Shown here in pieces: positions 1 to 64,000 of a DNA stretch of 64,000 nt. Both the position numbers and the translations under genes were made by a program. Every line of letters starts with the position of its first letter. Position 1 is the stretch's first letter. The notes under the pieces were generated by a model. The model made no database searches and had not been told where the DNA came from. It saw nothing but the letters and a program-made list of their open reading frames with translations. Origin of the DNA: Cenococcum geophilum 1.58 (taxonomy: Eukaryota; Ascomycota; Dothideomycetes; Gloniales; Gloniaceae). The stretch spans positions 459,645 through 523,644 of the forward strand of contig KV748190.1 of assembly GCA_001692895.1 (NCBI GenBank), written 5' to 3'.

Positions 1-281
1 GAGGTTTGTTTACAGCCTCCTCAGCTCATCATCTCGTACAGTGCCGAGTAGAACACATCAGCCCCTACTTTAATTAAAGAACCGCTTTTGCAGGGTCCAA
101 TGGATCAACTGCTAAATTCCCGGAGCCTAGGAAGCACAACACTCCAGAAGATAAAACAAGGCGCGGTCAATCGGCACTAGACCTTCCTCTACTATCCGTG
201 CCCGAAAAAGAACATTCTGGCTTGGGAAGTATGTTCTCAGTCATCCTAGAAGAACAAGACGAGTCTCCTCGATTGTGAGAC

Positions 282-1905
282 GTGCAAAGCCCTAAGGGAA
301 CCCGGGCTCGACTTTTCGGGTCTTTCCAATCAAATTCAAAATCATCCCAACTTTCTGCTCCACATAACCACAAAAGGGCACTGGAATTTCGATTTCACTA
401 CGAAGCTCGTAACGCTTTGTTATATATAACGGATTCTAATAGAACGAATACGGACACATTTTGGACGGCAGGTTCGAGGACGAGCACCGATATATACCAT
501 ACGAGTGTCACCACTAGGTCTAGCGAATATACCTCTTACCACAGCGAATCAGATCAGACAACTAACAAGATAATTCCGCCATTCAGCCTTGAACTCCACA
601 CTTCACAAAACCGATACACCCCGCAAAAAAGAAAGCTAACATCCGTGGAGAAAACCGACTGGTATCGTTTCCTGCAAGCCCGAAATTTGATCCCCCTGCC
701 TTTTCAGGAACAGAATTGGTCAGGACGAGGCCAGCATGCAGAATTCGACAAAGGCGAAGAGAAAGATGTCCCTCTAGTGATCGAAAAGGCCCTCGGGCAC
801 TTTACGACAGCATTAGTGCAAAGTGTCCTCAGCAAGAGAACCCGACTCGCTTGCAAGACGATCAAATGCGGGCGGAGAATCATGCAAGAGGATGCAATTA
901 AGAAGGTGGAGCATCTGCAGCGCCCTCAGCATTCACACATTGTACGGGCCATTGGTACATATACCATTGGCAAGGACCTCTCTCATACTGCTCCATCCCG
1001 TCGCTGAGTATAATTTGGAGATCTTTATTGATCATATATAGGAAAGCCCAGGATCCGAGAGCGCGGCAAGATTGGTAGATTGGGAGACTCTCTTGTTTGC
1101 GGAGTTCCCTGACAAAAAGCTCTGCTTATCGGCGTTTTTCGGATGTCTGTCCAGAGCGTGCAATACATCCATTCCAATGTTACCAAACACATGGATATTA
1201 AACCCAAAAACATTCTAGTGCGGAATATGCAGGGCAACAACCTAGGCCACTTTATGCGGTACAAAGTCTACATAGCAGACTTCGGCATCTCGCCCTCATA
1301 CTAGACGATATCTATCAAACGGAGCAGTCAAGAAGGAGAACTCTATCGAATTAATGTAGGCCGTTGAGCCTCAATATATACAGTCAAGCCAAATGGCCAA
1401 GACACCCCTAATCTATACCTACATAGGAGATCGCAATTAGCGCGTCGTTCGACAATATCCGAGTCGGATACTGAATCACCCACCCCATCCACCAAAACCT
1501 ATGCTGCCCCTGAGGTTATTAACCAGTCGAGGCGAGGCCTAAGTGCCGATGTCTTCTCGCTTGGCTGTGTTTTTGCAGAGTGTTGGCAGCTATCACTCAG
1601 ATAGAGCCAATCGAAGACAGTGAAAATCAACCCCTCAGACTTCTTCGAGAAAAGAATGATGACTATGACACATCCTACCAAGGCAACATCAAAGAAGTCC
1701 AAGAGTGGCTGCTCGGAATCAAGTTTTCTTTTCTGCATGGTTATCTGGGGTTGGTTTGTAATTGTATTGTACGGATGCTAGAATCCGATTATACATTGAG
1801 ACCAGTTGCCGCCCATTGTCCGTTTGGGAGTTGGTCAACTGCCGGCTTCTGCAAAATCCGTTCATGTTGCGTAGAGGTGCCAGAGCTTTTCGAAGCTGCC
1901 AAATT
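282..1905 (+). pseudogene. decayed Ser/Thr protein kinase
   Basis: The landmarks of a eukaryotic protein kinase occur in the right order but in different reading frames. An N-terminal open stretch (282-1007) ends in a beta3 lysine motif (LACKTIK) and an alphaC/beta4 region (HSHIVRAIGTYTIGKDL). The hinge (LLHPVAEYNLEIF) follows in another frame at about 970-1035. The catalytic loop (HMDIKPKNIL, about 1190-1220), the DFG motif (YIADFGIS, about 1270-1295), the APE segment (TYAAPEV, about 1497-1520) with DVFSLGCVF, and a last helix (MLESDYTLRP, about 1775-1805) come after. At least three frame changes and several stops separate them, so no single product can be made. The catalytic loop reads HMD rather than HRD. 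This type of kinase is common in expanded fungal families, often beside STAND/NLR genes; the substrate is unknown. Assignment to the kinase fold is firm, the exact 5' and 3' limits are not. Confidence 0.8.
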
Positions 1906-2710
1906 TTCCTGAACCGAAGTCACGAATGGACTAAACCGGCTTTATTGTAAATTCTCTAAGCGCCATCGATTGGAGAGCATTACTACTTACGCAGGACATC
2001 TTCCAGAGAATCAAGCAGACCAAGTGAAAGCCAACTTTACATCGGGTTTGCATGGTACCGTCCGATATTGGAATTGTTATTAGAGAAGATGTAATGAACG
2101 CGACACAGCCGCCTAGTCCCGAGCTTCCTCCAAACCCCCGTCTTGAGCACAACTCTAGATATTCCTTTGGCCGCCCCCAATCCTACATTTGGAATGTCTC
2201 TCGTCTTGCCTCCTACTAGCCTTCGGCAACCGTATGAGATCCTAGGACCATTATTTGGCTCATTTATTGTACAATATGTCAGATGTTATTACAGCAGCAC
2301 AAGATGAGATGGCAACATTCAGCACACAGACCTACAATTTTACGTGGAAAAATCGTTACCAGGGTTCTCAAGGCTGCTCACTCTTCAATCGTGGACGTTC
2401 ATTCTCTAAGCATCCTGAACCTTGTTCGTCTTGTTCAAAAAGATGCCAGTATCGTAAGGGGTGATGATATCGGTTGCAGTTAATTAGGTTTCAAAATCCA
2501 AAGAACTTCCATAGTTGCAGCTGCGAAATCGTAACAGCTACCAGGAGCGCTCTATAAAGAGACATCATTCTATCAGTGAGCAGGGCGTTAAAGAAGAAGT
2601 CGAACATTCGACAGTCTCGTCATATATTACTTCCTTCGGCGTATGCCGTAAAGTAATGTTAGCTGGCTCAACTTCAATGCTCCTCCGGGAGTTTCTCCGT
2701 TGCGAGACGT
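1906..2710. other. no gene recognised
   Basis: This stretch between the kinase pseudogene and the dioxygenase holds only short unlinked open frames. Part of 1990-2480 may be a degraded 3' extension of the kinase gene, because a frame stays fairly open to about 2220, but I recognise no domain in it. Confidence 0.4.
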
Positions 2711-3610
2711 TCATTCTTCTTTGGAGAAGAATCCGACATCCCCACTCACCTTCCCCATCTCCACCAATCGGTCCCGCATCCCCTCCGCTATCTTACTCAT
2801 CTCCGGGCCCAAATCTAAGAACTTACATCTCTCTACCCATTCTCCGACCCCATGTTGCAACACATTTCGCGCTCTGTCTTTACTACCCTTAGTATACCCA
2901 ATACTCCCATGCAGCGTCATCCGCTGCACGCTTGCATCATATACACCCCGATGTAGGATGTTATTGTCATAGAAAACCACATCTCCAGCGCTGAGATGCA
3001 CAACCTCCTGCCCCGGCATATTATCCTCATACGGATCAGCCGCCCTCTCCACATCGGTCCTCGCACGCTTGTGCGATCCCGGCACAACTATCAAACTCGC
3101 ATCATCATAGAGCGCCAGATTCCACTGCGCGTGGAACGCCGGCCTCCCCAACCTCTCCATCTCCTCCTCGGCCGTCGCCGTCGCCGGTATATCATCCCGG
3201 TGCCAGCGCAGCGCGAAATCCTTGTCCGGCCGCACGAGCAAGTTGTACAACTCCATGACCAGCTCGTCGGCCTCGCACCCGATCAGAAACCGCACCTGCT
3301 GCAGAAGCTCCTTGTCGAAGTAGCTGCGCGCGAAGGTCGCGTGGTCGGGCAGGTCCGGGTGCAGGAGGTGCTGCACGCCCCAGATGCCGTTGCTCGGGTC
3401 GGAGGACCACGGCGGGAACTGCTTTGGCACCGTGCGGATGTGGGGCCATTTGCCGGCGCGGGCTAGCGCTGCGGAGCGCGTCGCGGCGGTGCGGAGGGCT
3501 TCGAAGGAGGATGAGAAGGGGAAGAAGGATGCGGGGAAGACGACGAAGCCGTCGCGCTCGAGCGAAGCGCGCGATGCTAGGTAGCGCGAGGAATCGAGTT
3601 CGGCTGCCAT
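2711..3610 (-). CDS. phytanoyl-CoA dioxygenase (PhyH) family protein
   Basis: A single uninterrupted 299-residue frame. The family are non-haem Fe(II)/2-oxoglutarate oxygenases that hydroxylate small molecules or acyl-CoAs. The iron triad is visible: His137 and Asp139 in RWHRDD, and distal His220 in NNILHRG; Arg230 in VQRMTLHG is placed to bind 2-oxoglutarate. FHAQWNLALYDD and LIVVPGSHKR are the usual core strands. There is no signal peptide or membrane segment, so the protein is probably cytosolic. The start MAAELDSS is the first Met of the frame and precedes a typical N-terminal helix (ERDGFVVFPASFF). Length fits the family (about 280-320). GC is high, as in the P450 fossil downstream, and codon use looks healthy. 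The P450 fossil about 1 kb away raises the possibility of an old secondary-metabolite or detoxification pair, but nothing shows this directly. The substrate cannot be read from sequence. Confidence 0.9.
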   Translation of the reverse strand: MAAELDSSRYLASRASLERDGFVVFPASFFPFSSSFEALRTAATRSAALARAGKWPHIRTVPKQFPPWSSDPSNGIWGVQHLLHPDLPDHATFARSYFDKELLQQVRFLIGCEADELVMELYNLLVRPDKDFALRWHRDDIPATATAEEEMERLGRPAFHAQWNLALYDDASLIVVPGSHKRARTDVERAADPYEDNMPGQEVVHLSAGDVVFYDNNILHRGVYDASVQRMTLHGSIGYTKGSKDRARNVLQHGVGEWVERCKFLDLGPEMSKIAEGMRDRLVEMGKVSGDVGFFSKEE

Positions 3611-4569
3611 TCTGTCTTTGGCTGTCTTAGTCTGCTGTAAAAACGATCGCGCTATTTTAAAGGAGGTGAGTTCGCCAACATGGCCGGGGGGAAAGAGGAC
3701 TACATCAACTTTCTAGTAAGTCAGGGGCCTATGATGTTTCTTCGGCGAGAGAGCTGCAACGTTAATTGAGGTTCAGTCGTGCTGCGGGCTTCCCCCACAC
3801 AGACATGGAGATAAGCGGGGGAGAAATGTTTTGTGCCGCTCACTGAGGCTAGCTGCATTTGAGACATTTACAAAGAATTCCGCACGTCCCCTAAAAGATC
3901 GCCAATCAGGGGATATACCACAGAAAGAAATAATACTCCAGACGACTGAAATAGACGGTCGAATAGGCTGCATGCTACCTACATTCCGTCAAAACGGAGT
4001 TACTTGGTCATGATGAAGCGCCAAAGATGTGAAGGGCTGAGGAAGGTGAAATCTGTCAGTGGGAGTTAGCAAGAGTAAGGGCATCTCTCTCTTATTGTGA
4101 CGTATGATGAGACATAGCAAGAGACAAATACGGCAACCCGGAGTTGCTCAAGATCTGCTCACCTCTCTTCGTAACGGAGATTCGAAGTCAGCACAAAGAA
4201 TATCATTTCACCTTCGTCACAAAATATACTCGTACCTAGCTATATTCAACCTATCGAGTTACTGGTTAATACTTCTCAATTGTCGGACGATATCATTCAT
4301 TCTTTTTGCTCATCTTCCGCTCTCCGCTCTTCGGGCTATATTCACTCATGACCATTCGACCGCTTCTATCACACTGATTATCCAAACAACGTTCAGCTAT
4401 GTTTGCATCGATCCGGCCCGCCCCCGTGGACACTCTGTCTCCTTTACTTTTCCATTGTTACACTTAGTGATCAAACTAGCACTAGTTGTTAGGAAGTGAA
4501 ATAGAGCTCACTAACAGTGACCTGATTTTGGTTTCTTGCGTTCTCAGAGATCTTCACCATGCTCCAGGC
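3611..4569. other. intergenic, no gene recognised
   Basis: Upstream region of the dioxygenase (minus) and of the P450 fossil (plus). Short open frames at 3831-4013 and 4104-4499 show no domain or coding bias I can recognise. Confidence 0.5.
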
Positions 4570-6261
4570 TGCTAGTTACACTTCGAAAGGTTTCCTGGGT
4601 CACTTCACTAATGCCTAGTCCATTTGGTTAGTGTCCTCTGGTCGTTCGTATCTTCATCTAGCTCATATAAGTGAAACATACGGTAGGGATTCGCTTTACA
4701 AAAGTTTGCAGTGTCTGGTCGATAATCTTGTGAGCAATATTAGGCCCTCTCGCACGTATTGCGCTGAACATTCTTCTCACGGCCGACGCCGATCCTGTCC
4801 ACCGAATGAATGCCGCTCGATCACCGTGGCGTCGCTCGAGCTAATACAATCCCTCAAGCTGGAAGCAGATCGGGAGCACTTGGTTTGCTGTTTTGGTGAA
4901 GATAGACACGCTTTCCTGCGCTCCAAGGTAGCTTCGAGTGCAGCCGTGCGTGGTAATTGCTAGGTTGTACTCTACCAATTTCATACTTAACAGTATTGTG
5001 ATAGTATTCTGGCCGTGATATGCCCGACTGTGAGGCCCGCATAGATGCCGTGGTGTTTGATCTCATCAACTTCATCAAGTCCAAATATCTTTCTCGGTGA
5101 CCAGATTTCCGGTCATCCGACTGTGGCCCAGCAGCACATTTCTTCACCTTAGACGTTATCACCGATCTCATTTACGGCAAACCATTTGGGTATATAACCA
5201 AGAACGAGGATGTCCTGTCATCTCTACGGAATGTCCGGACCATACTGACACTACATTTTCTCGCTGCTCCATTCCTGCTCCTAGCTAAACTCCTCGGCGA
5301 CCCATGTACTGACACTACATTTTCTCGCTGCTCCATTCCTGCTCCTAGCTAAACTCCTCGGCGACCCATGTACTGACACTACATTTTCTCGCTGCTCCAT
5401 TCCTGCTCCTAGCTAAACTCCTCGGCGACCCATGGATGTTCAAGATGGCAGGCCGCATGGTCCGGAGATTTGGTTTTGACAGCCTCAAAGGGTGACCATT
5501 CTCCCCCCAATCTTCCTATCTACCTCTCACACGGAGAATATTCGCATCTGACGCATACCAAATCTCTCTGCAGGCTAGCCCACTCACACCATGGCGCCTC
5601 GCAGCCCGCCTCTCCCGCAATCGCCTCTTTCACAGCCCGCGGCCTCACCCCCGCTGACGCCGCCGACGAAGCCCTAGTCCGACTGCGCATCCCCTCCCCA
5701 CCCCTCCCTTCCCCGCCCCACTATATTCACCCAACTAATCCGCCCACCAGCCTCGCAGGCTTCGACTCCATCGCCACCGCCCTGCGCCACACCCTCCTCC
5801 GCATCCTCAGCTCCCCAACCGCCCACGCCCGCCTCCTCGCCGAGCTCCGCACCCTACCGCACCCTCCCGACCCCACCGTCTCCGAAACTACCATCAACCA
5901 CCTCCCCTACCTCCGCGCCTTCATCCTCGAGTCCCTCCGCCTCTTCCCGCTCCTAACGCCCTACCTCCTCAAGCGCTGCCTAGCCGCCGGTGCCACGCTG
6001 CCCGACGGCACGCGCATCCCCGGCGGGATAGAGGCGGTGGTCTCCTTCGTCGCGTTGCGGCGAGACAGGTCTGTTTACGGGGAGGACGTGGGGTGTTTCC
6101 GGCCGGAGCGGGGGGTCATGGAGTGACAGGTCGGGCTGGTGTTTATGAGTGGGCGGTTTCAGTGCTTGGGGAAGAGTTTGGTGCTGTTGGAGGTAAGGAA
6201 GGCGGTCGGGGAGCTGGTGAGGCGGTTTGAGATGAGCGTTGTAGATCTCGCGGGGGTGTGA
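4570..6261 (+). pseudogene. cytochrome P450, pisatin-demethylase-like, decayed
   Basis: Fragments run in P450 order through several frames. They are an N-terminal piece (SYLHLAHISETYG near 4650), GPLARIAL..LLTADADPVHRMNAARS (about 4743-4820), GEDRHAFLRSKVAS (about 4895-4935), a C/D-helix region ending FTLDVITDLIYGKPFGY (about 5140-5195), the I-helix start AGFDSIATALR (about 5755-5790), the K-helix ExxR in ESLRLFP (about 5928-5950), the PERF-like DVGCFRPER, and the haem loop FMSGRFQCLGKSL (about 6140-6180) with its Cys ligand. The order and wording match fungal pisatin-demethylase-like P450s. Breaks include several in the N-terminal third, an exact 64-bp triplication at 5243-5434 that adds 128 bp and shifts frame, and an in-frame TGA at 6124-6126 where a Trp would be expected before the haem loop. 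The 3' third (5560-6260) is GC-rich and nearly intact, so the gene probably died fairly recently. Confidence 0.88.
5243..5434. repeat. three exact tandem copies of a 64-bp unit
   Basis: Copies at 5243-5306, 5307-5370 and 5371-5434 are identical by eye. The unit lies inside the P450 fossil. With a single copy the reading runs without interruption from VRTILTLHF through LLLAKLLGDP to WMFKMAGR; the two extra copies add 128 bp and break the frame. Confidence 0.97.
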
Positions 6262-7365
6262 GATGAGCGGGGGATGAGTGCGAGTTGGGTAGAGGGGCTA
6301 TGACTTAGGGTGGAGGAGCGGATGGAAGTGTGAGAGGGTAGGAAGTGCGATTGGGCAGATTGAAGACTCGAGAAGGTTTTCAGTTTTGTATACGATATTG
6401 CCATGGAATTGGAACGGTGGGGTCTAACCTGATGTCTGGGGTAGATATTGGTAAGGGCAGGACCTGTTATTATTAGAATTTGAGCTATAATATTAGATGG
6501 GGTAATTCAACGACATAAAAATTCACTGCCGAATGCCTGGAATGCATCTCGATTCCATGAGACCATGGCGAGCATCATGAGCGAGCCAAAGGACAGCTTT
6601 GTCGTTGAACTTAGACATAGGAAAAGCACATCCAGCATTAGCTGAAAGTAGGGTTACCGAAAGTTTTGGTTCCATGTGGCAGCCGTTGCCTAGTAGTTTC
6701 CAAAAATCAAGTGAATGCATCCCAAGCGGAGAAGAAGGAATCCCAAAACCTACTTAAGTTCCTATGCAGAGCGGCGGAAACATTTCCAAGCACTTTTAGT
6801 CGTTTGCGAAAGTGAGGTTTCAAGAGGAAAGGATAACGGAATGACTTTTGGAAAAAGAAAAGATGCCCGAGGACGGATTTTGACCTATAACGCGCGTTGC
6901 GTTCCATTCATTTGCTCCGAATTATGCCATCGAGTTCGCCATAATGAAAGCCCAGTTGCAAGCCACTAGTGTTCTTATTTCCAAATGAAAATACCAAGGT
7001 TCGTCCCACACAACCGGAAGGTCCAGGTAATCTTGTTAAACTCTGTCGCGTTAGGAATAGGGCATAGCTAGCCCTCAAAGAATTCCTCTGAAATAATATT
7101 TCCCGTGTCGGTGCACTCGTTCTGCTAAATTGGTGGAGATGCGATTGAATGGCCCACAAAATTGAAGCCATATGTTTGATGTCTTGGCCTTGGCTTTGCT
7201 CTCTTCTGTCCTTTTGGGTCAGTCTCCATGGCGTCATTTCCCAATTCTTGTCAACGAAAACTTGTTGAAACAAATTCTAACCGATCTACCACTCCATCAT
7301 TTCCTCTTTCTCCCCACCTGTTACCAAATGGGTTAATGTGGCTCCCTATGTTATTTCTAATCCAT
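6262..7365. other. intergenic, no gene recognised
   Basis: About 1.1 kb between the end of the P450 fossil and the stop of the RNA polymerase gene. Short open frames on both strands (for example 6908-7273 minus) show no domain. I saw no inverted repeats here. The last few hundred bases will include the polymerase 3' UTR. Confidence 0.5.
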
Positions 7366-10300
7366 CTAATCCGAAAGGTCATCCTCATTTTCTACCGCGC
7401 TCCCGTATTCTGACTCATCCTCACCAATGACACTAATCTCTCTTGTTGCTGTCTTAACCTTCCTTGGTTTCAACAAAGCATACATGCTCCACTTGATGGT
7501 TCTTTCTGTGCCACTAGCAGTTGCCTTTATATATGCCAAATCGTTTCCTGCAAGGTGGAATGCAAAGGTACCGTTTTGGCCGAAGCTATGAAATAGCTTG
7601 AACAATGCCGAGGCCTTCAACAGCTGCCAATGTGTCCGGCCGCCAGGGATGCTCTGCACCCAACGACTGATGACTCGATCAGTCAAGTTGGTAGGCATTA
7701 TGGCTTTATAGACATTGTAGCAGTCTTCAACACAATCGTTGTAAATCTCGAAAACGAAAGCGTCGCCATGCTTCTTAATCCGAGTAATCCACATCTGATG
7801 TAATTCCGTAAGCTCCTCCCTAAGCATCTGCAGTTCTGATTGGATCACGGACTCAGCAGAGCCATTCTCTGTGACATAGGGATACTGCAAATCAGAGTCC
7901 CAATCTGTACCGCCCGCGAATGCATCCCTGACTTTGCGAATGGTTTCCTTAGTGTGCGGCTCGAGAACCTTGAAGTAGAGGTAATCGCAAATTTTGCTGA
8001 AGTCAGGGTGCGTCTTCGCCGCGTTGGAATCGTTGGACACATTCTTTCTTTTCATGTTTTCCTCCATAGCGATTCTGTAAGCGGGGACGGGAGGATTTTT
8101 CTTTTCGATATGTGGATTCTCCTGAATTAGTCGTTGGTAGGTAGCATCGTCTAACGTGTAGCCATTTTTAGAAGAGTCTACCAGTAAGTCATGAACATCG
8201 CTCATAGCATTGATTCCACGGGAATGAATGCGGTTTTCCCAATAGGAGAGCCTCTCGTGAAATTTGGTTGCTCTCCCTAGAAGACTATTGGAACATCGGA
8301 ATATGAAACTTGGTTCCAAAAACCTGTTTATGTCGGTCGAATTATCTCCCATTACATCTCCAAGGGTCCTTTGATCTACATGGATCCCGTAATCCTCTGG
8401 ACGAGGTGTTTTGGTGGGAGCCGGCGCGTTCTTGAAGGGCTTTACAAGTTCTGGTTCCCAACAAGTCCAGAAAATATCCCCATCGTAGTCCCCACCTTGG
8501 AGTTTTCCAGCGAGAGGATACGTTCCACGTACTGGAAATACTATAACATCGACAAAGTGTGCAAGCTCGTGTTTGAAAACAGCACGAACTTTCTGGATGT
8601 CTGATCGTCGACAAGCAGGTTGACGCCCAACAAGGACTTCCATGTTATTTAAATTTGGGTAGCTCTCTCCGGACAGTTTGTCTACGAAGTTGTTCGAGAA
8701 ATGGACATGGACTTCACCGGGCTCGAGAACTCCTTCTAGATCAACGATGCCAATAAGATTTGTTGCTTTGCCCAAATGAATTCGGAGGTTCCGCTTCATG
8801 AATTCAAGTTGTTTCTCAAGAAAGCGCTGAAACAAATCTGCCAGGTATTTGAACTTTACGGGTGAGAATCCAGCCTCAAGAAGAAGTATGATCTTCTCGC
8901 TCAATGCTATGGGTAGGTTCGCTTGCCATGCTATCCCTCGGTTTCGGTTACCTTCTTCCATGACAGAAGCCTGCTCATTGATCCATTTCCTTAGGCGTTC
9001 AGGGTATGCGATCAGCTCCAGCAGTTCATTCCTTTCAAAGTCTAGACGTTCATTCATAAGTTGAATGAGTTTCTCTTTAGGTACGCCTCGATCAATCAAT
9101 ATCGGAATGAAGGCTATGTGAAGAGAAGAAGCTACAGGAGTCATCCCGTCCTTAACAATATCCAATGTCAATCGACTCGGGTCATAAGTCTTGTCATTGA
9201 GGTCTTCAGCATGTGAATCGAATTTTCGCTGTTCCTTGGTAATTTCAATCCACACATCTAAGTGAGATGGGTCAGTTGTGCCAAATGGTGCACTCAGCAT
9301 CCAGACCCCTTTGGCACCTCCAATCCTACCCTGGAAGGTGCATGGCATCTTATAGGCTTTGTTGTAGCCTTTCCAGATTTCGCGAACGGCTCCTACCGAT
9401 ATTCGAGAGCAACCGTCATTCATGATGGCAGGATCTGTAGGATCATAGTTTTCATCCCATTGAATATTCAGGTCGTTGAATCGTGTGTCTTCCTGAGTGC
9501 CATTGGCACCAATGTCTAGGCCCTCCCTCAATTGTGACGGCCGGAAGACTAAACCCGGGGTAGTCTTCGAATGGCCGAGCTCCAGACGTGCGTAAGCTTT
9601 GCAGAACGTCATTCCAGCATTCAATTTCAATGGTATGAACCAGTTGATTATCTCGTAGATGGTCAACTCTGGCTTTAGGGAGTGGTACATATGGTTGCGT
9701 AGTCCTTTCGAATGGTCAGACTTCGGTAGTATATCACAGCCGGAAGTCGCGAAGAGCACTATCTTTAAACCAAAAGCTCCTTCTGGTCGGTTGGTAGACT
9801 TCTTGTCTGACTTAGGGCCTACGAAATACACGCGCCACTTTCTTCCAAGAAATGTGTGCTCTCGAAGCATCCATTCCTGAAATCCCTGGAGAACGTGTTG
9901 TGTCTGACCCGTGATATGCGGTGGAAGTTTTAAAAATGATGGGACAGATAGATACAGGAATCGGTCTGCTCCGAAGGCTCGCTGGAACCGGCAAGAGGGT
10001 AAGGATTGTAAGGTATCTAGACGTAGATTGAAAAGCGGGCCATTCTTATCCGTGTTGAAGGTGAGCTTTCCTTTGAAGGTGTAACCTTCAAAATCTTTCT
10101 CTGCGGCTGACCATGCTTTCCTAGATTCTCGTCTTCGTAGTTTGGAGCAGGCAGGAATTTTTAATATGGTTTCCCAGAATTTATCATAATCACCATAATC
10201 TGGGTCGTATTCGGACATTATGTCTTCTGGGCGTACCTTGCTTTCTAGAGCAATACGAAAACATTCCCAGCGGATGATGAACGGTGCATCTCTCATCCCT

Positions 10301-11861
10301 TGTGGCATTTCATGAATGGTCAGACCTTGCCTGGGAATATCACGAACTTGGTACTGAACACCCGAGCGTTTGCTTGGGCTAGTATCACAAGTCCTATTCG
10401 CACCTTCTGAAGTTGCGATAGCAAGATGTCTACTCTTAGCATCGTGGCCCTTCTGTCCGAACTCTGTTTCATTCTCTTCATTAGTATCGAGGGAAAGATC
10501 ATTTAGAGGTTGTGATAGGGGTGCTTCATGTGATTCACACGCCTTTAGAGCTTTGAGTGATGCGTCGTCATCCAAAGATTCTCTCGTCGCTGAGCTACTG
10601 GGAGCGGGGCTAGAAGCCAAGTCCGGATAATCAACATCATCGGGCTCCGTAATTTCGGTGGAAAATGATATATTCGCTGTAGCTGTGGTCCTGTAGCCAT
10701 CGCCTGAGAATACTGTGGAATATGACGTGGTACTTGAAGTGGCAGTAGAGTCGAAACTAGTATTTGCTGTTGATACATTCGGTGCGGAGATTGAGAATGA
10801 ACCATGAGGACGGTTTTGCAACCCCCAATCCGGGACGTCCTGATCAGGTTCTCGAGGTTGTCTTCCATATGGAGTCTTCGAAAATTTTGAGGATTGCTCT
10901 TCGCCCACAGAACTCTCGGATAACCTCTTTTTTGGCTTAGCACGCTCAAGAAGATTATCCAATGCTTCGGGGTTTCGTACCGGTGGACCCATCTGCACGT
11001 GCCTATTAGGAGCCTTGGCAGCTAGCGTGGGTGATTCCGGAGGAGTTGTGTATTCGTCCTCTTCATCCGTTGGTGTCCCCGGTTGTGTTGTATGTGCAGG
11101 GGTATAGGCAGAAGTTTCAGTCCCCGCAATTCCACGGTGAACCCTCACGTCTTCAGTGTCTATAGTAAGATTGTGGCCAACTGTGACCGAGAAAGCGTCA
11201 GTATAGCACAACATACCTCCATGATTCTACATAAGGTGATTTCATCTCGTCTCGCTTCAGGCCGACAGAATAGAAAATGACACTATTGGCTAGATCTTGA
11301 GCATGGGGAAACTCGATCGGGGGAACACAGCACCGCATCATCTACATGGAGAGGTAAAGTAGAAGGATAGAGGATATTGGCGGGAAGTACCCGATCCAAT
11401 GAGGCTGGATTACCCTGTCGAGGCATCTACAAAATAGAGTGCGGTCGCTTACCCAGAGGTGAACGGAGATTATGGACGGGACTTTGGTGGCGGCCTGAAT
11501 CCTTCTGCCCAAATGGGCTACCAATCTCCTCAGTCAGCAGCCTCAGTAAATAATCCAATTTCTCAGAACCTGAGGGCTTCTCTGACGCATGAGAGTTGAA
11601 CTCTGCTAAAATCCGGTCGAGTGGCTTCCCCTTTTTGAAGTACACGCGTTGGATCTTGTTATATACCTTGTCAGGGATAGAACCACTGCTAGTGCTTGGA
11701 GAAAAGAGTTTATCTCGAACGGACAGGCCAAGGCCCCAGCGGCTCTCTAATGACAGGACAATTTCATTGATCTCATCTCCGGGCCTGCGACTGGGTGTGC
11801 ATGGTGGTGCAACTGGTTCACTCTCGATACGTTCGGTATGTTCGGGTGGTCGGGGACTCAT
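7366..11861 (-). CDS. RNA-dependent RNA polymerase (QDE-1/SAD-1/RDR family)
   Basis: Cell-encoded RNA-dependent RNA polymerases make double-stranded RNA for quelling or meiotic silencing. The main exon (about 11164 to 7366) carries a disordered Ser/Thr-rich N-terminus, then the double-psi beta-barrel core. The catalytic loop QGGDYDGDIFW at about 8466-8500, roughly residue 905 of the long frame, has the three metal-binding aspartates of the family DxDGD motif. Other family signatures are RVYFVGPKSDKK, YARLELGHSKTTPGLVF and a conserved C-terminal region. An upstream frame (11861-11453, MSPRPPEHTER..) contains VYNKIQRVYFKKGKPLDRIL, fits the N-terminus of fungal homologues and ends at a GTAAGC donor (11452). 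Exons between 11452 and about 11164 are not resolved: a clear GTATGT..CTGAC..ATAG intron lies at about 11216-11160, and a frame open near 11425-11290 is a candidate middle exon but does not join in phase. The Met at 11214 is probably inside an intron. I cannot say whether it is the QDE-1, SAD-1 or RRP-3 type. Confidence 0.92.
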
Positions 11862-12203
11862 GCTCGAATAAAGTAAAGGTGACCAGATGAACTAGGTCAA
11901 AGTCAAATCAAAGTCAACACTTCAGGCAGGAAGAAGTCATTAACATTTAGTGAGGTCAGCGAGGAGAAAGGATTTGGGGGGAGGCCTTCCTGCCCGGGGG
12001 TCAGCGATGGGAAGAGCAAAGATGCCGGCCTAAGACGTGCCCAACGCGCCACGCTCTGTCATTAGCTAATCAGCGTGCCAAGAAATGCTGTATCACATTA
12101 TAATGCAAGAACAGCTGCAGCCTTTGATGCTTTAAGAACAATGACTCATGGTGGGCAACAGGGTTTAGCCCTTGGGCAGATGCATTGAAAAGCATCTGCA
12201 TTA
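11862..12203. other. probable promoter region of the RNA polymerase gene
   Basis: Non-coding stretch upstream of the polymerase start, bounded on the far side by the inverted-repeat element. It has the AAAGTCA-type short repeats at 11897-11921 and no recognisable gene. Confidence 0.4.
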
Positions 12204-12801
12204 CAGCTTGTACGAGCTTCGGTTTCTCCCCCCGTGTGCGCGCAACACACACACCTAATTTCGCTACATCTGCAGCTAAAGTTAGTATGTAGAGCTAGCA
12301 GGAGGGGGTGTAGTACGTGGCCAGGGCTTGAGCACGGCCCACCTCAAATTCGGAGCTCCGAGCTCAATTTTGAAGCTATTCTGAACTCCTCTCCCCCACT
12401 AAAGGTCGTGATATCTGTTCTAGATCATGGTGTTGTAAAGCTTCTTTCTCTAATTAGTATGAGCTCTAAACGCGGGCGCATATACGCTTACTAGCGCCGG
12501 CTATAAGAAAGATTTTAATAAAGGCGTACTGCTAGTCACCTATATTTAGAGCCATATTAAGGAAGGCAACGGGGTAAAACACCAGGATCTGGAGGTATTA
12601 TTACAATTTGGTAAGGGAGAGGAGTTCAGAATAGCTTCAAAATCGAGCTCAGAGCTCCGAATTCGAGGTAGGCCGTGGCCCAAGCCCTGGCCACGTACCC
12701 TTTCCTGCTAGCTCCACATACTAATTTAGCTGCAGACGTAGCGAAATTAGGTGTGTGTTGCGCGCACATGGGGGAGGAGAAACCGAAGCTCGTACAAGCT
12801 G
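12204..12801. mobile_element. non-autonomous foldback element with ~190-bp terminal inverted repeats, TA-flanked
   Basis: The arms at 12204-12396 and about 12613-12801 are reverse complements at most positions, from CAGCTTGTACGAGCTTCGG at the outer ends to GAACTCCTCTCCC inside. They surround about 215 bp with no coding capacity. Each outer end is followed by TA (12202-12203 and 12802-12803), as expected for a Tc1/mariner-type target duplication. There is no transposase. The arms keep CpA and TpG, so the copy is not heavily RIP-mutated. It lies between the RNA polymerase and TCTP genes. Confidence 0.85.
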
Positions 12802-13240
12802 TAGACGGAAGTTGATTTATCATCTACCAACTGCACTAAGAATATCCCTTCAGCAGGTGTATTTCGTCCTACTGTTATCGATAAGAGCTGGTCAATAGAA
12901 CCAATAGGATCAAGCCTCCGTGAATTTACGCGTACTTTGATTCTGGTGTTCACGCACGGTCCACCTCTCGTAGGACGCCACCAGCGGAAGGGATAGAAAG
13001 GCTTGCTTCGTCGGGGGGCGGAGGCTCGTAGGTTATCTCTTGGTAGAATTGAGTCCTCGGGATACCCCCGAAGAAACTCACGGCTGGGTATTTGGTTGCG
13101 GTTGGGATATTGTGAAGACGGGAAGGAATCGGGTGGTATATCATGCAGTTTTAGACACTACGGCCAATATCCATTTATGCATTTAGGATGTTGAGCAAAA
13201 GAAATCAGCTATGCCCGTCGCGATGTCTAGGTCGTCCACC
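12802..13240. other. intergenic, 3' flank of TCTP
   Basis: No gene recognised. The short open frames here have no domain. The end nearest 13240 should contain the TCTP 3' UTR. Confidence 0.5.
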
Positions 13241-14086
13241 TTAAACCTTCATCTCACTCAAACCATGCTTCCACACTGTGACGTAAGGAGTAATGCCATC
13301 TTCGCGGTAGTTAAGGAGGATAACCCTGTAGAAGAATGAAATCAGTAAAACATTTAGGTAGTCACTTAGAAGGGGTATCGCAACGTACATTCCATCAGGG
13401 TCCATAGACTCGCCAATCAGGAATTCGTAGTCCTTGAAGTTTCCTACAATCTTTTTGGCGAAGGTTGAGGCACCCTTCTCGAACTCCTTGATCTCGTCAT
13501 CGCTCGCACCCTTCTCTTTCATTGCTTCTTTGACCTTCTTCATATATGCTTAAGGTAATGTCAACTTGTGCGAGAATCTCCAATAGCATTGCTCTCAACT
13601 CACTCTTGAGATGGCTGAGATATGTTTTTTTATCGAAATTAGTCTCATTAAGGCGGAAAGAGTGGACGACATCAATGACAGTTTCCGCATTATCTTCGAT
13701 GCCCTCTTCAGCTTCCTCAGCTGAAGGGTTGGCACCGATATCTGGGCACCATGCACGTTAGGCATTTGCTGGTTCAACTGTGATTATGCTAAAGGTTGCA
13801 AGAGTGTAGTAATCAAGGGAGGACGGACTGATATTCTCGTTGCCAATGGTAATCTTTTTGCAGTCGGCTTCATAAGCAACCCCGTCGATCTCCTTCAAGT
13901 TGTACGAGTCGGAGATGATCTCATCGCCGGTAATGAGATCCTGCCAAAATGCGTTAGCATATGGTATCTCACAGAAGCTTTGCGAAATAGAAAAGTTTTC
14001 GAGGCTGCGATGGCTGAAGGATGCTTGGCTTGGAGGGGCAGAGCGAAAAGGCGGGGAAGATGGGTGCATACCTTATAGATAATCAT
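13241..14086 (-). CDS. tma19: translationally controlled tumour protein (TCTP/Tma19)
   Basis: Five exons give a 169-residue protein, the usual fungal TCTP length: 14086-14072, 13940-13829, 13741-13604, 13548-13389 and 13325-13241. Exon lengths (15, 112, 138, 160, 85) sum to 510 nt and stay in frame. All introns start with GT and end with AG; the second has a CTAAC branch site. Exon 1 encodes only MIIYK. Family signatures follow: [86 protein letters not shown] and [19 protein letters not shown], ending EMKV. TCTP is an abundant cytosolic protein that associates with ribosomes and, in yeast, moves to mitochondria under stress. The one weak point is the exon 2/3 junction (donor GTCCGT), which gives NINIGANPS where many homologues have NIDIGANPS. 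The gene looks intact and is expected to be strongly expressed. Confidence 0.96.
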
Positions 14087-14334
14087 GGTGGTTGAAGGGT
14101 TAGGGAAATCAGCAAGAAATGTAAGGGAAATAAATAGAAAAGGAGCGCAATAGATCTGGGGAGATCAGACGTCTATCGACTGGAGCGGACCTTTAGGTAG
14201 TGGGCTGGCGGGGTCGAGGATTTCAATTCCGAGTCGATTCGCTGAAAGGACGCTAACTTCTTAGCCGCCCAAACGAGCCACCCAAAATTACACTAAAATC
14301 AGCCAACTTTACCTACTAATAAATTCACCACCAC

Positions 14335-14448
14335 TTAACGTGAACGATAGGGTTATGACGGTTTGGAACGTCAAAACTGCGCACAGACGAAATTTGTTAG
14401 GAACCGTCATAACTATGCTGACCGTCATAACCCTATCGCTCACGTTAA
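14335..14448. repeat. hairpin MITE-like repeat with TTAA ends
   Basis: Inverted arms of about 28 bp, TTAACGTGAACGATAGGG at the left and its near-perfect reverse complement at the right, enclose about 60 bp. Both outer ends are TTAA, a palindrome that could be a piggyBac-type target site or part of the arm. There is no coding capacity. Confidence 0.7.
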
Positions 14449-15440
14449 TAATTTATAGGTTTTAATATTAAAACTTAATTTTTAATTTTTAATTTAAATG
14501 GTTAAAATAAAATAAAAACTATACTTTAAAAGCTTATTATATTAGTAATATGGGCCATCGAAATACCAGCTAGTCTTCGGATTCAGTAGAGTCAACGTAG
14601 AGACGTCGCACATAGTGCGCGGGTGGGACCTGGTGGTTGTTAAAGACGTCGTGGGCGGTAGTGAAAAGTTTTTATATGGGATGGTAAGATCTCGAAAACC
14701 ACCACTAATGGTTACCCCTTTATAGTAGACAACTGCTATATGCTCCTATTCCGAGCCCTATGTAATCCTCGTGGATACGGCATGGATTCCAATGTCCCCC
14801 GACCCCCAATGGAAAGTATCGACGACCTCATATTAACGAGCGAACGAACGAACGAACAAATATACCCCCTAATCGCTCGCGGAGCATGCGGTTACTCGCC
14901 GTCTACCGAATACTGCTTAGCAGCCTAGATTACCCCCACGGTTAACCTTGTCTCCTCTCTACAACTAGTCACCCTAGAGAGGGCCTAGCAACTAGGGCCT
15001 AGGCATAAAAGATACCCAGAGCGCATATAATATCCCGCTCGCCTTTCGGCACATAGTAGCTACGGATAAATCCCCCTTACGCTATTAATAGGCCTTTGGG
15101 GGGGGTTAAAGGTAGGGCGTATATAGCAACGGTCTACAAGAGATAGTATATAGGGGACGTATATAGATATTGGAAACTATAAGTATATAATAATTAACAG
15201 TAAGGCCTAGCTAGGATGTAGCGAACCTTAGCTATAGATAAGCTGTAAGAAGGAAGCAGTGGTTACTTGTAACGGGCTCTCCCAAAAGGTACATATTAGA
15301 TGAGACTTAGTCAGACAGATAAGGGACGAAAGGTTTTACTAGTGTCTCAGAAGGATCATAAAGAAAGCTGGTTCTCCTCTAGAGAAGAACTAGCGATTGG
15401 TCTCTAAATAGAAGAGGTCAGAAAGCATTTGTCCTTTGAA

Positions 15441-15568
15441 CATGTGAAGTGCATTTTACCTTCGACTCTCATTCGACACTGTCGATTAGATAATTATACG
15501 TTCCCATGTGAAGTGCATTTTACCTTCGACTCTCATTCGACACTGTCGATTAGATAATTATACGTTCC
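15441..15568. repeat. exact tandem duplication of a 64-bp unit
   Basis: Copies at 15441-15504 and 15505-15568 are identical by eye. The second copy ends exactly where the copia solo LTR begins, so the last 5 bp of the unit, GTTCC, serve as the LTR's left target-site duplicate. Confidence 0.95.
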
Positions 15569-15807
15569 TGTCGACCTGAATCGGGCTTCCTTACCACCAT
15601 CGAACTACTGTCTGACGACCTAGATCGTCTGTACGAACTATGTCTTAGTTGTCTCTCAACTTATGACTAAATGTCTTATCGAATGTCTCATTACCTATTT
15701 TCTATTACCTATTTGACTCAGTTGCTTGGACCTACCTGATCTATATAGAGAGCTTCTAGAGCCATATTCAATAGACAGAGTCCTTATCCTGCATTATCCG
15801 TTTGACA
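15569..15807 (+). mobile_element. solo LTR of a Ty1/copia-type retrotransposon
   Basis: A 239-bp segment starting TGTCGACCTGAATC and ending TTTGACA is flanked by the 5-bp direct repeat GTTCC (15564-15568 and 15808-15812). It resembles the LTR at 61701-61962 over its whole length, so both belong to one family. No internal region remains, as expected after LTR-LTR recombination. It keeps many CpA/TpG sites and looks younger than the gypsy fossil. Confidence 0.9.
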
Positions 15808-16066
15808 GTTCCAGTCGGACTGGCCTCTTACATTACTAAGGAGATCTAATATCTAACGGAGGTTAGGATGTAGCTATAGGGGCCGCAGGACCGTAGCTAC
15901 GTGCGGGAATAGTAACCCGGGGTTTTTTATCCTACTGAAGTGGCTCATAGGGTTTTTCCTCCCCACAATGCTAGGGGTTTTTCCTGCAATCTTCCCCCGA
16001 GTCTCCATGGGCCGCAACTAGGAAACTAGGAACCGTATCAGACGTTAAGCAAAGAATAAATAATAA
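15808..16066 (+). repeat. fragment ending in a LINE 3' tail
   Basis: The stretch ends TCAGACGTTAAGCAAAGAAT followed by AATAATAAT. The same terminal block, TCAGACGTTAAG.AATGAATTATTATT, closes the chimeric LINE at 50840-50875 and, on the other strand, the LINE at 39713. Only the last 60 bp or so is recognisable; the 5' limit is unclear. Confidence 0.6.
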
Positions 16067-16181
16067 TCTTAGTAATATAAGTATTTATTTTTAGGATTTT
16101 ATATTTAAATATTAATAAGTAGTAGTGTGATTTTAGGTGGCTCTCTCGAGTGGCTGGTTCGTTTGGTGGCTAAGACGTTAG

Positions 16182-16554
16182 GTTTGATTAGGATAGTGCC
16201 GCCGGAAAAAGGTCGGCGGCTTCATCCGCAACCACGCCGAGTTTTTCCGTGACCACGCTGAGCCGTAAGCCTTGTCGCGCCCGTGTTTTTTGGCGAGCGT
16301 CGTCTCTTCGTCATGAGCAAGTGAGCTGTTCGCAATCACCTGTTCACCTCCACCCCTCTGCTCTCGAGCTGACTGCCTCTCTTTTAAATCTCATCGCTTT
16401 CTCCTTTACGACCATATTGTCATCTCCTACGCTCCTTTTGCCTCCGACGACCGTGTTTTCCTTTCCGCCTGATCCGCCGCTTCTCCGCCACCCCTAAAGC
16501 ATAAGATTACGCCGAGCTGATATTCAGACATTACTTGAGGCTACATTCCTCAAC
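16182..16554 (+). promoter_or_regulatory. probable SUR2 promoter and 5' UTR
   Basis: The 370 bp before the SUR2 start are markedly pyrimidine-rich (CTCC/CTTT runs, about 16330-16500), which is common just upstream of fungal start sites. No specific binding site can be assigned. An 82-residue open frame inside (16249-16497) has no domain and looks fortuitous. Confidence 0.45.
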
Positions 16555-17926
16555 ATGACGAACTCGACTATACCCTACGATCTCCCGCCGTTGCCGTCTT
16601 ATACCTTACATCCTCTTCCTCCGCTGGTTTCGTGGATACCGGACAAATACCTCACACTAGCCCTACCAATCATAGCTTACTGGGCCGTGTCTATGATATT
16701 TCACATGGTCGATGTATACGAACTCTTTCCTCAGTATAGGTTACATACGCCTGCAGAACTGCTGAAGCGCAACCACGTCTCGAGATGGGACGTCTTCCGC
16801 GACGTCATTGTGCAGCAGATTATACAGACATTGTTTGGTATCGGACTTGCTATGATTGACGAGGACGCGACATACGGAAAAGAGGACTATGATATTGCTG
16901 TGTGGGCTCAGCGAGTTCGAATTGCGCAGAGAGCGATTCCCATCGTGCTCTCAACGATTGGTCTTGATGTAGGTGCATTAGCAGCAAAATTGTCAGGATC
17001 GTATCCTACAGCTGCTGGAGCGCTCGCTGGAGGAAAATATCCCTGGCTGGTTCAATTGGTCACTACCGGAGGCCAAAAGAGAACTGTACCGAGGTTTGCG
17101 CCCTGGGAGATGCTTGTTGCGAGAGCCGTGTACTGGATGGTATTTCCAGTCCTGCAATTCCTGCTAGGAATCCTGGTCGTGGATACTTGGCAGTACTTCT
17201 TGCATCGTGCGATGCATATGAATAGATGGCTATATGGTACGTTATCATACCACTTTGTCCGTGCATGGGCCTGAGATGCTAACACGGAAACTAGTCACAT
17301 TCCACTCTCGTCATCACAGACTGTATGTGCCTTACGCGTATGGAGCTCTGTACAACCATCCCTTTGAAGGCTTCCTCCTTGACACCCTTGGTACTGGTCT
17401 TGCATACCTCGTATCTGGTATGACTGTCAGGCAATCCATGTGGTTCTTCACTTGTTCTACCATCAAGACTGTCGATGACCATTGCGGTTATTCACTTCCG
17501 TTTGATCCACTCCAGTTGATAACATCAAACAATGCTGGGTATCACGATATACACCACCAAAGTTGGGGAATCAAGAGCAACTTCTCCCAACCTTTCTTCA
17601 CATTCTGGGATCGTCTGTTGGGCACAATGTGGAAGGGAGGTGATGTATCTGCACGATACGAGAAGAGCCGTGTTCATGCACAGCAAAAGTTAGACCGGGA
17701 TAATAGCCTCGAAGTTCCTAGATCACAGTCTGACAGCATCAACTCATCTGCATCAGAGCTCGATGAGACAACGAAAAAGACGTCGGTTTCTTCTAGGAGA
17801 AGCTCGAGGAAAAAAGCAGCTGGCGCGACACAGCAATCAGGAAACCTGAAAGGCCTAAGAAACAGAGTCAATGAGAGTTTACATGGAAAAGGTGGTAATG
17901 TTTTGGGCGTTGAAAGTAGCCATTAA
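16555..17926 (+). CDS. SUR2: sphingolipid C4-hydroxylase (SUR2 type)
   Basis: This is an ER membrane di-iron enzyme of the fatty-acid hydroxylase superfamily that hydroxylates dihydrosphingosine/dihydroceramide at C4 to make phytosphingosine. Two exons, 16555-17236 and 17295-17926, are split by a 58-bp GTACGT..CTAG intron and give 437 residues in one frame. The histidine boxes are HRAMH (about residue 217), HSRHH (about 232) and HDIHHQ (about 312). Wording shared with yeast Sur2 includes VDTWQYFLHR, RLYVPYAYGALYNHP, EGFLLDTLGTG, KTVDDHCGYSLPFDP and QPFFTFWDRL. Hydrophobic spans lie near residues 32-50 and 185-210. A Ser/Lys-rich tail after about residue 365 is longer than in yeast and probably disordered. 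Nothing suggests damage. Confidence 0.96.
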
Positions 17927-18809
17927 TCAACTAGCTCCTCGACGTTATAATCTGTAGACTGCCCTCGCTTCTGATGGTAATGCAGTATCCTAATGTCTAT
18001 TACTTCATGTCTAAAATACTCTAGGGCTTTCTATTTCTCTTTCGTGTATTACCAATTACTCGGCACAAGTTGTCTGTCTTGGGGTCTAGAGAGTGGCTTG
18101 AGATGATTCTCTAGGCTACTTCTGTTGTTGTACAAAGACTGTCGCTACCTCCGGAAGGTATGGGAGGCGTTTTTGCATATTGGATCGTGACAGTCAATCC
18201 AAACTATTCTCTCCATTGCAGCTGGGACTGAAGTTGAACTGTTCGCGTTTCACAATGTTGATTGCATCTCCCAAATAACCTCTCTAACCTATTGGCATCT
18301 GTTAACGAGACTGCGGGTGAGCATAACAAAACATTGTTCAACATTTCTTTGTCTTCTCTATCTAAGCATATGTTCGCTATCAAGCCTTTCCTGTGGCCTT
18401 CAATTCCTCATAAATCAACCGCCAGTCCAAGGAATAGCAACAAAATGCCTCAATACTACTTTTAGCGAAGGCATGCACCTACACCCTTATGAACTCTCAG
18501 CATCACTCTGTTCACTTACCCCTCCCTCTATCCTCTATGCTCCAGTTTTTATTCTGCACAATCCCACTGCGCGAAAACGAGATCATCACTAGGTCTCACA
18601 ATGTATATTTCTTTTACAATGTTCTTATTTCACTACAAAAATCCTAGAGCATATATATAGCACACTCATGTTAATTTTCTTGTCCAATCCTGTATTTCCC
18701 CTGTCAACGCAAGGTTTGATTGCTCTGCTCACACTTAAACCGTAAAACTCGAGATAGATTGCCGGCCAATCTATTCCAATTCCCCTATCCAGCTCAGCAA
18801 TCCCGTACT
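17927..18809. other. intergenic between SUR2 and the next gene
   Basis: SUR2 3' flank and the upstream region of the following gene. Short frames at 18262-18592 show no domain. The frame of the next gene extends back to a Met at 18720, but that leader is not convincing. Confidence 0.5.
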
Positions 18810-20615
18810 ATGCCAACCCGACCCCCCAAACCTTCATCACTCCCAATGGCGGCCACCCGCAGCCTGTACAAACCCCCCCTCCCCCGCGCTACTTCCTACT
18901 CGCATCTCTACCTCGAGGACATCGCCGCCCTCACATCCATCCTCTCGCACCATCCACCGCCACACGTCGACCACGCCGGCGTCCAGTGCTCGTCCTACAG
19001 CAGCATCACGAAGCAGCAGATCGCGGCACTGCGCCCGCACCTGCAGTCCTCGCTCGCGCACACGCTGACAGGCGCGCTCAAACCGGCGCACGCGCCCGCG
19101 GCCCGCGGCCGTCTCGGCGAGCTGTGTCCGCAGCTGCACGGCCGGCTGAGCGCACGGCTGTGCCAGAGCGTCTTCGCGTGGGTGCGCCACGAGTTCGATA
19201 CGGGCATCCCGATGACGCTGGCGCCGCTGTGGTACCATGGCGTGCTATCAGCTGCGCAGGAGCAGCGCCTCTGGTGTTTGGAGCCTGTTGTCGAGATGTG
19301 GAAGGAGGGGTTCGATCCGGTGGCTGAGGCGGCGCTGGAGAGGGAGCCGTGCAGGGTGCTAGTTGGACCATGGACGCGGAGGAGGGTCTCGAAGTGGGGG
19401 AGGCAAGAGGATGGGTGCTTTGCGTGCATGCTTGCAAGGATTGGAGGCGATGAGAATGTTTGCTTTGCGTTGCTTACGGGGATGGTTGCACGCATGAAGA
19501 GTGAGCGCATCAAGGATGGGAAGAGCGGCAGGGTCCAGTGGGTCGAGGCGTGGCTGAAGGGCTTCCAGGGGTCGGAGAGGTTGATACAGGAGGCGTGGGC
19601 GCTCGGGAAGGAGATCAAGGAGATGAGCCGTAAGATCCGGGGCCAGATTCGCCGCGGTGAGATCTTGGATCCCAGCGTGGATCTAGCGGGGGCGAGATGT
19701 AGCAAAGTCGAACGGCCACATGCGGTTGATGTCTCTGAGCCTTGGGATCCGCATGCGGGACTGGGGCCTCGGACGTCGCCAAAGTTCCCTGGCTCTCCTA
19801 AACTAGGATCTAGCTCTCCAACAATTGATTCGTCCGATTCCTGGAACTCGTCGCCTCAACAAGTTGACGATAGGCCACGCCTCTGGAGCGTCGGTGCCTC
19901 TTCCTCCAGGACCAGTTCTAACCCTTCCCAAAACCCATATTCGTCGTCCATTTCCACCGTTAATGTGCAGCCGGCAAACCTAGCTCGGTCTAGGGATTGG
20001 GATACCAAAACAGCAAACACTGCGCCTCGAAGCAATCTCAACGCCTCGAAAGTCAGCTTGGCGGCTTCATCCATATACTCCCAACCTACAAACGCTGCAT
20101 CCACCTATACCAACCCGAGTAGCCTCGATGGGTATGCAAGGGTCAGCATAAGGGGCATCCCGTCTCTGCCACCGTTATTCGCAAGACAGGAGGTTGTGGA
20201 GAAAGCGGAGGGAAACTGGAAGGGAAAAGACAAAGCGGAAGGGCGAGCACTGGACTATGGCAACACGCAGAGCAAGGCACCGAGAGACGCGGGCTTGCAG
20301 CTCCAGCCAGCCAGAATTCCTTCTATGCGCAACCCGGGCCGAATAAACCCATTTACTCAGAATCAGCCCAGGGCACCTGAGCGCTCTGCAACACTTCGAC
20401 ACCGCTCGATATCTCCACTAATCTCTGATTCACGACCGGTAGTTTCGAGATCCGATAACGGATATGTGGATGTCAGTCCGGTAAATTCGGAGTTCGGAGA
20501 TGTAGGGGATAGGTCAAGCACGGCTATCCCATGCGCCGTTGAGGCGTACTCCAAAAGAGGCCCGTGCGCGAACACCAAAACATCAATACGCGTCTCCGCC
20601 GTAGTATCTATATAG
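18810..20615 (+). CDS. protein of unknown function with conserved-looking N-terminal domain
   Basis: An uninterrupted frame of about 601 residues from MPTRPPKPSS; an in-frame Met at 18720 would add 30 unlikely residues. I do not recognise the family. The first 280 residues look structured: a helical region (SITKQQIAALRPHLQSSLA), a Trp-rich stretch (AQEQRLWCLEPVVEMWKEG), and a Cys-containing motif QEDGCFACMLARIGGD, wording I associate with uncharacterised Pezizomycotina proteins. The C-terminal half is low-complexity (Ser/Pro/Asn) and probably disordered. The 5' half is GC-rich. The frame closes at 20615, only about 25 bp before the start of a dead piggyBac-like transposase, so the natural C-terminus may have been lost to that insertion. 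Confidence 0.75.
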   Translation: MPTRPPKPSSLPMAATRSLYKPPLPRATSYSHLYLEDIAALTSILSHHPPPHVDHAGVQCSSYSSITKQQIAALRPHLQSSLAHTLTGALKPAHAPAARGRLGELCPQLHGRLSARLCQSVFAWVRHEFDTGIPMTLAPLWYHGVLSAAQEQRLWCLEPVVEMWKEGFDPVAEAALEREPCRVLVGPWTRRRVSKWGRQEDGCFACMLARIGGDENVCFALLTGMVARMKSERIKDGKSGRVQWVEAWLKGFQGSERLIQEAWALGKEIKEMSRKIRGQIRRGEILDPSVDLAGARCSKVERPHAVDVSEPWDPHAGLGPRTSPKFPGSPKLGSSSPTIDSSDSWNSSPQQVDDRPRLWSVGASSSRTSSNPSQNPYSSSISTVNVQPANLARSRDWDTKTANTAPRSNLNASKVSLAASSIYSQPTNAASTYTNPSSLDGYARVSIRGIPSLPPLFARQEVVEKAEGNWKGKDKAEGRALDYGNTQSKAPRDAGLQLQPARIPSMRNPGRINPFTQNQPRAPERSATLRHRSISPLISDSRPVVSRSDNGYVDVSPVNSEFGDVGDRSSTAIPCAVEAYSKRGPCANTKTSIRVSAVVSI

Positions 20616-20641
20616 CTTTGTATATTAATTAAACTACCACA

Positions 20642-22620
20642 ATGGGCCGTAAACGTACTTCTAATAATGCAGACCTTGTTAAACCTAATTAATATATTGT
20701 TCCAAAGTATAAGAAAGCCAAAATTCCACCACCCGAGCCTTGGCCACTGCCTAATTTCACACTATTTCCTATTAATTCTCCGTATACCGATGGCGCACCA
20801 AATCTACCACCACACGTTGATCCTACCGATCCTCTTGCATTATTTAGGCTTATATAGACGGACGACTTACTTAAAGAGCTTGCCGCACATACGAACGAGT
20901 ATGTAAGGCTTTACCCCTACCGAGAATATAAGGATAAAAGTAGGAGGGTTATAAGGCCTTGAAAATGGAAGCCTACCTCTCTAAGGGAGCTTCTTATATT
21001 CTTGGCAGTAATAATTTATATGGGCCTATTACCAGAAAAAGACATTAAGGAATATTAGACGACCTCCCGTAAAAAGGAAGTTAACTATTTTATAGTAAGG
21101 GAGAATATAAGTAAGGATTAGTAGTAGTAGATTAATTTAAAGCTTTACGTATTAACACTAAAGCTTCCTAGTAACGAGATAAAGGAGTCTCCTTTTAATA
21201 AGATTGCTATACTTAGCAATACCCTACGTGACCGTTTTTAGCTTTATTGGAAGCCTAAAACCTACCTCGCCGTTAATGAGATAATTATTTAATTTACCGG
21301 CCAAGCTTTTGAAATAGTTAATATTCTAAGTAAACTAACACCAGAAGGCTTTAAAGTGTGGGCTGTAGCTAATTAGGGCTATATATTAGACTGGCTTTGG
21401 TATATAAAAGGTAATAAAAAGGGACCTATTAATTTGGATAAGTATTAGATAAAGGATAAGGGCTTTTCTAAGACGTAGGCGGTAGTATTGGACCTTCTGC
21501 TATAGGAGCTTAATGGCAAATAATACTTTAATAAGAATAAGCATATTGTATGGCTGGATAACCTTTTCATAAGCATTAAGCTACTTTATTAGCTTCGCGA
21601 GGAAGGAATTGGAGCTATAGGAACCGTACAAACGACTAAAATGAGACGTGAGGTAGTTAATAAATGGGAAGCCGAATAAACGGAGCCAGCTTTACACCTA
21701 AAAAAGGATCCTCCTAAGCATATTGATCGGTCGCTCGCAGATCTCAAATTAGTATATTTAGGGCAGATTAAATGGGGGAAGTTATATAGGAGGCTTTTAA
21801 AGGATGGCTCTGTTATGGAGTTTGCCTAGAAAGACGCCGATATAGTGCTTTTTATAAGTATGGTTAATTTAGGTATATTTACTATCTAAAAATAAAGCTC
21901 TGTGGATGGTGACGTCATATATTACTAGGTAGGGTTAAGGTTTAACAAACGCGATAACGTCCTGCTACTATAGCATCTGGAGCCCAATAAACGCGCAAAA
22001 TCTTTGGAAATAAGGCTATAAAGGAGCTCTTAATACTACAGTTTATTAATATATACAACCACTTTATAGGCGGCGTTAATTAAGCTAATTAACTAAGGTT
22101 ATATTATAATACACAGAGGACACACTTAAAGTCGTAAAAGTCCCTCTACTACTTCCTTCTTAATATAACTATTACTAATTGCTATAAACTCTCTACTAAG
22201 TTAGTCCCTGGCCATTGGCCTACCCGTAGTGCCTATAAAGCCTTCCGCGAAGACCTCGTCAGTGCCTTATTTAAACATAGTAAACGTCTTACTAAATTAC
22301 CCGGCCCGTCTGCTACAATGGAGGATAAGGATATTTATAAGGCTCCTGCGGAGGAACACGGGCACAAGCCTATTTAGCTATTTCCTAAGAAGCCAAGCTG
22401 TGTAGCTTGTGCTATAGGTAGAAGAGGTGCAAATAAGTAAGCAAAAATGAAGCCTCTTATGGAGCTTTTAGTGAACACAATACAGAAACCTCGCGGTAGC
22501 AAGGAATGGGTAAGACGATGTTGTCCTCCAAGGACCAAATTCGGCTGTGCTCTATACAATATACCCCTCTGCAAAGAAGGACCTTGCTGGCAGGAATACC
22601 TTAGCCTAATTAGGATATAA
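20642..22620 (+). mobile_element. piggyBac-like DNA transposon, RIP-inactivated transposase
   Basis: From MGRKRTSNNADLVKP a single frame can be followed for about 650 codons through more than 25 stops, nearly all TAG. It matches the DDE_Tnp_1_7 (piggyBac-type) transposase: SLRELLIFLAVIIYMGLLP, YFIVRENISKD, FNKIAILSNTLRDRF, GFKVWAVAN.GYILDW, HIVWLDNLFIS and GIGAIGTVQTTKMRREVV. A C-terminal Cys-rich block follows, TKFGCALYNIPLCKEGPCW. Many stops sit where Trp or Gln is expected, consistent with C-to-T change at CpA on either strand (RIP). TTAA occurs on both sides (20627-20634 and about 22671), but true ends were not proven. The element abuts the 3' end of the upstream gene. Confidence 0.85.
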
Positions 22621-23135
22621 TAGAGTCAATTATATATTAAATTTGAGCTTTATTATAATGATTTGGAGCCTTAATTTGTTGATCAAATCTATAGCTTTAT
22701 TTCGCTAAGATTCGATTCAATCTAGAGACTCTAGTTGGTTCGCTTACGAGTACGCCTTTCTCAACGGCGCATGGGATAAGATGGAGTGATTTTTACAAGA
22801 GGGACTTGGGTTGATCACGGTGTAAGAAACTCTGGGGTATTGTTTTGACGTAAGTTTTTGACGTTTTATTTGTTAGTTAGCTATCTGTAATTTTGTAATG
22901 TATGTATGGAGTTAGTTTATGTACGTTCGAGGGGATTTGAAATTGGGGTGTAGGAATAAATACAAGTGCACCTTTTTAGGTTTAGCGCAGCACCCATCTG
23001 TGTTGCCCCAGGTAGCGCTCCAGTCAGCCTGTCACATGATCAACCTTGGCAGTGAGCTAAACCTCCGATGGGTACCGAGACAGGAATAAGGCTGAAGAAA
23101 TTTTGTAAACGACAGCTCCCGCATCTCTCTTTAAT
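22621..23135. other. intergenic, upstream of the kinase-WD40 gene
   Basis: The transposon's AT-rich 3' edge gives way at about 22690 to ordinary composition. No gene was recognised. The last few hundred bases would be the kinase-WD40 promoter. Confidence 0.5.
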
Positions 23136-23331
23136 ATGGACTCAACTCCCCCTGGCTCTTTTACGGTCCGCGAAGGTGACCATCTTGATATCCTAAATTG
23201 TACCTACCTGCCCTATAGGCACATCAAAGTCCTTGGGATGGGTAGTAGTGCTTTCGTTGAAATGGTCCAAGACGAAACAAATGGCCAAGTGTTCGCGCTC
23301 AAGCACTTCCGCAGATACCACGGCCCCAATA

Positions 23332-23894
23332 GACGGATTTCGCGAATTTCCTTACACTAGTTGGAGCTAATTTAGGAGGCCTGCAGGGAGTTCGAATACG
23401 GCTTAGAGGATGCTGATTTGGGCGAGAGGTTCTGCAAGGGAGCCATGCTTAGCCTCCTGCACGAGCTGGCGCCGAGCCCCGTATTTTTTGAGGTTTCAAA
23501 ATCGTATAATAAGCCTATCTTACGTCGAGCTTCTTGTGGTAACAAAACGACGATCGTGACGTCGCGCAATTTGGTGATCTTGGTTAAGCCTCCATAACTA
23601 TGTCACGGCTCGATCGATCGCAACGATCACTAAGTAACTTTGCCTAATATAGGTGTATAAGCGACGTAACGCAGGCTTAAAATACTGCCTTATTTTACGA
23701 AGTATTTCAAGCCTGCGTTATGCATGTGTAGGGGTCCCCTGTAGAGAGGCTTTTTATGAACAATTTTATTCGGATCTACAGGCCAGGGTGTATGCGATGG
23801 CGTCAAGCCACTTGGTTTGATCAAGGCTCAATCGACGGCTTCAACTTCTAGATTGAGCGACTTTACGAAGTATACAAGGATTGCGAAATCTGTC
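23332..23894. mobile_element. 563-bp MITE with TA target duplication, inside the kinase gene
   Basis: The ends are GACGGATTTCGCGAAT at the left and ATTGCGAAATCTGTC at the right, reverse complements apart from one substitution and one indel, each followed by TA (23330-23331, 23895-23896). Taking the element and one TA away leaves the kinase reading continuous (HGPNNINEFKRGF), which supports the boundaries to the base. There is no transposase. Confidence 0.88.
23667..23720. repeat. perfect 12-bp stem hairpin inside the MITE
   Basis: TAACGCAGGCTT (23667-23678) pairs with AAGCCTGCGTTA (23709-23720). Further partial pairing of AAAATACT with AGTATTT extends the stem inward. Confidence 0.8.
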
Positions 23895-25348
23895 TAATAT
23901 AAACGAATTTAAACGAGGATTCCGGAACGAGGTCAATATACTACGGAGACTGTTCCCTCACATATCATCCGTGCATTTGCAACATGGGCTTGGGCCGGGA
24001 GCTCGGCATAGTTCTCACCCCGGTTGCTGACGGTGGAAATCTCGCGTGTTATCTTCAAACCATACTGGACCTAGGAAATCCCCCAACGACAGAACAATGC
24101 ATTGTCCTTAATCAGGCCTTCAGATGCCTTGCTAGCGGCCCCGCAATTATCCACAAGCAAACAATTCGACATAAAGATATTAAACCACAAAATATCCTCA
24201 TCCATCAAGGCTGCGTTGTCTATACTGATTTCGGCATCGCACTGGACACAAGTCAGCTCGATAATACCACCACAGACGGGACAGCTCAAGCATTCACTTT
24301 CCGTTATTGCGCCCCCGAAGTTGCACTGTCAGATAAGAGAAATAGAAAATCAGACGTTTTCTCTCTCGGATGTGTGTTCACAGAGATATTATCGGTGCTT
24401 GAACCTCAAATTCAACTACCACAGCTCGGAAGAACTGCTTACCATAAGATTATTGAGGATCTTCAAGGTGTCCTGAATTATTCTAAGCAGGCTAGCCCAC
24501 AGAGAAGCCAGTTGTTTCATGCTTGTCTCAATATGTTGGAGCGCAGACCCCAAGATCGAATCAGTGCTGAGGAACTTGTTAGAGAGCTAGATTTATTAAG
24601 GGAGCCGAAGGGAAATCTCATCTTTGAATACTTTTGTAATGCTTGTGCTCCGGTAAAAGAGTCTGAGAGTACTAATATTGCAACACCATTGCTCGGTGAA
24701 TTGGGTAAGTCAATGCCTATTGGGTCTCATCTACCTTCTGTTTCTCAAATCAACACAGACAGTGTGCCACAAAAGGAAAAACACCAAGACTCATTCAGCA
24801 GTACTACTACCTACGCGGACCACCAAGTACGGTATGAGACTCAAGGAGGGGCTGAAGTGCAAAAACACCGAAAACCATTAGTGCAGATAATCAAGCCTTC
24901 TTCTGGTGACTTCTGGGGCGTGGCGTTTTCACCAGATGGCAAGCTGCTGTCATTTGGATTATATGGCGGGATGGTTGAGCTCTGGGACTTAACGTCGGCG
25001 ACGATAGCGCTGCGCGGTCGGCTCAAGGTCCATTCAAATGGGGTCTGGGGCGTGGCATTCTCGCCAGACGGCAAGCTGCTAGCATTTGGATCTCATGACG
25101 GGACGGTTGGACTCTGGGACTTGACGATGGCGGCGCTGCACAGTCTACTTCAGGGCCATTCAAGTGGCGTCAGGAGCATGGCGTTCTCATTAGACGGCAA
25201 GCTGCTAGCATCCGGATCTCATGACGGGACGGTTAGACTCTGGGACTTGACGACGGTAACGGCAGTGACGGTGATGGCGACTGCGCTGAGAGAACCCCCT
25301 TTGGCTTCTCTACTATCGTTTTCGAAAGTATTGCGAAAATTCAATTAA

Positions 25349-25856
25349 GTGAGCCCCGCCCACACAGCATTAAATTTAGGTGATCTCACTAAAAAACCGT
25401 ATGACCACCACGTATACTACGCCCGCAACGCTTATATCTGCCTCCTATGCCTAAAGGGATTCCTAAATAGCAGCTCTATAAAATTTTGGTAGCCCTTCTA
25501 TTTAATTGGACGGTTAAATACATCGCGGCAGCTACTAAGTTATATCTTTTAACTATATACCGTATCTAGCTTAACTTAGACCTCTATAGAGAGCTATATC
25601 CCCTACTAAATCTTAAGATTAGGCGACCAAGTAATATATAATATTATAGTATTAGGTATGTTAATCTCGTATATAGGCGCTTCTTACCTACTTAGAAGAT
25701 CGCCCTACTAGCTACCTTAATAAGATAGTGTCGACCGCAAAAAGTAGGTCATAAAAGAAGGACTTGTGTGTAGATTAAACTACGAAGAAAAGAGACTATA
25801 TATACATAAAATAGGTGGCGAAGGCTGACGTCAACAATGATGACTGTTACCTCAAT
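25349..25856. other. AT-rich relic between the kinase-WD40 gene and the gypsy element
   Basis: Composition changes to the TpA-rich, TpG-poor pattern of RIP at about 25460. No domain was recognised; it is probably an older repeat. Confidence 0.45.
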
Positions 25857-26280
25857 TGTTATGGACGCTTTAAGTACGATGTTACGACTACTTGGGGAAG
25901 AGTTGGAAGAAGCTAGTTGGTTAATACAGGCACGGTCCAGGATGGAGCCGATAGAACTATGTGACGAAGAATGGTAACCGAGGTCATATAATATGATCTA
26001 TATAATCTATAGGATCTATATAATCCGTGACAGAGTAGATAGAGTACACGTATATTACGTATAAGAAGAACTTTATAGGAGTATAGTTATGTATTTAAGG
26101 ACCCTTAATCCCTACCTAGATAGTTCCTTCTTTATAGTAATTCTTAGAATACAATTAGAGTTAATTTATTAGGTAACTACTCTACTAGTTATTATTATAT
26201 TAATAACTTTAATTTGCATTACCTATATACCTAGCCTAATAATAAGCCTATTATAGTTCCTGCTATAAGGTTTTATTATA
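25857..26280 (+). repeat. left LTR of the gypsy element
   Basis: A 424-bp segment starting TGTTATGGACGCTTTAAG and ending GGTTTTATTATA, matched along its length by the right copy. CTATATAATC-type short repeats lie near its middle. Confidence 0.88.
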
Positions 26281-29200
26281 TAATTACTACCCAGTTATAG
26301 TATTAAATATAAAAAGTTAAATAATATGCCACTAAAAGCAGCCACTATAACGCTATTAACGGCGGCAACTACTTTAAGGATAGAAGGCGATACTAGTATA
26401 GCAGATACTAATTCGCAATAACCCGTAATAGTTAGATAGCTATAAGAGATAGTTAACTAGTTAATAACAAACAATGCGGCGCTAGAAGAAAGGGTTAATA
26501 GAATTAAAGTAGTAAAGATTAAGTTACTATTAATTAAGAGGTATTTAGGAGAAAGATTAAAGCTTAAAGGATTTCTTATATAAATGCACTTTAAGGTTAC
26601 GTAAGAAGGAGTAAAGCTACTAATACCTATAGATCGAATAGCCTATGCGGGACTATTCCTATTAGGAAGGGTACTTAAGTAGTTTAAGCCTTACCTTACG
26701 GAAATATAGGTAAATAGAATAATAACCACTAATTAGGAGGTATAGTTTATATTCTTAAGCTAGGAAGGGTTTATAAAGTAACTTATATAAATATTTAGAG
26801 ACCTAGAGGCAGTAACTACGGTAAAAAGAAAACTCTAAGACATTACGCAATAAACCTTAGTAATTAAGTATATAACGTAGTTCCAGACGCTAGCAATATA
26901 AGTTAAGTGGAATAATAAGGCGCTTATAGTATAATATAAATAAGGACTTAAGGCTAAAGTTTAGGATATAATTATCCTAATAGAAGATGCGGATACCCTA
27001 TAGGAATTAATAGATTAAGTAATTAAGATTAATAATTGGATCTACTAAAGGGAACAGGCTAAGAGAGGCTAGGATAAAGTTCTATAGTTATATAAGGCGC
27101 AGAGTATATAATAACTAAAGCTAAGTTAGAAACTATAGTATAGCGTAGAGCTAATAGACCTAAGTAGTACTAAAAAAGCCTATAAGAGATAAAGTAAGAA
27201 ACTATAAAAACTTAAAGGTTAAGGATCTAGTAATTATAGGACTAAGAAGTAAAGGCTAAACTAGGGATCTTAGTAATAGAAGATATTTAGGCGGACTCTA
27301 TAGCAAAGTCAGTGGTTTAAAAATAGAGCTTATATAAATTACGGGAAATAGGGTTATTTCGCGAGGGATTATAAAGATAGTTAGAACTACTATATAATAA
27401 AGGGAACTAGATTAATAGTAGAAGATATATATATATATAGAGGGATAATAGTATACTATAAGGAATAAAAGAATATTTAATTAGAAGTTTCGCGTTTTGT
27501 TATAATAACGCATACCAAATTTATAAAGACGCTAAGTATAGCGTAAGCTATTAGCTATAGGAGCTAAAATTCTTAGAATATAGGGGAATTAACAAACTAT
27601 CGCGTAGATCGGATATTAAAGACGATAAGTTTAATATAGGCGAAACATTTACAGACAATAAGGCAATAAGGGTAGCTTACTAGGAGCGTGCAAACCTTAA
27701 AGAAGTTATATTAGAAGTAGAGACTAAGACCGCTATAAAGTAAGGTTTAGTAACGGGTATTATAACACCGTTAAATACGGCATCTATTACTTTATAAGAT
27801 AAAAGGAAGAGTATCTTATAGAGATTAAGCAAGCAGACAACTACTAGTGCTAATTTATTACTTAATAAAGGTAAAAAGCTAAAGGACTAAGATTTTTAGG
27901 ATGAGATAAGGTATATATAAGGACCTACAATGGATAGAAACCGATAGAGTAGGGTAATAGCTTAGTTTAAAGATATATAAATAAGCTTAGGATAGAGTTT
28001 CCTATAGGTATAAGATTCTTAAGACGAGATAAGTAAGATTTAAGACTCTTAAGATAAGATAAGAATACCTAAGCCTAGTTAGACTAAGGTAGGAGCTAAG
28101 CTTAAGACAGAAGCTAGCTTAAAATTAAGAATCCTATAGGACCAAGACTTTAATATATAAATGAGGACTATTAACAAAATTAAGAAGTAGGAAGACTTTA
28201 GGGATCTACTTATAAGACGCAAAAAGGAAAAAACTATAAAGGAATTTAGAGTAAGGATTACTTTATAGTAAGAACAGAAACTAGATAAAAGGTCTAGTAT
28301 ACTAGGCCGTATAAGGGATAGAGTACCTATATAAAGAATTACTAATAGACCTAGGATAGGCACATTAAGAGCTAAGTAGCTTACTAAACTAGAATAAGAA
28401 GAGGATTTAGGGATCCTAATTAGATTTAAATAATAATATATAAAGGGCTGTTATAACGCAGTAATAAGGAGATACTTTCTTACGGATAAGCTATATATAC
28501 TTAAAGGGTTGTACCAAAAGTGGTATAAACAACAACACAATAATAAGTAGGAAGATTTCTACATATAGTTAGATGAAAAAGTTATTTAAGACCACCTAAT
28601 TATAGAGAAGGCCATAAGTTATATTAAAGGAGCCTTAATTATAACGTTAAAAGATCTAAAGGAGTAATTAGAGGACTAGAGAAGTAAGAGGTAAATCTTA
28701 GTACCTATAAATAAAGTTGCAATGCTTAGATTAATATAAGAAAGGTTTAAACTTAAGGATAAAGATAAGCTAAGAGTTAACCTAAAACACTAAGTATATT
28801 ATATATTAGTATAGATTATATATATAGATAATGTGTATAATATATATAGAGTACTAAAAGATAAGAACCGGAAGTACCTAGTAAGGATATATTAGGCACC
28901 AGATAAGGCGAAATATTAAAACGCTAGGTATATATAAGTTGGCACCTAACAGAAGTATAAAGCTAAGGGGACTTAATACTTTAGCTAGGAAGATTCCTTA
29001 CGGAAAAATGCCTAGACAGATAATAGTGGTGGGAATGCCTAGAGAGTATATATCTATAGTATATTAAAGATAAAAAGCGAACTAAGTATTAGCTAAAAGT
29101 AGACTAAGTATAAATAAGATTAAGTAGTTAATAATTAGGAAAAATAGAGGCCTATAAAACTAGAGGGAACTAGTAATAGAGCCTTAGACCCTTAAAGGAA

Positions 29201-29657
29201 TTTAAGGATAATACCTAAACCTATAAGTTAAGTGGTAAGATTAATAGTTTAAAGTATTAATAGATAGTAGAGTAATAAGGAACTATATCTTATTAATAGC
29301 AGTTAAAAGAATGGGGTTACTATATAGGAAAAAGGAATATCCTTACCTATTAGTAATAATTTTAGGAGATCTAATAGCCTATAGAGGAGGCATTATTAAC
29401 CTTAAAATAGGACCTATTTAGTTAACTATTAAAGGGAGATAAATTGAGATGTCTTTTAATATATTACCATTAGGGAACAATAAGGTAGTATTAGGAATGC
29501 CTTAGTTATAAGAATATAATCTAAAGATTAATTAGATTATAGGTTAGGTTAATATTAGAGATACTTAACGGCGTAAGATATAATAATAAGCTAAGTTAGT
29601 ATAGTACTAAGTAGGAGCGACCTATAAAGAAATAGAAAAGGGACTAAGTTATATACT

Positions 29658-29671
29658 AAAGAGATACCATA
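29658..29671. repeat. target-site duplicate of LINE A (left)
   Basis: AAAGAGATACCATA, identical to 35353-35366. Confidence 0.93.
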
Positions 29672-32600
29672 TATTATGTTATAATATTTAATTACGCTGT
29701 TGCGGCTCCCGTTAGGGTCTATGTAGTGGGTTTATATGGGTATATATATATATATGTATAAGAGGGGAACCGTACCGCTGGGGCTAGATAAAACCTCTTC
29801 TTCTCTTATTATACGGCCTATATGGCTTATTATACGGCCTATATAGCCTCTTTTCTGATTAGTAACTGCTAAGCATAAGTAGATGTCTCTTTAAGGCGCT
29901 ATAGAAAAGCCATCTTAATGCGTACTCCTGGGTCTGTCTAGTAGGGTATATAGCTAAGGCCTAGGTTCCGTTTCTAGCTGCTCTAGTTATCTAGATAGGG
30001 TATAGGCTAGTGGCCTATAAGGCTAGTAGTGGTGTAGAAGGTTCCGTTATTTATATCTACGTTAATGTATATAGCTCTGTACCTTGCTAAGTTTTATTAA
30101 GTTCTATTAGGATATTAACCTTTACTAAATTCTGCTAGGTTACTAAATTCTGTTAAATTCTGCTAGGTTGCCAAAGTTCTGCTAACTTCTGTTAGGTTAT
30201 TAGATTTTGCTAGGTTGCTAAGATTCTGCTAAATTTTATTAGGTTACTAAAACTCTACTAAATTCTATTAGGTTGCTAAAATTCTGCTAACTTCTATTAG
30301 GTTGCTAAATTCTACTAAATTCTACCAGGTTAATAAGTTCTGCCGAATTTTACTAGGTTGCTAGAGTTCTACTAACTTTTACTAGGTTGCTATCTGTAAA
30401 ATTCTACTATATTCTACTATCCCTATAGTATTTATCCTCTACCTCTTAAAGTACTTCCTAGCCTTCTCTTTTTACCCTAGCTAGCTCTCTAGCAAATAAA
30501 AGGTGTAGTAAGAGGTTTGTCTATATAAACTAGTCCGTAACTACCTTAGTAGCCTTTAGCTTAGTTAGGAGCTCTTTATATAAGGATGTTTTAGTATAGT
30601 AATATATTTCCGCCTAGCTAGCAGCATGTCTGGGGCAGAATACTACTACATATATTATTAATTATTGGCTATAGCCGTATAGGTAGGCCAGGGTTGGGTG
30701 CCCTGGTACTTTTTAGTAGTAGAGGTATCTATTAAGCCCTATATGCTTAGTTCTAAGTAGCGTATTAATTATGCTCTCTACCTTTATAAGCCTTACGTGG
30801 CGTTTAAAGACTTTCTTATTCTATAGCTCGGCCTAGGCCGTTGTATAGTAGGTAAGCGTGCTTTAGTACTTTTTCTATTCCCTTTTCTACCGCTTTTTAA
30901 ACGCCTCTTGTACCCTAGCCCTTCTACTTCTCTTATACTGCGCTTTAGATAAGTCTATTAGCTATATATTTGTCCCTAAGATAGCGGCCGCTATCCTCTT
31001 AAGCTTATACCGTCTAGTGGGCCATATTAGTAGCTTTATTCTAGGCCGGAGTTAGTAGGCTATTGTGGCCCGTATAGTATTATATTCCCTCTTAATATGC
31101 TCTCTTACTAGTCCTTCCCATGTTCTTTCCGCGTAGGCTATAGCTAGCTCTTTAAGGTGTATCTAAAGCGGCGGAAACCCCGTCTTGTGCTTTAGTACTA
31201 CTATTAGCGTTAATTTATACGCCCCCGTAATAGTGCGGAGGTATAGGTTCTATACTACGCCCAGCTGGCGCAGCTTAGTTTTGCTTATTTTCTTAGGCTT
31301 CGTCTACTCTAGTAGCAAGTACTAGATACTATATCTATATAAGATTGCTAGCTGGATTATAGCGGAGTATATTATCCACGCCTTTTAGAAGGAGGCGCCC
31401 TATATAGAGGCCGTAAGCCGGGTTAGTATAGCTATTTAGGTAATCGCCTTTATCTTAATAATGTTAACGTACAGTCCCTATTTAAGCTTTAAGTTAACTT
31501 ATACCCCTAATATATATAGGTTACTAACTAGGCCTTCCGTGAAGCTATATATATTAGCTATAGCCTTTATATTAAACTTCTTATAGCTCCTTATAAAATA
31601 GATAAGGTAGTACTTTTTAGGGGTAAATACTACCCTATACCGGTGTGCCTACGCCATATATACCTTATACGCCCTTTCTATAGTTCTATAGTTTTCCTCT
31701 ATAGTCTTACTATATGTTAGTATATTAAAGTTGTTAACAAATCTAAATGCTGTAGTAGTTCCCCCTTATAACTCTGGTAGGAGTATATAGGTAAAAAAGA
31801 GGAATAGGATTGGCGATAGCGCTAAGCCTTAGGGTATACCAGTGTTTATTTATATTATTTATGCTATATATCCTCTAATTAAAAGCCTTATTATTTAATC
31901 CTTAAGGAAGGACTTTATAAACTGTACTATCTAGTAGGGTATAGCTTAGGCCTTTATATTATAGATTATTCTTTTATAAAAGACTTGGTTAAAGGCCCTA
32001 GAAATATTAAGGCTAAGTAATAAGGCTACTAGGTTTAGGTTACTCCTCCACACCATATATACCTATTGGGTTAGTAGCTCTAGTGCTGTCTATATTAAGT
32101 GCCCTAGCCTTACTCCTATTTAACTAGCCAGTAGCATACCTATCTCCTCCGTAATTTTGGATAGTTAGCTAGCTACTATTCTCTTAAGTAGCTTCCCAAT
32201 AGTGTTAAGTAGCGCAATTAGCTAGTAGGCCTTTGCCGTAGTATAGGATGGCTTCTATAGTTTCTGGAGAACTACTATAATAGAGTCTTTAAACGGTTTT
32301 AGGTAATATCTAATTGCTATATAGCTGCTAAAGAGTTTAGCTAGCACTAGGGCTAGCTACTCTCCGCACGTTTTAAGAAATTAGTTAGTAATCTTTTTTA
32401 GACCTAGGGCCTTATTAAGGGTAAGCCCCTTTAGGGCCGTAATAATGTCCTCCTCCTTAACTACTTCCTTTACTATTTGTGGCTCTGGGTATGCAAACCC
32501 TAGTATATTACTAAGGTCCGCCTCTACTAGCAGCGGGAAGAACTGCTCTATAAGGATAGTAGCCTTCTCCTTATTATTATGGTGTAGGGTCTCCTCTCCT

Positions 32601-35352
32601 AGTCTGCTAATAGGAGGAAACTATAGTAGGGCCTTTGGCTTCCCGTCCGCTATACGCGCCTATTTTACTATCCTCTATATCCCTTTAGGGTTATTTATTA
32701 GCTTTTTAACGGTCCTTCTCTATAGCTTATTAGCCTCTCATTAGATTGCCCTTTTCTTCTTATTTTATGCGACTCTATAGTTAATCCAGTTAGGCATTAA
32801 CTAAGAGACCTTTTACGCCTAGAAGGCCTGTTAGGTTTCTTTTACTACTTCTATATATTCCTCTAACTATACTTTAGAGGCTTGCGGCGAGGGCCGCGCG
32901 TTAGGTACTATTTTTACTATAGTGTTCTTAATTACTTAGTATATGGCCTCTGCTAGTGCGTTTAGTTTATCTCTTATATCGCATGGGAGTTTATATAGAG
33001 GCTAGAGTTAGCCCTTTAGCTCGCTCTATACTACCTTCTAATTAGCCTTCTTCTATAGCGGTCTTCTAGGTAAGGGGGGCCCCTCTAGCGCCTCTACGTC
33101 TACCTTTATAATAATAGGAAAGTGGTTAGACCCTATATGCTAGTGGTTTTATCTTTAACTCTATAGCAGCCTATTAGTAATCTAGGGGGAGGTAAATACT
33201 AGGTCTAGCGTGCTCCTTAATATACCCTTTGCCCACGTCTCTATATCCGCCTTAGTGGCTAGGCTTAGGCCGGCTGCCTCTATAGCGCGGATAAGGTCGT
33301 CCGCCGCGTTGTCCGCGTATATTACTATTATACCCCCCTAAAAGGGGTAGTGTAGATTAAAATTACCTAATAATATATGTTCTCCTTCGGCCCTTAGCAG
33401 CTCTGGTAGTATATAGATACTGCTATTTATCTATTAGGGGTTATAAATATTATAAATCTGGATAGTCCTCTTATAGCCCTCTAGCTTAATTATATATACG
33501 TCCGCTAAGTGGTATATAGGCGCCCACTTATTTATATTAATAGCCTTATTTATATAAAAGCAGACCCTTATATTACCTACTCCTGCATATACTAGGTGGT
33601 AGGTAGGTAGTTATATATATTAGTAGTACTAATAATATAGTAGAGTTTACTATGCCTACTTATCTAAGCCTCTACCTTAGTTTTCTAGTGCTTTGTCTCA
33701 ACTATAAGCAGTTAGCTGCCACTACTAATTATATAGGGATTCTTACTAGTTCTTACGGATATCTTATAATAGGGTTAGCCTAAGTACTAGTCCGCCCCCT
33801 AGCAGTTTATATAAGAGTTTCCTCCTAGAGTTAGTATGCTTTTGTATGGCTTAGGAGCCTTCTATAGCCTCTAGTTTTACGCCTCTCTTTATTGTTTCCG
33901 CCGGCGCGGGTATAAGCTGCTATTTTTAGGGGTCGCAACCCCTATCTTACGCGCCTACTAACGTAGTTTTATAAGGGCGTCGTGGCTGCATCCTATAATA
34001 TAATTAGGTATACCTTTTACGGTTAAGGTTTAGCTAAAGCCTCTTCCGCCTAAGTAACTCCTGTTTGCTCTATAAGTATATCTTACTAGTATACTGTCCT
34101 AGCGAAGCGAAACGGTTCTATCTATTAATGTACCAACACGCGCATCCGTTCTCTTAAGCTACGTAGTAGTCTCTCCGGCTAGGACGTAATCCTACCTACC
34201 TATTAGGTGCACTAGGGGTTAGGGCCTAGTTAAGGGGTAAAGTCCCTAGAGCTAGCAGTAGCTACTATATACTACGCCCTATAGGAGGCTAGTAGTAATA
34301 TAGGGGCGTAACACCCTATATACTACCAGTTCCGTTTCGCGTTACCTATAAGAGTCTCCTTATAATAGGTCGACTGTGTCTTATAGGAGGGGGGCCGTAG
34401 AGATACTAGGTCCCGCACCGGACGACCTACTTCCCCCCCTCCTACTAACTAAGCTTATATCCCCCCTTTTTATAAGCTAGCCTATATCTCTAACTATTAA
34501 GTCCTCGTCCAACTGGCCTGTATTTCCTTAGAGCCTCCCCCATATAATACGCGTTAGGTTACGTACACTACGCCTATTAAGACCCTCCTATAAGTTACCT
34601 TGTTGAACGCCATAGGGCCGTTAAAGCTGGCCTATGTTTCCGCTACCTAGAGCTTTACCTATATTTCTACCTTATTAAGCCGTCTAGTCGCCGTCGCATC
34701 GCTATCGCGTCGCTGTCGCGTCTGTTATCCAGGTCGCGCGTACTACGCCTATTAAGACCCTCTTCTAAGTCACCTAGGTGTCGGATACTAGATAGGCCCT
34801 TGTAGAGGGGCCTTAACGAGTTCTTTAGGTAGGGCCTTAATAAGTTCTTCGCGGTGGCCTTAGGGCCTTAATAGGTTTCGTATAAGGTATAAGGTATCTA
34901 TAACACGTTAACCTTAATAAGTTCTTATAAAAAGAGGTTCCCTATGCCCTCGCTATATCCCTTTGCGATCTTAGAGCTAGTGTAAGCCTAAGGGTGTCCT
35001 ATTATATAACTAGGACGCGTCTATATTAACTAGCTATAATAAGGCCAGTTTTAGGCCTAGCTACAAGCTAGGTAGTTGTACATTAGGTAGTTTTTATATC
35101 CCAGTTTCCCTTAATAGGCCTCCCTAGGTGGTAGAGCAGGAGCCTTAAGCGGAGGCAGTAAGGCTCCTAGTGTTATTAAGGGCGATATATACGCGTCGCG
35201 AGCTTAATACTACAGAACCGCAGCAACAGCGCGCTGCACGCGCTGCGACGGCTCTCTACCATCGCCTCTACACTTGGCTATTAAAAGGAACGATTTCCTG
35301 ATGATGTTTCCACCTATGGCGACGTAGACGCGTGCAGTAGGGCTTCGCGGGC
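29672..35352 (-). mobile_element. LINE family A, 5.7 kb, full-length but RIP-dead, inserted in gypsy pol
   Basis: An exact 14-bp target duplication, AAAGAGATACCATA, lies at 29658-29671 and 35353-35366. The element reads on the minus strand from 35352, starting GCCCGCGAAGCCC, a start shared with the LINE at 46074, so the 5' end is complete. An ORF1 region (about 35000-34000), an AP-endonuclease region (about 33700-32900) and reverse transcriptase follow. The RT signature GIP.GLALSPILF lies at about 31801-31845. The catalytic box reads FVNNFN at about 31731-31755, where FVDD is expected; GAC-to-AAC changes fit RIP. Many TAG/TAA stops are present. The 3' part contains a 29-bp minisatellite. The sequence resembles fungal Tad/I-group LINEs. 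Confidence 0.87.
30084..30393 (-). repeat. 29-bp minisatellite in the 3' region of LINE A
   Basis: About ten degenerate copies of a 28-29 bp unit beginning AGGTTGCTAAAATTCTGCTA on the plus strand, with one copy shortened to 18 bp. They lie in the 3' non-coding part of the minus-strand LINE. Confidence 0.85.
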
Positions 35353-35366
35353 AAAGAGATACCATA
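35353..35366. repeat. target-site duplicate of LINE A (right)
   Basis: AAAGAGATACCATA, identical to 29658-29671. It marks the exact point where the gypsy sequence resumes. Confidence 0.93.
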
Positions 35367-36396
35367 AGTATAGCAAGAATCTATAGGTACTAAAAAGTAA
35401 AAAGCTGTTAAAGTATATAGTATAAGACTATAAAATAGAATTAGAACTAGGAATAAGTTTACGGTTCTTTTTAATATATAAGCTTACTAAAGAAGAGGGT
35501 AGAGCATTAAAAGAGTTTATCTAAGAAAACTTATAAAAGGGATATATTAGACTATTACAGTTATTAGCAGGTTATCCAGTACTATTTATACTAAAGAAAA
35601 ATGGCAAACTAAGGCTGTATATTAACTATAGATAGTTAAACAGCATTACTAGAAAGGATAGGTATCCTTTACCTTTAATTAGCGAAATCTAAAATAGGAT
35701 AGGCAACGCGCAAATCTTTATAAAGATAGATCTAGGATAGGCGTACTATTAAATTAGGATTAAGGAAGGCAATAAATAAAAGGTAGCCTTTAGGTTAAAG
35801 GAAGGACTATATAAACTATTAGTTATGCAATTTAGGCTTATAAACGCGTTAGTAATGTTCTAAAAGTGTATTAACAATATATTAGGGGAATACTTAGATG
35901 AATTTATTATAGTATATCTTAATAATATTATTATCTACTTAATAACTAAGGAAGAATACGGAGAATACGTTAAATAGGTTTTAAAGAGACTATAAGAAGA
36001 ACAGATACTAGTAGTAATTAAAAAATATAAGTTCTTTACTAGGAAGACCAATTTTGATAGATTTATTATTAAACTAGGCCAACTTAGTATAGATCTAAAG
36101 AAGATTGAGGCTATAGTAAATTAGTAAGAACTAGAGAATATTATATAGTTAAGATTGTTCCTAGGGTTTTATAATTACTATAGAAGGTTTATAGCGTAAT
36201 GGTTAAAGGATATTAAACTATTTACGCGATTAATAAAGAAAGAAGAACTATAGGTATAGGGAGAGGAGTAATAAAAATTGTTTAAAAAAGTTAAAGAATT
36301 ATTTATCTAGGAGCTAGTTCTTAAGATCTATTAACTAGGACTAGAGACGGTTATAAAAACAGATATATTAAACTTCGCACTAGGGGTATACTTTTA

Positions 36397-36888
36397 GGGC
36401 TCCCAATAATGAATGAATGTATATTTATACCAATTATCGTATTCATATCATTAAGAGCCTTAAGATATTCATTATCGCGATAATATCGCGATAATGGCTT
36501 ATATAAGCCATATCACTAGTCTTAGTAAGGTTAAGTTAGCAATTATCCTTAGAGTCCTCCTAAATTATTATTTACCCTCCGCCTCCTTTGCTATCAGAGT
36601 AAGTAAGAAGAGATTCTAAAGTAGATGGAGCCGTAAGGATAGATTGGGGGTAGTTAGGAGGAAATGGGGGAGGAACTTCTATATATAGGTATATGTCGGG
36701 ACGTGCGGCGTATTTATGGTCCTAGTAAACGCCTTACTACCCTTTTACACCACTACCACCAAAGCTTTAAAGCATTAACACATATTTATAAGCTTATAGA
36801 TATTTATAAGCCAATATCGTATTTATATTGCTTTATAACGATAAGCATATCGCGATAAGCTTATAAATAACGTTATCGTTAGGAGCCT
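36397..36888. mobile_element. 492-bp TA-flanked MITE in the gypsy RNase H region
   Basis: The ends GGGCTCCCAATAATGA and, reverse-complemented, AGGCTCCTAACGATAA are inverted repeats, each bordered by TA (36395-36396, 36889-36890). The interior has palindromic TATCGCGATA motifs (36470-36500, 36840-36860). There is no transposase. Confidence 0.75.
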
Positions 36889-39698
36889 TATATACTTTAT
36901 ATAGAAATACTAAGATAGATGGCACCTAGTAGCATACTATAGTCGAAAGATAATACTACTAGAGTTAAACTATAACATCTATAATAAGGAGTTATTAGGT
37001 ATAGTTATAGCACTAAAGAAATAGAGAGTATTCTTATAAGGTATAGAGAAACTATTTATAGTTAAGATGGATTATAAGAACCTAATAGGATTCCTAATAA
37101 TAAAGGAACTTAACTAAAGATAGGTTAGATGGGCAGAGATGCTTATAAAATACTATTTTAAGATTTAGTATACTAAAGGCACGGATAATATATAAGTAGA
37201 TACTCTAAGTTAAAAAGCTAAACTATAGAATAACGAAAAGCTATTAGGGGCTTTACTATAAAAAGACACAGATGGATTAATTAGGTATAACTATCCAAAA
37301 ATTACAGCAACTTAAAAAGAATTAAAAAGAGTTTATAAGTCACTAGAGAACCTTTAGATATAAAGAATTCTAAAAGTATAGCTAAAAGATCTATAAATGA
37401 ATATATACAAAAATTAAGAGGTAAAGTATAATTTATAGAAGATTTCTATAAGGGAATAACTTAAGGGTATAATGGAGCTATAGGCTTAGTGTTAAGACTC
37501 TAAGAGGAGTATATTATTAATAGAATCTAGGGCTTAGCGCGAAAAGTTATAAAGGAATATCTAAATTACTAAAGGAATAAACTAATAAGGTATAAGCTAT
37601 ATAGAGGGCTACAACCTATTAAAATACTAGAGAGACTATGGGAGGTTATATTATAGGACTTTATTATTAAGTTACTAAAGTTAAGAGACCCTATTACTAG
37701 ATAGGATTATAATATAATTTTAGTAATAGTAGATAAGCTTATAAAGTGGGGATACTTTATAGCATGTATAGAAGAAATAATAGTAGAAGATGTCGCTAGA
37801 ATCTATATAAAAAAAGTATTCGCGAGATATAGAGCATTAAGTAAGATTATATTAGATAGAGATCTAAGATTTATAGTAACATTTTAGGAGGTATTCTTAG
37901 CGGAATAAGAAGTTAGAGTAGTAACTTCTACTATATATTACCTATAGATAGACGGCTAAATAGAAAGATTAAATTAGATACTAGAACAGTATCTAAGGTA
38001 CTATATTAATTATATATAGAACAATTAGGTATCGCTATTACTAGTTATATAGTTTATATATAATATAACACTATAAGAAGAAATAGGTATATTACTATTT
38101 AAGGCGAATTATAGATATAAGCTAAGAATATTATTATTACTATAATAAGTAAAGAAAATAAGTAGTATAGTTAAAGAAAAAATAAAGATATTAATAAATC
38201 TTTATGCAGACCTTATAGAATTAGTAAAAATAGTATAACAAAGAATAAAAAGGTACTATAATGCTAAGAGATCTAAGGAACTAGATCTTAAGGAGGGAGA
38301 TAAAGTATGGCTACTATATAAAAATTTTAAGAGTTAATAATTAAGTAAGAAGTTAGACTATGTTAGACTAGGACCTTTTAAAATTAAGTAAAAGATTCCA
38401 CTAGTTACGTTTAAGTTAAACCTACTAGCTAAGATAAAAATCTACCCTATATAGCATATCGCGATACTAAAGCTAGTATATAGAGACGTTAAGCCACCGG
38501 TTTATAAGGTAGATATATATAAAGGGTAAAAAAAAGACAAATAGCAAGTTTTAAAGATCGTTAGTTATAAAGATATTAATAATAAAACATAATATAAGGT
38601 TAAGTAAATAGGCTATAATAAGACTACCTAGAAACTACTAGAAAATTTAAAAAACGCTATAGGAAAGGTATAGGAGTATTAGAAGAAATTAGGTTAGGTA
38701 ATATTAATAAAAAAAGAATTGCTAAAAAATGAGTTACCTAAGGGGGACCTAAAAAGAGTAGTTGCCAAACTACTTAAATCTATTTTCTTCTTAGCTAGAA
38801 GAGGATCCGTTTTTTTATTACTAAGTTCCTATAGACCCTATTTTATAAGTTTCTACTCTTTAAAACGGACCTTTTTATAACTCTTTTTAAAATAGATTAA
38901 CCAAGTAGACGCTATAAGATAAGACTTAAGGGCCCGTTGCTAAGTATTAGCAGCCTCCTATTCTGCGTTATAAAAATAGTGCAGTTCCGCTAGAGTAATA
39001 GATAGTTTATTATCTAGCCGTGTAGCAGTAGATTAAATATAAAACCCTAAGATAAATTAATTAGGGAACTAGACAACTATTAAGAGTAATAGGTTGTATA
39101 TACTTAGTATTAGAAATAAAGCGAACGTTACAGGATAAATAAATATTTACTTTAGTGCACTTTAAATAAGAGGACGGTTATTATAAAGATAGGTTCGCTA
39201 ACGTAATATAGACTAACCCCTTTTTTAAATAGTAAGAATATAGAGATAGTATAATCTTACTAAGAGACAATATTACAGCAACAGTACGAATACGACGAGT
39301 AGTTAAGGAAGAAGAAATTACTTTAGGTATAATAAGTTATAATATTAACCAAATTAATTAGACGGATATTACACCTCTAGTAAATAACTTAGAGATATTA
39401 GAAATCTTTAAGGATAAAGATAAAGAGGAGGGAGATAGTATTACGGACGCTTTAAGTATAATATTATAACTACTTAGGGAAGAGTTAGAAGAAGCTAGTT
39501 AGTTAATATAGGTATAGTCTAGAATAGAGCCGATAGAACTATATAATATAATTTATATAATCTATATAATCTATATAATCCGTAATAAAGTAGATAAAGT
39601 ATACGTATATTATATACAAGAAGAACTTTATAGGAGTACGGTTATATATTTAAGGACCCTTAGTCCCTACCTAGATAGTTCCTTCCTTATAGTAATTC

Positions 39699-39712
39699 TT
39701 AGAATATAATTA
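39699..39712. repeat. target-site duplicate of LINE B (left)
   Basis: TTAGAATATAATTA, identical to 45329-45342. The LTR sequence itself supplies it. Confidence 0.9.
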
Positions 39713-42700
39713 ATAATAATAATAATAATAATAATTCATTGCTTAACGTCTGATTTGGATCCCTATTGGGCCTACGCGGACTACTCCTTATTTACATATA
39801 GGGAGAAAACTCTATTTAAGAAAAATAAGAAAACCCCGTGATCTATCTTCCCGCCTTTTAAGACTCGCCTACTTAGCGCCTATAAGTCGCCTATAGTGCT
39901 CTACTACCTTACTATTTANCCTCCTTAGGAACTACTGCTGCCGTAACAAGCCTACGGACGCGCTAGTATTATAAACTATTACTCTACTACTATAGAGTTA
40001 CTAGGGGGCACCTACTACTCGCCCCCTTGCCTTCTATTACCATTTCCCTTATAACCTAGAACTAATTTAGCATATTTTAACTAATAAGCCACTAGGTAAC
40101 CGCCTTAAGGCCTTTTTATATTAAGAGTAGTGTATTATAGTTCTTTGTGCCAGCTGCTAAGAGTATTATTTCTTAATTAGTGTGTAGGGGGCATAGNAGT
40201 ATTACGTATTTTAGTATCTGTCTTAGCTAGCCATATTTACATCTTAGGCTACCTACTAGAATACCTACCCAGTAAAGCCAATCTTTTAGTCCTATTATTC
40301 CTATTCTTAAGAGTATTGCTATTATATTTTCTGCCTTTATTAGGCCTTCTTAGAGCCCTTAGGTATTTATCCCCTATAGCGTTAACTATACTATAGCTTA
40401 GGTTTATCTTACCTAAGTTAGCCTTTATACCTTTAACTCCCATTTACCTTTTTAGCGTTAGTCCAACCAGTATTATATTACGGTAGATAGTTTCCTAGCA
40501 TTCTTGCGTGTTCTACTTTGGCTCCTTTCTCTATCTTACTATTATCTTTACTAACCTCTTACGCGTCTCCCTTCCTCCTCTATATAGGCCTAGGCCCTAA
40601 AGCGGCACTATTCTTCTTCTGCTTTCTTTACCTGTTTCTCTAATATCTCTTCCCTACTTTAGAGTTGTTAGTTTATTCTCCTACAGGGCACCCTAGGGTC
40701 CCTCTATAGTTTACTTAGGCGTGTCTTAATATACTTTATAATATTAGAGTTGCGTTTATTTTGCATCCTTTATATTACAGCAGCTTTAATATGTAACTAT
40801 AGGGGGGGAATATTGGATTCCTTCTTAAGTAGTGCTGTAGCCGTTCGCTTATACCCGCCTATAATACTCTAGAGGTAGGCTATCTAGACCTTTTAAAGTA
40901 GTTTAAGGAGTAATTTAGGGGGGCCCTTTTTAGTTTCTCTAATGGCCCAAATACTAGATCTATATATTATAGTTAGCTAGACAACTACTATATATAGTAG
41001 GCGTGACCTCTAAAAGCATGGACCCTATATAGAGTTAACAATCCTAGATAAAGCGATAAACTATGCTTAGCCTTTATAGGCCGCTTACGCCGTATATGCG
41101 CTCTACCGGAGCTTGCTGTCTACCTATACTCCTAATACCCTTAAGCCCTAAACTAGTTAACCCCTAAAGCCTTAGATGTAAATTATATACTAGAGATCTG
41201 TAGATTGGTTGCGTTTTCTTATAAAATGGATTAGCTAGTATTTCTTTAGTAAGAATTAAACTTTATAACGTTTTGCCTATTCTATATAAGTATTATAGGC
41301 TTTCTCTAGTGTTCTACAATTCTCTGCGGCTGTTAGCCTATATATAATTAGGTTTATATCGTTAATAAAGCCTATCCCCTAGGTCGCCCCTTCCTTAAAG
41401 GAGTCGAGTAGGTTGCTTATAAAGAAAAGGAAGAGTATAGGCGAGAGGGGTGATCCTTATGGTATTCCTATTACAACTATAATAGGGGGGCTCTGGTATC
41501 CGCTAAAGACCAGTAATGTTTCTTTCTGGCCTATAAACCCTTAGATAAATTATATAATCCATTCTAGGAAGCCCTTTACCCTAAGAATATATAGGAGACG
41601 CTTATAGGGTATATTATTGTAGGTACCACTAATGTCTAGGCTAAGTATTAATACTATAAAGTTCTTTCGCATTACCTATGCAGATTTAATAGTAGTAGCA
41701 AGTAGCATAAGTGCTAATAGTGTTAAGCGGTTCTTTCTTACCCCTATTTGGCTTTATGGTAGTAGGGCATGTTCCTCTACTGTGTCTGCTATGCGTTCCG
41801 CTATTACCCTTTCTAAGATCTTGCTAAGGGTGTTTTCTAAGGCAATAGGGCGGTAGCTTCCTAGGATTAAGTAATCTGCTTTACCTTCTTTTTATAAAAT
41901 AACCGTTGTTATAGATCTTCTAAGTCGTAGGTAGTAGCCTATAGCAAAGTATGCTCTAGCTATATCTGCAAGCTAAGGTGCTATAAGTAGCCCATAGGTT
42001 TTTAGGGCCTTATTTAGAATCCTATCTAATCCTAGTGCTATATTATTTAAAAGGCGGCTAATGGTTCTAGCCATTTCCTCTATTATTATATCGCTATTAA
42101 CCCATAGGCGAGTTACTAGTATTTTGCCCATGATATTACTAAGGTCTGCTAGAGCCAGTTAGGGGAAGAACCTTTCTATAAAGATCTTTACCTTCTTATT
42201 ATTGTCATTTATAGCCTATAATTCTCCTACTCTTTATAGGGGTAGTAGGTATAGGTCTTCTGCTAGACGCCCTACCTTTTTCTTTACCTATTTTGCTATA
42301 GCCTAAAGGCCCTTATTATGGGGGAGGCTTAGGTTAAAAGTGTGCTCGTTTATAAACCGTCTTTAGTTATTCCTTACTTCTTTTTTTAGAATATTCTTTA
42401 GCTAGTTTTTTATATCTTTAGGGTTATGGCTACTTATATATTTCCTTCTTACTCGTTATTAGCTAGTAACTAGAACTGTATATTATATAGACCATACATA
42501 TCGCGCGTAGGGGCCCGGTTTTAAAATCAGGCAGTACTCTTCTAGCCTATTTTTAATCGCTGCCTAGATCCTTTCTAGTCTTTAGTTAATTTCCTTAGGG
42601 GTGGCCAATAAACCTCGCTTGTTTGGTATTAGGTGGATTTCTTCTAGGTTTTAGAGTTGTTATTTAACTACATTAAGGAAACTGTCTATCTTAAGCTTCC

Positions 42701-45328
42701 TTATTGCATATCTTTTTCTATTTAGTTGCGCTTTAGTATTTAGGTCTAGCTGTATTTAAATAGGGATATGGTCTAGGGTAAGTGCCTATTCTTCTTTGGG
42801 GTTATACCTTTTAAGTCTCTAGTATAGGCCTTCGTCTATAAATATGAGGTCAATTATGCTTCTAGCGGTGCCTTATTGCCATATAATTGCTTCTAGGGGG
42901 GTGGCTAGCTTAAGGCCCTAAATATCTATAGCTCTTAGTAGGCACTCTAACTATTAATCTACAGCAATATAAATACCCCCCTACCGTAGGTAGTAGAGGT
43001 TTATATCTCCTAGTAGGATAAACTTTATACCTTTAGTTTCCAGTAAGCTTATTACCGATATAATATTCTTTGTTTATAGGACCCCTTTAACCCTAGGGTT
43101 ATATACATTAATAATTTGTACCGGTCCCCTATATGTTTAGGTTGTTATAACTATAATATCTAGGTTAACTGCCTGCTATAACTATAAGGATAAGCTAATA
43201 GCCTTGCTAATTATAAAGCACACATATATGGCTGCTTTTAGTTTGTATAGGAGCTAAAATCCTTAGGGGCAGTATGTTAATTATATAAAGGTATTATAAT
43301 ACGGTTCTTGTATAGTAAGGATATAGTATTTCTCTAGGTCTAGACTGTTTAGTAGGGGCCTTATAAGGCAGTGGTTTGTATTGCCGTAGTTATACTATAT
43401 AATAAATAGGTAGCGGACCCCCGGCGAGGGTCCTTTAACTCTCCTTTATTCCTCGCTTCTTCTATTTCCACTTTCTCTAGGATATTTAGAGCTTCTATCT
43501 CTTATATCTACACCCTAGTTACTACTCATTTTATATAGAGCTTTCCATTCCCATATCTTATATTCCTATTAGCGCTTCTATATCTAAATCTATTATTATT
43601 ACCAGTTCTTCCCCTATTCTTACTGGTCGGCTATATGCCCTTTATAGGTCGGCTGCAAATGTTATATTTGCCGCATTAAGTCTAATTCTTAATTATCCTA
43701 GTCTTAAGCCTGCTGTCACTGTCCATAGGGGTCTTCCTACAGGGCGTCCTCTCCCTTATATCCCCTGTAACCCTTATATCCCTAATCGGTCTAGTAATAT
43801 CACACGGCGTCGCTTCTAGCCTATTAAGGCTTAGGATAGCTAGCCTAGCCCTCTAGTATTAAAGGTAGAAAACGCTAGGAAGGCGCCTACGTCCCCCTAG
43901 CTTATTACCTATTATTTATATTTATATAATCTAGCGTACAGTTATTCCCGCAGCTATTAAGCCCTTACCTTCTATCTCCTATATTCAATATAGTTTTCTC
44001 TCTCCCACGCCTTATATATGCTTCGGTGGCAGTTTACGCATTTTATTTAGTCTTAATTTAAGTAATATCTCATATTATAGGGGCCTACACAGTGGCCGCA
44101 GTACACCTATGCTGCGTATATAGATTAGGTGTGTCCCTATTATATATAGCGATAGCATTATTCTAGGCGTAGTCTATAGTTGTAGAGCCTTATATTGTAT
44201 ATAAGGCCATTTATAATTATTCCTTTTTAGATAAGGAGTTTTTACATTCCTAGTGTATATATACTAACAATAAGGGAGCCATGCGTTCGTCCGGCGTCTC
44301 CCTAGCAAGTCTCCAGCAACCCTTATATCCTCTCATTATTCTCATTATATACTTAGTTTGCATTTTCCTATTAAAGCCATTAGATTTGGGTGATTTCAAG
44401 TCCTAGTATAAGGCGTTCCGTTTATCTTACTATCTCCTATATAATTGCTGTATTATCCGCCTAGCATCCCTTTTCTACCCTAAGGCTTATAGGAACCGCT
44501 GGGACCTTAACTAGGTAATCCTCACGGAGTACTTTTATGCCAATACGTTCTCCTAGCCTATCCCCTACCCTTACGGCTCGTTCCTTTACCTATTAGTCCT
44601 TTAGGGTAACTCTAATATCTCCACTCTTAAAGTATTGGACTATAACAGCATTATAAACCTCTTTGCGTATCTCTATAAGGACTTCTATTTCTAATTATCC
44701 CCTAAGCCCCTCTACTTATTCTATATTTAGTTATATTATAATTATATACCCAGTTATTAACTTAAGGGGGGTAAGTTCCCTATACTATAAAAGCGTAGCT
44801 ACGGCGGCCTAGGTGCGGTTCACCAGTAAGGGGGGGTTATACTTATTTTTAATTTTACTTAGCCGTTAGAGGATTTAATTAAGGGTTTGCTAGAGGGGCG
44901 CCTAAGGTTCACTAGACTAGCGGAGCTATTCTACTAGCTGCATTAGTTCGTTATAGCTAACGGTTACTCCCCCACAATTTTAGATACTAGACACGTTTAA
45001 TAGGCTTTATATTTTATCAGATACCTTCTTAATAGAGGTATTTCCGCTTTATAGTATAGTATTCGCCCATCTTTATTATAGAGGGCCATTGCTAGGCGTA
45101 GTTCTAGCGGTCGCGCGCAAGTGCGAGCTACTGTTATTTAACGTGTGCCTTCCCTGCGATATATGCATCTCAGGGGGATTCTCTAGGTGTTTTTCAGGGT
45201 TCTTTTAGTTGGTTTTAGTCTTTTTGGGCCAGGTACAGCAAGAGCTCCTTTTGTTTAAGATATTATTTTAATAATTTATTATAGCGTTGTTATTAAGTTA
45301 TTCAACTTAGAAAAAGGTTGATTTTGTA
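39713..45328 (-). mobile_element. LINE family B, 5.6 kb, RIP-dead, inserted in the gypsy right LTR
   Basis: A 14-bp target duplication, TTAGAATATAATTA, lies at 39699-39712 and 45329-45342. The minus-strand 3' end is an (ATT)n tail preceded by TCAGACGTTAAGCAATGAAT. Regions in 5'-3' order of the element are ORF1 with a Cys-rich remnant (about 44200-43950), an AP-endonuclease region (about 43400-42500; IQEPYYN..LTYCP near 43270) and reverse transcriptase. The RT has GIP.GSPLSPILFLFF at about 41400-41470 and FINDIN at about 41350-41375 for the FVDD box. Many TAG/TAA stops are present. It is related to LINE A but distinct over most of its length. Ambiguous bases at 39919 and 40197 suggest assembly trouble among copies. 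Confidence 0.86.
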
Positions 45329-45342
45329 TTAGAATATAATTA
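45329..45342. repeat. target-site duplicate of LINE B (right)
   Basis: TTAGAATATAATTA, after which the gypsy LTR continues with GAGTTAATCTATTAGG. Confidence 0.9.
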
Positions 45343-45465
45343 GAGTTAATCTATTAGGCAACTACTCCACTAGTTATTATTACGTTATTAACTTTAATTT
45401 GCATTACCTATATACCTAGCCTAATAATAAGCCTATTATAGTTTCTGCTATAAGGTTCTGTTATA

Positions 45466-46073
45466 TTAATTAACAGATAGCCTAGTTCCTATAGGACGAT
45501 TATAATATTATAGTATTAATACCGTTAATATAAAGGGCTCTTAAGTATAATAGGTAGAGTAAGAAGGTTATATAGCGTAGAATATAGAAGTAATCTAAAG
45601 ATCTTTATACTATCTAAAGGTGTAACGTGTCCCGCTCCACGTCGCCATAAGGCCAAAAAGACAAAGAGTAATCGCGAACTTATCGCGACTCTTACGGACC
45701 TAATACCTATACTCTTATAAAAAGTTATACTAATATATACAGGACTCTAATCGCCTTATATTTATTAACGAGTCGGGCACTAATAAAAGGACTAGTTATA
45801 GAAAGTTTAGCAAGAGTTTTATAAACCTTCCTATAATTAATATAGTATTAATTAAGCGCTTAGAGCGGTAGAGTATTCTATCTACATATTTACTTAACGG
45901 CTTTCTTCTTAGGACTCTTATATAGTAGGGCTTAACTACTTCTAAATTATTTAATACCTAGATTAAGTCTTCTATTCTACTGTAGTATATTCCTAGTTAT
46001 ATTATCTTAGTGTTAAATAACGCCTTAATATATAAGAGTTAGGTAAGAAAGTAATTATATATATATATATATA
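45466..46073. other. AT-rich relic between the gypsy element and the chimeric LINE
   Basis: Strongly TpA-rich, with stops in all frames and no recognisable domain. It ends in a (TA)n run at 46057-46073, which the chimeric LINE used as its insertion site. Confidence 0.5.
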
Positions 46074-47403
46074 GCCCGCGAAGCCCTACTATACACATCC
46101 ACGTTGCCGCGGGTGGAAACATCATTAGGAAATCGTTCCTTTTAATAGCCAAGTACAGAGGCGATGGTAGAGAGCCGTCGCAGCGCGTACAGCGCGCTGT
46201 CGCTGCGGTTCTATAGTGTTAAGCTCGCGACGCGTATATATTACCCTTAATAACACCAGAAGCCTTACTGCCTCCACTTAAGGCTCCTACTCTACTACCT
46301 AGGGAGGCCTATTAAGGGAAACTGGGATATAAAAACTACCTAATATATAACTACCTGGCTTATAGCTAGGCCTAAAACTGGCCTTATTATAGCTAGTTAA
46401 TGTAAATACGTCCTAGTTATATAACAGGACACCCTTAGGCTTACACTAGCTCTAAAATCGTAAAGGGATATAGTAAGAGCGTAAGGAACCTCTTTTTATA
46501 AGAACTTATTAAGGTTAACGCGTCGCAGATATCTTATATAAAACTTATTAAGGCCCTAAGGCCACCGCAAAGAACTTATTAAGGCCCTACTTAGAGAACT
46601 TATTAAGGCCCCCCTACTAAGGCCTATCTAGTATCCGACACCCAGGTGACTTAGAAGAGGGTCTTAATAGGTATAGTACGCGCGACCTGAACAGAGACGC
46701 GACAGCGACGTAATAGCGACGCGACGGCGACTAGACGGCTTAACAAGGTAGAAACACGGGCAAAGCTCTAGGTAGCGAAAACACAGGCCAGCTTTGACGG
46801 CCTTATAGCGTTTAACCTATAGTCGCAGGTGACTTACAGAAGGGTCTTAATAGGCGTAGTGTACGTAACCTAACGTATATATATATAAGGCGACTTATAG
46901 GAGGGTTTTAATAGGCGTAGTGTACGTAACCTAATACATATATATAGGGGAGGCTATAGGGGAAACATAGGCTAGTTAGACGAGGTTGCGACAGTTAGAG
47001 ATATAGGCTAGCTTATAAGAAGGGGGGACATAAGCTTAGTTAGTAGGAGAGGGGGGAATAGGTTACCTAGCACGGGACCTATTCTATAGCCCCCTCCTAT
47101 AAGATACGGTCGGCCTATTATAAGAAGACTCTTATAGGTAACGCGAAATGGGAACTGGTAGTAGTATAGGGTGTAGCGCCCCTATACTACTACAGCCTCC
47201 TATAGGGCGTAGTGCGTAATAGCTACTGCTAGCTCTAGGGACCTTACCCCTTAGCTAAGCTCTAACCCCTAGTACACCTAGTAGGTAGGTAGGATTATGT
47301 CCTAGCTAGAGAGACTACTACGTGGCTTAAAAGAATAGATGCGTGTGTTAGTGTACTAATAGATAGGACTGCTTGCTAGGGTAGTACGCTAGTAAGGTAC
47401 GCT

Positions 47404-48981
47404 CAGGCTTGGCGAAAATAAGGAAATACGATGTCGATCCAATATCGCTTATTGGCCAATAAAATATTGGTCAATATTGGGTTATTGGCCAATATAGACC
47501 GGAAAATTATATTTCCGCAACATTAAAATACATTTAACCATCACAAATTATTATATTGTTAGTAAGGAGTTTTAAAGTAATAAATATATATTTATAAGTC
47601 TATCTAAAGTCGATTTCTAGTATATTAGGGCTTAATTGGCTGGTGAATTTGGCCCCAATCGCCATAGCTCTGCGGAAGCTCTGCACGAAGCTCTGCGTAC
47701 GGAGGCTCTGCACGAAGCTCTGCGGAGGCTTTGCGCGAAGCTCTGCGAGCTCTGCGCGAAGCTCTGCACGAAGCTCTGCGCGAAGCTCTGCACGAAGCTG
47801 CGCGAAGCTCTGCACAAAGCTCTGCGCGAAGCTCTGCGTACCGAGGCTCTGCACGAAGCTCTGTACGAAGCTTTGCATACGGAGGCTCTGCAGAACGGCT
47901 CTGCGTACGACGGTTCTGGACGGCTCTACTACGGAGGCTCTATATAAAAGCTTTGTGCAGAGCTTCGTGTAGAGCTTCGTGCAGAGCTTCGTGCAGAGCT
48001 TCGTGCAGAGCCTCCGTACGCAGAGCTTCGTGCAGAGCTTCGCGCAGAGCTTTGTGCAGAGCTTCGCGCAGAGCTTCGCGCAGAGCTTCGCGCAGAGCTT
48101 TGTGCAGAGCTTCGCGCAGAGCTTTGTGCAGAGCTTCGCGCAGAGCTTCGTGCAGAGCTTCGCGCAGAGCTTTGTGCAGAGCTTCGCGCAGAGCTTTGTG
48201 CAGAGCTTCGCGCAGAGCTTCGTGCAGAGCTTCGCGCAGAGCTTCGCGCAAAGCCTCCGCAGAGCTTCGTGCAGAGCCTCCGTACGCAGAGCTTCTTGCA
48301 GAGCCTCCGTACGCAGAGCTTCGCGCAGAGCTTCGTGCAGAGCTTCGCGCAGAGCTTCGTGCAGAGCTTCGTGCAGAGCTTCGCGCAAAGCCTCCGCAGA
48401 GCCTCGTGCAGAGCCTCCCGACGCAGAGCTTCGTGCAGAGCCTCCGCAGAGCTTCGTGCAGAGCCTCCGTACGCAGAGCTTCGTGCAGAGCCTCCGCAGA
48501 GCTTCGTGCAGAGCCTCCGTACGCAGAGCTTCGTGCAGAGCCTCCGTACGCAGAGCTTCGTGCAGAGCTTCGTGCAGAGCTTCGCGCAGAGTTTCGTGCA
48601 AAGCCTCCGCAGAGCTTCGTGTAGAGCCTCCGTACGCAGAGCTTCGTGCAGAGCTTCGTGCAGAGCTTCGCGCAGAGTTTCGTGCAAAGCCTCCGCAGAG
48701 CTTCGTGCAGAGCCTCCGTGTGTCACGTTATAGCACTAGATTTTGGGGTTCCTTTTGTCTTTTAATCCCTCCGTACTAGTAGATAGTATAGAATTTAATA
48801 TTTCATTATTAGAAGCCATTTTATTATATATATAATAAATATTATAAAAGAAATTTAGAGTTGTAGGGAATGCCAAGAATTATTGGCCGATATTGGCCGA
48901 TATTGGGTAATTTAGCGATATTGGCCAATACCAAATATTGGCCAATAATATTGACCGTCGGATTATTTTCGCCTACACTGC
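47404..48981. mobile_element. hAT-like non-autonomous foldback element carrying a minisatellite
   Basis: The 8-bp direct repeat GGTACGCT flanks it at 47396-47403 and 48982-48989, as in hAT elements. The ends are CAGGCTTGGCGAAAATAA and, reverse-complemented, GCAGTGTAGGCGAAAATAAT. Subterminal TATTGGCCAATA palindromes follow on both sides (47440-47500, 48880-48950). The centre is a 1.06-kb minisatellite. The element keeps abundant CpA and TpG while the LINE around it is depleted, so it arrived after that LINE was mutated. No transposase is present. The right boundary could be off by one base. Confidence 0.82.
47666..48722. repeat. 12-bp minisatellite in two opposite-facing blocks
   Basis: The unit is CAGAGCTTCGTG/CAGAGCTTCGCG with a 15-bp variant CAGAGCCTCCGTACG. 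From 47666 to about 47940 it runs on the minus strand (GAAGCTCTGCGC on plus); from about 47958 to 48722 it runs on plus. The whole array is an imperfect palindrome with a spacer of about 30-60 bp. Because 12 and 15 are multiples of three and the unit has no stop, every frame is open, which creates long spurious ORFs. Confidence 0.95.
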
Positions 48982-50875
48982 GGTACGCTTAAGGAGCAAA
49001 CAGGAGTTACTTAGGCGGGGGAGGCTTTTTAACTAGGCCTTAACTGTAGAAGGTACCTAAGGCTTCCACATTACAGGATATAGCTACGACGCCCTTATAG
49101 GATTACGTCAGTAGGCGCGTAAGATAGGAGTTACGACCCCTGTAAATAGCAGCTTAAGCCTGTGCCGGCGAAAATGATAATAAGAGGCGTAAAACTAGAG
49201 GCTATAGAAGGCTCCTAAGCTGTGCGAAAGCGTACTAACTCTAAAAGGAGACTCTTATATAGACTGCTAGGGGGCAGACTAGTACTTAGGTTAATCCTAT
49301 TATAAGATACCCAAAAGAACTAGTGAAATTCCCCGTGTTATTAGTGGTAGCAGCTAACTGCTTATAAAAAGCCCTAAGCCCTAGGGCTTAGTAAGGGAAA
49401 GCTACTTAAAAACTAAGGTAGAGGCCTAGATAAGTAGGCATATTAAACTCTACTATATAACTACCTAGCTTTAGTAGAGCGTATATACGGCGTAAGCGGC
49501 CCATAAGGGCCAAGTATAGTATATCGCATTATCTAGGATCGTTAATTTTACATAGGGTCTATACTTTTAGAGGTCACGCCTACTATATATAGTAGTTGTC
49601 CGGTTAACTATAATATATAGGTCTAGTATCTAGGCCATTAGAGAATCTAAGAAAGGCCCCCCTAAATCGCTCCTTAAACTACTCTAAAAGGTCTAAACAG
49701 CCTACCTTTGGAGTATAATAGGCGGATATAAGCGAACGGCCATAGCTCTACTTAAAAAGGAAGCTAATATTCCCCCCCTATAACTATATATTAAAGCCGC
49801 TATAATATAAAGGGCGTAAAAGGAACGCAACTCTAATGTTATAAAGTATATTAAGATACGCCTAAATAAACTATAGAGGGACCCTAGGGTGCCTTATAGG
49901 AGAACAAACTAACAACCCTAAAGTAGGGAAGATATATTAGAGAAATAGGTAAAGAAAGCAGAAGAAGAATAGTACTGCTTTAGGGCCTAGGCCTATATAG
50001 AGAAGGAAGGGAGACGCGTAAGAGGCTAGTAAAGATAATAGTAAGAGAGAGAAAGGAGCCAAAGTAGAGCATAAAAGAATGCTAGGAAACTATCTACCGT
50101 AATATAATACTGGCTAGACTAATGCTAGAGAGGTATATAGGAGTTAAAGGTACAGAGGCTAATTAAGGTAAGAGGAACCTAAGCTGTAGCATAGTTAACG
50201 CTATAGGGGGTAAATACCCTAGGGCTCTAAAAAGGCCTAATAAAGGNAGAAAATATAATAGTAACNCTCTTAAGAATAGGAATAATAGGACTAAAAGACT
50301 AGCTCTACTAGGTAGGTGTTCTAGTAAGTAGCCTAAGATATAAATATAGCTAGCTAAAACAGACACTAAAATATGTAATACTGTTATACCCCTTACACAC
50401 TAACTAAGAAGTAATACTCTTAATAGCTAGTATAGAGAACTATAAGACACTGCTTTTAATATAAAAAGGCCTTAAGGCGGTTACCTAGTGGCTTATTAGC
50501 TAAAATATACTAAACTAGTTCTAGGTTATAAAGGAAATANTAATANANNGTAGNGNGGTNAGNAANNGGNGCCCCCTAATNACTCTATAGNAGTAGAGTA
50601 AAGTNTNNAATACTAGCGCGTCCGTAGGCTANTTACGGTAGCAGTGGTTCCTAAGGAGGTTAAAAAGTAAGGTAGTAGGAGCACCATAGGTGACTCGCAG
50701 GCGCCTTGTAGGCGCCTCGCAGGCGAGTCCCAAGAGGCGGGGAGATGGATCTCGGGGTTTTCTCAAGTTGAGTCTTTCTTAAGTTAAGTTTTCTCCCTAT
50801 ATGTAAATAAGGAGTAGTCCGCGTGGGCCCAATAGGGATCCGAATCAGACGTTAAGTAATGAATTATTATTATTA

Positions 50876-51074
50876 TATATATATATATATATATATTATA
50901 ACTATATAATCTAACTAGATATAGGAATTTATAGAGCTCTACGCCGCCGTTAGCGTCTCTATTAAGTATCTTCCTCTATACTACCTAGACTTTAACCTAA
51001 TTAAGCTTTCCTTTTATAACTTAAAGGCGTAGATTTAACTAAATATTTACTAATCAAACAAGCCAAGCAAGCTG
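50876..51074. other. right edge of the transposon island
   Basis: (TA)n followed by about 180 bp of TpA-rich sequence with no recognised gene. Composition returns to normal at about 51060, inside the remains of the HET gene. Confidence 0.5.
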
Positions 51075-51737
51075 TTAAGCCAGCTTGCTTGATAGCAAGT
51101 CTGACGTAACCTTTGCCTGGCCACACTGTATCTAAGGACTGGTCGAAAATACCAACTCTTGGAACACCCACACTTGGGTGAACCACTCGTTCCTTAGTAT
51201 TGAAGCAAACGGTAAGTTAAGGCTAATGTTGGCTCAATTGCAACTTTGACGTAGTGCAGTAATACATTGGAACTCAGCACTATCGATGGCTGCAAGGCCG
51301 AGGTAAATGATAGTGTGGAGTGCCCCACTGTATATTTGCCCCATTATAGCAATCTGCAGTCTCTTCTCATCGCTATCGCTCTGGTTGATGCAGATACCAT
51401 CGGCCCATAGTAAAAGGGCCCTCGTCTCATCAGGTATGTTGCAGAGCGCCGAGAAGAGATTGGCAGTTATTTCTAAAGACGTCCCGTTGATCCAAACTCT
51501 CCTAGTCTTGTCAGGACAGCCCCAAACGTAAGACAGCGCCATGTAATGGTTAAGAATGTCATCGCCACCAAATCTTGAGAGATTTGCGTGGACCAATTTG
51601 TACCGTATCGGAGCAGAACTTTCTAGAGCTGGCTGCAATTCAATCAGTCGTATGCCATCTGGTTCCGTAAGTGGTGCATATTTATACTTCATAGACATGG
51701 CGTTGTCTTGAATCGGGTTCGCAAAGAGGTTGAGCAA
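51075..51737 (-). pseudogene. HET (heterokaryon incompatibility) domain gene, decayed and 3'-truncated
   Basis: The HET domain (PF06985) triggers cell death when incompatible fungal cells fuse. The frame from MLNLFANPIQDNAMSMKYKY shows the family's N-terminal signature (YKYAPL..IRLIELQP). The three conserved blocks follow: HYMALSYVWG, LLLWADGICINQSDSDEKR with GQIYSGALHTIIYLGL, and, further on, RNEWFTQVWVFQEL. About two breaks interrupt the frame. The gene then runs into the transposon island near 51075, where the C-terminal region is missing. It is best treated as a fossil of a non-self recognition gene. Confidence 0.82.
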
Positions 51738-52208
51738 TGAACTGCTTGCTCGGGGGTGAAAACCGAGAATGCTGTTGACAGACTTCGCACCTAAATTAAC
51801 TTAAGGTTCAGGAACGCGCTGACCAAAATAACGAGCTACCTGGAAACGGAAGTGCGGCACTTAGCTCCACTAGCCACTCACGGTAGCAACTACCGCGTTA
51901 TCTCACACACCACATGTTGATGTATGAGTGGCTAGCTTTGCATGTTATGCATGCTACAGCATGCGTCTATTGGAGAATATCAGCCACAGATAATTCGAAT
52001 ATCATCCAAGGCTACTTCAGAAGGGTGATTCAGATACGATCAACCTTGTGGAAGCAAGGTCTGGAAGCAAGGTCAGGAAGTAAGCAAGGTCAGGAAGTAA
52101 GAAAAGTCGAATATTGTTTAATTCATTATCGCTTGGTCAAATGAGAGTGCAGAGAAGCTTCATATTGCAACAAAAACCGAACAAACCAACTTTTGACTCT
52201 TCCGGGAC
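51738..52208. other. intergenic between the HET fossil and tyrosinase
   Basis: No gene. A short tandem motif (AGCAAGGTCAGGAAGTA-like, about 52050-52105) and a GCATG-rich palindromic patch (about 51938-51962) are the only structure seen. Confidence 0.55.
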
Positions 52209-54578
52209 CTAGATCTGGTCGCCGGGGCTGTGGCCCGCAGATTTCCCGTCCGTGATGGTTGGGTGCACGGTATAAACGTCAGAATAAACAGGTACGCCAT
52301 CGTCTCCGATTCTGACATTGGTGCTCACAACCGAGACATTCAAGCCCGGCACCTCATTCCTGTCCTTCTCCTCGCCGTTGAACATTGTAACGCGCCAGTG
52401 CAGGTTCTTCGCCAAATAGGGCTCTACGTCCTCTGTTTTCAGGCTTGCCAGCCTGCCCGCCACAATCTCTCCTAGCAGCGCAGTCGTCAGTGGCACGGTG
52501 CCGGTGACGACCAGCTCGTTTTCTTGGTCGGTCTTGCACTTGGCGCATTCAGTGTTGGGTGCGCGACCCAGTACCGTGAAGCGGCCGACGAGGTTGGGCT
52601 CGAGAGGCCAGGTCTTGGGATCGGGGCTAAATTCGCCAAGGAAGACGAGGACACGGAAGGTTTGCGAGAGACCGTGCTTGACGGCGCGCATGTTGGTGAT
52701 CCATTCCGTGTAGGTGTTATCGAGCGCAAGGTGAGCAAATTGCTCGGGAAGTTCAAGAGGCGCGACTGCTGGTGCGGCTACTTCTTTGGGTTTCGCAGCC
52801 GGCTCCGCTGAAGCAGGTGGTGGCGGATGCTCAGCGGGTCCAGGATTGGCCGCTTTGGGAGCTTGGATGGGATGTTGCGCGGATGGAGGTGCTGGATGAG
52901 CAACGGCTTTCTTTGTGAACGCAGCCGCAAGAGCAGGGCTAGGAGTAACGGCGGCTGCAATATTGGCGCTGGCATTTGAAAAGAAATTGTTCAAGGCGTT
53001 GGCTCCATACTCTTTCACCACTATATTGCGGACAGCGGCCTGGTACGCCTGCGTGCTGAGATAACTCCACTTTTGAGTCTCAGGATATGCGTAGCCGAAG
53101 GTAGTTGTTTCCTTCACTCGAGTTGAGGTCCAGAATTTGGTCCCCGATGCATCCCAGAAGGGTTTGAGCCCACTGTTAGCGTCCTCCGTTGCGCCTTGAG
53201 CGGTGAAAAAGTTCCCTTCGCTTGCTTTCGCCGTTACATAACTGTTAGGGTTCATAGCTTGCCAGATAGCCCCAAGGCGATCGACGTTGCTAAGAGATAT
53301 TAGTATGAACCTTCACAAGGGGTTGGAGGCAGCTCAAACCAGTGATGAAGCCAAAAGACAGGGTCAAAAGCAGAAACCTCTAGTGCGCTCATGTGACCAT
53401 TGCCTCCAGTCTTGTCATGGATCTCGTTATGAATATCCTCAAGACTTCCATAGGTGCCAGCCCGTCCATTGCGCAGCCATTCATTGTTACTGAATGCATC
53501 AAATTGCTTGTATGAAAGCAGGATAAGAGAAACATTGTTTCTCAAAGAGGCATTTTCATTTGAAATCACTCGGGATACTCGGTCATCCCGAGACTGTGCA
53601 CTGGCATCGTTGCTATCGGGGTACCGGAGAGTGCCAGGAAAGACGCTCCACTATTGATTATCAGCAATGCTTGTTGGATTCTTGTTCCATGATGTGATTA
53701 ATCTAGGGAGTAATGCACGCAATCCATTGACAATATTCCAGACCTTAAGGTCTTGAAAAAGGCGACTTACCCTATCATCTAGATCTCCTTGACTTGCTCT
53801 TGCGGGGAATTGATAGCTGTATAAGGGATTGGAGATTCGCTTCGTAGCCCCATCAACATCAATGATAGTTGCTTGCGGGGAACTTATAGAAGAAGGGAAT
53901 GCGCTTCCTGGTCCTTTCGCAGCCCAGTCCCAATAAGGGATTCTAAAGGTTTGTGCAGCTGCAACGTAGCGACCACGGACTGCCGCGGGGAATTGAGTTG
54001 CGACCTGCTGAATAATGGCGTAAAGCGCTTGCTGTGATTGTGGTTAATAGTGCATTTGTTAAGCTCCATAGTGCCTGTATTTTGGGATGAAAAGTTTGGG
54101 ATTTTAGAAACACAAACCTCGTACAAAGCAAGATAAGGACGGTGCCACGTCAAGAACAGGATCGAGCTGTGCGTGCAATATCCCCCAAATGTGGGGTTGG
54201 AGACCCCATTTACATCATCCCAAGGGATGAATGGCTCGCCGTGGATGCCTATTCCGGCAATTTCAGAATGGTCAGCAAGGAATGTAGTTCCACCGGCTTA
54301 GAATAGTGGAGGAAGAGATCCTTAGCGCATGTGACATACCAGCTAGCTGATAGTACGAAAGCAGGTCATCTGCGTCTACCTGTTGGAAGTTGACAAGACC
54401 AAGCAAGAACAGATTCCATTGATCTGGGAAATTCTTCTGAAGATCCCGAACTTCACGCCTCAGGGGGACGGCGCCTGCTTGAAATTAGGATACTTGGTCA
54501 ACAGGACATATTGCGAGGCTGACCGTTGGCGGCTGGAGTAGTAGGAACACCAGTAGTGGCCACGTTTGAGCTCGCCAT
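52209..54578 (-). CDS. tyrosinase (type-3 copper monophenol oxidase)
   Basis: It oxidises monophenols and diphenols to quinones, an early step in melanin formation. Six exons, 54578-54524, 54474-54340, 54248-54118, 54031-53771, 53650-53340 and 53289-52209, keep frame and give 657 residues; introns are 49-120 bp with GT/AG ends. CuA ligands are His66 in GIHGEPF, the His in YCTHSSIL and the His in WHRPYLALYE. CuB ligands are about His268 and His272 in DIHNEIHDK and about His296 in FDPVFWLHHCNVDR. TFRIPYWDWAA is the usual strand between them. A Pro/Ala-rich linker (about residues 415-475) leads to a C-terminal domain (YTEWITNMRAVKHGLSQTF, LVGRFTVLG) that in known fungal tyrosinases covers the active site until cleaved. 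There is no signal peptide, so it is probably intracellular at first. All key residues are present and the gene looks functional. Confidence 0.94.
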
Positions 54579-55973
54579 AGTTGTTGCGGACCAGCTGTTT
54601 TAGCGCCTACAGTATGCACTGGAACCGAATAAAAACTTGATTCTGACTAGAGAGGATTGAGTAGACTTGATTTGAGTAGTGGATTTAGTCATGAAATACT
54701 GGTTGAGGAGCTTCTCGGCTTTATGTGACAGTCGAGGCAGAGACATGGCATTCCAATACTTTCCAGGCACTTCAGCTGAGTAGCCTAATAAGGTCGAGAA
54801 AAGCCACATTTGTGCTCGTTGGTGCCCATGCGAAATTGGTAGTATCATTCTGTGCTACTTCGGAAGGTCTCAGGTAGCCCTCAGACTAGCTGCAGCTTTG
54901 GAGAGCGCGTGGAATAAGAAATAGAGGGGGAGGGACAAGTCTGGCCCCGCCCGGGCTGGCTGAACACTTCCACCATAGTGGGGTTCAAACGCCCAATAAT
55001 GCAAAAGGACAAGACTCCGGCGGTGCGTTTACATGAAGTTGTCAAGCCATATTTTTTGATCGCTGAAGCGGCCTCTCCGCAGTCTTACGGCATGTAAGCA
55101 CGGGCCCCTGCGCATACATTCTTCATTGAAATCCGAGGATGGAAGAATGTGGTGGCGCTTGTAAGCTGCAGTCGACAGCTGAGATGGCGAAATGGCCGCC
55201 AATTCATATAAAGCTGCAGCAGAAACGACTGTTTCGGCGTTCAGCAGTCGGTGGTGAAACAGCTGATCCACAAACCATGGTGTTATCATGTGGGTCCAGC
55301 CTTTTATCCGAAGTGCCTAAGTGCACGTGCGGCGCCACTTACCGCTGGGTGAAATAAAACGGAGCTGAATGGGTGTCTTCCGATGGCTTGATAAGTTTGC
55401 AACAAAGCGACCGGGCAGAATGACATTAATTAGAGGCACTCCATTGGAGTTTGAATTTGACGTATGGAACTCGAAGAAATTGTTGGCATAATGAATAAAG
55501 TTAAAAAATGAATGCCTAGTGAGTTTTTCCCCATTCAACAAAGCGAGTAATACGGTTTGTGTTCGACATCTCATACGGTTGGTTTTTCTTAGGAATCGTC
55601 ACCATTGGCCAATGTGTGGTCACAAGCCACGATGCTGACGGAGTTTGCCGTTTGAGATAATCATCTCTGTTGCGTCTCCCGTAAGTTCCTTTTGGAGAAG
55701 TCTGATGAACTTGGAGAAGTTTAGAGCAGATACTAAGAACAGGTACTATAAACGTGCGGCGCGCGCGGGTTTTATCGCGCGCCTGGACCTCGCTTCTTGG
55801 TATCAGTCTCCACGATAGAAGATGAGGGGATTTGCGCACTTTCCTCATCAGCTCAAACTTCAATTTCACGCTAACTCGTATCAACTGAAGGCGTATCTTT
55901 ATGCATTATGCCTCTAGTAATCATCCTCTCCAGCGCTGGGAAGACAGACATCTAAGTTTTGTTCCGCCTTATA
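54579..55973. other. intergenic upstream of tyrosinase
   Basis: About 1.4 kb before the MITE. Several short frames (for example 55516-55884 minus) lack domains. The first few hundred bases would be the tyrosinase promoter. No other gene recognised. Confidence 0.5.
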
Positions 55974-56533
55974 CCGGTACACGATTCGTTCCGGATTATT
56001 TCTACTTCATCCTGGAATAAATCGTCTTTAGAGGTTAATTCCGGATTAATTGCCTTATCTGGCAAAGGTTTAATATAAAAAGCTTTAAATTGGCGTTTTA
56101 ATGGGGGCGTCCGATTGGCTACAAGCTGGTGTCCTTTGGGATGTCTTTTTGGGGTCGTTTTTGGGTTTTGACTCAAGCAATCGTGTGGGACCTTGGCTCT
56201 TGGCTCTACAATTGCCTTAATTAGGCCTAGATCGGCGGTATCACGTGATCGCCCACCCCATTGCCCACCCCATTGCTCAAATAACTAAGGCTTAAATCGG
56301 CCCCAAAAAGGCCCTCCAAAGGGCACCAACTTGTGGCCAATCGGACGCCCCCGTCAAGATGCTACCATCGGTTAAATTTAAAGGCCTTTTAAAGATCTTA
56401 TATAAAAAATCTTTTCCGGAATGAGTCGTTTGTTCCGGTACAGCCTCTTAAAGCGATACACGACTTTTACCTAAATAAGGACGTCTTTGTTCCGGATTGA
56501 AGCAGAAATATTCCGGAACTAGTCGTGTGTCGG
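55974..56533. mobile_element. 560-bp MITE with very long inverted repeats, TA-flanked
   Basis: The outer ends are CCGGTACACGATTCGTTCC and, reverse-complemented, CCGACACACGACTAGTTCC, with TA on each side (55972-55973, 56534-56535). Imperfect complementarity runs for most of each half, including a closely matching inner block GTCCGATTGGC.ACAAG (about 56108-56125 and its partner about 56333-56350). The right half carries some extra sequence. No transposase is present. It keeps CpA/TpG and so is not strongly RIP-mutated. Confidence 0.87.
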
Positions 56534-56535
56534 TA

Positions 56536-57199
56536 CTAGGCAGAACAGTTTCCCGCTCTATATGTACAGACATTAGCATATCTATGTATCACTACGATTG
56601 CTAAAATTGACTTGATCAGTACTAAATCCGCCGTCGGAACAACAAAATATGCACCCTCCCGCCCTAAAGATGTACTATAATTCTCCGCATTTCGATCCAT
56701 ACATGAGCTTTCTGGTTCTTCACACGGGCTAGGGGATTTGTGGTATCGACTAAAAGACCCATGCATACCACCCAACGCGCTCCCAGCCGCTTTGCCTTTA
56801 AAAAATATGTTCAAAGCACGCTCATACATACAGACTCTTTTCTCCCTGGCTCTGGTGAAAAGTGTTAGTATGCTATAGTGAAGTACGAGCCACTCTGACA
56901 TGATTTGGCTCAAGTGATCACCAAGGTTGGCCAAGAAATGCGGGGTGTTGGTGGATTGGGTGATAGGCGAGGGCATCACGGAGTACAAAGTACACTCTAA
57001 ATGATGCACTTTCCTTAGAGTAACTGTTATCATTGTCATATATAGCCACGATTCTCATTGGATATCTTTAAAATGCTAGTCTTCCTTGATTCACATCCCT
57101 GAATCTCTCTCCCTTGGAAGCTACTGAAAACCTTCCTCGATCATAAGCAGGAATATCGTGATTGTGTCCTGCTCCAACCCCAAGCTTCCACTCTGGCTA
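56536..57199. other. 3' flank of RDH54, no gene recognised
   Basis: A 167-codon minus-strand frame (56536-57039) ends at the MITE edge, has no known domain and is rich in fungal-UTR-like sequence. I do not consider it supported as a gene. Confidence 0.45.
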
Positions 57200-60059
57200 T
57201 CAGGATGAAGTCTTAGAAAAGACAAAGCCAACTCTGCAGCCATCTTCTTTCAGTAAATCAAGCAGAATCTCGTCTTCTACTAGAGCTTCTGGATCCATGC
57301 CGCTCGCTGGCGGGTCTTCATCGAACACTTCCTCTTTTAGTTTAGATGACAGATGTTTTACATCTAGATGCTGATACTGCATCAGTGATCTCAGCTTAGG
57401 TTTCTCATCTATCGAGTCCTTTTTCTTCCATAATTTTTGCTCCTTTATCCGTCGTTCCTGTTCTTCCATATTGACCTGGGATGCTTTGATCAAAGTAGGC
57501 AGATCTGGTAGCTCATCACCGCTGTCGTCCGCGTTGCCTTCCAACTCACCAGTCACTTCTCCCATTGTAGAAAACTCGGCAGGAGTCGCTGGTTCTAACC
57601 CGGCATCATTGCCCTTCCCTTCACAATCGCATCCAAGCAGCTCATGAGTCTGGCAGTGGTCCTTATCATCCAGACTAAAAAGATCCCGCAACTCCTCATG
57701 TGAAAAAGTTGCAGCGCTTGCCTTATTGTCCACAACCGCGTCTGCGAGACCTTGCTTCGTCACCTGGCGTTGGAAAATCTTCTCGTCGAGGGCGCCTTGG
57801 ACTAGCAGACGGTAGATTTTGCATGGCATCTTCTGCCCATCACGATGAATACGTGCCATAGCCTGCAAGTCGGTTGCTGGGTTCCAGTCGAGGTCAAAGA
57901 GGACGAGGCGAGATGCGCCGATCAAGTTTAAGCCCACCCCACCAGATTTTGCGGAAAGTAGAAATGCAAAGCATGTCTTTGCGTCGGTTTTGTTGAAGCG
58001 TTCGACAAGGGCCTGCCGTTTCGAGGCTGGCGTTGAGCCATCAAGCCTAAGAAATGAGTATGAGAGTGATGAGAGGAGTCGACCGATGATGTCGAGCGTG
58101 GATGTGTAGTTTGAGACCAAGACTACTTTCTCCGAGGTTGCCGTGTGAATGCGGTGAAGTAGGGTATCGAGAACTCTTAGCTTGGTGCTAGACGCTGGGG
58201 ATGAGAGAACCGAAGACGGAATAGTAGTGATCAAGCTAGCAAGCATTTCGGATGGTGCCTCATCAGATGCTCTAGACTTTAAAAGAGACGGGCTATTGCA
58301 GACTTTCTTTAGAATGTTGATCAGCTGTAGGGCAGTTTCAGAATTCCCAAGTGCTGCAGTGAAGACAGGCGAGGACAAAACATTCCGATAGACGGAGGCC
58401 TGAGCAGTAGTAGGCTTGCAGAATAGAATGTATTCCATTTTGGGGGGTAGATACTTGGAAAGCACGTCAGCAGTTCGTCGTATCATGAACTGACTAGCCA
58501 AGGACACAAGTTCTTGCCACTGAGCCTCGCCTTTTTCTATATCCTTTGCACTTGCATCAGGCTGCCGAGACTTCATAATTGGGTTCTCAAACTCTCTTTT
58601 GAAGGTCGCCCGCTTGCCCAGTAGACTAGGATTGACAAAATCTATTGCGGTGAAGAATTCACTCAGATCATTCTGTAGCGGAGTTCCCGACAATATGACC
58701 CTTCGCTCTGTATTCAAAGACTGAATTGCCAACATGGCTTTATTATTGGCAGTCTTTAGTCGATGCCCCTCGTCGGCTATAACGATGTCAATGCCACTGC
58801 CCTTCTTCAGCTGATCTTGGACACTTCGAAGCATCTCATAGCCGATAATCATCACGTTGTAACTTCTTCCCATGGTAAAATCGGCTAGGCGGACCTTCTT
58901 GCCTTCAGCAACAAAGACTCCGATCCTCTCATTTCCCAGCCACTTACGGAATTCCCGACGCCAATTGTTGGTGAGTCCAGCTGGACAAACAATGAGAGCC
59001 TTCTTAACGACCGGCGCGTCTTCGTAAATGGGATTCTGCTTTAGTAAGGTCCATAGCAGTGCGATTGTCTGCAGAGTCTTTCCCAAACCCATCTCATCAG
59101 CGAGGATGGCTCCTTCGCCCCCAGAACGCATGCCCATGACACATTCGTATAGAAATTTCACTCCTTCGCGTTGGTGTTCACGAAGGTGTTTGCAAAGCAC
59201 TGGATCCACGACTACATCGACGATTTGCTTGCCCTTAGGGCATGATGTAGGTCGCTTCATAACCAGAGCATTCGGCTGATTTGGATCGTGGCGAGGTCGA
59301 GATGTTTGGGTGTTGATGGTCTTCGGCATGGCAGTATTAGAAAGCAAGGGACTTTTAAATTGCCCTTGGGTAGCCTTGCTGCTTGGAGCGGAAACGTTGA
59401 CTTTGTTGACCTGCCGAGCTACGAGTTTTTCTTGCTTTGCCTGAACTTTTAGGCTCAGCCTCAACGGGTCCTCGAGCTTTGGTATGAGTGTTTTGTGAAT
59501 GCCACCTAAGAAAGGTTTGCCAGCCAGAAAATCTTCCTTTGTGATAAGGCAGTCGACTTCCACATCTTTTCCACCAACGGATAGTGTTGAACCTTGCAGT
59601 AATGGCGCGTTCCATGCAGTTTTTCCCATGTCTTTTCCCGAAACGTCTTGAAGGTGGACGTATCCATTACTAACAGACAGCACGCCATCTCCATCCCATG
59701 TCTTATTCTTTTTAGCCGTGAACTTCCGCCTATTAGAAATGAGTGTTAGCATAACTCATGTATATTCCCTGCACGACTTACCATAACACTGTATAGTATT
59801 CTTCCGCTCCATCACTAGACCGTTTCGCGGCACTGTCCGAAGCTGCTGGGTTTCGCACTAGAAGGTGGTTCCGTGTTATATTTAGTGATGGTGAAGTTCT
59901 TCCTTCCGTTGTTGAAGCGCTTTGGGATTCGTTGGCCTCCCGAGAGACTCGTCTTTTCTTCTGAGGCGGGCCAGTGGCGTTGGTTTCTTGTGACTTTGGC
60001 TGGTGGGGCTCACTGGACTTTCGGACGAGAAGCGGCGGCCGAAAGGGTTTCCAAATCAT
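57200..60059 (-). CDS. RDH54: SNF2-family recombination translocase Rdh54/Tid1 (Rad54B type)
   Basis: Rdh54 is a nuclear dsDNA-dependent ATPase that works with Rad51 and Dmc1 in homologous recombination. Two exons, 60059-59782 and 59729-57200, with a 52-bp GTAAGT..AATAG intron, give 935 residues. I chose the start MIWKPFRPPLL because it matches the conserved beginning of the family; an in-frame Met at 60134 would add 25 residues. Motifs are Walker A DEMGLGKT (about residue 300), LIVCPAGLTNNW, DEGHRLKT (DEGH box), SGTPLQNDLSEFF, LDGSTPASKRQ and SGGVGLNLIGASRLVLFDLDWNPA followed by ARIHRDGQ (motif VI). After the helicase core comes THELLGCDCEG, a cysteine motif typical of Rdh54/Rad54, then an acidic/basic tail of about 180 residues. 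It is complete, with no sign of damage. Confidence 0.95.
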
Positions 60060-60375
60060 GATTAAAAAGGAGACAAGCTTGATGGAGGGGAAGCATTGAG
60101 CGGAGGCGGGAATGTTTTGATGTCGTTCATCCAAAGATCAGGATCAGGTGCTAGCGCGAGGACGCACCTAGGCCAAACGACGCGTCAAGACGGATATCTC
60201 CGCCGCCGCAACCAGCCGGATATGCTTAAAATATCCTTGTGCAGCTCAGCCTCATAACCGATAGCCCCTCGTCCAAATGTGCGCACTTTAAAGGTGGCCT
60301 GCATGGAAGAGACTTGTCCCTTACGTAATTTAATACCAGGAATTCCAAATGAGCTGATGACGCCCATGGATCGTC
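60060..60375. promoter_or_regulatory. divergent promoter region
   Basis: The 316 bp between the RDH54 start (minus) and the STAND-type N-domain gene (plus) must hold both promoters. No specific element can be assigned; a potential upstream extension of RDH54 to 60134 would shorten it. Confidence 0.4.
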
Positions 60376-61700
60376 ATGGATCCCTTGTCAATTGCCTCTT
60401 CCGCTGCAGGCTTTGCAGGTCTCTGCATCAGGGTAGGTTGAGGCACTCTTCCCAGGCCTTTCCAACCAGACAACTGACTAGCTCGAACTCAGGTCTCTGG
60501 CATACTTTATACGTTTGTGGACGATGCTCGCAGCGTCGATGATAGTATATCTAGCTTATGTAAGGAGATAGTAGGACTTTCTCGAGTTTTGGAGGCTGTA
60601 AGTCAAGCCTGGAAGCAGAACCCGTTACTTGTCGCCGCTCAGGCCAATACCGGTGGCAATCTCTGGATTAGCGTTCGAGCGTCGCTAGATGATTGCAAGA
60701 GTACGTTAGAGAAGCTGGAGAAAAAGATTGATGAGGTGCAGAAGAGCAGCTTTCTTGGGCGAGGATTTCTTCGAAAGCCTACAATGTCAATCAAATTAAA
60801 TATGAGGATGAGGGATATTACTACGTTCAAGCAACAGATTCACTCATACAACAGTGCGATGCAAAGCGCGCTGCAAATGCTCAATATGTAAGCCCGATGC
60901 ACATTGGAAAACGTCTCAGAGAGTTGCTGATCATCACCATAGCTGCCTGCTACTAAATAGCAATACCTCACAGGAATCAATTGGCTAGGTCCTAACAGGA
61001 CTTAAATCTCAAATCGGAAGAGTTGAGTTTGCGCTTCAAGCACGAAATGATGCTGAACCACCTTCATCTGATATCGGAGAGGACAGCGAGCGTATCTCAC
61101 GTAATTTGAGGCTCTTTGTTCGAGCAGCAGAATCTTTCCATTCAAGTGCGAGCACAATCACAGCAGATGGAGCAGGGTCAACGGTGTGGGGCGGTTCCGT
61201 TATGGGCGATCCCTTGAGTGATGAGCAACACCGAAATATACAGGATTGGATGCCACCGCCAATCATTGAAAAAGAGGACCGGACACAACAAGGAAGCCAA
61301 CTATCAGGTCAAATAGCACAATCTAATGACGTGCCTTTAAATGGAACAGGAGAAGACTCTGAGCGAGATTCTGAGGCTGACTCTGATATGGAAAGAGACA
61401 TGTTGAAAAGGTTTCAAGATTTAGCGATCACTAGCTTTTCTAAAGGAGGCTATCCTAAAGCAGAACGATTTCTTGTGAAGGTTATCGACCGGTCAGCACG
61501 AGGCGATCCTTCAGAAGATATGACCAAGATGAAACTTATGCAAGTGTACACCTACGGCTATCAAGGCAACTGGAACGATTCTGAAAGAGTTCTTCTTGGT
61601 CTAGCAGCGCTTAAAGGAGCGGCTGATCCGATGGCTTTTTACGGACTCTATGCTCTTGCTCTCAGAAAATTTGATATGGGTGCGTATAACAATGCCATTC
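60376..61700 (+). pseudogene. STAND-type fungal N-terminal domain plus TPR-like protein, cut by copia
   Basis: Exons 60376-60432, 60493-60887 and 60943 onward join in phase through 60- and 55-bp introns. The start, MDPLSIASSAAGFAGLCIRV, is the hallmark of the N-terminal domain found on many fungal NLR/STAND and ankyrin proteins (PigL_N-like, PF17111). It runs to about residue 170 (VDDARSVDDSISSLCKEIVG, ALQMLNICLLL). An acidic, Ser-rich linker follows, then a helical TPR-like stretch (FSKGGYPKAERFLVKVIDR, MKLMQVYTYGYQGNWNDSE). One in-frame TAG (60986-60988) interrupts exon 3. At 61700 a copia LTR starts in mid-helix (FDMGAYNNAI), so the rest of the gene must lie beyond the window, if it survives. 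In the family the N-domain is thought to relay a death or defence signal; here it is probably dead. Confidence 0.83.
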
Positions 61701-61962
61701 TGTCGACCTGAATCGAAGTTCCTTACTACCATCGTAATACTGTCTGACGACCTAGATCGTCTATACGAACTATGTCTCAGTTGTCTCGTATCTTAAGCTC
61801 ATATATCTCATCGAACGTCTCATTACCTGTTTCTCTTAACTATGACCTACTACATGACGACGTCGTCGTCATTGTATTTGGGACCTACCTAATGTATATA
61901 AGAGAGCTTCTAAAGCCCTCTTTAATAAAACAGAGTTCTCATTCCTAATCGTCCGTTCAACA
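61701..61962 (+). repeat. 5' LTR of the copia element
   Basis: A 262-bp terminal repeat, TG at the start and CA at the end, closely similar to 15569-15807 over its length. Confidence 0.88.
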
Positions 61963-64000
61963 GTTATAAGCCCAGGCCGTCTACTGCATCATCTTTAATT
62001 CCAAAGCCTTTATTCCCATTAATTTCAATTATTATCTTAATTGTAGACAACTACCCACAATAACTTCTTAATAAGAAACCCTTCCCGTTATTATATTATC
62101 CGTTATCCTTATAAGCCCAAACAATTGGGATAAATGGATTAAGGTTATTAAGTCAAAAGCGAATAATAATCATCTCTGGAAGTATATTAACCTATTAACA
62201 CCTAAAACCGATCTGCCACAGCTTAAAGAACCTATTCGTGCCTTACCTAAGGATGCTAATAGCCGGGGGAAGATAAAGCTCGCGGACCTAGATAAGGAGG
62301 AGAAAGAGGAGCTCTATACGCTTAAAGCCGATTATAGGGACAATATAAAGCTATATAGAAAACAGTTATTAGCTCTTAATACGTTACGCAGCCACATCCT
62401 AAGCTCCATCTTACGTACCTACCTCATCTACACGTTTAAATGCACTACTACTTATAACATCTTGGTATCTCTTAAGAAGAGAATTGCTCTAACTAACCAT
62501 ACCTAAAAGCTTTAAATAGCCACTTAATATGCAAGGCTTAAGAAGGCGCCTTAAAACCAGAACTTTAAGATCTAGTTATAAGAGTAGGAGAAGGTATATA
62601 CTAAGTATAAGGAGCAAGCTCTACCTAAGGTAGATAGTAATTATTTAGTGAAAGACTTCGCGTATATAGTTGAATTAATCACACTAAGCTGGTTAGAATA
62701 TTGGAAGAACGAGCTTAATAAGCGTAAGTAGGAGAAGAAGACGCTTCCTACCTTTTTTAAACTAGTTAAAATATACCAAAACCACCGTTATACGGACCTC
62801 GCCTAGAAGGGCAAAACCCCACAAGGAGGATCATTTGGAGTCACCTTTAAAGACAACTTACTGAATTTAAAGCCTAAATTAAAGCCTTAATCGTCAGCAG
62901 ATAAGTAGAAAAAGGAAAGGCAACCGCCGCCAGAGTACCTATATAGAAAACGTTACTACTTTAACAAGTACTAGTACATCGTAAAGTTAATTCCTTACCT
63001 ATTATGGTTTAAACCAAGTAATAAAATTCAGAAGAAGGTGGATAAGAAGATTGCTAATACAACGCCCGAAATTAAGGCTTATATTAAGCAAATTAAAAAG
63101 GACGATTAAGCTAATAAGGACGATTAAGCCAATAAAAAGCTAAAGGAAGGCAGTAATTAGAGCTTATAAGGGCCTACCGGAAACTTTGTAGTTTATTATA
63201 TAGGATCTAATAACACAACTTCCAATTACGAGCTTCGCGATAGTGTAATTCTTAACTTAGGAATCAGCCTACATATCTTCAATAATAGAGCCAGGTTTAT
63301 TAGTGATATTAAGCCTATATTAAAACGCGTCTACACGGGCTTATATATAGAAGAAATTGTAGGCTATAGTACAGCTGCAGTCATAATTAATAACCTAAAA
63401 GGGAAGAGATAGATACAGCTCTTAGGAGTAGCCTTTATACCAGGCTTCTATACTAACTTAGTATATCTTAACAAGCTTAATAATAAGGGAGTCTACTAGA
63501 ACAATAAAGAAAACACTCTCTTCTATAGCGACAATAAGACGTACGCCTATTATAGCCGCCACTATAGTTAAAACACCATTAAATATAATAAGCCAAAAAG
63601 TGACTCACCTAAGGCTTTATTTGCGACTTAATTAAAGCCAATAAAGCATTTATTAAAGCCTCTACTAAATTAGGCAGAAGGTCATATATAGCACTAGCGA
63701 ATAGGCTATGTAGGAAAAGACGCGATTAAGCAACTACTTTAGTTAGTAATAGGCGCGATTATAAAAGGCCTAATAACGGTAGAATATAAATCATGTGGAG
63801 TAAGTAAAGCTTATAAGGTGGTATCTAGAAGACCTCTAACTTAGTCGCTAGTTCCTTTCTATAGAATCTACCTTAATTTAATACCCGGAATAGTCGCATT
63901 TAATAGCGATAAGTACGCAGTATACTTCCTTAACGACGTGACGTAAATAAATAAGGTAGAGACGATGGCTAAGAAGTCGTCCCTTACCCAAATTGTCATT
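61701..64000 (+). mobile_element. Ty1/copia-type LTR retrotransposon, runs off the window
   Basis: The 5' LTR is 61701-61962 (TGTCGACCTGAATC..GTTCAACA), matching the solo LTR at 15569. The internal region shows gag (62100-62900), a protease-like stretch (about 63230-63500) and the beginning of integrase (about 63650 on), the copia order with integrase before reverse transcriptase. It is broken, with a few dozen breaks in the visible 2 kb. The left target flank is CATTC; its partner would lie outside the window. It is inserted in the preceding gene. The LTR is less mutated than the interior. Confidence 0.85.

Follow-up and report, generated by a model that had tools for sequence, protein, structure and literature searches.

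The window, the whole 64-kb stretch of DNA that was analyzed (C15:459645-523644), contains on its minus strand an open frame that is 1,282 residues long and includes an RNA-dependent RNA polymerase domain (7366-11214; PF05183, E 1.4e-113). On the plus strand, a protein kinase domain and WD40 repeats are joined in one frame at 23984-25348, just before a stretch mutated by RIP. Perfect 64-bp tandem repeats that differ in sequence are located at 5243-5434 (three copies) and 15441-15568 (two copies). The subject of this study resides at 47404-48981 and is a 1,578-bp non-autonomous, composite hAT element, the parts of which are collected in the table below. The genome searched for related sequences comprises 177,193,698 bases in 162 contigs.

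The element lies between two copies of an octamer that occurs just twice in the 64-kb window, once at each side. The left end reads CAGGCTTGGCGAAAATAA and the right end, on the other strand, reads CAGTGTAGGCGAAAATAA; these are short, imperfect terminal inverted repeats of the CAG type. One extra C separates the right end from its duplication. The subterminal TATTGGCCAATA repeats of the left arm are found at 47450 and 47483. The initial annotation held that an 8-bp duplication and CAG-type ends bound a non-autonomous, hAT-like element of 1.58 kb, and this is borne out by the sequence, by the other copies and by the empty site.

Components of the composite hAT element and its target-site duplication (positions in the window)
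Feature	Position	Strand	Evidence
Target-site duplication, left copy GGTACGCT	47396..47403	.	Single copy at the empty site in six of six relatives read
hAT-1 left arm, 134 bp: terminus CAGGCTTGGCGAAAATAA and subterminal TATTGGCCAATA repeats	47404..47537	+	90-94% to 12 long copies
3'-region segment of a pogo/Fot1-like (DDE_1) transposon, joined to the left arm of the hAT	about 47538..47665	+	90% to copy C3, 83% to C2
Foldback left arm: 12-bp minisatellite reading AGCTCTGCACGA, with variant units beside the core	47666..47920	+	Tandem-repeat and unit maps
Conserved 31-bp foldback core CGGCTCTACTACGGAGGCTCTATATAAAAGC	47921..47951	+	119 places genome-wide
Foldback right arm: 12-bp minisatellite reading AGCTTCGTGCAG, inverted to the left arm	47952..48715	+	Tandem-repeat and unit maps
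Remaining 13 bp of the terminal inverted repeat of the nested element, up to the TA target	48716..48728	+	Complete nested terminus here in C8b and C14
hAT-1 right arm: subterminal TATTGGCCAATA repeats, terminus ...CGCCTACACTG and extra C	48729..48981	+	83-96% to 12 long copies; alignment of 17 copies
Target-site duplication, right copy GGTACGCT	48982..48989	.	Found in the sequence and in the copy alignment

Searches of the genome returned 49 matches to the left arm with its adjoining segment and 23 matches to the right arm, which together define a family, hAT-1. The short motif GGCGAAAATAA alone was rejected as a marker of this family, being present at 138 places versus 284 for the reversed control. 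The 19-mer CAGGCTNGGCGAAAATAAG is found at 29 places with up to two mismatches versus five for its control, and each of its 15 places with zero or one mismatch is a known copy. The search for other copies with shared ends and 8-bp duplications of their own was successful. Among the 17 hAT-1 copies read at both ends, a count that leaves aside the error-laden C12 and C94 (cut off by a contig end, with the same left flank as C17a), identical duplications are present in 14, of which 11 abut the ends and three have one extra base. The remaining three (C31, C42 and C4b) have imperfect 8-mers. The single extra base between one end and the duplication is seen in the window copy, C17a and C17b.

Long copies, 3.5-5.6 kb in size, make up 12 of the 17. 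Similarity to the left arm begins only at position 11 in two of these, and similarity to the right arm is only partial in two. Five well-resolved copies bear the minisatellite (the window copy, C17a, C4a, C8b and C14), and they reside in different places with different 8-bp duplications; the mobile element carrying a minisatellite that had been proposed for this locus is real. A composite copy at L033/L080 (C12:6500-9650) has many small insertions and an A/C-rich stretch, oddities that are probably assembly errors near the contig end. C17a, C94 and C12 all lie near contig ends.

The coding relatives of the family are in decay. The decayed protein of the long copy C17b includes the hAT dimerisation domain (PF05699, Dimer_Tnp_hAT; E 2.6e-5, 24.3 bits versus a cut-off of 21.4), and the domain in the same protein piece of the long copy C39 scores 17.3 bits, below the cut-off. 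Decayed copies of the protein stretch upstream of the domain are present in the other long hAT-1 elements. No intact transposase was found, as a stretch of 309 residues, read without introns, has stops in all 128 places scored out of 676 candidates. Identity is at least 71% at 15 of the 128, and the remainder are more distant hATs. Nearly all of the stops are TAG or TAA, which is what RIP would leave. Foldback elements typically have long inverted repeats in their interior, and the locus could on that ground be assigned to a foldback element of some other superfamily, e.g., a Mutator-like one, with its likeness to hATs due to chance. This is extremely improbable given the 8-bp duplications, the CAG ends and the fact that a copy sharing these ends has a hAT dimerisation domain.

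Within the hAT arms, the minisatellite lies in the remnant of a second, pogo/Fot1-like element with a TA target. The pogo-like segment is present without the hAT arm in 20 of the left-arm query's 49 matches. The full-size relatives of the nested part encode a DDE_1 transposase (PF03184), as seen in two related coding copies, L056 (E 1.3e-6) and L055 (E 9.9e-7), which both contain the shared 3' segment. C8b and C14 are hAT-1 deletion copies, each with a complete TA-target element nested inside it. The hAT interior that precedes the TA target in these copies matches the long copies at 91-98% identity; in three of five the match covers 64 bp (92-98%), and in the remaining two it covers 58 and 46 bp. 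On the right, the end falls at the same TATAGCACTAG as in the window. The nested type also exists by itself as C45, an element of 899 bp with TA at both sides. The TA target and terminal inverted repeats of the nested element can be read in C45, C8b and C14, and only 13 bp of the terminus are kept in the window. The initial annotation had described the core of the element as a minisatellite and not as a deleted transposase. Both parts of this description stand, and the nested pogo/Fot1-like origin goes beyond it.

The foldback structure that had been noted from the sequence is confirmed by two mutually inverted 12-bp arrays placed around the 31-bp core. As detected, these arrays span 47666-47877 (17.8 copies) and 47949-48713 (62.2 copies). 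They are inverted arrays of short tandem subrepeats, as is expected of a foldback, and ungapped inverted pairs extend to at most 82 nt at 96%. Allowing up to three mismatches, 60 of the core's 119 places in the genome are exact, and the reversed control has none. A pattern of three array units occurs 14,730 times genome-wide versus 227 times for its control.

Deletion derivatives of hATs are common, and the element could be regarded as a hAT MITE whose minisatellite formed on the spot, when slippage acted on the decayed transposase between the arms. The variation of array length among copies is in keeping with such an origin. It is at odds with the presence of the same core and arrays in other carriers and with the terminus and 3' segment of the nested element that flank the arrays, and it would require the hAT-1 core to be the ancestor of all other cores. 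In-place origin is very improbable on these grounds, and the birth of the minisatellite from a transposase was rejected because the core is common to other carriers.

The flanks of 24 array loci, which are not a random sample, fall by our reading into seven groups with three loci outside. At least five carriers contain the module; three are hAT families, one is a pogo-like family and one, D, is unclassified. Among 100 listed core places, 55 could be assigned to a carrier, with 28 in hAT-3, 15 in D, six in hAT-2, four in the hAT-1 composite and two in the pogo-like family; none fell to two carriers, and 45 fell to none. The composite of the window type is thus a minor carrier compared with hAT-3 and D. 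These counts are lower bounds, because only 40 candidates each were scored for hAT-3 (of 237) and D (of 121). C10:773292 and C20:299491 stand outside the count, though they are grouped with hAT-3 and D by their flanks, and the five carriers exclude groups F (L089-L091) and G (L014, L088) as well as loci L086, L087 and L068.

The class of hAT-2 is based on one copy, L092, with a perfect terminal repeat of 18 bp and the duplication GACGAGCT. That of hAT-3 is based on PF05699 (E 8.5e-6); a pair of hAT-3 ends, both with the duplication, was not found in the loci read. A piggyBac-like transposase piece (PF13843, E 1.3e-9) adjoins the right end of hAT-3 in L094, at about 960-1501. The piggyBac identity once considered for this carrier was dropped, as the piece sits beyond the right end of the carrier, in which a hAT dimerisation domain is present. 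For carrier D, 13 of the 41 matches to a query of 119 bases stop at 68 or 69, just short of the side of the module, and these truncated matches suggest that module-free D copies exist.

The occurrence of one core in at least five carriers raises the question of whether the foldback minisatellite is itself an independently mobile element that inserts into transposons, or has spread by nesting and recombination. Independent mobility would account for the common core, for the AGAGGCTCCGCGTATAAAAGCTCTGC-like module ends seen in carrier D as well as in the element nested within C8b and C14, and for the D matches that stop as if module-free copies existed. Against this, the loci read show no duplication belonging to the module itself at its edges. 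At C6, the pogo-like copy is without about 220 bp of the carrier at the module site, which is not a clean insertion, and a module-free junction is crossed by none of 58 hAT-3 matches (40 of 237 candidates scored). An independently mobile module is therefore unlikely. We give a little less than an even chance to the broader proposal that the foldback minisatellite, with its conserved core, has travelled as a passenger among two or more DNA transposon superfamilies within one genome (three hAT families, a pogo-like family and the unclassified carrier), the minisatellite having spread as shared cargo and not by one carrier.

The arrays change between copies. When the window copy is compared with C17a, the compared stretches of the left arm (41 and 177 bp) and the right arm (260 bp) are identical, and C17a is without 50 bp of the left arm. 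The arrays number 63 and 16 units in the window versus 51 and 21 in C17a, in an order that is largely kept, with gains and losses. Part of this difference could be an assembly error, as C17a is near a contig end. With the arms as reference, the partial core of C4a (21 of 31 bp) has the opposite orientation to that of the window. The core of the pogo-like copy at C6 is inverted when the shared 3' segment is taken as reference. In 20 copies of hAT-3, the two module flanks are 106 to 1,455 bp apart, a spacing that is assumed to hold the arrays. Arrays may gain and lose units through slippage or unequal exchange, and the core may flip through recombination between the two inverted arrays.

The host repeat allows the empty site to be viewed directly. 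A query in which the flanks are joined without the element, with one duplication kept, is spanned across the junction in all 40 scored relatives (of 455 first-look candidates) at 86-93% identity. The empty site was thus found by alignment, and the single 8-mer was seen in every relative that was read. The identity of the host repeat as a LINE, as it had been called, is unconfirmed, since the sole frame tested (in the right flank) had no reverse-transcriptase match. Decayed pieces of LINE-type reverse transcriptase are located on the minus strand at 41253-41468, about 6 kb from the element, and at 31673-31840 (tblastn E 2e-11 and 0.001, respectively).

RIP indices differ between the element and its surroundings. 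The unique arms (522 bp) have a (CA+TG)/(AC+GT) ratio of 1.26 and a TA/AT ratio of 0.92, versus 0.35 and 0.39 for the former in the 2-kb flanks, where TA/AT is 2.04 on each side. This agrees with the claim that the element is rich in CpA/TpG in depleted surroundings. In the left arm, no C>T or G>A change separates the window copy from the consensus built on 17 copies. Changes of this kind make up more than half of the left-arm changes in eight of the 12 long copies, exactly half in three and fewer in one. The right arm provides no contrast, as four of its eight differences are C>T or G>A, not below many long copies.

The insertion in the window is recent, because its arms are free of RIP, the host has undergone RIP and the arms equal those of C17a. 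The earlier view that the element landed after RIP of the host repeat is supported by the composition of the arms, their identity to those of C17a and the empty site. The alternative offered with that view, that the element escapes RIP, is superfluous for the window copy and fails as a general rule, as the arrays at L087 and L089 are partly decayed. The use of the arrays as a RIP clock was rejected. Over the 24 array loci, their retention of CpA/TpG does not track that of the flanks (Spearman 0.015, p 0.94), and they are therefore no guide to the date of RIP.

Taken together, the locus is very probably a non-autonomous composite hAT, with hAT ends and an 8-bp duplication, in which the remnant of a nested TA-target element with its foldback minisatellite has moved as a whole unit. 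A hAT transposase made elsewhere would have recognised the arms with their TATTGGCCAATA repeats, and cut-and-paste transposition would have carried the whole unit, minisatellite included. The window copy would have moved in after RIP had mutated its host repeat. The foldback minisatellite represents a passenger module common to several DNA transposon families. At this locus, the movement of a minisatellite as the cargo of a transposon is documented by empty sites, duplications and unit-by-unit array maps. As one module can be traced across unrelated carriers in one genome, the origin of dispersed minisatellites becomes testable. It also raises the question of how a non-coding element stays mobile when every scored transposase copy is broken, mostly by TAG or TAA.

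Ordinary hAT MITEs, such as the Mar family of Drosophila, have hAT ends and an 8-bp duplication without a transposase. The present element differs from these in its interior, where a second element has been captured together with a minisatellite foldback that varies. The carriage of a minisatellite by a mobile element has known parallels in Drosophila and oysters, and the occurrence of one module across superfamilies is less usual. In the literature searched, which was mainly non-subscription and included the available portions of PMC9659126, PMC4522978, PMC7492417 and PMC4079207, there is no report of this element or module, and one foldback module across several cut-and-paste families was not met. 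Many further transposon-derived repeats are catalogued in a review (PMC9659126).

Two systems are closest in structure, as far as the available portions of their descriptions go. Tetris of Drosophila virilis is a non-autonomous foldback DNA transposon with tandem repeats in its inverted arms and ends in common with the MITE DAIBAM (PMC4079207). The present element is likewise a non-autonomous foldback with tandem repeats inside inverted arms. It differs in the length of the repeat, 12 bp versus about 220 bp in Tetris, and in that one foldback module is present in hAT, pogo-like and other carriers. The Cg_HINE Helentrons of the Pacific oyster are non-autonomous, with central tandem repeats, short arrays dispersed genome-wide and modular combinations of flanks and repeats (PMC7492417). 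The present system shares with the Cg_HINE elements non-autonomous members that carry and disperse tandem repeats, with flanks and repeats in modular combinations; Tetris, too, spreads the tandem repeats that it carries. Unlike the Cg_HINE elements, which are all classed as Helentrons, the carriers described here belong to several cut-and-paste families with 8-bp or TA targets, and their arrays are inverted.
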